This document shows positions 1-50,660 of a stretch of 50,660 bases of DNA, one piece after another (position 1 is the stretch's first letter; each line of letters begins with the position of its first letter). Made by a program: the position numbers and the translations under genes. The DNA is from Armatimonadota bacterium (GTDB lineage: Bacteria; Armatimonadota; UBA5829), in contig JAPLCU010000014.1 in assembly GCA_026392045.1 (NCBI GenBank), forward strand, positions 1-50,660, read 5' to 3'. The notes beneath the pieces are model-generated. The model had not been told where the DNA came from. It did no database searches and was given only the letters and a program-made list of their open reading frames with translations.

Positions 1-635
1 GAACATGAAGCCAGGCTTTCACTGAATGCCTCTTCTTCGAAGTTAACGGGCACCTGCAAACGAATGATAATCGCCTGCGATGTTTGGTCCGAAATATCTT
101 CCCTGGTAAGCGAAACAAGCTTCAGATTGTGTTTATATATCTCGCTCAGTGTGCAGGAAATTGATTCAGCGCCCGGGGGAATAGTCACGCGCAAAGATCG
201 CTCGTCGCGCTTATTCATAATCTGTTTCTCAAGCAGGGGAACCCAGTTTAAGGTGGCGAACACGATAACCGATGTAATCGCAGCGAGTGTCAGAGCATAT
301 CCACCGATCCCAACGCCAACACCTATCGCTGCCACCGTCCACACGCTTGCAGCAGTTGTGAGGCCTCTTACTACGCTGCCCTGGTGGATTATTGTTCCGG
401 CGCCCAGAAAACCAATACCCGTAACAATCTGCGCAGTGATTCGCCCAGGGTCATTGTGTGTGCCCGCAATTAAATATGAGCAGATGGTAAATAGAGTTGA
501 ACCAACGCAAACCAGGATGTGAGTTCTGAGCCCAGCCGGTCGCCCATGGGTTTCGCGCTCAACACCGATGATCGCCCCTAAAAGTGCAGACAAAAATAAT
601 CTTAAAATCATATTCCAGATTAAGCCGTCGTTCAA
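1..635 (-). CDS. MgtC/SapB family membrane protein (3' end beyond window)
   Basis: The minus strand is open from a TTG at 635 down to base 1, so about 211 codons are present and the C-terminus is cut off by the window edge. AGAGG lies eight bases before the TTG; an ATG eight codons further in is the alternative start. The protein has hydrophobic segments and the MgtC signatures GVERE, PAGLRTH, GIGFLGAGTII and GLTTAASVW in the first 110 residues, then a soluble C-terminal part from about residue 145. MgtC/SapB proteins are inner-membrane proteins tied to magnesium or acid stress, but their molecular activity varies. It starts 11 bases after the GNAT gene stops, so it is the last visible gene of the rpsB-ispG operon. 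Confidence 0.88.
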   Translation of the reverse strand, partial: MNDGLIWNMILRLFLSALLGAIIGVERETHGRPAGLRTHILVCVGSTLFTICSYLIAGTHNDPGRITAQIVTGIGFLGAGTIIHQGSVVRGLTTAASVWTVAAIGVGVGIGGYALTLAAITSVIVFATLNWVPLLEKQIMNKRDERSLRVTIPPGAESISCTLSEIYKHNLKLVSLTREDISDQTSQAIIIRLQVPVNFEEEAFSESLASC

Positions 636-646
636 GTGAGTAACCT

Positions 647-1096
647 CTACAAATCTTTTTCTACTGCCTCTTCCCCGCAATCAGGGAATTTGTGGCAGTT
701 AATGCATTCAGACCAAATCTTGTGCGGCAGAGTGGACTTATCCACACCATGAAAGCCGAGTTTTTCAAAGAACTCCGGCACATAAGTGAGAGCGAAGACT
801 TTTGGAATCCCCATTTCTCTGGCATCGTTCAAGCATGCCTCCACAAGCTGCCTGCCGAGCTGTTTCCCCTGGGCATATTCATCGACAGCAAGTGATTTTA
901 CCTCAGCAAGATCGCCCCAAGTGACATGCAGCGCGCAGCAGCCCACAATCTGGCTGTCCTGCTCAAGCACATAAAAGTCGCGTAGATTCTCATAGATAGT
1001 ATTAAGCGACCGCGGCAGCATGGCGTTCTTATCCGCGAAATAGTTAACCAATCTCTGAATCTCTGTAACGTCAGGAATCCGTGCTTTACGAATCAC
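647..1096 (-). CDS. GNAT N-acetyltransferase, ArgA-like short form
   Basis: The protein has 149 residues with a single GNAT (acetyl-CoA acetyltransferase) fold. The acetyl-CoA loop reads GKQLGRQLVEAC, and the C-terminus carries FFEKLGFHGVDK followed by LPHKIW and a Cys-rich tail (ECINCHKFPDC). That tail is typical of proteins annotated as short N-acetylglutamate synthases, so arginine biosynthesis is possible, but the substrate is inferred. The GTG at 1096 is chosen because GAGAGG lies seven bases upstream; the longer TTG start at 1111 would contain that ribosome-binding site. It overlaps the end of ispG by 11 bases, which suggests translational coupling. Confidence 0.85.
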   Translation of the reverse strand: MIRKARIPDVTEIQRLVNYFADKNAMLPRSLNTIYENLRDFYVLEQDSQIVGCCALHVTWGDLAEVKSLAVDEYAQGKQLGRQLVEACLNDAREMGIPKVFALTYVPEFFEKLGFHGVDKSTLPHKIWSECINCHKFPDCGEEAVEKDL

Positions 1097-2171
1097 TTTG
1101 CAACCTCTCAACTTCCACTATCAATTCATCTACCAGAGCATTTTCATCAACTTTGCGCAGCATAACACCCTTGGCGAATACAATTCCAACACCCTCGCCG
1201 CCGGCAATGCCAACATCAGCAAGCGATGCCTCGCCAGGTCCGTTTACAACGCAGCCCATCACTGCGACAGTCACTGGGTTTTTGGGTGGATTAGTATCCA
1301 GCCTGCATTTAACTTGTTGGGCGATGCCCGCCAAGTCTATCGAGCATCTTCCGCAAGTAGGGCATGAGACCAGCGTATACGGCTTTTGCCATAGGCCAAG
1401 AGAGCTCAGAATTTCCTTGCCGACCCTCACTTCTTCAATGGTATCCCCAGTCAGCGACACCCGAATAGTGTCACCTATACCTTCTGCAAGCAGTGCCCCA
1501 ATTCCTACTGAGCTGCGAATAGCGCCTTCCCAGGCAAGCCCAGCCTCGGTAACACCCAGGTGCAACGGATAATCGCATCTCTTGCCGGCAAGCTGATATG
1601 CTCGAATCATAGTGGTCACGTCAAATGCTTTCAGCGAGAGCACGATATCCTCAAAGCCGAATTTCTCAAGAACCCGCACTTCGTCAAGCCCACTCTCCAC
1701 CAGCGCCTCAGCCGATGGCAGCCCGTATCTATTTCGATCAATAGAACCGGCATTTACACCGATTCTAATAGGAACGCCGCGCTCTTTGGCGGCTTTAGCA
1801 ACTATCTCGACATTCGCATCAGATCCGATATTTCCAGGGTTAATCCTGAGCTTGTCGGCGCCCGCTTCAAGGCTGGTAAGAGCCAGTTTATAATCAAAGT
1901 GTATATCGGCAACAAGGGGAATGTTGATCTCGGATTTAATCTCGCGAATCGCCGCCGCAGCCGTTTGGTCAGGCACAGCAACGCGAACAATTTCGCACCC
2001 GGCGGCCTCGAGTTTCTTGATCTGATCGACAGTTGCCCGCACGTCGGCAGTGGGCGTGTTAGTCATCGACTGCACGCTCACAGGCGCATCGCCGCCGATC
2101 TCAACACCCCCAACGCAAACCTTGCGGGTCACTCTTCTCACAACACCGGTTCTGAGTTCCATACTCTCCAC
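1086..2171 (-). CDS. ispG: 4-hydroxy-3-methylbut-2-enyl-diphosphate synthase
   Basis: IspG (GcpE) reduces methylerythritol cyclodiphosphate to HMBPP in the cytoplasmic MEP isoprenoid pathway, using a [4Fe-4S] cluster. The 361-residue protein has the TIM-barrel half with SVQSMTNT near the start and RVAVPD. The C-terminal reductase half has the cluster cysteines in SCPTCGRC and VMGCVVNGPGE. Length matches the short bacterial form. The start is uncertain: GTG at 2171, or ATG at 2162 just behind GGAG. It follows rseP by three bases and is the second MEP-pathway gene in this operon after dxr. Confidence 0.97.
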   Translation of the reverse strand: MESMELRTGVVRRVTRKVCVGGVEIGGDAPVSVQSMTNTPTADVRATVDQIKKLEAAGCEIVRVAVPDQTAAAAIREIKSEINIPLVADIHFDYKLALTSLEAGADKLRINPGNIGSDANVEIVAKAAKERGVPIRIGVNAGSIDRNRYGLPSAEALVESGLDEVRVLEKFGFEDIVLSLKAFDVTTMIRAYQLAGKRCDYPLHLGVTEAGLAWEGAIRSSVGIGALLAEGIGDTIRVSLTGDTIEEVRVGKEILSSLGLWQKPYTLVSCPTCGRCSIDLAGIAQQVKCRLDTNPPKNPVTVAVMGCVVNGPGEASLADVGIAGGEGVGIVFAKGVMLRKVDENALVDELIVEVERLQSDS

Positions 2172-2174
2172 TCT

Positions 2175-3731
2175 TTACTGCGGCACAAGACCTTGCGAAA
2201 TCTTGAACACGTCAGACCACATCACCAAAATAAATATACCAATCAATATCACAAGCCCGATCATTTGAAAAACTTGCATTTGCTCAGCAGTAAGTCGTTT
2301 TCGGCGTATAGCCTCTACAACAAGCAATACCAGGTGACCGCCATCAACGATCGGGATAGGCAGCAGATTTATAAACGCCAGACTCATACTAAGGCTGCCA
2401 AGCATCCAAAACACCCAATACGGACCTCGTTCAACAGAACTGTGGGTCATCACACCAATTAGAAGCGGACCTCCGATATCTTTATTAAGACGTATTTTAC
2501 CTATCATTTTGAGCATGTCTACTGGAATATTCATTGCAGTTTTGATAGCTTCTCCAGCTCCCACCTTAACAAGTTTCGTTTCCGGTTGGAACCCCAATAT
2601 GCCCATAGAAGCGAACAAGCCGGATTTCACTTCTTTTAGATCACTTTTACTCAACAATAAATCAATAGTGACCTGCTGTGCTTCTCTTTCGATTACCATT
2701 GATAACCTACTATTGGTTCCGATTGCTTCCACTAGTTGGGTTCCATTCGCAATTGTTTTGCCATTTACGCTCTTTATTATATCTGCATACTTGATTGCAT
2801 TGTCTTTGGTATCAATGATGCCAGCGTAACCCTCAGAAAAAAACCAACGAACTCCTTTGACCTGCACCCAGTTGATATAGGGTGTAGCTTTAGCCAGCAC
2901 TATTTTGTTATTTCGCTTTACTTCAATATGAACAGGCAAGAGCCCGGCAGTTTTTATTGCATATGTCATATCGGCGCCGCTTCGGATAAGCTTGCCATTT
3001 ATCCTTAGTAGCTGATCATCAGCTTTCAGCCCTGCCTTTGCAGCTGGCGACTCTTCAGCAATTTTATATAAAACACCCTGATCAGATTCCATAAAGCGCC
3101 AAAGTGCGCCCAAATACTCAACCATCCATTTTGGAGTAGCAGTCTTCTTAAGCGTTGCGCCATTCTTTATAATAATCAGATTAATTGGCTTACCGGTGCT
3201 ATTGTGGATAATGTCAGTCATTTGCTTGCCTGTTGAGATTCTTACATTATTGATTTTTAATATTTGGTCACCAGCGCGCAGGCCAATCCGGGCCGCTTCA
3301 GTTTGCGGCTCAACTGTTGCTACTCTATTTGTAGTATCATTAGGGCTTGGATACCCCCAAAATAAGCCGAGAACAAGGAATACCAATATCGCCAATACAG
3401 AGCTTGCAAGAGGACCGCAAAAGATAACGAGCACTCTTTTCCAGATCGCCTGAGCCTGAAAACCGTCGGCAATATTTTCTTCCCCCGGTTCCATTCCGGC
3501 GATTTTTACGAAACCGCCTAATGGAAAAGCTCGAACCGTATATTCGGTATCGCCCCGCTTGAAAAGCCTCACAATTCGAGGTCCAAACCCGAATGCGAAC
3601 TCATCAACACGCATCCCGGTGAGTCTGGCGGAAATATAATGTCCAAGTTCATGGAATAGGACTAAAACAGCAAAGATGAAAACAAACGCAATCGCTGTCT
3701 GTATATAGGATAGAAATAGCGCTATAGTCAA
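2175..3731 (-). CDS. rseP: RseP-type site-2 intramembrane zinc metalloprotease
   Basis: This 518-residue membrane protease cleaves transmembrane substrates such as anti-sigma factors or signal-peptide remnants. HELGH (residues 27-31) supplies the zinc ligands and catalytic Glu; a VDGGH motif in the C-terminal part (about residue 440) matches the usual LDG third-ligand motif. Between them are three PDZ-like segments (roughly 127-205, 220-285 and 290-385), where typical RseP proteins (about 450 residues) have two. The TTG start directly follows the dxr stop codon and has GAGGAG seven bases upstream, inside dxr. It lies between dxr and ispG, a common position. Confidence 0.95.
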   Translation of the reverse strand: MTIALFLSYIQTAIAFVFIFAVLVLFHELGHYISARLTGMRVDEFAFGFGPRIVRLFKRGDTEYTVRAFPLGGFVKIAGMEPGEENIADGFQAQAIWKRVLVIFCGPLASSVLAILVFLVLGLFWGYPSPNDTTNRVATVEPQTEAARIGLRAGDQILKINNVRISTGKQMTDIIHNSTGKPINLIIIKNGATLKKTATPKWMVEYLGALWRFMESDQGVLYKIAEESPAAKAGLKADDQLLRINGKLIRSGADMTYAIKTAGLLPVHIEVKRNNKIVLAKATPYINWVQVKGVRWFFSEGYAGIIDTKDNAIKYADIIKSVNGKTIANGTQLVEAIGTNSRLSMVIEREAQQVTIDLLLSKSDLKEVKSGLFASMGILGFQPETKLVKVGAGEAIKTAMNIPVDMLKMIGKIRLNKDIGGPLLIGVMTHSSVERGPYWVFWMLGSLSMSLAFINLLPIPIVDGGHLVLLVVEAIRRKRLTAEQMQVFQMIGLVILIGIFILVMWSDVFKISQGLVPQ

Positions 3732-4898
3732 TTATATGCTCCTCTGTGCGTATGTTAGCGCTGCGACCCGGGCTTCGGCATCAACAGCGCAAATTTCTTC
3801 AAGTGAAGGATCCGGGCTTGATGTGTGATTTTCCATCGTTCGCCCAATTACTTTTGCAATATCCAGGAATCCAATTTTGCCATCGAGGAAGAGCCTAACG
3901 GCTACCTCGTCAGCGGCGTTCAATACTACAGCGAGCGTCCCTCCGACCCGCGCTGCTTCAATTGCAAGGGACAAACACTCAAACTTATCCAAATCAACTT
4001 CCTCAAACACAAGCGGCCCAGCTTCAAGTAAATCCAGCCTCGGCAATTGTGCATCGACCCTCTCCGGGTAAAGCAGCGAATACTGAATGGGCAGCCGCAT
4101 ATCAGGCAGCCCAAGTTGCGCAATTATCGAACCATCGCAAAACCGCACCATCGAATGAACGATGCTGGTCGGGTGAATAACCACCTGAATCTGATCGCCG
4201 CCAACCCCAAAAAGCCACTTGGCCTCTATAATCTCCAGCCCCTTGTTCATCATGGTGGCGGAGTCTATGGTCACTTTCTTGCCCATTTTCCAAGTAGGAT
4301 GCGCCAAAGCCTGCGCTGCAGTTACGCCCGCCAATTCGGATTTCGTCTTATCTCGGAATGCGCCTCCTGATGCTGTCAGGTAAATCTTCTCAATACTTCG
4401 CTTATCCTCGCCATTAAGGCACTGAAAAATGGCCGAGTGCTCGCTGTCTATGGGTAGAATCGTTATATTCTTGCGCCTCGCGGCATCCATGACCAAATGC
4501 CCCGCCGCAACCATAACTTCTTTGCTCGCAAGAGCCACACTTTTGCCGGATTCAATCGCGCTCAGGGTGGGGGAAAGCCCCGGCGTTCCCGCTACAGATA
4601 TTACTATTCTATCAGCTTGTGGGCAAGTAGCAAGCTCATCAAAGCCCGATGCTCCGCATAAGACTGAAATTCCTCTGCATTCAAGCGCAGATTTGACCTT
4701 CTCATAATGCCCAGCCTCGCCAATACAAACCACTTCAGGAGCGAACTCAATCGCCTGCTCAATAAGTAAATCAGCATTGGCCTGCGCGCCGAGCCCGACC
4801 ACATCCACGCGCTCAGGTCCGAGGCGACGCGCAATATCCAGCGCCTGTGTCCCAATCGAGCCTGTAGAACCAAGTATGGATATTCGAGTTTGCATCAC
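3732..4898 (-). CDS. dxr: 1-deoxy-D-xylulose-5-phosphate reductoisomerase
   Basis: Dxr converts DXP to 2-C-methyl-D-erythritol 4-phosphate with NADPH and a divalent metal, the committed step of the MEP pathway. The 388-residue protein starts with the nucleotide-binding GSTGSIG motif. It has ALASKE, the metal- and substrate-binding LPIDSEHSAIFQ with LTASGGAF, and MNKGLE. Length is normal. The start is GTG at 4898 with GAGG seven bases before it; the next codon is ATG (4895), which overlaps the uppS stop as TGATG. The gene therefore appears translationally coupled to uppS. Confidence 0.97.
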   Translation of the reverse strand: MMQTRISILGSTGSIGTQALDIARRLGPERVDVVGLGAQANADLLIEQAIEFAPEVVCIGEAGHYEKVKSALECRGISVLCGASGFDELATCPQADRIVISVAGTPGLSPTLSAIESGKSVALASKEVMVAAGHLVMDAARRKNITILPIDSEHSAIFQCLNGEDKRSIEKIYLTASGGAFRDKTKSELAGVTAAQALAHPTWKMGKKVTIDSATMMNKGLEIIEAKWLFGVGGDQIQVVIHPTSIVHSMVRFCDGSIIAQLGLPDMRLPIQYSLLYPERVDAQLPRLDLLEAGPLVFEEVDLDKFECLSLAIEAARVGGTLAVVLNAADEVAVRLFLDGKIGFLDIAKVIGRTMENHTSSPDPSLEEICAVDAEARVAALTYAQRSI

Positions 4899-5626
4899 TT
4901 CAAATCCTCGTCTACAACTTCCCCAAACTTGCGCGTGCGGTTTTGAAAACTATCTATAGCAGCCCTGAGATCGTCCATGCAGAAATCCGGCCACAAAGTA
5001 TCAGTCACAAATAGCTCAGAATAGGCCGTCTCCCACATCAGAAAATTGCTTACCCGCATCTCGCCTGCCGTTCTGATCAAAAGGTCCGGATCGGGCAGCT
5101 CCGGGTGATACATAAAACCCGACAGACATTTTTCATCAATATCTTCGGGGGCAAGCTTACCCTCAGCCGCAAGCCGCGCGGCCTGCTTTACGGCATCAAT
5201 TATCTCATTTCGACCGCCATAGTTTACAGCAATGTTGAGCGTTATGCGATCATTGTGCTTTGTGGCTTCGTAGTCCTCGTTAAATTGATCCTGCAGAGCC
5301 TGTGGCAGTTCGTTAAACCGTCCGCTGGTGATAATTTTCACGCCCTCTTTTTTCATGTATTCCAGCTCGGCTTTAGCCGCAAATCTTATCAATTGCATGA
5401 GTCCTGATACTTCGGCTTCGGGCCTACGCCAATTCTCAGATGAAAAAGCATACGCGGTCACAACTTTTACATTCAGCTCGGCAGCGTCTATTACGAAGTT
5501 CTTGAGGGCTTTGTAGCCCCTGCGATGGCCTTCGAGCCGCGGCAAGCCCCTGCGGCGCGCCCACCTGCCGTTCCCATCCATGATAACAGCGATATGCTGA
5601 GGTATTATGTTAGTTTCCACATCCAT
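4895..5626 (-). CDS. uppS: Undecaprenyl diphosphate synthase (cis-prenyltransferase)
   Basis: UppS adds eight isopentenyl units to farnesyl diphosphate in cis configuration, giving the C55 lipid carrier for peptidoglycan. The 243-residue sequence shows HIAVIMDGNGRWA with the catalytic Asp, GHRRGY, YAFSSENW and the C-terminal PDLLIRTAGE and SNFL motifs. An ATG at 5626 is used here, but GGAG sits only one base before it. A GTG two codons later (5620) has ideal spacing and may be the real start. A GGCCC-type hairpin (5667-5700) lies in the gap after frr. cdsA, usually the next gene, is absent: dxr follows directly. Confidence 0.97.
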   Translation of the reverse strand: MDVETNIIPQHIAVIMDGNGRWARRRGLPRLEGHRRGYKALKNFVIDAAELNVKVVTAYAFSSENWRRPEAEVSGLMQLIRFAAKAELEYMKKEGVKIITSGRFNELPQALQDQFNEDYEATKHNDRITLNIAVNYGGRNEIIDAVKQAARLAAEGKLAPEDIDEKCLSGFMYHPELPDPDLLIRTAGEMRVSNFLMWETAYSELFVTDTLWPDFCMDDLRAAIDSFQNRTRKFGEVVDEDLK

Positions 5627-5728
5627 ACTCCGGGTTCGTTATTCCGCATTTGCCAAAATACGAATTGGCCCCCTGCCGAAAGCACAATCAACAGAGGGCC
5701 GAACAATATAATATTCGTCGATTTGGAC

Positions 5729-7891
<2,163 letters not shown>

Positions 7892-7931
7892 ATTTACACA
7901 CTCCATATATTAACGCAAAAAAGCGCTTGTT

Positions 7932-8777
7932 TTATTCTTCGACTACTGGCTCGGAATCAACAGGGGCCTCAGCATCGACAAAGACTGCTTCAGCATCGAT
8001 AAAGATTGCTTCCTCATCTGCTGTGACAACGACTTCGTCCTTCTCCTCGCCCTCGGTATCCTCAACCTCAGCGACAACTTCCGGCTCTTCCTCTTTCAAA
8101 GGTCGAACTTCGAGGATTGCTTCAGCTATCTTGCCCGAAATCAGCTTGATGGCGCGGATAGCATCGTCATTACCTGGGATAACATAATCGACTTCGTCCG
8201 GGTCGCAGTTGGTGTCAACGATAGCAACAATCGGGATATCAAGCTTCCTTGCCTCAAGCAGCGCGATGCGCTCTTTTTTGAGGTCAACGATATAAATTAT
8301 ACCAGGCAGCTTGGGCATATCTTTGATGCCGCCAAGCACATTCTCCAGCTTTGCGGCTTGCTCGCGTAGTTTTGCAGCCTCTTTCTTGGTCAGCTTTTCG
8401 AAAATACCCTCAGCTTCCATCTTCTCAAGCTCGCGCAAACGGCCGATACGGGTCTGAATGGTGCGATAGTTGGTTAGCATTCCGCCAAGCCAACGTTGAC
8501 TGACCCAATACATTCCGCACTGTTTCGCCGCGCTCTCGACAGCATCCTGGGCCTGCTTCTTGGTTCCAACAAAGAGCACTTCTGCACCCTCGGCAACAGT
8601 GTCCTGGATGAACTTGCGAGCATCTTCAAAGAGTTTCAGGGTCTGGTGAAGATCAATGATATAGATTCCGTTGCGTCCGCCATAGATGTATCTCTTCATC
8701 TTAGGGTTCCAACGGTGGGTGCGGTGTCCGAAATGGACGCCCGCTTCGAGCAGTTCCTTCATAGTAATTGATGACAA
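7932..8777 (-). CDS. rpsB: 30S ribosomal protein S2 with acidic C-terminal tail
   Basis: S2 binds the 30S subunit near S1 and is needed for translation initiation. The 281-residue protein contains the S2 signatures [22 protein letters not shown], the [10 protein letters not shown] motif and [17 protein letters not shown]. The last 50 or so residues form a very acidic Glu/Val/Asp/Ala-rich tail beyond the usual S2 core, probably disordered. The start is TTG at 8777, with a perfect AGGAGG eight bases upstream; the first ATG is 15 bases further in and too far from that site. It is the first gene of the operon. Confidence 0.97.
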
Positions 8778-8893
8778 GACTGTATCCTCCTAAGGTTATT
8801 TTCTTCCCATCCCGTCATTCCCAGGCGCAATCCCATATCAACAGGATCACCCGCGCCAAAGGTCAGGTATGGTGTGTTCTGCCAAACTGACAA
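8778..8893 (-). promoter_or_regulatory. Structured 5' leader of rpsB (candidate S2 autoregulatory element)
   Basis: The roughly 115-base leader between the rpsB promoter and its TTG can form a hairpin at its 5' end (GTCAG/CTGAC arms at 8887-8891 and 8862-8866). A second hairpin has GGCGC/GCGCC arms (8853-8857 and 8824-8828) and an inner ATCC/GGAT stem. G-rich blocks follow before AGGAGG. rpsB leaders in other bacteria are known to bind S2 for feedback control. This one being such an element is an inference from position and structure. Confidence 0.5.
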
Positions 8894-8923
8894 ATAATAC
8901 CACATGCTTGGCTTATTCGTCAA
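8894..8923 (-). promoter_or_regulatory. Sigma-70 type promoter of the rpsB operon
   Basis: On the minus strand TTGACG (8923-8918) and TATTAT (8899-8894) are 18 bases apart, giving a start about 110 bases before rpsB. It is the only good promoter seen upstream of the ten-gene operon. Confidence 0.72.
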
Positions 8924-8938
8924 GAAAAATCACGTCGA

Positions 8939-8969
8939 GTAAGAGTTCGCAAATAATGTGTACAACGTT
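8939..8969. repeat. 31-bp repeat E, copy 1
   Basis: This block begins GTAAGAGTTC and ends TGTACAACGTT. It matches 43958-43988 at 29 of 31 positions. Both copies lie in the same orientation upstream of minus-strand genes and just before a palindromic repeat. Function unknown. Confidence 0.7.
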
Positions 8970-9074
8970 AGCATGCTGAGCTCTCCTGAGCAGCGTCGAA
9001 GGACGAAGTATGCGGCTGCGAAGTGACATGTAACCAAACTTGACCGCGCCCTTCGACGGAGCTCAGGATGCTGG
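8970..9074. repeat. Long imperfect inverted repeat (about 105 bp, MITE- or REP-like)
   Basis: The left arm (AGCAT..CTGAGC..CGTCGAAGG, 8970-9002) is inverted at 9050-9074 (CCTTCGACGGAGCTCAGGAT). A related CATCCTGAGCGTGTCGAAGG occurs at 22662-22681. No coding sequence is seen inside. The rest of the gap up to 9305 holds one more hairpin (9096-9117) and nothing else recognised. Confidence 0.65.
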
Positions 9075-9087
9075 GTTATTTTTGTAT

Positions 9088-9117
9088 TATATGCATCGGG
9101 ACTGCTCTTCGTCCCGA
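9088..9117. repeat. Hairpin repeat D, copy 1
   Basis: TCGGGAC and GTCCCGA arms (9096-9102 and 9111-9117) preceded by TTATATGCA. The same 30-base pattern is found at 18865-18896, and a relative at 47171-47205. Confidence 0.6.
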
Positions 9118-9305
9118 CGACCGCCTATAACGCTCACCACGATGCATTACGAAACAAATTTAGCATTCGCCCTCCAATCCGAGAAGGTAAAACCATTCGA
9201 ACCCGCTAAGTAGTAAGAGATTGTTCTTGCAGCACAGATGCAAAGAGTGATTCTGGGCTCTCTGCCCTCCACTTTCAACTATTTTCTTGGGAGGCTGAAT
9301 ATAAT

Positions 9306-10340
9306 ATGTATAAAGTAGCATTCGTAGGCACGGGTGGGCGAGCTTCTGCCCATGCAGACGCTTACCAGCATATAGACGAGGCCAAATTGGTCGCTTGCTG
9401 CGATCTAATCCTCGAACGCAGTGAGGAGTTTGGCAAGAAATATGGCATCAAACCCTACACAGATATCGCCGATATGGTGCACGCGGAGAAACCCGACCTT
9501 GTGCACATCGTCACTATGCCAAGGGACCGCGTGGAAACCATGCGCATTATCTCAGAGCTTGGAGCGCCGGCAGCGACGGTCGAAAAGCCGATTGCGGTGG
9601 ACGTAGCCGACTGGCAGGCCATTCGCGAGATCGAGAAAACCACCAAAACCAAGTTCGGCATCTGCCACCAGTTCAGATGGTATCCTGCCTTGGTGAAATG
9701 CCGCGAGGCTATCGAATCAGGCGCGCTTGGCAAGGCGCTATTCATGGATGCGTCCGCCGGTATGGACATCACCAACCAGGGCACGCACGACCTACACTAC
9801 GCCAATTTCCTCAACGGCGACTGCCAGGTCGCAAGTGTCTTCGGAAACACCCAGGGCTGGGATAGAAACGACAAAAACCACCCGGGCCCCGAAAATAGCG
9901 AAGCATATATCACCTTCGAGAACGGCGTGCGAATGCTCTGGAACACCGGCCCCAGCGCCCCAAGAGTCGGCGACCCCAATACCACCTACCAGCACGTCCG
10001 CGTGGCAGCCTATTGCGAAAAGGGCCGCGTTTTATGGGAAGAGTTCGGCAAGTGGGAAATAGTAGGCCCGAACGGAACAGAATCCGGCGATTATGGCGAC
10101 ATGAAACAATGGTGGGCAAACAATCTCATTGCCCAGGCAGGATTCCACAAAGATATGTTCAAATGGCTGGAAGACGATACCAAGCCGGCCGGAACCAATA
10201 TCAAGCGATCGCTGCACGAGTGGAAAGCAGTCCTCGCGCTCTACGCCAGCGCCCTGGAACGCAAACCCATAGATATGAACACGTTCGAACCCTCAATCGA
10301 TCTGGTGGACAAGCTCAAAGCGGCGATGGGCGTATCTTGA
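9306..10340 (+). CDS. Gfo/Idh/MocA family NAD(P)-dependent oxidoreductase
   Basis: The 344-residue cytoplasmic enzyme has an N-terminal Rossmann fold with VAFVGTGGRASAHADAY and the family's VEKPIAVDV motif (about residue 98), where Lys is the usual catalytic base. A C-terminal alpha/beta substrate domain contains GTHDLHYANFL. Family members oxidise or reduce sugars, inositols and their derivatives; the substrate cannot be read from sequence. GGGAGG stands nine bases before the ATG. The zinc dehydrogenase gene 262 bases downstream on the same strand may act in the same sugar or polyol pathway. Confidence 0.92.
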   Translation: MYKVAFVGTGGRASAHADAYQHIDEAKLVACCDLILERSEEFGKKYGIKPYTDIADMVHAEKPDLVHIVTMPRDRVETMRIISELGAPAATVEKPIAVDVADWQAIREIEKTTKTKFGICHQFRWYPALVKCREAIESGALGKALFMDASAGMDITNQGTHDLHYANFLNGDCQVASVFGNTQGWDRNDKNHPGPENSEAYITFENGVRMLWNTGPSAPRVGDPNTTYQHVRVAAYCEKGRVLWEEFGKWEIVGPNGTESGDYGDMKQWWANNLIAQAGFHKDMFKWLEDDTKPAGTNIKRSLHEWKAVLALYASALERKPIDMNTFEPSIDLVDKLKAAMGVS

Positions 10341-10345
10341 GCGCT

Positions 10346-10391
10346 GAATTATGAATTATGAATTATGAATTATGAATTATGAATTATGAAT
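10346..10391. repeat. 7-bp tandem repeat (GAATTAT)n followed by GGGGAAGGG
   Basis: Six exact GAATTAT units run from 10346 to 10387 and lead into GAATGGGGAAGGG. A degenerate, inverted relative (CCCTTCCCC followed by AATTCATAACTC-like units) lies at 45376-45434. The unit is too short and has no spacers, so it is not CRISPR. Confidence 0.9.
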
Positions 10392-10410
10392 GGGGAAGGG
10401 ACTTGGGGTT

Positions 10411-10486
10411 TTTCGGGATTTGAGGGTTGGAAACACGCCCATCAAACTATAATCCAGTCGTTTAACCCAACCCGGAAATCCCGAAA
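10411..10486. mobile_element. 76-bp MITE-like element A, copy 1
   Basis: The element has 20-bp imperfect terminal inverted repeats starting TTTCGGGATTTGAGGGTTGG. An inverted copy of exactly the same length at 15251-15326 is about 85% identical over the whole length, including the unpaired centre (CTATAATCCA). It has no coding capacity. No target-site duplication is evident by eye. Confidence 0.75.
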
Positions 10487-10514
10487 TAGCTAACTTAACA
10501 TCTGAGCCGATACG

Positions 10515-10540
10515 GTTTTGGGAAAAGGGTTTCCCAAAAC
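10515..10540. repeat. Palindromic repeat B, copy 1
   Basis: GTTTTGGGAAA and TTTCCCAAAAC arms around a short G-rich centre. It belongs to the GTTTCGGGAAA..TTTCCCGAAAC family seen five more times in the window. Short direct repeats of AATTCCGTG follow it. Confidence 0.65.
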
Positions 10541-10602
10541 AACTAAGAATTCCGTGTTTCCCAAATTCCGTGCTTCCGTGATAAGAAAACAGGAGAATAA
10601 CA

Positions 10603-11610
10603 ATGAAAGTAGCAGCAATTCTCGGACCTATGCAAGCTGGGGTGGCCGAAAAGCCCGATCCCAGGCCGAAAGACGATATAGCGGTAGTTAAAATCATCGC
10701 CGCGCCTATGTGTACGGAATATTATGCGTTTAAGAAAGGCGACCTCGGCGATTGTCACGGCCATGAGGCTGTTGGCGAAGTTGTGGCTGTTGATAAGGCG
10801 ACGCGCGTGAAAGTTGGTGACCGTGTGATAGTGCAGCCTCAGACGGCGTGCGGCGAGTGTTATGTCTGCCAAACGGGCGACTTTATCCATTGCTGGAACA
10901 ACCGCGATCTCCTCAAAGAAACCGGCAGCGAGGCGGGAAGAGCGACCATGGGTCAGTATATTCTGCAAGCTGAGCGCTGGCTGACCAAAATCCCCGAGGG
11001 CATGAGCTATGAGCACGCAGGAATGGCGCTATGCGGCTGTGGGCCAACATTCGGCGCAATGCAGCTTCTGAAAGTGGACGCATTCGACACTGTTCTCATC
11101 ACCGGCATGGGCCCTGTGGGTCTCGGCGGAGTAATAAACGCCCGTTACCGTGGCGCGCGCGTGATTGGTGTGGAATCGAATCCATACAGAGCTGCGTTGG
11201 CAAAGGAACTGGGCGCGGAAGCGATTATTAACCCCAGCGATGAGGACGCCATCCAGCAGGTTTTAGACCTCACCAACGGCATCGGCGCGGATAAGTCCAT
11301 AGACACCAGCGGCACCGAAGCGGCGAAACCGTTCCTGATGAAAACCACACGCTGCAAAGGCGGGGTAGCATTCGTTGGCTGGAGCGGCGAGGTGGAAGTC
11401 AACTCTATACTCGGACGCGGTTTATCTGTATATGGCGCATGGCATTATAATTTGAATGACGCGGGCCGTCTTCTGAAAATGCTTTCCGAAACAGGCCCAC
11501 AGTTAGACAAACTAATCACCCACCGCTTCCCCCTGAGCAAGATTCAGGAGGCATGGGAGATTCAAGTATCCGGCAACTGCGGGAAAGTAGCTCTTTATCC
11601 GTGGGAGTGA
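10603..11610 (+). CDS. Zinc-dependent medium-chain alcohol dehydrogenase
   Basis: The 335-residue enzyme is a GroES-like MDR dehydrogenase. The N-terminal catalytic domain has Cys37 and the GHE motif (residues 53-55) as likely catalytic zinc ligands. The structural zinc site is Cys83, 86, 89 and 97 (CGECYVC, then C). The Rossmann domain has GMGPVGLGGV near residue 170. Relatives oxidise polyols, threonine or simple alcohols with NAD(P). AGGAG lies seven to eight bases before the ATG. It may share a pathway with the upstream Gfo/Idh/MocA enzyme, but the 262-base gap filled with repeats argues against a tight operon. Confidence 0.92.
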   Translation: MKVAAILGPMQAGVAEKPDPRPKDDIAVVKIIAAPMCTEYYAFKKGDLGDCHGHEAVGEVVAVDKATRVKVGDRVIVQPQTACGECYVCQTGDFIHCWNNRDLLKETGSEAGRATMGQYILQAERWLTKIPEGMSYEHAGMALCGCGPTFGAMQLLKVDAFDTVLITGMGPVGLGGVINARYRGARVIGVESNPYRAALAKELGAEAIINPSDEDAIQQVLDLTNGIGADKSIDTSGTEAAKPFLMKTTRCKGGVAFVGWSGEVEVNSILGRGLSVYGAWHYNLNDAGRLLKMLSETGPQLDKLITHRFPLSKIQEAWEIQVSGNCGKVALYPWE

Positions 11611-11656
11611 AGGGGAGTTGTAGGTTTTAAGTTATAGGTCATAAGTCACGGCATTC

Positions 11657-11686
11657 GTCATTCCGAACGAAGTGAGGAATCTGTTT
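11657..11686. repeat. Short palindromic intergenic repeat
   Basis: CGTCATTCCGAACGAAGTGA followed by GGAATCTG contains ATTCC/GGAAT arms. This type of sequence is a common dispersed intergenic repeat in bacteria. Only one copy is in the window. Confidence 0.4.
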
Positions 11687-11703
11687 TGAACCGGACTTAA
11701 GAG

Positions 11704-11732
11704 TTGACAATACTCCTGTGCCTATGCATAAT
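11704..11732 (+). promoter_or_regulatory. Sigma-70 type promoter of the alpha/beta hydrolase gene
   Basis: TTGACA (11704-11709) and CATAAT (11727-11732) with a 17-base spacer; the predicted start is about 42 bases before the ATG at 11781. Confidence 0.62.
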
Positions 11733-11780
11733 ATGCGCATGAGCAATTTTGTTCATTTGAAACACTATGAGGTAAAGAAT

Positions 11781-13103
11781 ATGAAAGTCATCTTATCCAT
11801 TATTATTGCGGTAGGAATGTGTTCCATAGCTTTTTGCGCCGATGAGAGCGCAAAGACTGAGACTTTGGACAATGTTGCGGTTGCGCGTGAACTTACTCAA
11901 ACAATGGCCAAAGGCGACTACGCTTCCGTGGAATCTCGGTTCACCGCCGCCATGGCTTTGGCTGTGCCAGCAGGTACGCTGAAAGCCTCTTGGGAAAAGA
12001 TTGTTGCTCAGGTGGGAGCCCTTGAGAACATCACGGGCACGCGCACCGAGAAGGCACTGGCCTATAATGTTGTGTATGTAGATTGCCAGTTCACGAAAAG
12101 CAAACTGACGGTGAAATGGACGTTTGACAATAGTGGGAAGATCGCGGGGCTATTCGTGACACCGCCCGAGCCTGAGCCGGCAGCGCCTGCGTCTTACGTC
12201 AAGCAGAGCTCATTCGTTGATCGCATTGTCAAGATCGAAAAGGGTCTGGAGCCTCTGCCGGGAGTTCTTTCGGTGCCGGTGGGCAAGGGGCGGTTTCCGG
12301 CGGTGGTGCTGGTACACGGGTCGGGCCCTAACGATGCCGACGAGACAGTGGGCGCCAACAAGCCATTCAGGGACATCGCGCAGGGTCTGGCGTCCAATGG
12401 TATCGCTGTTTTGAGGTATGACAAACGGACAAGGGTATACGGGAAGAAGATGAACGCGATGAAACTGACCGTGAAGGAAGAAGTGATCGATGATGTCCTG
12501 GCGGCGGTGAAGCTGTTGAAATCGACCAAGGAAATCGATTCCAAAAGGGTGTATGTACTGGGTCACAGCCTGGGCGGGATGCTGGCGCCAAGAATTGCGG
12601 TGGCGGATACGACGATCGCAGGTTTGATCATTCTTGCCGGGTCCACAAGGCCGCTGCTGGATGTGATGCTTGAGCAGATGGAGTATCTTGCCAATCTCGA
12701 CGGCATAGTCACAGATGAGGAAAAGAAGCAGTTGGATTCGGCCAAGGATGAAATTTCACTCGCCAATTCCCCAGATATGACCTCCGACACAAATGGCACA
12801 TTGATGGGGGCGTCGCCGTCTTACTGGATCGATCTGCGGGGTTACGAACCGGCTGAATCGGCGAAGGGTCTCAAGATGCCGATGCTGATTCTTCAAGGCG
12901 AGCGCGACTATCAAGTTACTATGACTGACTTCGGCAACTGGAAGAGCGCTCTGCGCTCTCGCAAGGGTGTGGCGTTCAAGTCATACCCAAACCTGAACCA
13001 TCTGTTCATTTCAGGGCAAGGCAAGCCCGGCCCATCGGAATACGAAGTACAAGGACATGTCGATGAAGCTGTAATCAAAGACATCGCGAAATGGATTAAA
13101 TAG
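11781..13103 (+). CDS. Secreted alpha/beta hydrolase with N-terminal DUF3887-like domain
   Basis: The 440-residue protein begins with a cleavable signal peptide (MKVILSIIIAVGMCSIAFCA). A DUF3887-like domain (about 25-125) carries a FTAAMALAVPAGTLKASWEK pattern. The alpha/beta hydrolase domain (about 140-440) has VLVHGSGPND, the nucleophile elbow GHSLGG, the acid in LILQGERDYQV and the His in NLNHLF. It is probably an exported esterase or peptidase; the substrate is unknown. The ATG at 11781 has GAGGT eight bases upstream and begins with the signal peptide, so it is preferred over an ATG at 11718. It precedes a second secreted esterase by 53 bases. Confidence 0.92.
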   Translation: MKVILSIIIAVGMCSIAFCADESAKTETLDNVAVARELTQTMAKGDYASVESRFTAAMALAVPAGTLKASWEKIVAQVGALENITGTRTEKALAYNVVYVDCQFTKSKLTVKWTFDNSGKIAGLFVTPPEPEPAAPASYVKQSSFVDRIVKIEKGLEPLPGVLSVPVGKGRFPAVVLVHGSGPNDADETVGANKPFRDIAQGLASNGIAVLRYDKRTRVYGKKMNAMKLTVKEEVIDDVLAAVKLLKSTKEIDSKRVYVLGHSLGGMLAPRIAVADTTIAGLIILAGSTRPLLDVMLEQMEYLANLDGIVTDEEKKQLDSAKDEISLANSPDMTSDTNGTLMGASPSYWIDLRGYEPAESAKGLKMPMLILQGERDYQVTMTDFGNWKSALRSRKGVAFKSYPNLNHLFISGQGKPGPSEYEVQGHVDEAVIKDIAKWIK

Positions 13104-13156
13104 CCTTACCGCAATCGCGCAATTGAGCGTATCGCAATAAAATCAAGGAGAAACAA

Positions 13157-14728
13157 ATGCGTAATCTTAAAATAATGATTCTAATAGCGTTGGTTGTGTT
13201 ATGTGCCGCAATGCCAATGACCTCCTTCGCGGCCGATCTGAGGCTGCCTCGTATTTTCGGCGATAACATGGTTCTTCAGGCTGGGGTATCGACTCCTGTT
13301 TGGGGCTGGGCTACACCTGGCAGCAAAGTTTCGGTGAGTATCGACAAGCAAACCGTGAGCGGCGTCACCGATTCAGAGGGCAAATGGAAAGCGACCCTCA
13401 AGAACCTCAAACAGAGCGCCACCCCCACCACTGTTACCATCAAAGCCGACACAACTATCACCCTGCAAAATGTTCTTATAGGCGATTGCTGGCTTGGTTC
13501 CGGTCAATCCAATATGGAAATGGCGATGGCGGATATTACCAACGCCAGGGACGAAATAGCCGCAGCAAACAACCCAGCTATCCGCCTCTTCACCGTGATT
13601 AGAAATGAGAAAGGCATGCTCGCAGACGATTGCGAGGGCAAGTGGGTAGTTTGCACCCCGGAAACCGTGAATAGATTCTCATCCGTGCTGTATCTTTTCG
13701 GCAGAGAGATTTCACAGAAGACCAATATACCCCTCGGCCTGATTCACAGCTCAGTTGGCGGCACAAGAATCGAGCTCTGGACAGCCCCCGAAGGCTTTGA
13801 TCTGATTCCCGACTTTGCGCACTATAACACAAGCATCAAGGCAACCGATGAGGCTTTCAGCAAGAGCCTGCCGGATAAACTCACCGCCCTTGAGGAATGG
13901 ACAAAGAGCGCTCGAAAGGCAATCGCCGAGAATAAATTGATTCCTGTCTCTCCCGAATGGCCAAGTCGCCCGGACGCCGAGGGCGGTGCGGCTCGTCTTT
14001 ACAACGGCATGATTCACCCGCTTGTGCCGTTTGCATTGCGCGGTTTTGTGTGGTATCAGGGCGAGTGGAACGGCGGCGAGGATGATATCTATGTTGAGCG
14101 AATGAAAGCGCTTATCGGCGGCTGGAGGAAGATTTGGGGAATGGGCGATTTGCCGTTCTACTATGTTCAGCTCGCGAGAATGCCCGAGAAAGATCATTCT
14201 CCATGGCTCGGTAATGGTCTCACGCCTACTCGCGAAGCTCAGCTAAAGAGCCTGAGTATTCCAAACACAGGAATGTCTTGTATTATCGATCTCGAGGGCA
14301 GCTCGGGCTGGCACCCTGGCAACAAGCAGGACCCCTCGAAAAGGCTCGCTCTCTGGGCGCTTAAAAACGAGTATGGAATGAACAATCTGGTTGTTAGCGG
14401 CCCTCTATACAAGAGCATGCGCTTCGAAGGCAATAAGATCATCATCAGCTTTGACTACACCGGCAGCGGCCTCATGGTAGGCCTAAAAAACGGCCTCGAA
14501 CCCGTGAAGCAGCTTTTAGGCACCCTTGGCAGCTTCGGCATTGCTGGAGAAGATAAAAAGTGGTTCCCTGCAACGGCTGATATCATCGGCAAGGAAGTGA
14601 TTGTTTCCAGCCCGGACGTCGCCGCGCCCGCAGCGGTCCGCTACGGCTACTGCAATGACCCCGATAACTGCAATCTCTATAACATCGAGGGTTTACCCGC
14701 CTCACCGTTTAGAACGGATAACTGGTAG
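13157..14728 (+). CDS. Sialate O-acetylesterase-family secreted esterase
   Basis: The 523-residue protein has a signal peptide (cleavage near SFAA-DLR). A small beta domain starts with LPRIFGDNMVLQ, which is typical of this family, and is followed by an SGNH-type esterase domain. Catalytic signatures are GSGQSNMEM (nucleophile Ser), VGGTRIELW, RGFVWYQGEWN and the C-terminal GWHPGNKQDPSKRLAL with the His. Such enzymes remove acetyl groups from sialic acids or from plant polysaccharides such as xylan. Given the arabinose cluster in the window, a plant polysaccharide is plausible. AAGGAGA stands before the ATG. Confidence 0.92.
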   Translation: MRNLKIMILIALVVLCAAMPMTSFAADLRLPRIFGDNMVLQAGVSTPVWGWATPGSKVSVSIDKQTVSGVTDSEGKWKATLKNLKQSATPTTVTIKADTTITLQNVLIGDCWLGSGQSNMEMAMADITNARDEIAAANNPAIRLFTVIRNEKGMLADDCEGKWVVCTPETVNRFSSVLYLFGREISQKTNIPLGLIHSSVGGTRIELWTAPEGFDLIPDFAHYNTSIKATDEAFSKSLPDKLTALEEWTKSARKAIAENKLIPVSPEWPSRPDAEGGAARLYNGMIHPLVPFALRGFVWYQGEWNGGEDDIYVERMKALIGGWRKIWGMGDLPFYYVQLARMPEKDHSPWLGNGLTPTREAQLKSLSIPNTGMSCIIDLEGSSGWHPGNKQDPSKRLALWALKNEYGMNNLVVSGPLYKSMRFEGNKIIISFDYTGSGLMVGLKNGLEPVKQLLGTLGSFGIAGEDKKWFPATADIIGKEVIVSSPDVAAPAAVRYGYCNDPDNCNLYNIEGLPASPFRTDNW

Positions 14729-14769
14729 GCTATAATTCTCCAAATGCAAAAAAACCAAAGGAGTAACTA

Positions 14770-15234
14770 ATGACTGAAAACTTAGACAAAGTTAGACTCT
14801 TAGCCCGAGATTTACGGGATGAAAAAGAATTCCCTCGCAGCCCGCGCGAAACTCTGGGAGGCTATGTGCTCGCAGCTCGCGCAGTTGATAAATGCCGCTC
14901 TTTTCTCGTCGATTTGAACGGAGAATACCACTCAAACTGCCCCGTCGACCAAATCTGGCTGAAGTTCTCAGAGATTGGCTACGACGTTTTTCGTGATTTT
15001 GTGGCAACAGGCGCAACAGATGAAGAAATCGCCGCGTGGATTGGTGAGAATGCCAAACAGCGCCCGCGCCCAGATATCATAATCTGGAACAACCAGCAGC
15101 GAGACACACGCATCAGCGATCTGCCGGTAGACACGCAAGTTTACATGGAAGACTACATCAAGCAATACATACCGCGCAACCGCGTTATCTATAGTTGGTT
15201 CGATGTGTATGATATAGAGGAACAGCGGATGTAA
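14770..15234 (+). CDS. DUF5069 domain-containing protein
   Basis: The 154-residue cytoplasmic protein matches the DUF5069 pattern: LARDLRDEKEFPRSPRETLGGYVLAARAVDK-type N-terminus with the conserved PRSPRE and GGY..AARAVDK elements, then a helical middle and WFDVYDIEE at the end. No function is known for the family. AAGGAGTAACTA precedes the ATG. The gene follows the esterase by 41 bases and converges on dinG, with a 76-bp repeat element between them. Confidence 0.85.
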   Translation: MTENLDKVRLLARDLRDEKEFPRSPRETLGGYVLAARAVDKCRSFLVDLNGEYHSNCPVDQIWLKFSEIGYDVFRDFVATGATDEEIAAWIGENAKQRPRPDIIIWNNQQRDTRISDLPVDTQVYMEDYIKQYIPRNRVIYSWFDVYDIEEQRM

Positions 15235-15250
15235 AGCCCAAACTTAATCG

Positions 15251-15326
15251 TTTCGGGATTTCCGGGTTCGGCTAAACGATTGGATTATAGCTTTATGGCT
15301 TGTGATCCGACCCTCAAATCCCGAAA
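15251..15326. mobile_element. 76-bp MITE-like element A, copy 2 (inverted)
   Basis: Reverse-oriented copy of the element at 10411-10486, again exactly 76 bp with TTTCGGGATTT termini. It lies between the convergent DUF5069 and dinG genes, where its stem could also act as a transcription terminator. Confidence 0.75.
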
Positions 15327-15337
15327 AACCAACTCCA

Positions 15338-17308
15338 CTATTCCTCATTCACCGCAAACTTATCCAACTCGACATTCCCCAAAAACTCCCGCACTCGTGA
15401 CATCTTCTTCGTCCCTTTACATTGCGGCAGGTAGCGCAGGAATTCTTTGCCGTAAAACTTCTTATGGATGCGCACGTCCAATATCGCCACCACACCGAAG
15501 TCTGTTTTTGTCCGAATCAGCCTGCCGAAGCCCTGCTTGAGGCGAATTTGCGCCTGCGGGATGGCAAAATCCGTGAACCAGTTGCCGCCCTCTTTTTCGA
15601 TCTGCTCGCAGCGTGCCTTGTTGGTGGGAGTATCCGGCACCGAGAACGGCAGTTTGTCTATAATCACGCACGAAAGCCGCTCGCCCTTGACATCGACTCC
15701 CTCCCAAAAGCTATGCACTCCCATCAGGCAGGTTTCTTCATCCTCGCGGAACTCCTGCATGAGCTTTTCATTGGACATCTCCCCCTGCCTTAGCAGCCTG
15801 AATGGCACATTGTCCACCAGCCTGTCAAACACTGCATTCAACATTCTGTATGAGGTGAACAGCGCAAACGCCCGGCCATTGGCAGCGAGAAGAAGTTCCT
15901 TGACTCTATCCGCGACAGCATCGGCATATTCCGGCTTATCAGACGGAAAATCGAGATCATCAGGCACATACAATAGCGCCTGCTCCTTGAAATCGAATGG
16001 CGAGCCCAGCAGCATCTCATTAGTTTCCACGACTCCGAGCCGCTTTCTCGTATAACCAAAAGTGCCTGAGTTGGAAAGCGTGGCCGAGGTGCAAATTATC
16101 GATTCAGGATTGCCCCACAGCGCATCTCTGAGCAAATCAGCGACGCTAATCGGCGAAAGGTGGAGGTAACAGTTAACAAATTTCCCGACCTTCGGCCTCT
16201 CGCACCACTTGTAGTAGTTCGGCTGGTTTCCGAAGAACAAGTCCGAAAGCTCTCCGCGTATCCTCGCAAGCATTCTCTTGTAACCGTCCAGGCGGTCTTT
16301 GAGTTCAGGGTTATCGTCAGCATCCTGAGCCAGGAGCATTGTGTTGAGGCCATCCAGGTGGGTGACAAGATTGTTCGCAAGATCATCGAGCGAGCTTTTA
16401 TCCACGGATTCATAGAGCTCATCGAAGAAGAATTCCTGCTTGCGCGGTCTGCTGAACGCATCAAAGAGTGAGTTATTGATCCCCTCGATAAACTGCAGTT
16501 CGCCAGGCGCGATATCTATATCCCGACGCCTCTTTATCTTATTAAGAAGCTGAGGTATACGATAATTCGAGAACTCGATACCAAAGATATCACTGGCGAC
16601 ATCCTCAAGATGGTGCGCCTCGTCAAAAACCACAGCGCCGTAATCGGGCAAGATCGATGACTTGGGCTCATTCATTCGAATACTGAGGTCGCTGAAGAAG
16701 AGGGAATGGTTAACAATTACAATATCCGCAGTCTCGGCCTTGCGCCGCATCTTATAGTAAAAACATTGATCTGCGTGAAAAGGGCATTCGGCGCGCTTGC
16801 ACGTATCGGGGTTGGCGCAGACCTCAGACCATTCAGGAAACTGGAAATCAAGCTCACCAATATCGCCGGTTTGCGTCTCTTTAGCCCATTTACGAAGATG
16901 CTCAAAGATAGGGTCGTCCTGGAAAAAAACCGAATGTGAGGCATGATCCAGTTCTTGCAGGCAAAGAAAATTACCTCGCCCTTTCATCTGCACAGCGCTA
17001 AAAGGATGCTCCTCCATAACCTGCTGTATCAACGGAATATCCTTCGTAACTAACTGCCCCTGGAGGTTGATGGTGTGTGTGGAGATGATGACGGGCTTGC
17101 CGCCTGCCGCGTAGACTACGGCGGGTATGAGATAACCGACGGTCTTTCCGACGCCAGTCCCAGCCTCGACCAGCAGGTGTTCCTTGCGAATGAGCGCATG
17201 CGCAACAGCCTCCGCCATCTCCACCTGCTCATCCCTTTGCTCATAACCAGGGCACAACTGCGCAAACCGCCCATCCGGCCCCAAAGTTTTTCGTATTTCC
17301 TCAAACAT
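15338..17308 (-). CDS. dinG: DinG-family ATP-dependent DNA helicase (XPD-like, Fe-S)
   Basis: The 656-residue superfamily 2 helicase probably unwinds DNA 5' to 3' in repair and at R-loops. Walker A is AGTGVGKT (49-56) and Walker B is FDEAHHLED. An iron-sulfur cluster domain has one Cys after GRGNF and three more in CKRAECPFHADQC. The C-terminal helicase motifs include FTSYRML, GVHSFWEGVDVKGERL and the QGFGRLIRT arginine finger. The N-terminal exonuclease domain of some Firmicutes DinG proteins is missing. The ATG at 17308 is chosen because homologous sequence begins there; a longer reading would run through a dispersed repeat. No Shine-Dalgarno site is seen, and a promoter ends only about 10 bases upstream. 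Confidence 0.93.
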   Translation of the reverse strand: MFEEIRKTLGPDGRFAQLCPGYEQRDEQVEMAEAVAHALIRKEHLLVEAGTGVGKTVGYLIPAVVYAAGGKPVIISTHTINLQGQLVTKDIPLIQQVMEEHPFSAVQMKGRGNFLCLQELDHASHSVFFQDDPIFEHLRKWAKETQTGDIGELDFQFPEWSEVCANPDTCKRAECPFHADQCFYYKMRRKAETADIVIVNHSLFFSDLSIRMNEPKSSILPDYGAVVFDEAHHLEDVASDIFGIEFSNYRIPQLLNKIKRRRDIDIAPGELQFIEGINNSLFDAFSRPRKQEFFFDELYESVDKSSLDDLANNLVTHLDGLNTMLLAQDADDNPELKDRLDGYKRMLARIRGELSDLFFGNQPNYYKWCERPKVGKFVNCYLHLSPISVADLLRDALWGNPESIICTSATLSNSGTFGYTRKRLGVVETNEMLLGSPFDFKEQALLYVPDDLDFPSDKPEYADAVADRVKELLLAANGRAFALFTSYRMLNAVFDRLVDNVPFRLLRQGEMSNEKLMQEFREDEETCLMGVHSFWEGVDVKGERLSCVIIDKLPFSVPDTPTNKARCEQIEKEGGNWFTDFAIPQAQIRLKQGFGRLIRTKTDFGVVAILDVRIHKKFYGKEFLRYLPQCKGTKKMSRVREFLGNVELDKFAVNEE

Positions 17309-17317
17309 CTTAACATC

Positions 17318-17347
17318 ATGATATGCGAACGCATATTCGGTAGTCAA
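17318..17347 (-). promoter_or_regulatory. Promoter of dinG giving a near-leaderless transcript
   Basis: TTGACT (17347-17342) and TATCAT (17323-17318) are 18 bases apart on the minus strand. The expected start is about 17311, two or three bases before the ATG at 17308. Confidence 0.5.
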
Positions 17348-17375
17348 GGAAAATCGCCAATAGGCGCTTCGTAAT

Positions 17376-17402
17376 GGGAGGGCGAGGCTCCCGCCGAGCC
17401 TT
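17376..17402. repeat. GC-rich repeat C, copy 1
   Basis: GGGAGGGCGAGGCTCCCGCC followed by GAGCCTT; an identical core occurs at 20699-20726. Similarity also extends weakly downstream (ATAGCTG-like). Confidence 0.75.
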
Positions 17403-17437
17403 TGATATGGCTGAAACAAATCGCCAGAAACCCTTTC

Positions 17438-17539
17438 TCAGATAGCTGGAGCATTGGGTAATAAAAATAAATTTAAAAAACCCATCAATAACACTTGCGT
17501 TGGCACGATTATTGTGTATAATGTAATTGAGAAATTCAT
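17438..17539 (-). CDS. Possible 33-residue hydrophobic peptide
   Basis: A short minus-strand frame from ATG at 17539 to TGA at 17438 encodes a hydrophobic 33-residue peptide (MNFSITLYTIIVPTQ, then VLLMGFLNLFLL). AAGGA lies nine bases upstream and a TATAAT (17571-17566) about 30 bases upstream. It could be a single-pass membrane small protein or chance. No homology can be claimed. Confidence 0.25.
   Translation of the reverse strand: MNFSITLYTIIVPTQVLLMGFLNLFLLPNAPAI
17495..17522 (+). promoter_or_regulatory. Promoter ahead of a terminator-like hairpin
   Basis: TTGCGT (17495-17500) and a perfect TATAAT (17517-17522) are 16 bases apart. Transcription would begin near 17529 and meet the hairpin at 17603-17636 about 105 bases later. 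Confidence 0.45.
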
Positions 17540-17602
17540 TTTTCTCTTTCCTTAAAGTGTTATGGATTATACTTGTTGAATGAAGATTAGTCTTCTGAAA
17601 CG

Positions 17603-17636
17603 ACCCGCAGGCGGTTTTCGCAGGCGGGTATTTTTT
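17603..17636 (+). terminator. Rho-independent terminator-like hairpin upstream of manC
   Basis: ACCCGC (17603-17608) pairs with GCGGGT (17624-17629), with an inner GCG/CGC stem, followed directly by A and six T residues. A small GAAGA/TCTTC hairpin precedes it. It may end a short RNA of about 105 bases, or attenuate transcription into manC. Confidence 0.5.
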
Positions 17637-17778
17637 CATCCTTCTTTTTGTCTCCAAATTCGAGATTCCATGAAGGATTCGCGAGCGTTTTGACCAATAT
17701 AGTATATAGTCCAACCCTGCAAGTTTGTCTTTGATTGCTTGCGGTTAATATCTGAGTATTACTCTGGAGGTCTCAATT

Positions 17779-18849
17779 ATGTATGCAGCAATAATCGCCG
17801 GTGGATCCGGCACCAGGCTCTGGCCGAGTTCGAGGCGGGAGAAACCAAAACAATTCCACAACCTCTACGGTGAGCACACACTCCTGCAAGAGAGCGTTCG
17901 CCGCTTGGAGCCTTTAATCAAGCAGGAGGATATCTACATCATCGCAAACCGCGCGCATGAGAGCATAGTTCGCGAGCAGCTTCCGTGGCTCGGCAAAGAA
18001 AACTTCATCGGCGAACCAGTTGGTAAGAACACCGCCCCGGCAGTCGGCGTTATCGCATCGATCATCAATAAAAAAGACCCGGATGGAGTGATTCTCATCT
18101 CGCCCGCAGATCATATTATTGCCAAAGAAGCCATTTTTAGAAGAATACTCGAAGTAGGAAACGAGGTCGCGTCCGAGGGCCCGAACACCGTCACCATCGG
18201 CATCAAACCCACATATTCGGCGACAGGCTATGGCTACATTCAGATGTCTGAGAGCAAGAAGACTCATAAAGAGATCGACGTCCATAAGGCATTCAGTTTC
18301 AAGGAAAAACCCGACGCCAAGACAGCCGAGGAATACGTAGCCAGCTGGAGCTATGTGTGGAACAGCGGAATGTTCATGTGGAGCGCTAAGACAATAATGC
18401 ACCTCTTCAAAGAGCATGCGCCCGACATCTATAAGCTTCTGGCTCGCTATGAGGGAGCGCTCGGAACACCGGAAGAGGCAAAGGTTTTCGATGAGATGTA
18501 TGAAGCTTTCCCAAGCATCTCGATAGACTACGCAATCCTTGAGCACGCCCACAACATCTTTGTGATCCCCGCGTCCATAGGCTGGAACGACCTCGGAAGC
18601 TGGGCATCGCTCCACGACATCATGGAAAAGGACGAAGAAGGTAATGCTGTAAAAGGCAAGCACGTAGGCGTTGACACTCACAACTGCCTTATCCACTCAA
18701 AAGACCGCTTGATTGCAACCGTCGGTCTTGAGAATATGATAGTGGTCGATACCGGCGACGTAGTTCTAATCTTACCCGCCAACCGCTCACAGGAGATTAA
18801 ATCACTCTTAGATGAGCTGAAGAAGCGGGGGAAGGGTCAGTATTTGTAA
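17779..18849 (+). CDS. manC: Mannose-1-phosphate guanylyltransferase
   Basis: The 356-residue enzyme makes GDP-mannose from mannose 1-phosphate and GTP, feeding polysaccharide and glycan synthesis. It shows the nucleotidyltransferase signature AIIAGGSGTRLWPSSR (5-20) and KPKQF, then IGEPVGKNTAPA, LISPADHII, TGYGYIQ, FKEKP and WNSGMFMW. It is the monofunctional short form without the fused isomerase domain found in longer ManC/AlgA proteins. GGAGG stands seven bases before the ATG. Confidence 0.94.
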   Translation: MYAAIIAGGSGTRLWPSSRREKPKQFHNLYGEHTLLQESVRRLEPLIKQEDIYIIANRAHESIVREQLPWLGKENFIGEPVGKNTAPAVGVIASIINKKDPDGVILISPADHIIAKEAIFRRILEVGNEVASEGPNTVTIGIKPTYSATGYGYIQMSESKKTHKEIDVHKAFSFKEKPDAKTAEEYVASWSYVWNSGMFMWSAKTIMHLFKEHAPDIYKLLARYEGALGTPEEAKVFDEMYEAFPSISIDYAILEHAHNIFVIPASIGWNDLGSWASLHDIMEKDEEGNAVKGKHVGVDTHNCLIHSKDRLIATVGLENMIVVDTGDVVLILPANRSQEIKSLLDELKKRGKGQYL

Positions 18850-18864
18850 GTAAGTTATTCAGTT

Positions 18865-18896
18865 TATATGCTTCGGGACTGTTTTTCGTCCCGAAG
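18865..18896. repeat. Hairpin repeat D, copy 2
   Basis: CTTCGGGAC (18871-18879) and GTCCCGAAG (18888-18896) form a 9-bp stem just after manC. It nearly matches 9088-9117, including the TTATATGC lead-in. It may also serve as a terminator, although no T-run follows. Confidence 0.65.
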
Positions 18897-18964
18897 TGTG
18901 AACTCCAGCTTCCTTCCAAAAACAGAAATACTAAGACCTAAGCCTAAAATCTAATATCTACCCG

Positions 18965-18993
18965 TTGGCAAACGGTGTGCAAGCGTCTATAAT
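18965..18993 (+). promoter_or_regulatory. Sigma-70 type promoter of the ABC exporter operon
   Basis: TTGGCA (18965-18970) and TATAAT (18988-18993) with a 17-base spacer; the predicted start is about 36 bases before the TTG start of the ATPase gene. Confidence 0.75.
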
Positions 18994-19035
18994 GCTATAG
19001 GGCTGTGCGGCCTTTCTTTGCAATGAGGTAAGATA

Positions 19036-19854
19036 TTGACATTTAGCAATACAAACAGCCCTGCGATAATTGTAGAGGACCTGAAAAAGGTCTTCCGCAA
19101 GCGCTCGGGCTTTATGAAGTCAAAAGTAACTGAGCAATGGGCGCTGAAAGGCATATCGTTCACTGTAAAAGATCGCGAGACTTATGGCGTTCTCGGGCCA
19201 AACGGCTCGGGTAAATCCACGCTCATTCGGGTGCTCTCCACCTTGCTGATTCCCGACGGCGGCAGCGTGGAGATACTTGGTCATACGCTGCCTAAGGACG
19301 AACGCTGGATAAGGCAAAATATCGGGCGCGTGAGCGTGGATGCGGCGTTTTACAAGAAGCTTTCCGCGCGCGAGAACCTGCTATACGCCGCTCAGTTATA
19401 CGGCATCAAGCCAGGGGTAGCGCAAAAGCGAGCCTTGGAGATTTTGGGGCGTTTAGGCCTCAAACTAAAGCGTTTCAATGATCCGCTCGAAGAAATGAGC
19501 CGAGGTATGCAACAGAAAATCTCCGTTGCGCGGGCGCTGCTTATAAACCCTCCGCTGCTGCTCCTCGATGAGCCAACTACAGGCCTCGACCCAAAGAGCA
19601 GGCGAGATGTGCAGACTTATCTCGAAGAAATCCGCAAGGAAGAGGGCACTACGATAGTGCTCACAACCCATGACATGGCCGAAGCCGAGCGTCTTTGCGA
19701 TAGAATAGCTTTCATAGCACACGGCAGAATCGTCGCCGAGGGCACTGCCGACGAACTCAAACTCAAAGCAGACACAGAAAATCTTGAGGACGCATTCATC
19801 AAAATCACCGGCGAGAAATTCAATGACGAGAAAGAAGAAGGGGAGGAAGAGTGA
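19036..19854 (+). CDS. ABC exporter ATP-binding protein (DrrA/NodI type)
   Basis: The 272-residue ATPase has Walker A GPNGSGKST (about 62-70), the signature motif in the form EMSRGMQQK, Walker B LLLLDEPTTGLD and the H-loop LTTHDM. The C-terminus is acidic (DEKEEGEEE). With the next gene it forms an ABC-2 type exporter, a group that moves drugs, lipids or polysaccharides; the cargo is unknown. The start is TTG at 19036 with GAGG seven bases upstream. Its stop overlaps the permease GTG start by four bases (GTGA). Confidence 0.93.
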   Translation: MTFSNTNSPAIIVEDLKKVFRKRSGFMKSKVTEQWALKGISFTVKDRETYGVLGPNGSGKSTLIRVLSTLLIPDGGSVEILGHTLPKDERWIRQNIGRVSVDAAFYKKLSARENLLYAAQLYGIKPGVAQKRALEILGRLGLKLKRFNDPLEEMSRGMQQKISVARALLINPPLLLLDEPTTGLDPKSRRDVQTYLEEIRKEEGTTIVLTTHDMAEAERLCDRIAFIAHGRIVAEGTADELKLKADTENLEDAFIKITGEKFNDEKEEGEEE

Positions 19855-20687
19855 TAGAACGCATTTTCCGCCCAATGTGGGCGTTTATCTTTCGTGATTT
19901 TCACCTTAACAGGCGTTATTTTAGCTGGGTTTTGGTTTTCACGTTTTACGCCGTTGTGAACTCCGCCACGGTAGCGCTAATCGGCGTTGCAACCAACGAT
20001 TTCAAGCTTCTTCTTAATCTAATCCTGGGTGTGGTCCTTTGGAGTTATTTGGCGGCGATGTTCAGCGAGATTGCTCAATCTATTTCCTATGAGCGATGGG
20101 AAGGCACGCTTGAGTATACCTTTATGGCGCCTGTTTCAAGGCTGGTGCACCTTACCGGCGTGAGCATAAGCGCCACCGGCTATGCGCTGATGCGAGTTGT
20201 GCTGGTGGTGTTTGGCTTAATGCTCTTGGTTCCATTCCACCTCGGCGGCGCGAACTTGGGCGGTATTATGGTTGTGATGATTGTCGCCAGCGTGGCATTT
20301 GTAGGACTTGGCCTGATGGCGGCTGTTCTTCCTGTGATGAGCCCGGAACACGGCGGCCCCGCAACGAGTATATTTCAGGGCCTGATGCTGTTGGTTTCTG
20401 GAATATACTATCCGGTTAAAGTACTGCCGACCTGGCTGCAGCCGTTTTCGATGTTCTCGCCCGCAACCTACGCCCTCAAAGCCTGCCGAAAACTGCTGGG
20501 CGTAGATGCGCTGCCAAAAGGCGCATCATTCTCCAGCCAACTCCACGGCGCAAGCCTGAGAGACGTTCTTCCCGAGCTGGGCATACTACTTATAATGGGC
20601 TGCGTTCTTATTCCTCTAGGCCTTTTTATCTTCAACAGAGCCGAGCATTGGGCGAAAAAAACAGGCAAGCTTAAAAGAACTGGCTAG
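19851..20687 (+). CDS. ABC-2 type exporter permease
   Basis: The 278-residue membrane protein has about six hydrophobic segments and the ABC-2 family arrangement, with GTLEYTFMAPVSR before the second helix pair and a GIYYPVKVLPTWLQPFSMFSP segment (about 185-205) matching the ABC-2 signature. It should form the channel driven by the preceding ATPase. Translation starts at GTG, overlapping the ATPase stop, with GGGGAGGA just before it, so the two are coupled. The repeat C palindrome follows the stop. Confidence 0.92.
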   Translation: MIERIFRPMWAFIFRDFHLNRRYFSWVLVFTFYAVVNSATVALIGVATNDFKLLLNLILGVVLWSYLAAMFSEIAQSISYERWEGTLEYTFMAPVSRLVHLTGVSISATGYALMRVVLVVFGLMLLVPFHLGGANLGGIMVVMIVASVAFVGLGLMAAVLPVMSPEHGGPATSIFQGLMLLVSGIYYPVKVLPTWLQPFSMFSPATYALKACRKLLGVDALPKGASFSSQLHGASLRDVLPELGILLIMGCVLIPLGLFIFNRAEHWAKKTGKLKRTG

Positions 20688-20698
20688 ATAGAGCAATT

Positions 20699-20726
20699 GG
20701 GGAGGGCGAGGCTCCCGCCGAGCCTT
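20699..20726. repeat. GC-rich repeat C, copy 2
   Basis: Same 24-base core as 17376-17402. Here it follows the permease gene; an AATTGGGG/CCCCAATT inverted pair (20694-20701 and 20758-20765) brackets it and ends at the araB promoter. Confidence 0.75.
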
Positions 20727-20765
20727 ATAGCTGCGAAGGAAAACGGCTTGAATTTCCCCCAATTC

Positions 20766-20794
20766 TTGACAATGCCAAGCCTGTATTCTAAAAT
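20766..20794 (+). promoter_or_regulatory. Consensus promoter of the sugar-use cluster
   Basis: TTGACA (20766-20771) and TAAAAT (20789-20794) with a 17-base spacer. Transcription should start near 20801, giving a leader of about 75 bases. Confidence 0.78.
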
Positions 20795-20799
20795 GACAC

Positions 20800-20870
20800 A
20801 GGGGAAATGGGCACGGCCTGTTTTCGTGCGAGAAACCCCTAAAATTCTGCATTCTATATCAGGGAGGCCT
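20800..20870 (+). promoter_or_regulatory. Structured leader of the ribulokinase gene
   Basis: AGGGG (20800-20804) can pair with CCCCT (20836-20840), and inside it GCACG (20811-20815) with CGTGC (20825-20829). The CCCCT arm could instead pair with the AGGGAGG ribosome-binding site at 20861-20867, so two exclusive folds are possible. It matches no riboswitch class known to me. Confidence 0.35.
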
Positions 20871-20875
20871 GTTTG

Positions 20876-22543
20876 ATGAAATACACACTTGGAATTGATT
20901 ATGGAACGCTTTCAGCCCGCGCGCTGTTGGTGGAGGTTGAGACCGGTAAAGAGGTCGCAACCAGCGTTTACGATTATTCGAACGCTGTTATTGATGAAGT
21001 TTTGCCCTCTTCGGGCGAGAAGCTTCCGCCGGATTGGGCTTTGCAAGATCCTCAGGATTATTTGACCGCGCTTACCATGACCATCCCTGCGGTGCTCAAG
21101 GAATCCGGCGTTAACCCGGAAGACATTATCGGTATGGGTATAGACTTCACCGCCTGCACAATGCTTCCGATCGACAGAGACGGCCACCCGCTGTGCTTCG
21201 ATCCTAAATGGCGCAACAACCCGCATTCATGGGTCAAGCTCTGGAAGCATCACGCCGCGCAGCCTGAAGCCAACAAGATCAACGAGACCGCCGAGAAAAT
21301 GGGCGAGAATTTCCTGCAGCGCTACGGCGGCAGGATCAGCTCCGAGTGGTTCTTTGCAAAGGCTCTTCAGATTCTTGACGAAGCCCCTGAAATATACAAA
21401 GCCGCCGACAGGCTCATGGAAGCCACCGACTGGGTCAATCTCCAGCTCACGGGCGTAGAGACTCGCAACGCCTGCACCGCCGGTTACAAGGCGATGTGGG
21501 AAAAGGCGAGTGGATTCCCTTCTAAAGAATACTTCAAGGCGCTCGACCCCAGATTCGAGAACGTTGTAGACGAGAAAATGAGCCGCAACATCATGCCGAT
21601 GGGCTCCAAGGCAGGCGAACTGACCGCTGAAATGGCCGCAAAGCTCGGGCTTAAATCCGGAATCGCCGTTGCTGTGGCTAATGTAGATGCTCACGTCGCC
21701 GTGCCTGCCGCTACAGTCACCAAAGAGGGCGTTCTGGTCGCAATTATGGGCACGAGCACCTGCCACATGGTTTTAGGCAAGGAGCCGAAGATCGTCGAAG
21801 GTATGTGCGGATATGTCGAAGACGGCATTTTGCCCGGTTTCTTCGGTTTTGAGGCTGGTCAGAGCTGCGTAGGCGATCATTTCGCGTGGTTTACTGAGAA
21901 CTGCGTGCCCGCATCGTATAAAAAAGAGGCCAAGTCGCTCGGTATCGGTATTCATGACCTTCTGGAAGAAAAGGCTGCAAAGCTCAAGCCCGGCCAGAGC
22001 GGTCTGCTCGCGCTGGACTGGTGGAACGGCAACAGAAGTATCTTGGTAGACGTTGACCTCACCGGCATGATCCTTGGCATGAACCTCAACACCAAGCCCG
22101 AAGAAATTTATCGCGCTCTAATCGAAGCAACTGCTTACGGCGCAAATATAATCATAGACGCATTCGATTCCAACGGCGTAGCGATCAACGAAATCGTCGC
22201 CTGCGGCGGCTTGCCGGAAAAGAACGCAATGCTCATGCAGATTTACGCCGATGTAACAAACCGCGAATGGAAAATCGCAGCATCGCCGCAGACCTGCGCG
22301 CTTGGCTCTGCAATGTGGGGCGCAGTCGCAGCCGGCCCCGAAAACGGCGGCTACGCCTGCATAGCCTGCGCCGCCGAAAAGATGGCGAAAGTAAAACAAA
22401 CAACCTATAAGCCAATCCCAGCCAACCACGAAATCTATGCCAAGCTCTTCGCCGAGTACAAGAAACTCCATGACTACTTCGGCAGAGGCGAGAACGACGT
22501 GATGAAGAGGCTGAAGAAGATTAAAGAAGAACAGCATAGCTAG
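20876..22543 (+). CDS. araB: Ribulokinase (FGGY family)
   Basis: The 555-residue enzyme probably phosphorylates L-ribulose at O5 with ATP, the second step of L-arabinose breakdown. AraB signatures are [14 protein letters not shown] at the start, [23 protein letters not shown], the [11 protein letters not shown] stretch, GTSTCHMVL and the C-terminal [16 protein letters not shown]. Length and motif order fit AraB rather than xylulokinase or glycerol kinase. AGGGAGG lies eight bases before the ATG at 20876; a TTG at 20873 is the alternative. It opens the sugar cluster behind a strong promoter. Confidence 0.92.
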
Positions 22544-22930
22544 TGGAAAGCTGAAAGTGGAAAGTGGAAAGCCCGGAAGGGAGCCGTCGGATAGCCCGAT
22601 GGTATGATAGGACGATAGCCCGGAAGGGAGCGCAAACGTGCTCCCTCTCCTGGGGGAGGTACATCCTGAGCGTGTCGAAGGAGGGATGGGGTGAGGGCGC
22701 AGCGTAACGGCTACGCACAAACCCAGTTACTTCGGTATCCTGATGCCGAAGTCGGCTCCGCAGGAGCCGCAAATGCTTACAGAGAAGCTGAGTTGGAGTT
22801 GTTTCGGGAAACCCTTTTCCCGAAACCAAAACTTATGTGGTAGCTGCGGGAACTGTTGATTGTGCTGGATTGATGGTCTGGTAGATATAGCCGTTCCCGT
22901 AGCATAGAAAGAGCGTGTGGGGGAGAAGAT
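22544..22930. other. Repeat-rich intergenic region
   Basis: This 387-base gap holds GAAAGTGGAAA-type direct repeats (about 22543-22570), two copies of AGCCCGGAAGGGAGC (22570-22584 and about 22618-22631), a CTCCCTCTCCTGGGGGAGG palindrome, the TCGAAGG repeat (22662-22681), GGCTCCGCAGGAGCC (about 22754-22768) and palindrome B (22801-22826). No gene was seen in it. Confidence 0.7.
22801..22826. repeat. Palindromic repeat B, copy 2
   Basis: GTTTCGGGAAA and TTCCCGAAAC arms. The preceding GAGTT and the repeat itself match the copy at 43994-44019. Confidence 0.75.
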
Positions 22931-23623
22931 ATGGATCCATTAGATTACGCACAGGTCTTTGTGGCTTCGCTGAACGACCAAGACATGCTGGCGCGCGTCT
23001 ACGCAGAATGGCTTGTTGAACTTCTAAAGCGTCCGGTCTGGTCCCCGACATCGCCAGAGGGCAGGCGGATTCCGTGGAAGATGATCGCGAAAGCTGTGGA
23101 AACCGGATCAGCCAGCACAGTTGCTGGCTTCAAATGCCATGGACTCTACCTTTGGGGTGCGAACGAGTTGGTTCCGCGGAAAATTGGGAAAACAAAAGAT
23201 ACACTGGATAAAAGGATGAAGAATCGCTACATCCGGAGTCCTCGTCCTCGTTCTGAAATGCTCAAATACCAACCTCAGTGTCTGCTTGCTGCTGATCTAA
23301 TATACAATAACGCGGTTCGCAATAAGATGGCTCATTTTCTTTGCCTTGGGAATGTCGGAGGGTATAGAGAAGAACTGCGTAAGAATGGATTACAGGGATT
23401 TCCAGTGGAACTCAGAGACAATTATAATAAAGAAGAAGCCCGCAAAGGACCTCGTCTCCTTGGGGCGGCGGATTGGATTGTTCATGGGATTGAAGGAATG
23501 TGGGTTGCTATCCTACCGATGCCAGGCCTTGAGCATCACATTGAGAAATTGGAGCATTCGCTACAGTCTATTGCCGACGAGTGGAACATGGCTCGTAATT
23601 ACTATGAGCTTGTTAACGATTAA
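22931..23623 (+). CDS. Uncharacterised protein with GIY-YIG-like N-terminal motif
   Basis: The 230-residue protein is not firmly recognised. Around residues 70-95 it reads GLYLWGANELVPRKIGKT and then TLDKRMKNRY. This resembles the GIY...YIG..T...R core of GIY-YIG nucleases with GLY and KIGKT variants. Near the end IEKLEHSLQ followed by EWN could supply the conserved Glu and Asn. Nuclease function is a tentative inference. GGGGGAG before the ATG supports translation. It sits between araB and araD, is unrelated to sugar metabolism, and is bracketed by palindromic repeats (22801-22826 and 23672-23694), which suggests a later insertion. Confidence 0.7.
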   Translation: MDPLDYAQVFVASLNDQDMLARVYAEWLVELLKRPVWSPTSPEGRRIPWKMIAKAVETGSASTVAGFKCHGLYLWGANELVPRKIGKTKDTLDKRMKNRYIRSPRPRSEMLKYQPQCLLAADLIYNNAVRNKMAHFLCLGNVGGYREELRKNGLQGFPVELRDNYNKEEARKGPRLLGAADWIVHGIEGMWVAILPMPGLEHHIEKLEHSLQSIADEWNMARNYYELVND

Positions 23624-23671
23624 GCTTCCTGCTGCCGCCTAATTGAGGCTTTAATGTGTGGTATTTTGGTC

Positions 23672-23694
23672 TTTCGGGAAACTTGTTCCCGAAA
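23672..23694. repeat. Palindromic repeat B, copy 3
   Basis: TTTCGGGAA and TTCCCGAAA arms. A smaller CGGGAA/TTTCCCG hairpin of the same kind follows at 23708-23724. Confidence 0.65.
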
Positions 23695-23737
23695 CGAACT
23701 GAAGTGTCGGGAACGAGTTTCCCGCTATACCTTGGTA

Positions 23738-23782
23738 TTTCGGGATTTGAATGGAGCCGAAGGCGGAATGGAAATCCCGAAA
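23738..23782. repeat. Short derivative of element A (45 bp)
   Basis: TTTCGGGATTT (23738-23748) and AAATCCCGAAA (23772-23782) are the same outer termini as the 76-bp element, but the inner part is shorter and different. Confidence 0.6.
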
Positions 23783-23865
23783 CCGCCTGAGCATAGTAAT
23801 TGAATCCCATTTCGGGTTTTCGCCCTTTCGCGCTTTCGCGATAAAAAAATAAAGGAGCAGAAAAA

Positions 23866-24513
23866 TTGCTTTTACCAGAACTTAGAAAAATTGTTTGTGA
23901 GATGAACAAGGTCCTGCCGAAAGAACGCCTTGTGACCATGACCAGCGGCAACGTCAGCGGGCGCGATCCTGAGACTGGTTATGTGGTAATCAAACCGAGT
24001 GGGATTTCGTTTGATGACCTCACTCCTGAGAGCCTGAGCATCGTAGACCTCGAGGGAAATATCATCGAGAGCGACCTTGCGCCGTCCGTTGACACCCCCA
24101 CGCACTTGGTGATCTATCGCAAGATGGCTCATGTGAACGGCGTTGTGCATACGCATTCGAATTATGCAACCAGCTTTGCTGCCGTCGGCATGCCTATTCC
24201 GGCTGTGTTGACTGCTATTGCAGACGAGTTCGGCGGCCCGATTCCGTGCGGCCCCTATTGCCAGATCGGTGAGGAGCAGATTGGCGAGGCGGTAGTCGAG
24301 CACATAGGCCACAGCCCCGCGATTCTTCTCCAGAACCATGGCGTATTTACCATCGGCGCAAGCCCTAAGGCTGCCGTAAAGGCCGCTGTTATGGTAGAGG
24401 ATGTCGCCAAGACCGTTCACCTCGCAATGCTCAAGGGCAAACTTATCCCAATTCCCGAGGAAGAGGTCCAGAGAGCCCACCGCAGATATGTGGAGAAATA
24501 CGGGCAAAAGTAG
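23866..24513 (+). CDS. araD: L-ribulose-5-phosphate 4-epimerase (class II aldolase family)
   Basis: The 215-residue enzyme converts L-ribulose 5-phosphate to D-xylulose 5-phosphate, the last step of the arabinose route. The family zinc ligands appear in HTHS (about residues 85-88) and LQNHGVF, with TSGNVSGRD and KPSGISFDDL near the start. DTPTHL and the LVTMTSGNVS form are closer to AraD than to fuculose-phosphate aldolase, though that function is a possible alternative. The start is TTG at 23866 with AAGGAG eight bases before it. Confidence 0.87.
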   Translation: MLLPELRKIVCEMNKVLPKERLVTMTSGNVSGRDPETGYVVIKPSGISFDDLTPESLSIVDLEGNIIESDLAPSVDTPTHLVIYRKMAHVNGVVHTHSNYATSFAAVGMPIPAVLTAIADEFGGPIPCGPYCQIGEEQIGEAVVEHIGHSPAILLQNHGVFTIGASPKAAVKAAVMVEDVAKTVHLAMLKGKLIPIPEEEVQRAHRRYVEKYGQK

Positions 24514-24573
24514 GTTACGGCAATTGCTGTGCGCAAGAAGGATATTTGTTTATTGGAGAAGAATAGTTATTTA

Positions 24574-24609
24574 GAGGGCAGTCTCGTTTCAAAGTCAAAT
24601 AATGCCCTC
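24574..24609 (+). promoter_or_regulatory. Intercistronic stem before the binding-protein gene
   Basis: GAGGGCA (24574-24580) and TGCCCTC (24603-24609) form a 7-bp stem 20 bases before the lipoprotein start. It may stabilise the downstream messenger or mark a processing site. Confidence 0.35.
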
Positions 24610-24629
24610 AAAATGGGAGGATCAAGTAT

Positions 24630-25652
24630 ATGAAGAAGGTTTTGCTCATTGTTGTGTTGGCTTTTGCTGCTGTAATTGTTGGCTGTTCGGGAACTGGTAC
24701 GAATAAGACAGCAGTTGAACCCATCGCATGGTATGGGCCGATGCCGCATCCGTATGTTGCTGAGGTCAAGACTGGCGCCGAGGCTTGCGCCAAAGACAAC
24801 AACACTAAAATCTATACGCTCATCGGCAAGGAATGGTCTCAGGACGAAGAGAATAGCAATGTTGAGGCTATGTCAACCAAGGGATATAAGGCTTTTAGCA
24901 TATATCCTGGCGATGCTGCTGGCGCAAATGGTCTGTTTGCTCAGCTCAAGAAGAACGGGCAAATGGTTGTTGCTTACGGAGCCGAGCCTGCTCTGCCTAC
25001 ACTGGCGTCTTTTACAGTTGCAACAGACATCAAGGGCGCTGCAATGGCGGCTTGCGAAGAACTTATTCGTCTAATGGGCGGCAAGGGTAAGATTCTCAAC
25101 GTCCTTGAGACTGTTACCGATATCAATACTCAGAAGCGTAGGCAGGGAATCAAGGAAGTTGTCGCAAAGCATCCTGGAGTTTCAATCTGCCAGGAGATAA
25201 ATGATATGACTCAGGTCAGCGAAGCCACCAATAAGATTCAGAGCGCTATTGCTGCGCGCGGAACCCAGATCGATGGCATAATAACAACAGGCTATAACCC
25301 GACTATCGCTGCGGCTGCGATTCTTACCGAGTGGCATAAGAATCCTAAGAATAAGAGAATCCGCTACGTTGGAATCGATACTGGTCCGACTGTTCTACAG
25401 GCGATCAAGGATGGTTATATCGATGAGACAGTCGCGCAGAACCCATTTGGGCATGGTTATATCTCGTGTACAATTCTTGATCTTATGCTCAAGGGCTGGA
25501 CTCCAAAGAAACCGTATCAGTTCATCAATGCTGGTATAGTCATTGTGAATAAAAGCAATGTGGATAGCTACCAAAAGGACGTCCGCAAGATAACTGATGG
25601 TATCATTGCTGATCTGACGACTAAGTATCTAAATCCTCCTGCTGCAAAGTAA
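24630..25652 (+). CDS. Sugar ABC transporter substrate-binding lipoprotein
   Basis: The 340-residue protein has a lipoprotein signal peptide with lipobox VIVGC (Cys19) and a periplasmic-binding-protein type I fold of the ribose/galactose/xylose class. Typical pieces are WYGPMPHPYVAEVKTGAE, AFSIYPGDAAG, KGKILNV, GIITTGYNPT and YVGIDTGP. It should capture a mono- or oligosaccharide outside the membrane for the next two genes. GGGAGG precedes the ATG. The sugar is unknown; arabinose or a related pentose is inferred from the neighbours. Confidence 0.93.
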   Translation: MKKVLLIVVLAFAAVIVGCSGTGTNKTAVEPIAWYGPMPHPYVAEVKTGAEACAKDNNTKIYTLIGKEWSQDEENSNVEAMSTKGYKAFSIYPGDAAGANGLFAQLKKNGQMVVAYGAEPALPTLASFTVATDIKGAAMAACEELIRLMGGKGKILNVLETVTDINTQKRRQGIKEVVAKHPGVSICQEINDMTQVSEATNKIQSAIAARGTQIDGIITTGYNPTIAAAAILTEWHKNPKNKRIRYVGIDTGPTVLQAIKDGYIDETVAQNPFGHGYISCTILDLMLKGWTPKKPYQFINAGIVIVNKSNVDSYQKDVRKITDGIIADLTTKYLNPPAAK

Positions 25653-25692
25653 GAATTTGCTGACGTTTATCTTGTATAATAGTGACATATCA

Positions 25693-25731
25693 GGCTCACC
25701 TCACAGCGAATTTGCGCTGCTGAGGTGGGCC
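25693..25731 (+). terminator. Strong intercistronic hairpin between binding protein and ATPase genes
   Basis: CACCTCA pairs with TGAGGTG, extended by GGC/GCC outside and CAGCG/CGCTG inside. There is no T-run, so it is more likely a messenger-stabilising or partial-termination element. Such elements are common after solute-binding-protein genes, which need higher expression. Confidence 0.5.
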
Positions 25732-25757
25732 ATAAGTTATACGATATGAGGCAATGA

Positions 25758-27266
25758 GTGCTTGAACTGCAATCAATAAGTAAGAGTTTTCCAGGCATAA
25801 AGGCGCTGGATGATGTGTCTCTCCGTTTTGAAAAGGGAGAGATACATGCACTTGTGGGAGAGAATGGCGCTGGCAAGAGTACGGCAATTAAAATTATTAC
25901 AGGCATCTACCAGCCTGATTCCGGCCAGATAGTCTGGGATAGCAAACGCCTGAAGTTTCATAATTACAAAGACAGTATCGTGGCAGGCATTTATATAGTT
26001 TACCAGGAAATCCAGGTGATTCCCGAGAGCAGCATCGCCGAGAACATAATGCTCGATAAGATGATCACTCTCGGCAAGACCGGGATTGTCAACTGGAAAC
26101 AGGTAAATGAGACAGCGGCGAAATACATGAAGATGGTGGGGTTAGATTTGCCTCCGACCACTATCATGCGACACCTGAGCGCTGCGCACAAGCAGCTCAC
26201 GCAAATCGCCAAAGCCTTGGCCGCTAATGCTCAGGTCTTGCTTCTCGATGAGCCAACCAGTTCTCTCACCCAGCACGAGTCAGAGAATCTTTTTGGCATA
26301 CTACGCGAGCTCAAAAGTAATGGCGTGATAATAATCTTTGTTAGCCACAAGATCGAAGAAGTGATGGCGCTCTGTGACTGTGTAAGCGTGCTTCGCGATG
26401 GAAAGCACGTTGGCACTCGGCCTGTGTCGGAGCTATCAAAAGACGATTTAATCAAAATGATGATAGGTCGTGAGTGCAACGATGAGCATCTCGGCAAGCT
26501 GGATGTCAATTTAGACCGCGAAATGCTGCGCGCTGAACATATTGTTCGTTACGAAAAAGCCAGGGACATCAGTTTTCGGGTTTTTGAGGGTGAGGTTTTA
26601 GGCTTTTACGGACTTGTCGGGGCTGGTAGGACCGAGCTCGCGCGTATTATAATTGGTGAGGATAAGCCCGATTCCGGCGCTATCTATATACGCGGCGAAA
26701 AAGCCAGGATCAATAACATATCTGATAGCCTCTATCGTTATAAGATCGGATATGTTACTGAGAACCGCAAGGAAGAGGGACTTTTTCTGAAATCATCAGT
26801 TGAGACCAATATTACAATTACGATATGGAATGCAATTATCAACAGAATTACACGGAAAATCAGCAGGAGCAAAGAGATTGCTATTTCGCAGGATATGGTG
26901 GGCGCTCTGCAAGTCAAAGCAACAAGCTTGGGGCAAAGTGTCGAAGACCTCAGTGGCGGTAATCAGCAGAAAGTAAGTATCGCCAAATGGCTTGCTGCAG
27001 ATTGTGATGTATTGATTATTGATGAGCCGACGGTGGGCGTGGATGTTGGCGCCAAGGAACAGATTCACCAACTTATCTGGGATCTTGCGCAGAAAAGCCG
27101 AAAGGCTGTTATACTTATATCATCAGATATGCGCGAGATTATTAAGGTCTCAAACCGTATATTGGTATTTAGGGATCAGCAGATCGTTGGTGAATTAACC
27201 GATGTTGACGATCCAGGCAAGACTTATGATGAGACCAGCATGGCGATTGGGCGGTATTTGGCCTGA
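25758..27266 (+). CDS. Sugar ABC transporter ATP-binding protein (two NBDs, RbsA/XylG type)
   Basis: The 502-residue protein has two fused nucleotide-binding domains. The first has Walker A GENGAGKST, a degenerate signature HLSAAHKQL and LLLDEPTSSLT. The second has a degenerate P-loop GLVGAGRTEL, signature LSGGNQQK and LIIDEPTVGVD. This asymmetric layout is the hallmark of the CUT2 class (ribose, xylose, arabinose, galactose importers). The start is GTG at 25758 with GAGG six bases upstream. Confidence 0.95.
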   Translation: MLELQSISKSFPGIKALDDVSLRFEKGEIHALVGENGAGKSTAIKIITGIYQPDSGQIVWDSKRLKFHNYKDSIVAGIYIVYQEIQVIPESSIAENIMLDKMITLGKTGIVNWKQVNETAAKYMKMVGLDLPPTTIMRHLSAAHKQLTQIAKALAANAQVLLLDEPTSSLTQHESENLFGILRELKSNGVIIIFVSHKIEEVMALCDCVSVLRDGKHVGTRPVSELSKDDLIKMMIGRECNDEHLGKLDVNLDREMLRAEHIVRYEKARDISFRVFEGEVLGFYGLVGAGRTELARIIIGEDKPDSGAIYIRGEKARINNISDSLYRYKIGYVTENRKEEGLFLKSSVETNITITIWNAIINRITRKISRSKEIAISQDMVGALQVKATSLGQSVEDLSGGNQQKVSIAKWLAADCDVLIIDEPTVGVDVGAKEQIHQLIWDLAQKSRKAVILISSDMREIIKVSNRILVFRDQQIVGELTDVDDPGKTYDETSMAIGRYLA

Positions 27267-27298
27267 GTTGACTGATATGACCCGGGAGTGGATCGAGT

Positions 27299-28369
27299 AT
27301 GGAGAACAATGTAATACAAGCGCCGCCGCAGAAAAGCACATCGTCATTGCCGACAAGAATGAAAACAGGCGGCGGCTTTCCTATCAACGGCAGAACTATT
27401 GGCCTGATTATATCTGCTGTTGTATTAGGCGGAGTGCTTGCTCATAAATCCGATACATTCCTGCTGCCTTATACTATGTCGGTTATCTCTAAGCAGATTG
27501 CTTTTTTCGCTTTGCTTGCGCTTGCTCAAGCTGTATGTTTGGTAGTTGGCGGAATGAACCTTTCAGTCGGTGCAATTTGTAGCATAACGACCGTTACTCT
27601 CGGTGTTTGTATGGCAAATGCTAATATGAGTGGATGGGAGGCAGTGCCAATAACATTGACGGCAGGTTGCCTTATTGGTTGGCTCAATGGTATGCTCATT
27701 ACTAAACTCAAAATTGATTCGTTTATTATAACACTCTCAATGATGTTCGTATATATGGGGATGCGCTCAGGAATATCGGGCGGCATACCTTATGCTTTGC
27801 CGGAGTCATTTACGTTTATCGGGCAGGAACATGTGCTTGGCGTGCCGTATGTTTTTATATTAGTTGTTATTATCCTGGTAATGGTTGCCTATGTTTTCAA
27901 CAGCACAGTGTTTGGCAGGCGGTTACTTGCTACTGGCGGTAACGAAGATGCGGCGAAGCTTTCGGGTGTAAATACTGATCAGATGATTGTCTGGGCAAAC
28001 ATCCTATCCGGCCTGTTTGCAGCGCTTGCTGCTGTGCTTTGGGCCTCAAAGATGGGGTCTGCCGCGCCAGAGACGGGTGATAACTGGGTGATCGTGACCT
28101 TTGCTGTTGCTATTATTGGAGGGACCGGCTTAAGCGGCGGGGTGATTTCGGCGCCAGGAATATTTATGGGCGGAGTGATTTTTGCGCTTATTAAATATGG
28201 ACTTGTTGAGATGAGGATAAATGACTACTGGGCAAACTGCGTGCTTGGAGGACTCGTTCTCCTTGCAATTATTGTCGACCGAATCCGCGAGACATACGAT
28301 GCAAAAATGAAGTCGGCAGCGGGGCGCCGTAATGAGCGAGATTTAGCCAAGGACAAGAGCGCGGCGTAG
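27299..28369 (+). CDS. Sugar ABC transporter permease (RbsC/XylH type)
   Basis: The 356-residue protein has 8-10 hydrophobic segments and RbsC-family motifs: VVGGMNLSVGAI, GWLNGMLITKLKIDSFIITL, GRRLLATGGNEDAAKLSGV and IIGGTGLSGGVIS. It presumably forms a homodimeric channel with the double ATPase. The first 30 residues are polar and low in complexity. It starts 32 bases after the ATPase gene. Confidence 0.94.
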   Translation: MENNVIQAPPQKSTSSLPTRMKTGGGFPINGRTIGLIISAVVLGGVLAHKSDTFLLPYTMSVISKQIAFFALLALAQAVCLVVGGMNLSVGAICSITTVTLGVCMANANMSGWEAVPITLTAGCLIGWLNGMLITKLKIDSFIITLSMMFVYMGMRSGISGGIPYALPESFTFIGQEHVLGVPYVFILVVIILVMVAYVFNSTVFGRRLLATGGNEDAAKLSGVNTDQMIVWANILSGLFAALAAVLWASKMGSAAPETGDNWVIVTFAVAIIGGTGLSGGVISAPGIFMGGVIFALIKYGLVEMRINDYWANCVLGGLVLLAIIVDRIRETYDAKMKSAAGRRNERDLAKDKSAA

Positions 28370-28438
28370 TGATTGAAGCACTGAACGGTCCCGACTCTGA
28401 TCGATCAATGATTCATCCCAGACTAGGGGTTGGCGAAC

Positions 28439-29419
28439 ATGGCGAGTAAATCAAAAGTGATGGATCCTTGGGTGAGTAGTCCTGATCTTATTCGGGCATT
28501 CACCGAAATGAGACCGCGTTATGAGAAGCTGTGCAGCGAAGTGCAGTATATTTTAGAGAAGCGAATTAAGGAGGCCGGAATTCAGATATCGTCAGTGACC
28601 TGCCGCGCGAAGACGTTGGTGAGCTTCTTGGGGAAAGTTGATCGCAAACCGTATGTTGATCCACTTGAGGAGATAACCGACTTCGCGGGCGCAAGAGTTG
28701 TTTGCCTTTATCTGGATGATATACCAGCGATTGAGGAAATCATTCAGACTGAGTTTGATTTGGTTGATCGATTGGATAAACTTGCCGAGAAGAAACCAAA
28801 TGAGTTTGGCTATGGTGCACTTCACTTCATTGTTCGTTTAGGTAAGAAGTCGTCCGGTGCGCGTTATGATGATCTCAAGGACTTTATATGCGAGATTCAG
28901 GTCAGAACCGTTCTGCAGGACGCTTGGGCAATAATCGATCACCATCTTGCCTACAAGAATGAATCTGCGATTCCTTCGACGATTCAAAGGCAGCTCAATG
29001 GTCTTGCAGGGGCACTGGAGACGGCAGATCATCAATTTCGGAATATCCATCTGGAGCACAGAAATTATGTAGACAAAGTGCATAGGTCTACGGAGCATCG
29101 GGGTCAACTCTTGGCTACAGAATTGAACTTGGATAGTTTTCGTGAATATTTGAAATGGCGCTTTCGTGACAGGCCTACGGAGACCATTAGCGGACAGTTG
29201 TCCTTTTACCTTGAACTCCTGCAATCAGCTGGTTATTCTACCCTTGCTGACTTGGAGGGCAAATTGGATGATGATGTAATCACCCGTGCGGCTCCTATCG
29301 CCTATCAAGCGACTATGGACTCTGCCTGCTCGTTCTTGACGGTTGCCCTTACCTTAGTTGACCAAGGGCTGAAAGAGAGACTGTCTCTATTTCTGCCGCC
29401 ATATGAATGGTGGCCTTGA
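28439..29419 (+). CDS. RelA/SpoT-type nucleotide pyrophosphotransferase (small alarmone synthetase-like)
   Basis: The 326-residue protein has only the synthetase domain of RelA/SpoT, without the hydrolase, TGS or ACT parts. Conserved positions are R56/K58/S62/K66, D81 in EITDFAGARVV, Y125 and H129 in GYGALHF, and E152/R156/T157 in EIQVRTVLQDAW, then DHHLAYK. The catalytic Asp and Glu are therefore present. The last 100 or so residues are helical and unassigned. Relatives make (p)ppGpp, or, as toxSAS/CapRel toxins, pyrophosphorylate tRNA; sequence alone cannot separate these. ATG at 28439 has AGGGG nine bases before it (TTG at 28430 is the alternative). It sits inside the sugar cluster with no adjacent antitoxin-like gene. 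Confidence 0.88.
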   Translation: MASKSKVMDPWVSSPDLIRAFTEMRPRYEKLCSEVQYILEKRIKEAGIQISSVTCRAKTLVSFLGKVDRKPYVDPLEEITDFAGARVVCLYLDDIPAIEEIIQTEFDLVDRLDKLAEKKPNEFGYGALHFIVRLGKKSSGARYDDLKDFICEIQVRTVLQDAWAIIDHHLAYKNESAIPSTIQRQLNGLAGALETADHQFRNIHLEHRNYVDKVHRSTEHRGQLLATELNLDSFREYLKWRFRDRPTETISGQLSFYLELLQSAGYSTLADLEGKLDDDVITRAAPIAYQATMDSACSFLTVALTLVDQGLKERLSLFLPPYEWWP

Positions 29420-29636
29420 GACAGATAGAGCCGGGGCAGTCCGTTGTCGCGGACAGGCGTCATTCATTTGTAGACTTACAAGTATCGAGACGCTACAGCA
29501 AACGAAAAGCCTTTTAACAGACGGAGTTTCAGAGGGCACACATAGTATGCAGAGGTAGATGGTTCTGGCAATCTCTGGTTCCATCTTTTGTGATTGTGAA
29601 TATACTAATCGATATCTAACTATAGGAGACTTAAAC

Positions 29637-31130
29637 ATGGATTTACCGAATGCACCTAAAGTAAAGTTGGCGATTGTCGGTGTCAGCAGGGACTGCTTTC
29701 CCATAGAACTGACTCGTACCAGACTTGGTAAGTTGAGCGATGCCTGTAAAGCCGCTGGTGTAGATGTCTACACATGCAAGACTATTATCGAGAGCGAGAA
29801 TGACGTAATGGCCGCTCTTGCGGAGGTTGGTGATGTCGGCGCCAATGCAGCAGTTATCTACCTTGGTAACTTCGGCCCTGAGGGTCCTGCGACGATCTTT
29901 GCCAGGCGGTTCGGCAGGCCAGTGATGTTCTGCGCTGCTGCTGAGGAGAGCAGGAGCACCCTTATGGGCGGACGCGGAGACGCTTATTGCGGAATGCTTA
30001 ACGCGTCCTACAACATTGCGTTGCGCAACCTTATCGCATACATCCCACAAATGCCCGTAGGGCTGCCAGATGAGCTTGCGAAGAAGATCAAACATTTTGA
30101 GACTGTCGCACGTATCGTTCTGGGCGTAATGGATGTCAAGATTGTCTCGTATGGCCCCAGACCCCAGGACTTCTTCGCCTGCAACGCACCCATAAAGCCA
30201 CTCTACAACCTGGGCGTCGAAGTGATGGAGAACAGTGAACTAGAACTTTTGGATATTTACAACGCCATTGCTGAAAATGACCCAGAAATTGCGCCGATAG
30301 TCAAAGACATGACTGCCGAGCTGGGCAAGGGCAACACGTATCCGGACCTACTGCCTAAGCTGGCCCGCTTTGAGCTTACATTGACCCGCGCTTTTAAGGC
30401 AAACCTTGGCTCACGTCAGTATGGCATCTTTGCCAACAAGTGCTGGCCAGCATTCGAGGGCGATTTCGGATTTGTTCCTTGTTATGTGAACTCCCGCCTT
30501 GCTTCTCGCGGCATTCCGGTGGCTTGCGAAGTTGACATTTACGGCGCGCTCAGCGAGTATATGTGCTACCTGGCGACGGGCATTGCCCCGACCCTCTTGG
30601 ACATCAACAACACAGTTCCTGTTGATATGCTTGCTGGTGCAGACCTCAAGGGAGCATCTCCTGTTGACCTTTTCATGGGATTCCATTGCGGAAACACCCC
30701 AAGCTGCTGCATGAAGAACTGCGCGATGAACTATCAGGTCATTATGAACCGACTGATGGAGGACCCGACCAAGGAACCGGATATTACCCGCGGTACTCTC
30801 GAAGGTCAGCTAAAGCCGGGCCCGACCACATTCTTCAGACTGCAGGGCAATGCTGAAGGCGAACTGGTCAGCTACATCGCAGATGGCAATATTTTGGACA
30901 TCGATCCGATGACATTTGGCGGCATCGGCATATTCGCTATACCGGGCTTCGCCAGGTTCTATCGTCACGTATTGATTGGAAAACAATTCCCGCACCACGG
31001 CGCCGTCGCGTTCAAGACCTGTGGCAAGGCTCTATATGACGCCGCTGCTCTGTTGGGCGTTGAAGACATCAACGTTCCGCTGCCAAACACAACGCTCTAT
31101 TCGGGTGAAAACCCGTTCGAACTGACTTAG
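29637..31130 (+). CDS. L-fucose/L-arabinose isomerase family protein
   Basis: The 497-residue protein resembles the FucI/AraA-like aldose-ketose isomerases. Likely manganese ligands lie in the C-terminal half: Glu in CEVDIYGALSEYM, Asp in LDINNT and His in GFHCGNTPSC. The N-terminal half has two Rossmann-like domains (KVKLAIVGVSRDCFP, then AAVIYLGNFGPEGP and GRGDAYCGMLN). With ribulokinase and AraD nearby, it is the candidate for making L-ribulose from L-arabinose. ATG at 29637 has AGGAG eight bases upstream; the longer frame from 29559 has no ribosome-binding site. Confidence 0.88.
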   Translation: MDLPNAPKVKLAIVGVSRDCFPIELTRTRLGKLSDACKAAGVDVYTCKTIIESENDVMAALAEVGDVGANAAVIYLGNFGPEGPATIFARRFGRPVMFCAAAEESRSTLMGGRGDAYCGMLNASYNIALRNLIAYIPQMPVGLPDELAKKIKHFETVARIVLGVMDVKIVSYGPRPQDFFACNAPIKPLYNLGVEVMENSELELLDIYNAIAENDPEIAPIVKDMTAELGKGNTYPDLLPKLARFELTLTRAFKANLGSRQYGIFANKCWPAFEGDFGFVPCYVNSRLASRGIPVACEVDIYGALSEYMCYLATGIAPTLLDINNTVPVDMLAGADLKGASPVDLFMGFHCGNTPSCCMKNCAMNYQVIMNRLMEDPTKEPDITRGTLEGQLKPGPTTFFRLQGNAEGELVSYIADGNILDIDPMTFGGIGIFAIPGFARFYRHVLIGKQFPHHGAVAFKTCGKALYDAAALLGVEDINVPLPNTTLYSGENPFELT

Positions 31131-31145
31131 ATCAAGGAGTATATA

Positions 31146-32648
31146 ATGCCTATCAAAATTGCTATCATCGGCGCGGGAAGCGTCGGATTTACTCGTGGAA
31201 TGGTCAGGGATATCTTATGTGTGCCGGAATTGCGGGACACAGAGTTTGCGTTTATGGATATTGACAAACGCAATCTGGATATGGTCTACCAACTCTGCAA
31301 GCGTGACGTTGAATCTTCCGGGCTGCCAGCAAAGGTTCGCGCGACTATGAACAGGCGAGAAGCCATCAAAGACGCCAATTACGTATTATCGTTTGTTCGA
31401 GTTGGCGTGCTGGACGGTTTCGAGACCGATGTGGAAATTCCGCTGAAGTATGGGATTGACCAGTGTGTCGGCGACACCCTCGGCCCGGGCGGTATTATGT
31501 ATGGTCAGCGCACAATTCCTGTGCTGGTAGATTTCTGTAAGGACATCAGCGAGGTCGGAGCCCCAGGCTGTATATTCCTGAATTATTCTAATCCCAATGC
31601 GATGAATACCTGGGCCTGTAACAAATATGGTCATGGGGTTCAGACCATCGGGCTTTGCCATGGAGTGCAGGGCGGCCATAGGATGATAGCCAGAGTTCTG
31701 GGTCTGCCAAAGGAAGAAATTGACATCATCTGCGCCGGAATCAATCACCAGACGTGGTATATCAGCGTTAAGCACAAAGGTGTGGAAATGATTGGCAAGC
31801 TGCTGGAAGCCTTTGAGAATGACGAGGATTGCAGCAAGACCGAAAAGGTCCGCATAGATATGATCAAGAGGTTTGGCTACTTCAGCACGGAATCCAACGG
31901 CCACCTGAGCGAGTATGTGCCGTGGTATCGTAAGCGCGAGGATGACATTAAGAATTGGATAGATCTCAGTTGCTGGATTTATGGGGAAACTGGCGGCTAC
32001 CTGCGCGTATGCAGAGAGGGACGCAATTGGTTCGAGCATGATTTTCCAAACTGGATGAAAAACGATCCCTTTACGTTCAAACCTGAGGATCGCGCGAACG
32101 AACATGGTTCGTATATAATCGAATCTCTTGAGACCGGCAGACTTTACCGCGGACATTTCAACGTGGTAAACAACGGCTGCATCACCAACTTGCCGCCGGA
32201 TGCTATCGTTGAAGTGCCGGGATATGTTGATGGTAACGGCATGAGCATTCCGATTGTTGGCGATTTGCCATTGGGATGCGCTGCGGTTTGTAACGCCAGC
32301 ATCAGCGTTCAGAGATTGAGCGTGGAAGCGGCAGTGAGCGGTGATGAAATGCTTCTGAAACAGGCGATGATGATGGACCCGCTCACGGGCGCGGTCTGCA
32401 ATCCGCCTGAGATTTGGCAGATGACCGATGAGATGCTTATAGCAGGTGAGCAGTGGCTGCCTCAATTCAAAGACACCATTGCGCAAGCTAAGAAGCGCTT
32501 GGCGAGTCCTAATCGGCTTCCAACCCGCGATGACTACCAGGGCGCAGCCAGGCTTCATGAGAAGACCGTAGAAGAGATGGCAGAGGAGCATGAAAAGGAA
32601 GCAAAGGATGTCTTTGATGCTGATAAAGGAAATCTGAAGACTGAGTAA
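31146..32648 (+). CDS. Glycoside hydrolase family 4 enzyme (NAD- and metal-dependent), CHGV type
   Basis: The 500-residue GH4 enzyme starts with the NAD-binding IAIIGAGSVGFTRGM and has the metal-binding LCHGVQGG motif (about 173-180) and GINHQTW. GH4 enzymes cleave glycosides by oxidation, elimination and re-reduction using NAD and Mn. The CHGV form of the motif is associated with alpha-glucuronidase activity, against CHSV for alpha-galactosidases and CHEV for alpha-galacturonidases. The family is certain; the substrate is a prediction. It is cytoplasmic, so it would act on imported oligosaccharides. AAGGAG precedes the ATG, 15 bases after the isomerase gene. Confidence 0.92.
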   Translation: MPIKIAIIGAGSVGFTRGMVRDILCVPELRDTEFAFMDIDKRNLDMVYQLCKRDVESSGLPAKVRATMNRREAIKDANYVLSFVRVGVLDGFETDVEIPLKYGIDQCVGDTLGPGGIMYGQRTIPVLVDFCKDISEVGAPGCIFLNYSNPNAMNTWACNKYGHGVQTIGLCHGVQGGHRMIARVLGLPKEEIDIICAGINHQTWYISVKHKGVEMIGKLLEAFENDEDCSKTEKVRIDMIKRFGYFSTESNGHLSEYVPWYRKREDDIKNWIDLSCWIYGETGGYLRVCREGRNWFEHDFPNWMKNDPFTFKPEDRANEHGSYIIESLETGRLYRGHFNVVNNGCITNLPPDAIVEVPGYVDGNGMSIPIVGDLPLGCAAVCNASISVQRLSVEAAVSGDEMLLKQAMMMDPLTGAVCNPPEIWQMTDEMLIAGEQWLPQFKDTIAQAKKRLASPNRLPTRDDYQGAARLHEKTVEEMAEEHEKEAKDVFDADKGNLKTE

Positions 32649-32720
32649 GATGCAGGCGGATCATCCCGATTAAATCGGGACGCCCGAACATGTATACTAC
32701 ATACTGCCCGAACATCTAAT

Positions 32721-32761
32721 ACAAACGCCCGAGGATAGAAAGCCTATCCTCGGGCGTTTGT
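32721..32761. terminator. Strong bidirectional terminator hairpin
   Basis: ACAAACGCCCGAGGATA (32721-32737) pairs perfectly with TATCCTCGGGCGTTTGT (32745-32761), a 17-bp stem with a 7-base loop. It ends the sugar cluster and the tRNA-Glu transcript from the other side. A separate CCCGATTAAATCGGG palindrome lies at about 32664-32678. Confidence 0.85.
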
Positions 32762-32772
32762 ACACATAAATA

Positions 32773-32847
32773 TGGCGGTCCCAAGGGGAGTTGAACCCCT
32801 CTCCCGGCCTTGAAAGGGCCGTGTGCTTTCCGATGCACCATGGGACC
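32773..32847 (-). tRNA. tRNA-Glu (anticodon TTC)
   Basis: The minus strand gives a complete cloverleaf. The acceptor stem is GGTCCCA/TGGGACC, the D stem GTGC/GCAC, and the anticodon stem CGGCC/GGCCG with loop CTTTCAA (anticodon TTC). The T arm is AGGGG-TTCAACT-CCCCT, the discriminator is G, and CCA is encoded. The length is 75 bases. Confidence 0.95.
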
Positions 32848-32934
32848 ACGCTCGTTTATTATAGCAATAATCAGCGAGGCAATCAAGGGTAAATGCGTAT
32901 CTAAAGGGGAAATCCACCAACAAAGCTCATCAGA

Positions 32935-35223
32935 TCAGCTCGTCTGCCTGAAGATTTTTCGCCTGATGGTATTCCAGACAAAATCTGCCTCTTCCACTCT
33001 TAATAACCTTAGCATCGCGAAATATACTATGCCGCCCAATAGCATCGCGAGAAATACTGTAACGGTTGAGGCTTTGAAGCTTTCGACTCTGTCTATAGGC
33101 CTTTTCATGATTTCGGCTGGGTAGGCGGCCTCCATAAGTAGCCGGTTCACGTGGGCAAGTTGCTTTCCGCTCGGGTTGCTTTTTGCGAGCTTAATCGTGT
33201 TCTCAGATGGCTTAATATTAGCAAATCGGGTGGGGGAGTATATCTGCTTTGTGTCTATCAATATGTTCATATCGTGCATAAGCGTGTTTGGCATAGTTTG
33301 CGGAGCAAGGAGCTCGCGTGTTCTCGGTGATAGACGACCCATTATGTAACTGGACAACTTGCTGTAATTTGCAAGCTGCATCGCCATAATTCGAGGCTCT
33401 TCAATATCGTTTGCTTGCATCAGGGACTTGCCTTCATCGCCTTCGGTTATCTGCGATGGATATGCGCAAGCAAGAAGCAGCCGATTCAGGCGCATCAGGT
33501 TAGCGCCCGTCTGATGTCCTTTAAGGAGCGTTTGGACCTCTTCGCTTAGCCTTTTTTGTGCAAACAGCTCTGAATTATATATACTTGGACCTTGGATGAT
33601 TTTGTTGAAATCGGCTGATAGCGATTGCTTCACAGCGTCTTCGTCCCAACCGGCATGCTGGTAATCATTGATTATTCGTCGGGTGTCAGGCAGCAAATTT
33701 GAATAGATATAAACAGATACAGGATCGCTGCCGTTTTTCAGTTTTTTTGCAAGTGTGCCTGCCTGTTTGAAATCGCCGTCTTGTAGTTGCCATGAACCTA
33801 TGGTCTTAGACATCTCCAATCTCACGCCATAGCAAACAGCCGCCATCGCTACTGCCGCAATTAGTATCCTTCCGGCAGTTTTTAGAGTTCTTGTGCCCTC
33901 TAATCCATTAAGCCGCTTTCTTAGAAACCAGGTGAGCATGAGGAAATGAATTGTTGCTGCGATGGTTGTCGAAAGAGCAATGCCGCCAATTCCCATATAC
34001 TTCATAAGAAAGTAGTTCGTGGGGATAAATATTGCAGTCGAAACCGTGCCTATTAATACAGGGGTAATGGTGTCCTGCAAGGCAAAGAACCCCCGGGCAA
34101 CTATAGCCTGCCCAGCCCATGCGAAGATGCCGGCTGAATAGAATATCAGCGCTATTGCGGTCAAAGGAACATCGCTGGGCTTGAACTCGCCTCTCATATA
34201 TGCAACGCGAACAATCGGGTCAGCCATCACCACCATAAACAACGTGCATGGAATGTTTTCTACCAGAATTGTCCGCAATCCATACGCAATGCCGCTTCGC
34301 ATCTCATCGAATTTGTTTAGCGCGGCATAAGCAGCAAGCATCGGCAAAATTGCGGTTCCAGCCGCTTGCGCGAATATCCCCAGCGGCAACTGCATAAGCC
34401 TGTTTGCATAGTTGAGCGCAGCAGGAGCTGAATCTGATACAAAACTGGCAAAGTATTTGTTGATAATGATATCAATCTGCGGCAGGCTCAAGCCCAATAT
34501 AACGGGTAAGGCGAGTTGCCCCACTCGAACGACGCCTGGATGTCGGAAATTGAGGCTGGGGTAGAATTCATAACCCTCTTTTCTGAGGCAGTAATAGGCA
34601 TAGACTACATTGCCGGCGAATGCGCCAATCAATGCGCCCCATGCAAGACCTGCAATGTGGAACCATCGGATCAACACTAACGCGCCGAAGATGATTCCAG
34701 CGTTGTATATGACTGGTCCTGCAGCCCTGGCGCTGAATTTCTGCCTGGATTCCAGCGTGCCCATCATAAGCCCGCCAATGAAGAAGAACAATTGGCATGG
34801 GAGGATGATTTTGGTGAGAATGACGGTTGTATCGACAAGATTCGGGTATTTATCCACGAACCCCGGCACAGCAAGCACGCTGACCAACGGCCTTGCGTAA
34901 ACCCAGAAGATTACCACGGCAGCCGTCAGCGCCAAACCCATCAGGCAAGCGATTATGCTAAAAATCTGCCATGCTTCCTTTTGCCTGCCGGTATTGAATC
35001 GCTCGGTGAATACGGGTATAAATGCGCTTGAGAGAGCGCCGCTGGATAGGAAGAAGTAAAGCAGGTCCGGTAGATTGAATGCCGCCGTATATGCGCTGGC
35101 GTCACCGCCTTGCCCGAATTTGGCTGCGATTATAATATCTCTGACAAACCCGAGTATACGGCTCAATAATATCGCCACCAGCATCAAACTGGCGGCTTTT
35201 TTGAAACTCTTATGTGAATTCAT
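32935..35223 (-). CDS. murJ: MurJ-type lipid II flippase with large insertion
   Basis: The 762-residue protein is far longer than usual MurJ (about 510-530). The first 470 residues match the MOP-superfamily lipid II flippase: SRILGFVRDIIIAAKFG, SGALSSAFIPVF, LPLGIFAQAAGTAILP and a chain of hydrophobic helices. About 245 soluble residues (472-717) are then inserted before a final membrane helix (718-740) and a basic tail. The insertion contains a motif twice: NRLLLACAYPSQI (about 580-592) and NRLLMEAAYPAEI (about 693-705). No Shine-Dalgarno site is seen, and the promoter suggests a leaderless messenger. The next gene is divergent. Confidence 0.92.
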   Translation of the reverse strand: MNSHKSFKKAASLMLVAILLSRILGFVRDIIIAAKFGQGGDASAYTAAFNLPDLLYFFLSSGALSSAFIPVFTERFNTGRQKEAWQIFSIIACLMGLALTAAVVIFWVYARPLVSVLAVPGFVDKYPNLVDTTVILTKIILPCQLFFFIGGLMMGTLESRQKFSARAAGPVIYNAGIIFGALVLIRWFHIAGLAWGALIGAFAGNVVYAYYCLRKEGYEFYPSLNFRHPGVVRVGQLALPVILGLSLPQIDIIINKYFASFVSDSAPAALNYANRLMQLPLGIFAQAAGTAILPMLAAYAALNKFDEMRSGIAYGLRTILVENIPCTLFMVVMADPIVRVAYMRGEFKPSDVPLTAIALIFYSAGIFAWAGQAIVARGFFALQDTITPVLIGTVSTAIFIPTNYFLMKYMGIGGIALSTTIAATIHFLMLTWFLRKRLNGLEGTRTLKTAGRILIAAVAMAAVCYGVRLEMSKTIGSWQLQDGDFKQAGTLAKKLKNGSDPVSVYIYSNLLPDTRRIINDYQHAGWDEDAVKQSLSADFNKIIQGPSIYNSELFAQKRLSEEVQTLLKGHQTGANLMRLNRLLLACAYPSQITEGDEGKSLMQANDIEEPRIMAMQLANYSKLSSYIMGRLSPRTRELLAPQTMPNTLMHDMNILIDTKQIYSPTRFANIKPSENTIKLAKSNPSGKQLAHVNRLLMEAAYPAEIMKRPIDRVESFKASTVTVFLAMLLGGIVYFAMLRLLRVEEADFVWNTIRRKIFRQTS

Positions 35224-35230
35224 CTATGTA

Positions 35231-35260
35231 AGTATAAGGACTAGCCAGCGCTTGCGTCAA
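35231..35260 (-). promoter_or_regulatory. Promoter of murJ, probably leaderless
   Basis: TTGACG (35260-35255) and TATACT (35236-35231) are 18 bases apart on the minus strand. The ATG begins eight bases after the -10 box, so transcription would start at or one base before the start codon. Confidence 0.6.
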
Positions 35261-35383
35261 GGGAAATTTGCCTCAGGTTTTTATACGAAGGATATCCAAC
35301 CCCTCATGGAGAAAAAGAACCAGGCTATGGGATCATAACATGCAGCGACGTGAGGTAAATAAGTTGCCGAAACTATTTGAGCC

Positions 35384-36046
35384 ATGATTATTCCAAAATC
35401 AGATAACCCAAACTTAGCGCAAGCCATTCTGGAAGCAAAAAGAGCGCTTTTCATTGGCGCTCATCCCGATGATATTGAGTTCTACTGCGGCGGATTGGTT
35501 TACAATCTCGCGCTTGCCGGTGTGGATGTATCGTTTCTCGTCGCAACCAGGGGCGGAAAAGGTCGTAATGGCAGGGCAGGGGAGCGTTTGGAGAAATTGC
35601 GATCAATCCATCAGATGAGTGCTGCCTGCATACTCGGGCGCGTAAATGTCAAACTTTGCGATTATCCTGATAAGTTGCTTGCTCAATCCATCGTGCCACT
35701 CGCAGATGATATTCAATCACATATCGAAAGCATCGATCCTGATTTCATATTCTGCTGGGATCCTGACTTCATCTATAATCCACATCCAGACCACCAGGCC
35801 GCGGCGGACGCCTGCCGTATCGCTGCCGAGGGCGCACGAGCCCAAGTCATCTACTATGGCACTCAAAGGCCGGATATTCACATCAGTCTCAATTACGATG
35901 CTTACCTTGCCAAGATCAAATCTCTCCGCGCACATCGCACGGAAACGCCATGGTATTATTGGTTGATAGTTGGTCGAAGATTACGTCGAAAACTTGCACA
36001 GGATGGCGCGGCAATTCAGTGTAAGTATGCTGAAGTTTTTCGCTGA
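35384..36046 (+). CDS. PIG-L/LmbE family N-acetylglucosaminyl deacetylase-like protein
   Basis: The 220-residue protein has the zinc-binding motif GAHPDDIEF (about 25-33) and the second site NPHPDHQAAA (about 132), both hallmarks of PIG-L deacetylases, which remove N-acetyl groups from sugar conjugates. The substrate is unknown. There is no signal peptide. The ATG has no good ribosome-binding site. A 7-codon frame from TTG at 35364, with GAGG before it, ends in TGA overlapping this ATG, so coupled translation is possible. It is divergent from murJ. Confidence 0.88.
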   Translation: MIIPKSDNPNLAQAILEAKRALFIGAHPDDIEFYCGGLVYNLALAGVDVSFLVATRGGKGRNGRAGERLEKLRSIHQMSAACILGRVNVKLCDYPDKLLAQSIVPLADDIQSHIESIDPDFIFCWDPDFIYNPHPDHQAAADACRIAAEGARAQVIYYGTQRPDIHISLNYDAYLAKIKSLRAHRTETPWYYWLIVGRRLRRKLAQDGAAIQCKYAEVFR

Positions 36047-36201
36047 AACCTATACAGTGACCATCGTTTTGCCGACTCCTCTAAGCGCCTCCAAATACAA
36101 TAATATGATTTGTGTTGGTGCATATATTTGTATTACTGGGTATGAACCATTCTGACGTAGTTTTCTTAAAATACGCATATCCAAACACGGAGGGGCGGAT
36201 T

Positions 36202-38973
36202 TTGGAAGTCGGAATCTTGTCCAGTCTCTATGAAGCTCGTGTAGAATCGGGTCGTATTATTCAGCTTAAAGTAGGCGAAAAAATAGCAGAGCTTCTTGGT
36301 TATCCTGCCCAGACAATAGAATCAGACATCAGTATTCTACTGGACATCGTGCACCCCAATGATCGCAACCGTGTTTCTAACGCGTTTGCACAGCTCATAC
36401 AAGGCCAGTCTTTCTTTCTACAATACCGCATATTTCGCGAGGACGGCCAAATGCTATGGGTGCATCATTCGGCTGCCCCCGTCTTGGACACACAAGGCCA
36501 AGTCGCGCAAGTGGTCGGCTTGATCTTTGGCGCGTCTGCGAAGCCCGCGTTGGAGTTTATGCCGCAAGCGCTCAATGAGTTATCTTCCAGCGAATCTCTA
36601 CTGCGTCAATTCGTTGAGAATATGCCCGCAGCCGTTGCAATGTTTGATAATGACATGCGCTATTTAGTTGCAAGCAAGCGTTGGCTCACAGACTATAGTT
36701 TGGGCGATATCGATATAATCGGGCGATCACACTACGAGATATTCCCCGAAACGCCCGAGGGCTGGAAAGAGGTTCACCAGCGGGTGCTCGCAGGTGAAAT
36801 CATACGCAGTGATGAAGACTGCTTCACTAGACTCGATGGTAAGCCCGAATGGATACGTTGGGAGCTGAGACCCTGGCGCGGCGAAAGCGGTCATATCGGG
36901 GGTCTGATCATGTACAACGAGATCATTACCGAGCGCAAACTGGCCGAGCAAGCCCTGCGCCGCAGCGAACAACTTCTGAGAATTATCCAGAACTCTATGC
37001 CCGCGGAAATTGCCGTGTTGGACAAAGATGGTGTTATCATCGCAGTGAATGAGGCATGGGAGAAATTCGATAGAGAGAACGGCGATCCCAGATTGGAGCA
37101 CAACGGAATCGGGATCAATTATTTGGATGCATGCCGCAATGCTACTGGTGAATATTCAGACGGAGCTGCAGAAGCTTTGGATGGCTTACTCAAAATCCTG
37201 AATGGTGAGCTTTCGGAGTTTCAGTTGGAATATGAGTGCCCAACTCTCAGCCGCATATGTTGGTTCTCTATGCGTGCTGCTCCTCTTTTAGGCGAACCAG
37301 GTGGATTGGTTATGTCTCACTTTGATATGACAGATCGTATGCTGGTTCAAGAAGCTCTGTTGGCAAGTGAGGAGAAATATCGCACGCTTGTTGAGAATAT
37401 GGATGCCATCGTATTCCGCATGGATCCGCAGCTGATGCCAATCACAATAGCAGGCAACATTGAGAAGATGACCGGTAAGACCATAGCTGAAATACTCGCA
37501 CAGCCTGAAAAGTGGTTTGGGTCAGTATACGCCGCGGATTTGAAACGTGTGCTGGCATTCTTAAACGAGATGAATGCTAATCATAAGTCGAACGCCATCG
37601 AATATCGAGTCCACTTGCCTCATAACGAAATAAGGTGGATGCGCGCCCATGTCAAGCCGCATTTTAGCGCCGAAGGCGACCTGCTGTATTATGATGGCGT
37701 AATTGTAGATACTACAGAGATAGTAGAAGCTGTAGAGAGAATGCAACAGCATACCACCAGGTTAGCCACACTGGCTGAGATCAGTCAATATGTTGCTTCA
37801 TCTTTTGACATAGACGCAATTACACGCGCAACCGTCGAACTTACCTCCAAAGCCGCAGATTGCCTGTGTTTTATTTCATATATTGATCCTGCAACCCATT
37901 CGTTTGACGCGCCGCCCGTCATCGCCGGAGATAAAGAATTAGCCAATCGTTTATATCAGGCGCTTGAGCACACAAAATTGTCTATCGATGCCATATTCGG
38001 TAAGCGGGGAATCAGGCCGATGCTGAACATGAATCCAGCCCGCATCTCCGCCGTGGCAAAGCAGATATCCCGAGAAATCGGCAGCGGTTCAAACGTCTGG
38101 ATGCCGCTTTATTCAGAGGGAGCTTTCTGCGGGGTTATCTCTGGTCTGCGCAAGTCGAAGGGTGATAAGTTCGATGGCGAAGACTTGTGGCTGTTCAGCG
38201 AGATCGCGTCACTCTTGTCTACCACGCTAACCAACTCAGCGCTATATCGAAGACAAGCAAGGATTGCGGAGACTCTGCAGCGGAGTCTCGTCCCCATGAG
38301 TCTGGATGTTGGAATACTCGATATCGCTACGTGTTATTTCCCCGCAGTCGGAGAGGCAGAGGTGGGAGGAGATTTCTTCGATATTATCGATTTTGGGGAC
38401 GGCAGAATTGGCGTAGTTGTCGGCGATGTGTCGGGAAAGGGTATTGAGGCAGCAATCCACACGGCTGAAGCAAAATATATGCTTCGTGGTTACGCGTTGC
38501 AGAACTCTGACCCTGGTTTTGTTATCACTGCTCTCAACCGGGCATTGTGCGCATTCACGGGTGAGTTCACTTTTGTAACGCTAGCATATTTTTTGATAAA
38601 TATACCAGCGCATCAAGTAATCTATGTTAATGCAGGTCACGAACCGCCCCTGATTCTATGCAGGGACAAGCGAGCAATTGAAGAGATATTTCCTATAGGA
38701 CCGGTGTTGGGCATAAGAGAAGAATTCAATTATGTCTCAAATTTTACCGAACTCTACAGCGATGATCTTTTGTTCTGCTATACGGATGGAGTGACGGACG
38801 TGCCATTAGACGGCGAACGTTTCGGATATGATAGGCTCGTGGCGAGGGTCAGAGAATCTCAGCCCAATGATGCCCAACATTTACTCGATCTGGTTCTTGG
38901 AGACGTCCGTGAGTTCGGTCAGGGACGTCAGCCGGACGACCAAGTCATAGTTGTAGTTGGACCCAAGGCATAA
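36202..38973 (+). CDS. PAS-PAS-PAS-PAS-GAF-PP2C (SpoIIE/RsbU type) serine phosphatase
   Basis: This 923-residue cytoplasmic sensor phosphatase has four PAS-like domains (about 10-115, 135-245, 258-385 and 392-520), a GAF domain (525-680) and a SpoIIE-type PP2C domain (700-920). The phosphatase metal ligands are in EVGGDFFD, VVGDVSGKGIEAA, CYTDGVTD and the final PDDQVIVVV. Such proteins dephosphorylate anti-sigma-factor antagonists; no partner is encoded nearby. TTG at 36202 is chosen because GGAGGGG lies six bases upstream; the ATG at 36142 and GTG at 36112 lack a site. There is no membrane segment, so it senses an internal signal. Confidence 0.9.
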   Translation: MEVGILSSLYEARVESGRIIQLKVGEKIAELLGYPAQTIESDISILLDIVHPNDRNRVSNAFAQLIQGQSFFLQYRIFREDGQMLWVHHSAAPVLDTQGQVAQVVGLIFGASAKPALEFMPQALNELSSSESLLRQFVENMPAAVAMFDNDMRYLVASKRWLTDYSLGDIDIIGRSHYEIFPETPEGWKEVHQRVLAGEIIRSDEDCFTRLDGKPEWIRWELRPWRGESGHIGGLIMYNEIITERKLAEQALRRSEQLLRIIQNSMPAEIAVLDKDGVIIAVNEAWEKFDRENGDPRLEHNGIGINYLDACRNATGEYSDGAAEALDGLLKILNGELSEFQLEYECPTLSRICWFSMRAAPLLGEPGGLVMSHFDMTDRMLVQEALLASEEKYRTLVENMDAIVFRMDPQLMPITIAGNIEKMTGKTIAEILAQPEKWFGSVYAADLKRVLAFLNEMNANHKSNAIEYRVHLPHNEIRWMRAHVKPHFSAEGDLLYYDGVIVDTTEIVEAVERMQQHTTRLATLAEISQYVASSFDIDAITRATVELTSKAADCLCFISYIDPATHSFDAPPVIAGDKELANRLYQALEHTKLSIDAIFGKRGIRPMLNMNPARISAVAKQISREIGSGSNVWMPLYSEGAFCGVISGLRKSKGDKFDGEDLWLFSEIASLLSTTLTNSALYRRQARIAETLQRSLVPMSLDVGILDIATCYFPAVGEAEVGGDFFDIIDFGDGRIGVVVGDVSGKGIEAAIHTAEAKYMLRGYALQNSDPGFVITALNRALCAFTGEFTFVTLAYFLINIPAHQVIYVNAGHEPPLILCRDKRAIEEIFPIGPVLGIREEFNYVSNFTELYSDDLLFCYTDGVTDVPLDGERFGYDRLVARVRESQPNDAQHLLDLVLGDVREFGQGRQPDDQVIVVVGPKA

Positions 38974-38988
38974 TGTTTGCAAAACCAA

Positions 38989-39015
38989 CAGGGACCCCGA
39001 AGGTCGGGGCCCCTG
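38989..39015. terminator. Convergent-gene terminator hairpin
   Basis: CAGGGACCCCGA and TCGGGGCCCCTG form a 12-bp stem with one mismatch and a 3-base loop, between the phosphatase gene and the end of the minus-strand gene fragment. Confidence 0.65.
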
Positions 39016-39035
39016 CAAAACGGTCGATTGTTATA

Positions 39036-39254
39036 TTAATAGCTCAGATGCAATGAGGACGAACCAACCTCCACGATGTCGTAATTACTTCCGATCCTGC
39101 GAAGGGTGTAGCTTACATAGACGGTCTTCGTCGTCCCGGAGGTGTCGCGATAAGTATGCCTGCCGAAGGCTGTGTAGTTGCCATTGATGTGCTGCCTGAT
39201 GCTCTCCCAGGTGAAGCTGATCGTCTGAATCTGGTCGACCGCATCGTAAGTCAT
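39036..39254 (-). pseudogene. C-terminal fragment of a frameshifted secreted protein gene
   Basis: A 72-codon frame begins at an ATG that overlaps the stop of the upstream frame. It continues its sense: the same frame read upstream of this ATG gives RYDYSVDSDDYVQ without a stop for about 100 bases. The fragment MTYDAVDQIQTISFTWESI ends in a beta-rich SYTLRRIG..IVEVGSSS domain. It has no signal peptide or ribosome-binding site of its own. It is best read as the C-terminal domain of the gene at 39251-40123, separated by a -1 frameshift or small deletion. Confidence 0.7.
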
Positions 39255-40123
39255 TTGAACATAGTCATCCGAATCGACGGAGTAATCATACCTCTGATGT
39301 CCGCAAGCGTATCGTCGAGCCCGGCGCTGTTGTGCCTGGAAAGGTAGTAACCGTTATCGATAACAACGGGCGCGCTGCGGTAGCTCACCGTGATATATGG
39401 CGTTACGTGAATCCGCGCAAGTTGCACGTAAGGGAAGAAGCCGAAGTGGAAGTAGACCGACTTTCGGCAGGACTGGGAATCGTAGTCGAATGCCCAATAG
39501 CCATAGTTGCAAGGCTTGTAGTTGGGCCGCGACGAATAGTAGTAGTGTCCCCCGCGATAGGTTGGTGGTTCATACTTCTTGGGCTGGTTGTAGTTGTGGT
39601 CACGATCACGACCAGGCGTGTAAACCTGCGCCTTGTCAGGAGATTGATAGTTACGGTTGTCCATTGCGGGCTTGGAGCGTTTGTTTGGTTGATTGCCCCG
39701 ATTGTCGTTCTTGTTCGACCAGCCATTGGGCTGTGAGTAGTTTGAGTCCGGTCTCTGGCTTGGACGATAGCTATCCGTCGGTTTGTAGGTCTCGGTCTTG
39801 CGATAGTCGCCGCGCTGCTGGTTGCTCGATTCCCATTGGCCTTTACGGTCGGGGGAGTTGCTCCCGGGGGCAGTCGACTGGTTGGTGATACTACCGCGCG
39901 AACTCACTGGCCTGACAGATGACGAATCAGGTAGATTGCTCCTGCTTTTCTTGCCGTCATTGGCGCCAGCTTCGTTCTTTGCATTACTCTTGCCAGAGTC
40001 GAGGTTGGAGGTCTTGTTGTCCCTGCCATAGGCGGACACGCTCGCGGCTAAGACTCCGCAGAGCATAACAATGAGAAGCGCCTGGATAGGGCGAATTAGG
40101 TGGGTGAATCTTTGTGTTGACAT
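39251..40123 (-). pseudogene. Secreted Asn/Ser/Tyr-rich protein, frameshifted near its C-terminus
   Basis: The 290-residue reading frame has a signal peptide (ALLIVMLCGVLAASVSA) and a long polar, repetitive, probably disordered region rich in Ser, Asn, Gln, Pro and Arg (about 35-180). A Tyr-rich part follows with FHFGFFPYVQLARIHVTPY. Good sense ends near GLDDTLADIRG, where the frame changes and soon stops; the continuation is in the -1 frame. AGGAGG eight bases before the ATG shows the gene was well translated. A short truncated product may still be made. Confidence 0.75.
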
Positions 40124-40292
40124 TTTCGTTTCCTCCTACACTATATTAGACGTAACAGAAGAGGCATGATTTCCGAAATATCAAATTTACCTTTGTCGCC
40201 ATGTTATTCTGAGCGCCCGAGCATGTGCGGAGCATGGTAGTTTCGCAAAGAAACCTTTCCCTTTAGAATGTTATTACAGCTATCGATACGAA

Positions 40293-40745
40293 TTAGCCCT
40301 CTAGTGCGATTTTCACTACTACCTTGAACACATTGCCTTCGCCGCATGCCGGTGCGTGCGCATCCTCAGGGAAGAACACCACAAATGAGCCAGGGGGAGC
40401 GGTAATCCAGGATTCAGGCGCATCTGTATAAAAGCCAATATCCTGAGCCTCTGAAAAAGGGACAGCCTCATGTTTGCAGCGATCCATAGAGTTCCATCCA
40501 TAAACCTCCAGACCTTCCACGGTAAACTGGATGTCTATGTATTTTCTATGAGCTTCAAGCTTGGCTTTATCCTTGCCGTGGCTGATAGAGCTTGCCGCTA
40601 TAGCGTAGATGCGGTCGCCGTCTATATCGTGTCGCCCAAGAGGAGGCCTTGATTCTTGAGCCTGCCTGATATACTTAAATGCTTGCACAAAGCCCGGGTG
40701 AATACTAACATATCTGCCTGCGTTTTGAAGTCGATCAAGAATCAT
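40293..40745 (-). CDS. YhcH/YjgK/YiaL family protein (sugar anomerase-like)
   Basis: The 150-residue protein shows the family pattern MILDRLQNAGRY, LEAHRKYIDIQ with Glu, His and Asp metal ligands, and FFPEDAHAP with the last His. The fold is a small cupin-like barrel. Characterised relatives include EbgC, YiaL and the sialic-acid anomerase NanQ, so a sugar mutarotase or lyase-linked role is likely. The ATG is preceded by AGAGGATAATACAA and overlaps the end of msrB by 11 bases, so the two are probably co-transcribed. Confidence 0.88.
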   Translation of the reverse strand: MILDRLQNAGRYVSIHPGFVQAFKYIRQAQESRPPLGRHDIDGDRIYAIAASSISHGKDKAKLEAHRKYIDIQFTVEGLEVYGWNSMDRCKHEAVPFSEAQDIGFYTDAPESWITAPPGSFVVFFPEDAHAPACGEGNVFKVVVKIALEG

Positions 40746-41154
40746 TTGTATTATCCTCTTTCTTTGGCTCTAGTTTCAGCGCATCAGAGTTCATGCAAAA
40801 ACGTGTGCCGGTAGGGCTGGGGCCATCGTTGAAAACATGTCCCAGGTGTCCCGAGCACTTGCTGCACAGAACTTCGGTGCGCACTCTTCCAATACTGGTA
40901 TCAACTTGTGTCTCAATAGCATCTGGCTCCATCGGCGCTGTGAAACTAGGCCAACCACATCCGGCATCGTATTTTGTATCCGACTTAAACAGCGGCTGCC
41001 CACAACCGGCGCATTTATATATGCCAGGCTCCGTGGTATCCCAATATTTGCCCGAAAATGGCGCCTCAGTGGCCTTTTCACGCAGTATTTCATACTCTTC
41101 AGGGCTAAGCGCGCAGCGCCATTCTTCTTCGGTTTTTACAATTTTCTCTTTCAT
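40735..41154 (-). CDS. msrB: Peptide methionine-R-sulfoxide reductase
   Basis: MsrB repairs R-methionine sulfoxide in proteins. The 139-residue protein has the zinc-binding CxxC pairs CAGC and CSKC, GCGWPSFTAP, GHLGHVFNDGP and the catalytic Cys in TRFCMNSDAL. Length is typical. ATG at 41154 overlaps the transporter stop (TAATG), which indicates coupling; longer readings into the transporter gene are not needed. Confidence 0.95.
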   Translation of the reverse strand: MKEKIVKTEEEWRCALSPEEYEILREKATEAPFSGKYWDTTEPGIYKCAGCGQPLFKSDTKYDAGCGWPSFTAPMEPDAIETQVDTSIGRVRTEVLCSKCSGHLGHVFNDGPSPTGTRFCMNSDALKLEPKKEDNTNDS

Positions 41155-42389
41155 TAGTAACCCATACCCATTCCGAGCAGCCAGCCGGCAGTCATCAGAA
41201 TCAAAATGATCGCCATCGCCCAAACGGCGACGTTATATACCCTGGAGTTGGTGTAATCACCCATAACGTCTTTACGATTGATCAGCTTGAGCATAAAGAT
41301 TAATATTACCGGCAGCAGAATGCCGTTAACAGCTTGCGCCTGCACCATAAGATTGATTAAGTTTTTCCAAGGCAGCAATACCACCGACACACCAAACAAT
41401 ATGCAGAACGTATAAATGCTGAAGAATATGGGAGCTTCGCTAAATCTTCTGGAGACTCCAATCTCCCAGCCGAATGCCTCGCTGTATGTATATGCAGTGG
41501 ATAACGGCAGCACTGCCGCTGCCAAAAGCGATGCGTTGAACAAGCCAATCGCAAACAGCGCTTCCGCATACCCCTTCGCAAACGGCCGCAGCGCCAGAGC
41601 TACCTGCGACGATGTAATATCCACCGGATGTGTGTGGTAAACAGCAACCGCCGCAGCCACAATTATGAAGAATGATACCACATCAGTAAGCAATGACCCT
41701 ATATAAACGTCCCATTTCTGATATTTGTAATTGGACAATTTCGTGCCCTTGTCCACCACGGTCGCTTGCAAAAAGAACTGCATCCAAGGCGCAATGGTTG
41801 TTCCGATAACGGCGATTGCCAGGAACATGAACTTGGGGTCCGAATGAAACGTCGGGTGGTATGTTGCGTGAAGAACTTCACCCCAATTAGGGCGCGCCAT
41901 GAAGCCCGACACTATGTATGTAGCGTAAAGCACCGAAAGCCCCAGGAAAACTCGCTCCACAATCTTAAACGAGCCTTTGACAATCAGTATCCACAAACCA
42001 ATGGCCGCTATCGGTACAGAGATATATTTGGAGACCCCGAAGATTTGCAGACTTTCAGCAATACCGGCAAACTCAGCCACGGTCGTTGCGAGGTTAGCAA
42101 TAAGCAGCGCGCCAAGCGCGAACATCGTCCAGCGCACACCGAAGTTTTCGCGGATAAGTTCCCCCAAACCCTTCTGTGTAACTACGCCCATTCGAGCGCA
42201 CATCTCCTGGACCATGGCTAAGACAAATGTCAGTAGGATTATCACCCAAAGGAGGTCGTAGTTGTATAAAGCGCCAGCTTTGGAGTAAGTGACTATACCG
42301 CCCGCGTCGTTGTCCGCCGCAGACGTAATAATGCCCGGGCCGATAACAGCCAACATCAGAAGCAGTCGACCTCGGCGAAATCGCTTCAT
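41154..42389 (-). CDS. Nramp-related divalent metal transporter lacking canonical motifs
   Basis: The 411-residue protein has about 11 membrane segments and aligns with Nramp (SLC11): GPGIITSAADNDAGG in TM1, KGLGELIRENFG, and TTVAEFAGIAESLQIFG in TM3. Two metal-site motifs are changed. The TM1 DPGN is DAGG (Asp kept, Asn lost), and the TM6 MPH is APW in GTTIAPWMQFF, so the metal-selecting Met is Ala. Nramp-related Mg2+ transporters with such changes are known. With the neighbouring MgtE-gate protein, Mg2+ is a better guess than Mn2+ or Fe2+. ATG at 42389 has GGAGG eight bases upstream. Confidence 0.9.
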   Translation of the reverse strand: MKRFRRGRLLLMLAVIGPGIITSAADNDAGGIVTYSKAGALYNYDLLWVIILLTFVLAMVQEMCARMGVVTQKGLGELIRENFGVRWTMFALGALLIANLATTVAEFAGIAESLQIFGVSKYISVPIAAIGLWILIVKGSFKIVERVFLGLSVLYATYIVSGFMARPNWGEVLHATYHPTFHSDPKFMFLAIAVIGTTIAPWMQFFLQATVVDKGTKLSNYKYQKWDVYIGSLLTDVVSFFIIVAAAVAVYHTHPVDITSSQVALALRPFAKGYAEALFAIGLFNASLLAAAVLPLSTAYTYSEAFGWEIGVSRRFSEAPIFFSIYTFCILFGVSVVLLPWKNLINLMVQAQAVNGILLPVILIFMLKLINRKDVMGDYTNSRVYNVAVWAMAIILILMTAGWLLGMGMGY

Positions 42390-42601
42390 ACGCCAAACCT
42401 CCTTCCAGTTTAATTTGTGGAATGCGAAAAGCGCCGCGCAAGACAATTGCCTGGCGCAACACGCAAGATTCCAGCATTACATTCGCCCCGAAAAGAAAAT
42501 CTCTGCGGGGCTGCGGGTCGGGATAGTCTTCTAACGCGCCATTATGCTCTGACTTGTGTTCTCTACTTTTTGCTTTCCGTTTACTGTGTTCCAATTTAAC
42601 C

Positions 42602-43855
42602 TTAGCTCCAGATCTTGGGGATGCGTCTCCGATGCCCTTCAGGAATGATTTCCTCCAGCGCGTCATCGACTGTAACTATCCCCTGCAGCCTATTCTCTTC
42701 GTCAACTACTGGAATTGCCAATAGATTGTAGTCTTTTAACGTGTGTGCAATGTCTCTGATACCGGCGTCCAGATGCACATGAATCACCTTGGAAACCATA
42801 ATGTCCTCGATAATAGCATCAGGTTTTGCAACAATCAAATCTCTGAGCGATAAAACACCGGACAAATGCTCCGATGAATCCAACACGTATAAATAATATA
42901 CGGTTTCCGCGCTCGGTTCAAGCTCCCGAATTCTGTCGATTGCTTCCTGAGCGGTCATTGATCGGGAAACAGCGACATACTCCGTAGTCATCAGGCCGCC
43001 GGCTGTTGCATCTTCATACTCGAGGAGTTCCTTGACATCCTCGGCATCCTCAGGCTCCATTTCTTCAAGAATATCATCGCGCTTTTCAGCGCTAATGTCA
43101 CCCAAGACGTCCGCAGCTTCATCCGGCTCCATTTCCTCGAGAATATCGGCCGCAAGCTCGTCTTCGAGATTCTCAACGATCGAGGCCTGCACGTGTGTTT
43201 GAGTCTCGGTCAGCACTTCCGCCGCAGTCTCGATGTCGAGCGTCTCCATAACCTCAGTGCGCTGCTGAGGGTCTAATTCGTTTACAATTCGAGCGATGTC
43301 TGAAGGGTGAAGCGCGCTTAATCGTGCCGCCGAAACTTTCAGCTTCAACCTTCCCAGGCCGCGTTCGAAAGTTTCTACATCGTGCCAGGCAATGACCTGT
43401 GAGTTCGGCTTGATTTTGGTGACCTTAGCGATTCTATCTATAATATGCATCAGGCCCATTCGCCTGAGCAGCCCGCGCATCCCGACATCAACGCCCACCA
43501 TATAGAGCCTGTCTCCTGATGGTTCAATTCGAATATCATTGACGCGCACGACTCTATACTCATGCACATCTACAATCTGCTTATCCATAACATTGGTTCG
43601 CAGAAGCAGGTCTTCGTCGGAAAACCTATAATCTATTATGTTGTCCACGCTCACCGACAGTGAAAATCGCTCTGTGGCCTCGTCGTAGTGGAAGCACTCC
43701 CAAGCGATGTTCTTAACCTCGCCCCCGGCTTTCACCACCACAGCGGATATGACAGGCAGGTGCGGAGCTGGCGAAGCTACGAGATCTTCCAGCTTACCGA
43801 GTTCCCTGCCATCAGGATCCTTTATCGATTGTCCAAGAACGAAAGATAGATACAT
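42602..43855 (-). CDS. PRC-barrel / MgtE N-domain / CBS-pair protein without a membrane channel
   Basis: The 417-residue soluble protein has two PRC-barrel-like segments (about 6-85 and 86-135). An MgtE_N superhelix (about 178-285) has acidic repeats such as LEDELAADILEEMEPDEAADVL, split here only by its own loops, and a CBS pair follows (about 288-345 and 350-410; TAGGLMTTEYVAV and IPVVDEENRLQGIVTVDDAL). In MgtE these last two domains form the Mg2+-sensing gate of the channel; here the channel is missing. It is 212 bases upstream of the Nramp-related transporter on the same strand, so it may gate or regulate that transporter. Confidence 0.9.
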   Translation of the reverse strand: MYLSFVLGQSIKDPDGRELGKLEDLVASPAPHLPVISAVVVKAGGEVKNIAWECFHYDEATERFSLSVSVDNIIDYRFSDEDLLLRTNVMDKQIVDVHEYRVVRVNDIRIEPSGDRLYMVGVDVGMRGLLRRMGLMHIIDRIAKVTKIKPNSQVIAWHDVETFERGLGRLKLKVSAARLSALHPSDIARIVNELDPQQRTEVMETLDIETAAEVLTETQTHVQASIVENLEDELAADILEEMEPDEAADVLGDISAEKRDDILEEMEPEDAEDVKELLEYEDATAGGLMTTEYVAVSRSMTAQEAIDRIRELEPSAETVYYLYVLDSSEHLSGVLSLRDLIVAKPDAIIEDIMVSKVIHVHLDAGIRDIAHTLKDYNLLAIPVVDEENRLQGIVTVDDALEEIIPEGHRRRIPKIWS

Positions 43856-43957
43856 CGAACCCTTTCACAACAAAGAGGCTAATCGCTATTATTGAGCGCC
43901 TCCAGACCATATACTTTACACCCGCACGAAGGCCATTGTCAATCTTTTTGGGTTCAA

Positions 43958-43988
43958 GTAAGAGTTCACAAATAGTGTGTACAACGTT
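43958..43988. repeat. 31-bp repeat E, copy 2
   Basis: Matches 8939-8969 at 29 of 31 positions (GTAAGAGTTC..TGTACAACGTT). It is followed within six bases by palindrome B. Confidence 0.7.
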
Positions 43989-43993
43989 GAGTT

Positions 43994-44019
43994 GTTTCGG
44001 GAAACCCCTTTCCCGAAAC
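43994..44019. repeat. Palindromic repeat B, copy 4
   Basis: GTTTCGGGAAA and TTTCCCGAAAC arms, almost identical to 22801-22826. Confidence 0.75.
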
Positions 44020-44204
44020 CCCAACGCTAAGATTTCTCTAACAAAAGAAGGATAAACCCTGACTATCGCCAAGTTATCCTTTTGAAGCGAAAGATACGGG
44101 GCAATGGCCTTGATCCAGTTGGCGCTGCTACTATCTTGATGACGAGAGTGTTTTTTGTATTGATAGAGCTGATATCTTGTAGCCGTTATGCATGTGGGCT
44201 CGGC

Positions 44205-44232
44205 GGTTTTGGGAAAAGGGTTTTCCGAAACA
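44205..44232. repeat. Palindromic repeat B, copy 5
   Basis: GGTTTTGGGAAAA and TTTTCCGAAAC arms, most like the copy at 10515-10540. Confidence 0.6.
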
Positions 44233-44288
44233 ACGAAACGGCGGTCGCACAATTGTACCAACCAGCTTATGGAGCGGAGGAGAAACCG

Positions 44289-45266
44289 ATGCATATGAAG
44301 AAAAATGTGATCCCTGGCCTGCGCAAAGTCGACTGGAGCGATGAGGCCCGGCAGAACGAGTTCCTGAACTGCGTGCTATCGGCAATGGGTCATCTCGGCA
44401 AGAATGTCAGCTATGACGATCTTGCGGGCATCTCCGGCTGCGCCTTCCGCGCTTGCTCTCCAGAGCAGGAGATGGGGCCGGGAGCCTATCACATCATGAA
44501 CGATATTTCGCTCATCGGGCATACATTCAAGATGCTTGGATATGACGTAAATCTACACGACAGAAGCGATTACGCGACGGACCGGAAGTTGATTATTGAC
44601 AGCATCGACAGAGGCATCCCCATATTGACCTTCGACGGAGTCGTGAGCTGTTCGGAAACCTGCATCATCTCAGGCTATGATGACGATGGCGCTGTTCTGC
44701 TTGGCTATAGCCCGTTTATGTACATAAAGGACGACCATCCTGAGCCTGCTGACAGCACCGGATACTTCCGCAAGACCAACTGGCACGACGGCTTTTTCAA
44801 AGAGGTCAACGGAAAGATATTGGTTATCGGCAAGCCGACAACCTCGCTCAGCAAGGAAGAAATCATCAAGGAATCGCTCAGAACGGCAGTGAAGCTGATT
44901 CGTGCTGGCTACGCGGGCCACACATACTTCGCCGAATTGGTGCAGGAGGATACTGATAATTGGTTCTTCTTGCAGTTGATGATCGTCTGCATGGACTGCA
45001 ACGTATTTCAGGACAAGGTCTACGTAGCGCCATACCTACGCGAGGCCAAGGCCATCCTCAAGGCCAAGGCGGACACGCTGGAGAAGTGCGCGAAGCTTTA
45101 CGATCAAATCTCAGCCCTGCGCCGTGAGATGTCCGGATACTTCCCCGACGACCTGTCCATGCCCGAGCGCATAAAGGACAAGGAACTCCGCAGGCAGTAT
45201 GCGCAGCGAGTTTACAAGATAAGGGATTTGGAGAAGATTGCTGCCGACTTCCTTGAGAAGATATAG
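44289..45266 (+). CDS. BtrH_N-like (papain-fold) uncharacterised protein
   Basis: The 325-residue cytoplasmic protein has an N-terminal domain with LNCVLSAMGHLGKNVSYDDL followed by GISGCAFR (about 26-54). Its C....l...G..vsy..l.G.sG.aF pattern is shared with butirosin BtrH-type and C39-like cysteine peptidase folds. Cys28 would be the nucleophile. GYDDDGAVLLGYSP (about 135-150) fits the strand region near the active-site His in that fold, but no clear His is placed. The C-terminal third is helical. The function is not known. GGAGGAG lies six bases before ATG 44289, which sets the start. Confidence 0.8.
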   Translation: MHMKKNVIPGLRKVDWSDEARQNEFLNCVLSAMGHLGKNVSYDDLAGISGCAFRACSPEQEMGPGAYHIMNDISLIGHTFKMLGYDVNLHDRSDYATDRKLIIDSIDRGIPILTFDGVVSCSETCIISGYDDDGAVLLGYSPFMYIKDDHPEPADSTGYFRKTNWHDGFFKEVNGKILVIGKPTTSLSKEEIIKESLRTAVKLIRAGYAGHTYFAELVQEDTDNWFFLQLMIVCMDCNVFQDKVYVAPYLREAKAILKAKADTLEKCAKLYDQISALRREMSGYFPDDLSMPERIKDKELRRQYAQRVYKIRDLEKIAADFLEKI

Positions 45267-45375
45267 CGGCTTCGTGAAAGTGTATAGAATATTTGGCACT
45301 TCGGCCAGTGACTCAGAGGGCTTGGGTGAGTGTGAAACGCCGCAACACAGTACGCACTGACGAGGAACAGATATT

Positions 45376-45434
45376 CCCTTCCCCAATTCAGAACTCATAA
45401 TTCATAACTCAAAACTCAAAACTCTCCCTTCCCC
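45376..45434. repeat. AT-rich short tandem repeat flanked by CCCTTCCCC
   Basis: CCCTTCCCCAATTCAGAACT leads into AATTCATAACTCAAAACTC-type units and a second CCCTTCCCCC. It looks like a decayed, inverted relative of the tandem array at 10346-10391. Confidence 0.55.
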
Positions 45435-45437
45435 CGG

Positions 45438-45466
45438 TTGCCAAAAGCTTAAAACCGCTCTAAAAT
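45438..45466 (+). promoter_or_regulatory. Sigma-70 type promoter of the DapA-family gene
   Basis: TTGCCA (45438-45443) and TAAAAT (45461-45466) with a 17-base spacer, about 56 bases of leader before the ATG at 45529. Confidence 0.65.
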
Positions 45467-45528
45467 ATACATAATGTCTTATGAGGCACAACGGCCGATG
45501 ACGGCCAAATTTGCCGGGAGGATTAGAA

Positions 45529-46575
45529 ATGAAAATGCACGGCGCGTGGACTGCTGTGGTAACCCCAATGAACCCTGATTTGAGCGTGAACTGGGATGGA
45601 CTTAACAAGAACATTGATTTCCAGTTATCACAGGGCATCACTGGTGTGGTCGCGGTGGGCACCACTGGCGAATCCCCGACACTCGATTGGGAAGAGCATG
45701 ACGAGGTAATTGAGCGAGTATTGGCGCAGTGCAAAGGCAAGTGCGGTGTTTTGGCTGGAACCGGAAGCAACTCCACCGAAGAGGCTATCAAGAGCACAGC
45801 ACACGCTGTGAAATCCGGCGCGGAAGCCGTGCTTATGGTGGATTGTTACTATAACGGCCCTTCGTCGCAGGAACTTCGCGACGACTATTATTCGGCGGTC
45901 GCCTCAGAGTTTCCGAACACAACTATCGTGCCTTACGTTATCCCAGGTAGAACCGGCACGGCGCTTTCCGTTGAGGATCTTGTGATATTAGCCGCAAGGC
46001 ACAAAAATATCAATTCAGTCAAAGAGGCCACAGGCGATCTTACCCGAATGGCTTATACAAGAAGTATTGCTGGACCCGATTTCTCCATTATGAGCGGGGA
46101 TGACGACCTGACATACACCATGCTGACCGATCCCAACATAAAAGCAAACGGTGTAATCTCAGTAATGTCCAACATCGTCCCAGGAGCAATCGTGAAGATG
46201 GTTAAACTGGTCTCCAATGGCGATGTGATGTGTGCCGAAAAGATCAAAGACGCGCTGGCGCCGCTATTTGCCATAGTAGCAGTCAAAGTATACAATGAGC
46301 GAGAGCTGCCATCCGGTCAAAAAGTAATGGTAAACGACCGCTACCGCAATCCGCTGCCGGTCAAAGCGCTAATGGAGGGACTTGGTATGCCGTCCGGCCC
46401 AGCCCGCAAACCGCTGGGCAAAATGACAAGCCGGGGCATTGCAGTAGTAAGATCGGCTGTAAAGAGCGTCTGGGACAACAACCCGGAAATGCTCCAGCCC
46501 ATCGCCGACTTCTATGGCATAGACATAGCCGCAAGAATCAACGATGATGGCATTTGGGCATCGCTAGCTCTATAG
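45529..46575 (+). CDS. dapA: 4-hydroxy-tetrahydrodipicolinate synthase family (DapA-like)
   Basis: The 348-residue enzyme is a class I aldolase TIM barrel. GTTGES (44-49) binds the pyruvate carboxylate, Tyr136 in PYVIPGRTG is the proton relay, and Lys165 in VKEATGD forms the Schiff base. All three are present, which fits the lysine-pathway enzyme. The usual Asn after the Tyr is Val, and about 50 extra residues follow the normal end (typical DapA is 290-300), so a related pyruvate aldolase or lyase cannot be excluded. GGGAGG is seven bases before the ATG; a TTG at 45511 would contain that site. Confidence 0.85.
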   Translation: MKMHGAWTAVVTPMNPDLSVNWDGLNKNIDFQLSQGITGVVAVGTTGESPTLDWEEHDEVIERVLAQCKGKCGVLAGTGSNSTEEAIKSTAHAVKSGAEAVLMVDCYYNGPSSQELRDDYYSAVASEFPNTTIVPYVIPGRTGTALSVEDLVILAARHKNINSVKEATGDLTRMAYTRSIAGPDFSIMSGDDDLTYTMLTDPNIKANGVISVMSNIVPGAIVKMVKLVSNGDVMCAEKIKDALAPLFAIVAVKVYNERELPSGQKVMVNDRYRNPLPVKALMEGLGMPSGPARKPLGKMTSRGIAVVRSAVKSVWDNNPEMLQPIADFYGIDIAARINDDGIWASLAL

Positions 46576-46594
46576 AATTAGAACACATATCGTG

Positions 46595-46631
46595 AACATA
46601 GGGGCAGACCAACGTGGCCTGCCCCTATGTT
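46595..46631. terminator. Terminator hairpin between convergent genes
   Basis: AACATAGGGGCAG (46595-46607) and CTGCCCCTATGTT (46619-46631) form a perfect 13-bp stem after the DapA-family gene and before the convergent secreted-protein gene. Confidence 0.8.
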
Positions 46632-46707
46632 GATCATTCTTGTGTATAAGATCACATTCTGATCATTCATGCGTTTGCCCTGTATTAGAGGTCTCGCGCA
46701 GTTGACG

Positions 46708-47142
46708 CTATATCCTTACGTCTATGATCGCGCTCACGCCGACGCCGTAGATTCTCTTTATTTTACTGGTCGTCTTGCTGCCTACCGGGACGAGGGCTTT
46801 GGCGCGGATGTTCTTGCCGAAGAGGGCATTACCCTCGATCTGAACTACGGCTTTGCACTTTGCGACGTTGGCCTTCGTACCCATTACCTGGGCTGCTCCG
46901 ATGTAGCCCCCGCCGCCGAAGCTGATGATCGGCACTACCTTTGTCGCTTGCTGCATCCCCACGTTCTTGTTCGCCGTCAGTTTGTTTACGAAGCTATTGA
47001 TCTGGCCGCCGAACTTGCTGACTATCAGCCCTACGCCTCCGACCTTGGCGACATCGCCAATCAGGCTCCCGTAACTGACTGCCGAAGTCAGGGACACGAT
47101 GATTGCTGCTACTATGAACAGCGTCTTTACTCTTGTGTTCAT
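46708..47142 (-). CDS. Small secreted protein of unknown function
   Basis: The 144-residue protein has a clear signal peptide (FIVAAIIVSLTSAVSYG). The mature part is rich in Gly, Val and Lys, with SFGGGGYIGAAQVMG in the middle and a beta-type end KIKRIYGVGVSAIIDVRI. No domain is recognised. AGGAG with eight bases to the ATG supports translation. It is the last gene of the secreted-protein set transcribed leftwards. Confidence 0.78.
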   Translation of the reverse strand: MNTRVKTLFIVAAIIVSLTSAVSYGSLIGDVAKVGGVGLIVSKFGGQINSFVNKLTANKNVGMQQATKVVPIISFGGGGYIGAAQVMGTKANVAKCKAVVQIEGNALFGKNIRAKALVPVGSKTTSKIKRIYGVGVSAIIDVRI

Positions 47143-47170
47143 ATCGATATCTCCTATTTATGGATTAATT

Positions 47171-47205
47171 ATGCTCCGGGGCTCGTTTTTTTCGCCCCGA
47201 AGCAT
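47171..47205. repeat. Hairpin repeat D relative, copy 3
   Basis: ATGCTCCGGGGC and GCCCCGAAGCAT arms with a T-rich loop. It resembles the hairpins at 9088-9117 and 18865-18896 and lies just after the end of the CuAO_N gene, where it could terminate transcription. Confidence 0.6.
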
Positions 47206-47231
47206 GGTGTCTGGGCTTTATACGGTAGCTG

Positions 47232-47828
47232 CTACTGGGCATTCTTTTTGCTTTTTGCTTTTCCACTTCCTTTCGGCTTTATATTGCCTAACTTCTTGCC
47301 ACTCCACTTTAAGCCATGGTGTCCTTGCGGGCCGTACCCGCGCTTCCCCCACGCCGGCGCCCATGGCGGAGGTCCGCCATGCCAGGGCGGACGACTACTC
47401 GCCTTCACTATCCCCCAGCCGCTTGGGCCCTTGACTTTCACTTCTGACTTGGCCTTATCCCATTCCACTGGGATGTTGTAGAACTTTTTGAATACTCCAA
47501 TGGGAACATAAGTCACTCCGTCCACAACCACGGACGGCGACGGAAGCACAACAGGCTGACCCGCGTGCAACGCTTTAAGGCTGTTCGGTGTCAGGACGAG
47601 ATCCTGGCCCTCATAGGTGATAATCGCCTGGCCTTTCTCAGCATCCCATCGCAGCGGAGCGCCCAGGAAACTGGCCGTGCTCTTCAGGGGAAGATAGCTG
47701 AGGCCTTCATACAGGAACGCCGTCGCTCCAGATGTATTGATGGTTACGTTGTCGGCGCTGGCGGATATACCCGCCAAGCTTACCACCATCGTCAGTAATA
47801 CAGACATTAAAACTATTCTCTTGCTCAT
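47232..47828 (-). CDS. Secreted CuAO_N-domain protein with Gly/Pro/Lys-rich tail
   Basis: The 198-residue protein has a signal peptide (MSVLLTMVVSLAGISASA) and a copper-amine-oxidase N-terminal-like domain (about 27-140) with LSYLPLKSTASFLGAPLRWD and VTYVPIGVFKKFYNIPVEWD. These paired strands are typical of the stalk-like module, which does not itself carry amine oxidase activity. A basic tail full of Gly, Pro, Trp and Lys follows. ATG at 47828 has AAGGAAGG upstream and starts the signal peptide, so the longer frame from 47924 is rejected. Confidence 0.85.
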   Translation of the reverse strand: MSKRIVLMSVLLTMVVSLAGISASADNVTINTSGATAFLYEGLSYLPLKSTASFLGAPLRWDAEKGQAIITYEGQDLVLTPNSLKALHAGQPVVLPSPSVVVDGVTYVPIGVFKKFYNIPVEWDKAKSEVKVKGPSGWGIVKASSRPPWHGGPPPWAPAWGKRGYGPQGHHGLKWSGKKLGNIKPKGSGKAKSKKNAQ

Positions 47829-47913
47829 CGCTTTTGCCTTCCTTTCTGCGATTTCGCTTTGTAGCGTGAACCTCCTTAGGACGGGACACGCAAGTTTCCA
47901 ACATTCGAACCCT

Positions 47914-49572
47914 CTAACCCCCATTCACCGTCACCGTGGTTGCCTCCGACTCCTCGCCGTTGGCGCTCACGGTTGTCGCGGTAATCGTATACTGGGTGTT
48001 CTTGTCCTTTATGAGCGTGGTCAGCTTGATCGGGCTGGACTTGAACTTTCCCAGCGAGTCCACATCCACGGTCTGATCCGACAGTTCGCCAGTCGTCTCG
48101 AATATGCCGAGGATGGTGGTCGAATACTCTACCCTCAGGTGTACGCTCGAGTTGGGCGGCGCAGTGCCCGTGATGACCAGCGGTGAGACGATGGCTTTAC
48201 CGGCGGCAGGAGCGGTGATGATCGGCGCACTGTCTGCTTCTCCGGTTGGGACGGTTATGGACCCCTCCGATGGAACGGTGTAGGTTTGGCCTGACGCGAC
48301 CTTGAGCGTGCCCGAGATGGTCGCCCCGTTCAGGTCCTGACCCTTCCGGACCGTATACTGGCCCTGGTAGACCCCGGAGGAGGTTTCCTGCATGGTCTGG
48401 GTGACGAGCGGGTGTCCCGTCGGTGAGATAATCGAGAAGCTCACTTCGCCGTTGGGCTGGCCCGTTATGTTTGCGGTGATTACATCGCCGGGCTGCAGGT
48501 TGGAGATGTTTGAGTGCGTGAACGACGTGATTATTTTGCCTGCGCCCTGCACGTTGAAAGTCCACGTCTGGCTTGCCGAGTTACCGGCGCGGTCGCTGAT
48601 GCTGACCGCAGCAGTGTTCTTACCCGTCTGGAGAGACTGCTGGGGACGGTAGGTCGTGAAGTTCCGGGTGATGGTGGCCTGATCCGTCACGTCCACGCCG
48701 TTCACTGATATTCTCACTTGCGTCGGGTCCACTCCGCTGCCACTGTCTTCGGAGACCACTGAGATGTTGGGTCGGACTGCGGCGACAGCGCTGTTCATTT
48801 CGGGTGTCTTGTTGGTGATCCGCGGCACGACGGTGTCGATCGAGATAGGGTTCCCAGCCTGGATCAGCCGCTGTGTGTCTCCCACGCGTAACTGGCCTAT
48901 CACGCTGCCGTCTGAGACCGCCAGATTCTGTCCCGCCGGGACGGTCCAACTGCCGTTGTAGCGGCCGGGGCTGACTTCCCGCATCGCGACCCGGTCCACC
49001 ACGCCCGGTATCTCAAATGTTGCAACGCCGCCAGAGGTAGCCTCCATCACCACTTCGAGAATCGAGCCAGCCTTGAGCCAGCCCTTCGAGTTCTGGATGA
49101 ATGAGGTTATGTCCACTGTACCTGGGTCAGTTAGAGGTGGCGCTGTCGATGAGTCTGTTGTGATCATCACTGTTCGCGTTGCGTTGTTCCACACAATGTC
49201 GGAGCCCAGCGCCTCACTTAGAAATCGCAGCGGCACCATAGTGCTGCCGCCGATTATCTGCGCGGGAACGTCGAGATTCACCATTCCCCCGTTAACAGTC
49301 GCAGTTCGGGAGCCGATGGGAAGCTGGACATCTGTCTCGCTATTCTGTGCGAACACGGTGTGTGTGGCGGGGTCCCAGCCGACGAACGCCCCCATCTGCT
49401 CCAGCACTCCGCGCAGTGGAACCAGCGCGCGTCCCTGCACTACCATCGGCTGCGTGCCCGTGAATCGGACAGGAGCGCCGTTGATGGTCACGTTTATGGA
49501 TTGTGCCATAATTGGGCCGATAGCGGCCGCCAGGAGTGTGAAAACGAAAATGAATATTCCAAAGCGTCTCAT
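47914..49572 (-). CDS. Secreted CuAO_N-domain protein with Ig-like repeats
   Basis: The 552-residue protein has a signal peptide (FVFTLLAAAIGPIMA). A classic CuAO_N module (about 25-140) contains GRALVPLRGVLEQMGAFVGWD and GSTMVPLRFLSEALGSDIVW. Several beta-rich, Ig- or Big-like domains follow to the end, including SEDSGSGVDPTQVRISVNG. It is probably a cell-surface or S-layer-associated adhesin or scaffold. AAGGAGG precedes the ATG. It lies 86 bases upstream of the smaller CuAO_N gene on the same strand. Confidence 0.9.
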   Translation of the reverse strand: MRRFGIFIFVFTLLAAAIGPIMAQSINVTINGAPVRFTGTQPMVVQGRALVPLRGVLEQMGAFVGWDPATHTVFAQNSETDVQLPIGSRTATVNGGMVNLDVPAQIIGGSTMVPLRFLSEALGSDIVWNNATRTVMITTDSSTAPPLTDPGTVDITSFIQNSKGWLKAGSILEVVMEATSGGVATFEIPGVVDRVAMREVSPGRYNGSWTVPAGQNLAVSDGSVIGQLRVGDTQRLIQAGNPISIDTVVPRITNKTPEMNSAVAAVRPNISVVSEDSGSGVDPTQVRISVNGVDVTDQATITRNFTTYRPQQSLQTGKNTAAVSISDRAGNSASQTWTFNVQGAGKIITSFTHSNISNLQPGDVITANITGQPNGEVSFSIISPTGHPLVTQTMQETSSGVYQGQYTVRKGQDLNGATISGTLKVASGQTYTVPSEGSITVPTGEADSAPIITAPAAGKAIVSPLVITGTAPPNSSVHLRVEYSTTILGIFETTGELSDQTVDVDSLGKFKSSPIKLTTLIKDKNTQYTITATTVSANGEESEATTVTVNGG

Positions 49573-49602
49573 TGCCTGTTCCTCCTTGTGCTTCTGTTAA
49601 TC

Positions 49603-49641
49603 CCTCATGCATGGGAACGATCATTGCTCCGGTGCATGAGG
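49603..49641. terminator. Inverted repeat between secreted-protein genes
   Basis: CCTCATGCA (49603-49611) and TGCATGAGG (49633-49641) form a 9-bp stem with a 21-base loop, after the upstream minus-strand gene. Terminator function is uncertain because no T-run follows. Confidence 0.35.
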
Positions 49642-49725
49642 ATTCGCAATCCGGCGGGTGTGGAGGCGGTCGAAGCAGTCGGATACCCCCACTCACCCTC
49701 AAAGAAGCAGGTGTTCACAGCACCC

Positions 49726-50660
49726 TTATTCTATCCGCAGGACTCCAGACCTCTGGTTCCAATAGGCTGTCCTGCTAGTCAGCATTTCGATATAGCTGGC
49801 GGGAACGTAGAGCGATCCATTTATGATCCGCGACGAAGCATCCATTTTGGTGTTCTTGCCGTTAACGTCGATGATCCTCGTCCCAACGGTGTGCAGCGTC
49901 TGCATTTCATAGTCGCTGATGCTGACATTCTTGGTTGCTGAGTTATAGTCAAACGGCATATCGATTGAGTTCATCACGGAGCGGAACGGCACCATCAGAT
50001 CATTGCCGCTCATCATCGGCTGCAGATTGTTGAAAGTTACCTGCCAGCCGGGGCCAACAGGGTATGAGGTGGGCGAAGCCGATGACCCAGGTTCTGGGAT
50101 CGTGACATCTTCTGTCAACAGGATGCCGAACGAGGTGCCTGCCGGGACCACCGCGTCTTTACCGGCGGCAGGTTTGGCAAGTTTCGCACCGTATAGATAG
50201 CCCGCGGCCGCGCCGAGTATGGTGCCAATCAACGGTTTCTTTTTGACGACCTGCCCGAGCACCAGCCCCACTCCAGCGCCGATCGCAGCGAACTTGAGGT
50301 TGGCCTTGCGCGCATCGATCTTGCCCACAAGCCTGCCGGTAGACGGGTCGGTAGTCACGCTGCGGTTGTCCAGAGACGTGAGCTGGCCCAAGATGGGCAC
50401 CTGTGTGCCATCAGGCAGTTTGGCGCTCACGAAGCTTACGCCGATCTGCCCCGCCGTCTTCCCTGACGCCCTCGTCACCGAATCAACGTTGCCCGTGAAC
50501 TTCGTTTGTTCGGGGAATCCTCCGCCGTTGATGCCCGTGTGGTGTGCGTAGAATACGTTACCTGCTCTACTCGTTGCTGAGCTGATCGCCTTGTCCATTG
50601 TGACTGGGATGACCGTGTCCCTCGGAATGACTATTGTGGCGGCCGAGACTGAAACCGCAA
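49726..50660 (-). CDS. Secreted protein with glycine-zipper segment and C-terminal CuAO_N module (5' end beyond window)
   Basis: The frame is open to the right edge: the codons before the internal ATG at 50598 read AVSVSAATIVIPRDTVIPV, the end of a signal peptide and a typical extracellular start. About 310 codons are visible. The N-terminal domain resembles secreted proteins with IP..T.....D..ISS motifs. A glycine-zipper-like hydrophobic stretch follows (GAGVGLVLGQVV and GTILGAAAGYLYG). The C-terminal CuAO_N module contains MVPFRSVMNSIDMPFDYN and YVPASYIEMLTSR. It is probably a surface protein, first of this group to be transcribed. The true start lies outside. Confidence 0.85.
   Translation of the reverse strand, partial: AVSVSAATIVIPRDTVIPVTMDKAISSATSRAGNVFYAHHTGINGGGFPEQTKFTGNVDSVTRASGKTAGQIGVSFVSAKLPDGTQVPILGQLTSLDNRSVTTDPSTGRLVGKIDARKANLKFAAIGAGVGLVLGQVVKKKPLIGTILGAAAGYLYGAKLAKPAAGKDAVVPAGTSFGILLTEDVTIPEPGSSASPTSYPVGPGWQVTFNNLQPMMSGNDLMVPFRSVMNSIDMPFDYNSATKNVSISDYEMQTLHTVGTRIIDVNGKNTKMDASSRIINGSLYVPASYIEMLTSRTAYWNQRSGVLRIE

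Follow-up and report, generated by a model that had tools for sequence, protein, structure and literature searches.

A stand-alone RelA/SpoT-type synthetase with a conserved C-terminal helical domain, probably mobile cargo, in an arabinose gene cluster of an Armatimonadota bacterium

Could a RelA/SpoT-type synthetase that lies among sugar genes couple the sugar supply to a nucleotide alarm signal, or is it a self-contained toxin with its own control region? The question is raised by a gene in a 50,660-nucleotide stretch of DNA (the window) from a 3.55-Mb draft genome. The gene is surrounded by a pentose cluster that comprises a ribulokinase, an AraD-like aldolase, a sugar ABC transporter, an isomerase and a GH4 enzyme. 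The initial annotation placed the synthetase between the sugar permease and isomerase genes and saw no antitoxin beside it. Both observations hold: the permease and the isomerase flank the gene (Table 1), the synthetase stands alone, and a tally of neighbours around its homologues finds no recurrent partner. The reading frame could open at a TTG at 28430 (28430–29419), but we prefer the ATG at 28439, which has AGGGG 9 nt upstream. The genome encodes one further RelA/SpoT protein, a single 742-aa bifunctional Rel with an HD domain.

Table 1. Positions of the synthetase gene, its parts and its neighbours in the window
Feature	Position	Strand	Basis or remark
Synthetase CDS, 326 aa, ATG start	28439..29419	+	Pfam, family alignment
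Likely RBS AGGGG, 9 nt 5' of the ATG	28425..28429	+	Direct sequence reading
Catalytic SYNTH domain and long C-terminal helix, residues 15–219	28481..29095	+	Pfam, AF2 model, alignment
PF04607 core within the SYNTH domain	28604–28963	+	Pfam
Conserved all-helical C-terminal domain, residues 231–318	29129..29392	+	Predicted structure; putative control or sensor role
Neighbouring ABC sugar permease (BPD_transp_2)	27299..28369	+	Context only
Neighbouring Fucose_iso_C-type sugar isomerase with its own RBS	29637..31130	+	Context only

The catalytic half of the protein is readily recognized. PF04607 (RelA_SpoT) is its sole Pfam match (residues 56–175, 2e-19, 70 bits against a cut-off of 27), and the Pfam scan finds no HD hydrolase, TGS or ACT domain. 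In S. aureus RelP, ATP is held by R78, R112, K80, K88, R91, S84 and H190, Mg is bound by D107 and E174, and the guanosine substrate is contacted by Y151 (PMC5794853). In our alignment, R78, K80, S84, K88 and R91 of RelP correspond to R56, K58, S62, K66 and R69 of the synthetase, and D107, R112, Y151, E174 and H190 to D81, R86, Y125, E152 and H168, with Y125 as the G-loop tyrosine. The catalytic D81 and E152, which the initial annotation had described as intact, are both where it placed them, and the loss of key catalytic residues that it had named as a point against its own proposal was not seen, as every RelP-mapped residue is present. Nine positions (R56, K58, D81, R86, Y125, E152, W163, Y172 and K173) are invariant in the 51 aligned family members, and R69 is the loosest in the active site, with lysine instead in 14 of the 51. 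With its domain above the curated cut-off, no hydrolase and a complete set of ATP-/Mg-site and G-loop residues, the protein qualifies by sequence as a small alarmone synthetase (SAS). RelQ R117, which is required for pppGpp stimulation (PMC5794853), has G126 as its equivalent here.

An AlphaFold2 model of the full protein (51 sequences) gave a pLDDT of 92.9 and a pTM of 0.86, and its catalytic part matched the RelQ and RelP structures with Z of about 17–19 (176–188 residues, rmsd 2.5–3.0 Å), compared with 10–15 for Rel, 13.8 for CapRel, 11.3 for Tas1 and about 7 for FaRel2. RelQ/RelP are the best match of the catalytic domain by both sequence and fold. Very probably, the synthetase moves a pyrophosphate group of ATP onto an acceptor. 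Because its site matches those of the (p)ppGpp synthetases, GTP or GDP would be the most likely acceptor, and adenosine nucleotides or tRNA are possible too; as this core acts on GTP, ATP or tRNA depending on the family, the residues alone do not fix the choice.

What does the remainder of the protein contain? The initial annotation left the last 100 or so residues unassigned and suggested that they might form a control region. There is indeed a C-terminal region of its own, and structure prediction now assigns to it a conserved helical domain: in the model, a long helix at residues 180–219 is followed by a six-helix bundle at residues 231–318. The C-terminal region modelled alone retained high confidence values (pLDDT 91.9, pTM 0.83). 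Many of the 51 sequences carry a motif of approximately [IL]-N-x-D-S-[LF]-x-x-[YF]-L ... L-x3-G-[YFI]-x-T-L-x-x-L, and this domain by itself matches the Syntrophales homologue at E 3e-22. A Pfam search with the domain returned no significant match. In PDB searches with Foldseek and VIA-align, no hit rose above chance (best E 1.6, best Z 2.8), a result that falls short of proving a new fold. As far as our searches show, the C-terminal domain is conserved, widespread and uncharacterised in the open literature and databases searched.

To which family does the synthetase belong? Its nearest relatives occur in Desulfobacterota and Gammaproteobacteria (48–54% identity over the whole alignment). A Syntrophales protein is 55% identical across residues 4–311 and an Alcanivorax jadensis homologue 56%; because 55% identity over 308 residues to a protein of another phylum rules out a chance reading frame, the gene is genuine. 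Further relatives are found in two delta-proteobacterial MAGs (47–48%), in a genome of the same phylum (G142, 45–46%) and on a viral contig (44%). Collections of genomes and viruses yielded no matches in single-sequence scans, and alignment-based scans succeeded. The maximum-likelihood tree covers the catalytic domain of 49 family rows, long Rel references and, of the published SAS subgroups (others are FaRel2, PhRel, FpRel and actRel; a list of SAS subgroups is given in PMC3153485), RelQ/RelP and CapRel. The 49 family rows form a separate group, and the phylogeny that had been proposed at the outset, as run against RelQ, RelP and CapRel, places the synthetase outside all of their clades: RelQ/RelP (99/92), CapRel (100/99) and long Rel (100/100) each exclude it. 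Its own 16-row clade (100/98) includes members from Thermodesulfobacteriota, Pseudomonadota, Actinomycetota, Nitrospirota, Omnitrophota, a Bathyarchaeota MAG, phages and plasmids.

Against the NCBIfam RelQ equivalog the synthetase scored 76 bits, far below the cut-off of 320. The best phage-family match was PHROG 9640 (1.2e-46, residues 16–237), a family of unknown function that the close relatives L068 and L148 match too; the match stops at residue 237, so that the far C-terminus is uncovered. The match to PADLOC PDC-S33 (57 bits) is confined to a portion of the catalytic domain, and a literature search for that name found no paper. Likewise, our search of the open literature found no experimental work on the synthetase family.

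The distribution of the family is patchy. Twelve of the 291 phylum genomes have a match at E<=1e-20, and in six of them it covers most of the profile. One of those six (G168) was discounted in the tally because its contig is 100% identical over 9,597 bases to a contig of a Nitrosomonas MAG; one of the two, G168 (L063, G168:C34) or the Nitrosomonas MAG (L102), is probably misbinned or carries contamination. Within the window's own family, the full-length synthetase is present in no further genome. In one genome of that family (G010; L004, G010:C103), the catalytic domain is part of a protein of 1,047 aa whose tail resembles TPR, and a Limnohabitans plasmid (L028) encodes a 483-aa synthetase with a similar tail. 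These tails represent alternative C-terminal modules for the shared catalytic domain.

Furthermore, homologues are carried as lone cargo on diverse mobile elements. A filamentous Vibrio phage has one as an extra gene, a Mycobacterium abscessus prophage has one beside the holin gene and antisense to the holin and structural genes, and a Bacteroides phage-plasmid has one between the terminase and HNH genes. Plasmid-borne examples include a 3.5-kb Klebsiella ColRNAI plasmid, a Streptomyces plasmid and a small Paracoccus plasmid that also encodes a type ISP restriction enzyme. IMG/VR contributed 63 contigs with homologues, and at L148 the gene lies on the strand opposite the terminase. The gene is antisense to both neighbours at 13 of 50 viral loci and at 7 of 54 genome loci, a difference in orientation that is suggestive at most. 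The E. coli genomes searched gave no DNA match to the homologue of the Klebsiella plasmid. Around the synthetase gene of the window, a search for flanking repeats found two short direct pairs, both inside genes, and no inverted repeats.

Does the gene travel with a partner? Among 101 flanking proteins from about 40 homologous loci, no Pfam family occurred more than twice, which indicates that there is no conserved partner gene, and no partner antitoxin emerged from the same tally. Some close relatives do lie near defence genes: an Argonaute-system gene adjoins one (L074), a SAVED/HNH-type nuclease adjoins another (L073), and a type II methyltransferase lies 1.8 kb from a third (L071). Such neighbours, which are present at some loci only, are no more than suggestive of a role in defence. 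At L067 (6319–7275), a distant synthetase lies directly 3' of a 351-aa gene that by eye resembles the NdpA nucleoid-associated type, with a large helicase-like gene next, and on an Ochrobactrum plasmid the synthetase match overlaps a gene annotated as a nucleoid-associated protein. The arrangement of the L067 type is possibly a two-gene variant.

The pentose genes are arranged differently in relatives. In G013, from the window's family, araB, araD and the isomerase gene lie next to one another, 72–83% identical to those of the window and accompanied by neither the transporter nor the synthetase. Other relatives have the isomerase in yet different settings, never with the synthetase. The cluster in the window also contains a 230-aa reading frame (22931–23623) between araB and araD, a single copy in the genome, with no match in Pfam, NCBIfam, PHROG or PADLOC and, by eye, a GIY-YIG-like stretch (GLYLWG...RKIGKT). 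Since araB and araD are contiguous in G013, this reading frame is probably a second insertion in the cluster. Palindromic repeats (TTTCGGGA...TCCCGAAA) occur at 22802–22825, 23672–23694, 23738–23782 and 43995–44018, where none is expected by chance, and three of the four flank the 230-aa reading frame. They look like a dispersed repeat that is possibly mobile. Elsewhere in the window (32935–35223, minus strand), the C-terminal half of a MurJ-like protein includes a long additional stretch; at 762 aa, this protein far exceeds the usual MurJ length of about 500.

Is the synthetase then a part of the pentose operon that signals pentose supply or starvation? It lies between the permease and the isomerase on their strand, and no terminator was seen after the permease, so that read-through and co-transcription with the transporter are possible. 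Its GC content (46.9%) matches that of the adjacent transporter genes (46.5–47.3%), and therefore the gene is not marked as foreign by composition. On the other hand, the initially proposed tie between sugar supply and an alarm signal is not supported, and the linkage is specific to this lineage: the pentose genes of the relatives described above do without the synthetase, and when 156 synthetase loci (1.9 Mb) were searched by tblastn with the cluster proteins, no relative of araB, araD, the isomerase, the binding protein or the GH4 enzyme turned up at any of them. At a single locus, a sugar-type ABC transporter lies 6–8 kb away. Orthologues found away from sugar operons had been named in advance as the observation that would count against the sugar idea, and this is what the 156 loci show. 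We reject sugar coupling on the synteny in relatives and this search, and consider such a regulator very unlikely; the synthetase seems to have landed in the arabinose cluster by chance. A toxSAS of the fused CapRel family, which would pyrophosphorylate tRNA and be restrained by a C-terminal antitoxin domain, is extremely unlikely. In CapRel, the C-terminal domain inhibits the enzyme and senses the phage capsid (PMC9712102). CapRel SJ46 and the synthetase share their layout (one gene, an N-terminal synthetase followed by a C-terminal domain in one chain, prophage carriage), the A1 profile finds CapRel at 4.5e-8, and the structural Z is 13.8. However, the synthetase lies outside the CapRel clade, its catalytic domain is nearer to RelQ/RelP, and CapRel SJ46 is without the ribose-binding histidine and the tyrosine of the H-x3-Y-K motif. 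The C-terminal antitoxin domain of CapRel is a pseudo-zinc-finger with a YXXY motif, whereas that of the synthetase is all-helical and without YXXY, and a profile comparison of the two domains found no similarity (probability 0.2%). The phylum also has genuine fused CapRels as separate proteins (L007, L008 and L009, in genomes of the family, order and class of the window, G009, G017 and G023, respectively), and all three, as well as the phage SJ46 CapRel, carry YPNY. The tree, the missing YXXY and the profile comparison lead us to reject membership in CapRel. Of the CapRel-like toxin suggested initially, the layout stands and the domains do not; the parallel is an analogy because the C-terminal domain differs, and by its layout a self-contained toxin is plausible.

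A more serious competitor, possible yet doubtful in our view, is that the gene encodes an ordinary (p)ppGpp synthetase, also acquired horizontally, that raises the basal alarmone level in stress as RelQ or C. glutamicum RelS would, with a C-terminal domain for assembly or tuning rather than infection sensing. RelQ (YjbM/SAS1) and RelP (YwaC/SAS2) are nearest to the synthetase in sequence and fold and share with it the RelP-mapped ATP-site and G-loop residues and the lack of a hydrolase; H168, which binds ribose, and the H-x3-Y-K motif are common to RelQ and not to CapRel SJ46. C. glutamicum RelS shows that a stand-alone SAS can make (p)ppGpp: this 38.9-kDa enzyme complements a relA spoT mutant (PMC5566576). 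Compared by description only, RelS/actRel is of similar size to the synthetase and active, and it is reported to be confined to Actinobacteria. The host's single bifunctional Rel could hydrolyse the product. Against this stand the patchy distribution and the carriage by phages and small plasmids, unlike those of a housekeeping SAS, and the glycine in place of RelQ R117. RelQ and RelP are about 210 aa long, compared with the 326 aa, the extra helical domain and the separate clade of the synthetase, whose family is mobile across phyla, unlike RelQ/RelP.

On balance, we favour with moderate confidence that the gene was acquired by horizontal transfer and encodes a self-contained pyrophosphokinase under the control of its helical domain, a member of a widespread and mobile single-gene family and probably a factor in growth arrest or defence. 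A RelQ/RelP-like 3'-pyrophosphokinase domain would have been fused to the conserved helical domain of about 90 residues, and the gene would have moved alone, as cargo, into the L-arabinose cluster of this Armatimonadota genome. By analogy with CapRel, the enzyme is most likely kept inactive in cis by its helical domain; a signal of stress or infection would release it and growth would stop, and if the product is a (p)ppGpp, the host Rel could remove it. The catalytic residues, the predicted fold, the family and its mobility, and the absence of a sugar link and of a conserved partner come from the analyses above; we infer the acceptor, the inhibition in cis, the trigger and the role in defence. 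For the family, a function in stress or phage defence is more likely than sugar sensing, and carriage by phages can also reflect a gain in lysogeny fitness or in stress tolerance instead of defence. More tentatively still, the family may be an undescribed one-gene anti-phage class, in which a RelQ-like pyrophosphokinase with a new helical infection sensor would arrest growth through alarmones or tRNA, and which phages and plasmids would have carried between bacterial phyla and possibly into archaea.

What do these results mean for the biology of such enzymes? Dropping the idea of a sugar sensor removes a misleading lead, and what remains is an SAS architecture, widespread and mobile, whose conserved C-terminal domain has, as far as our searches show, neither a Pfam model nor a PDB match. 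If the helical domain is a cis-acting switch, RelQ-like enzymes, and not just the toxSAS branch, would have been recruited as self-contained factors for defence or growth arrest.
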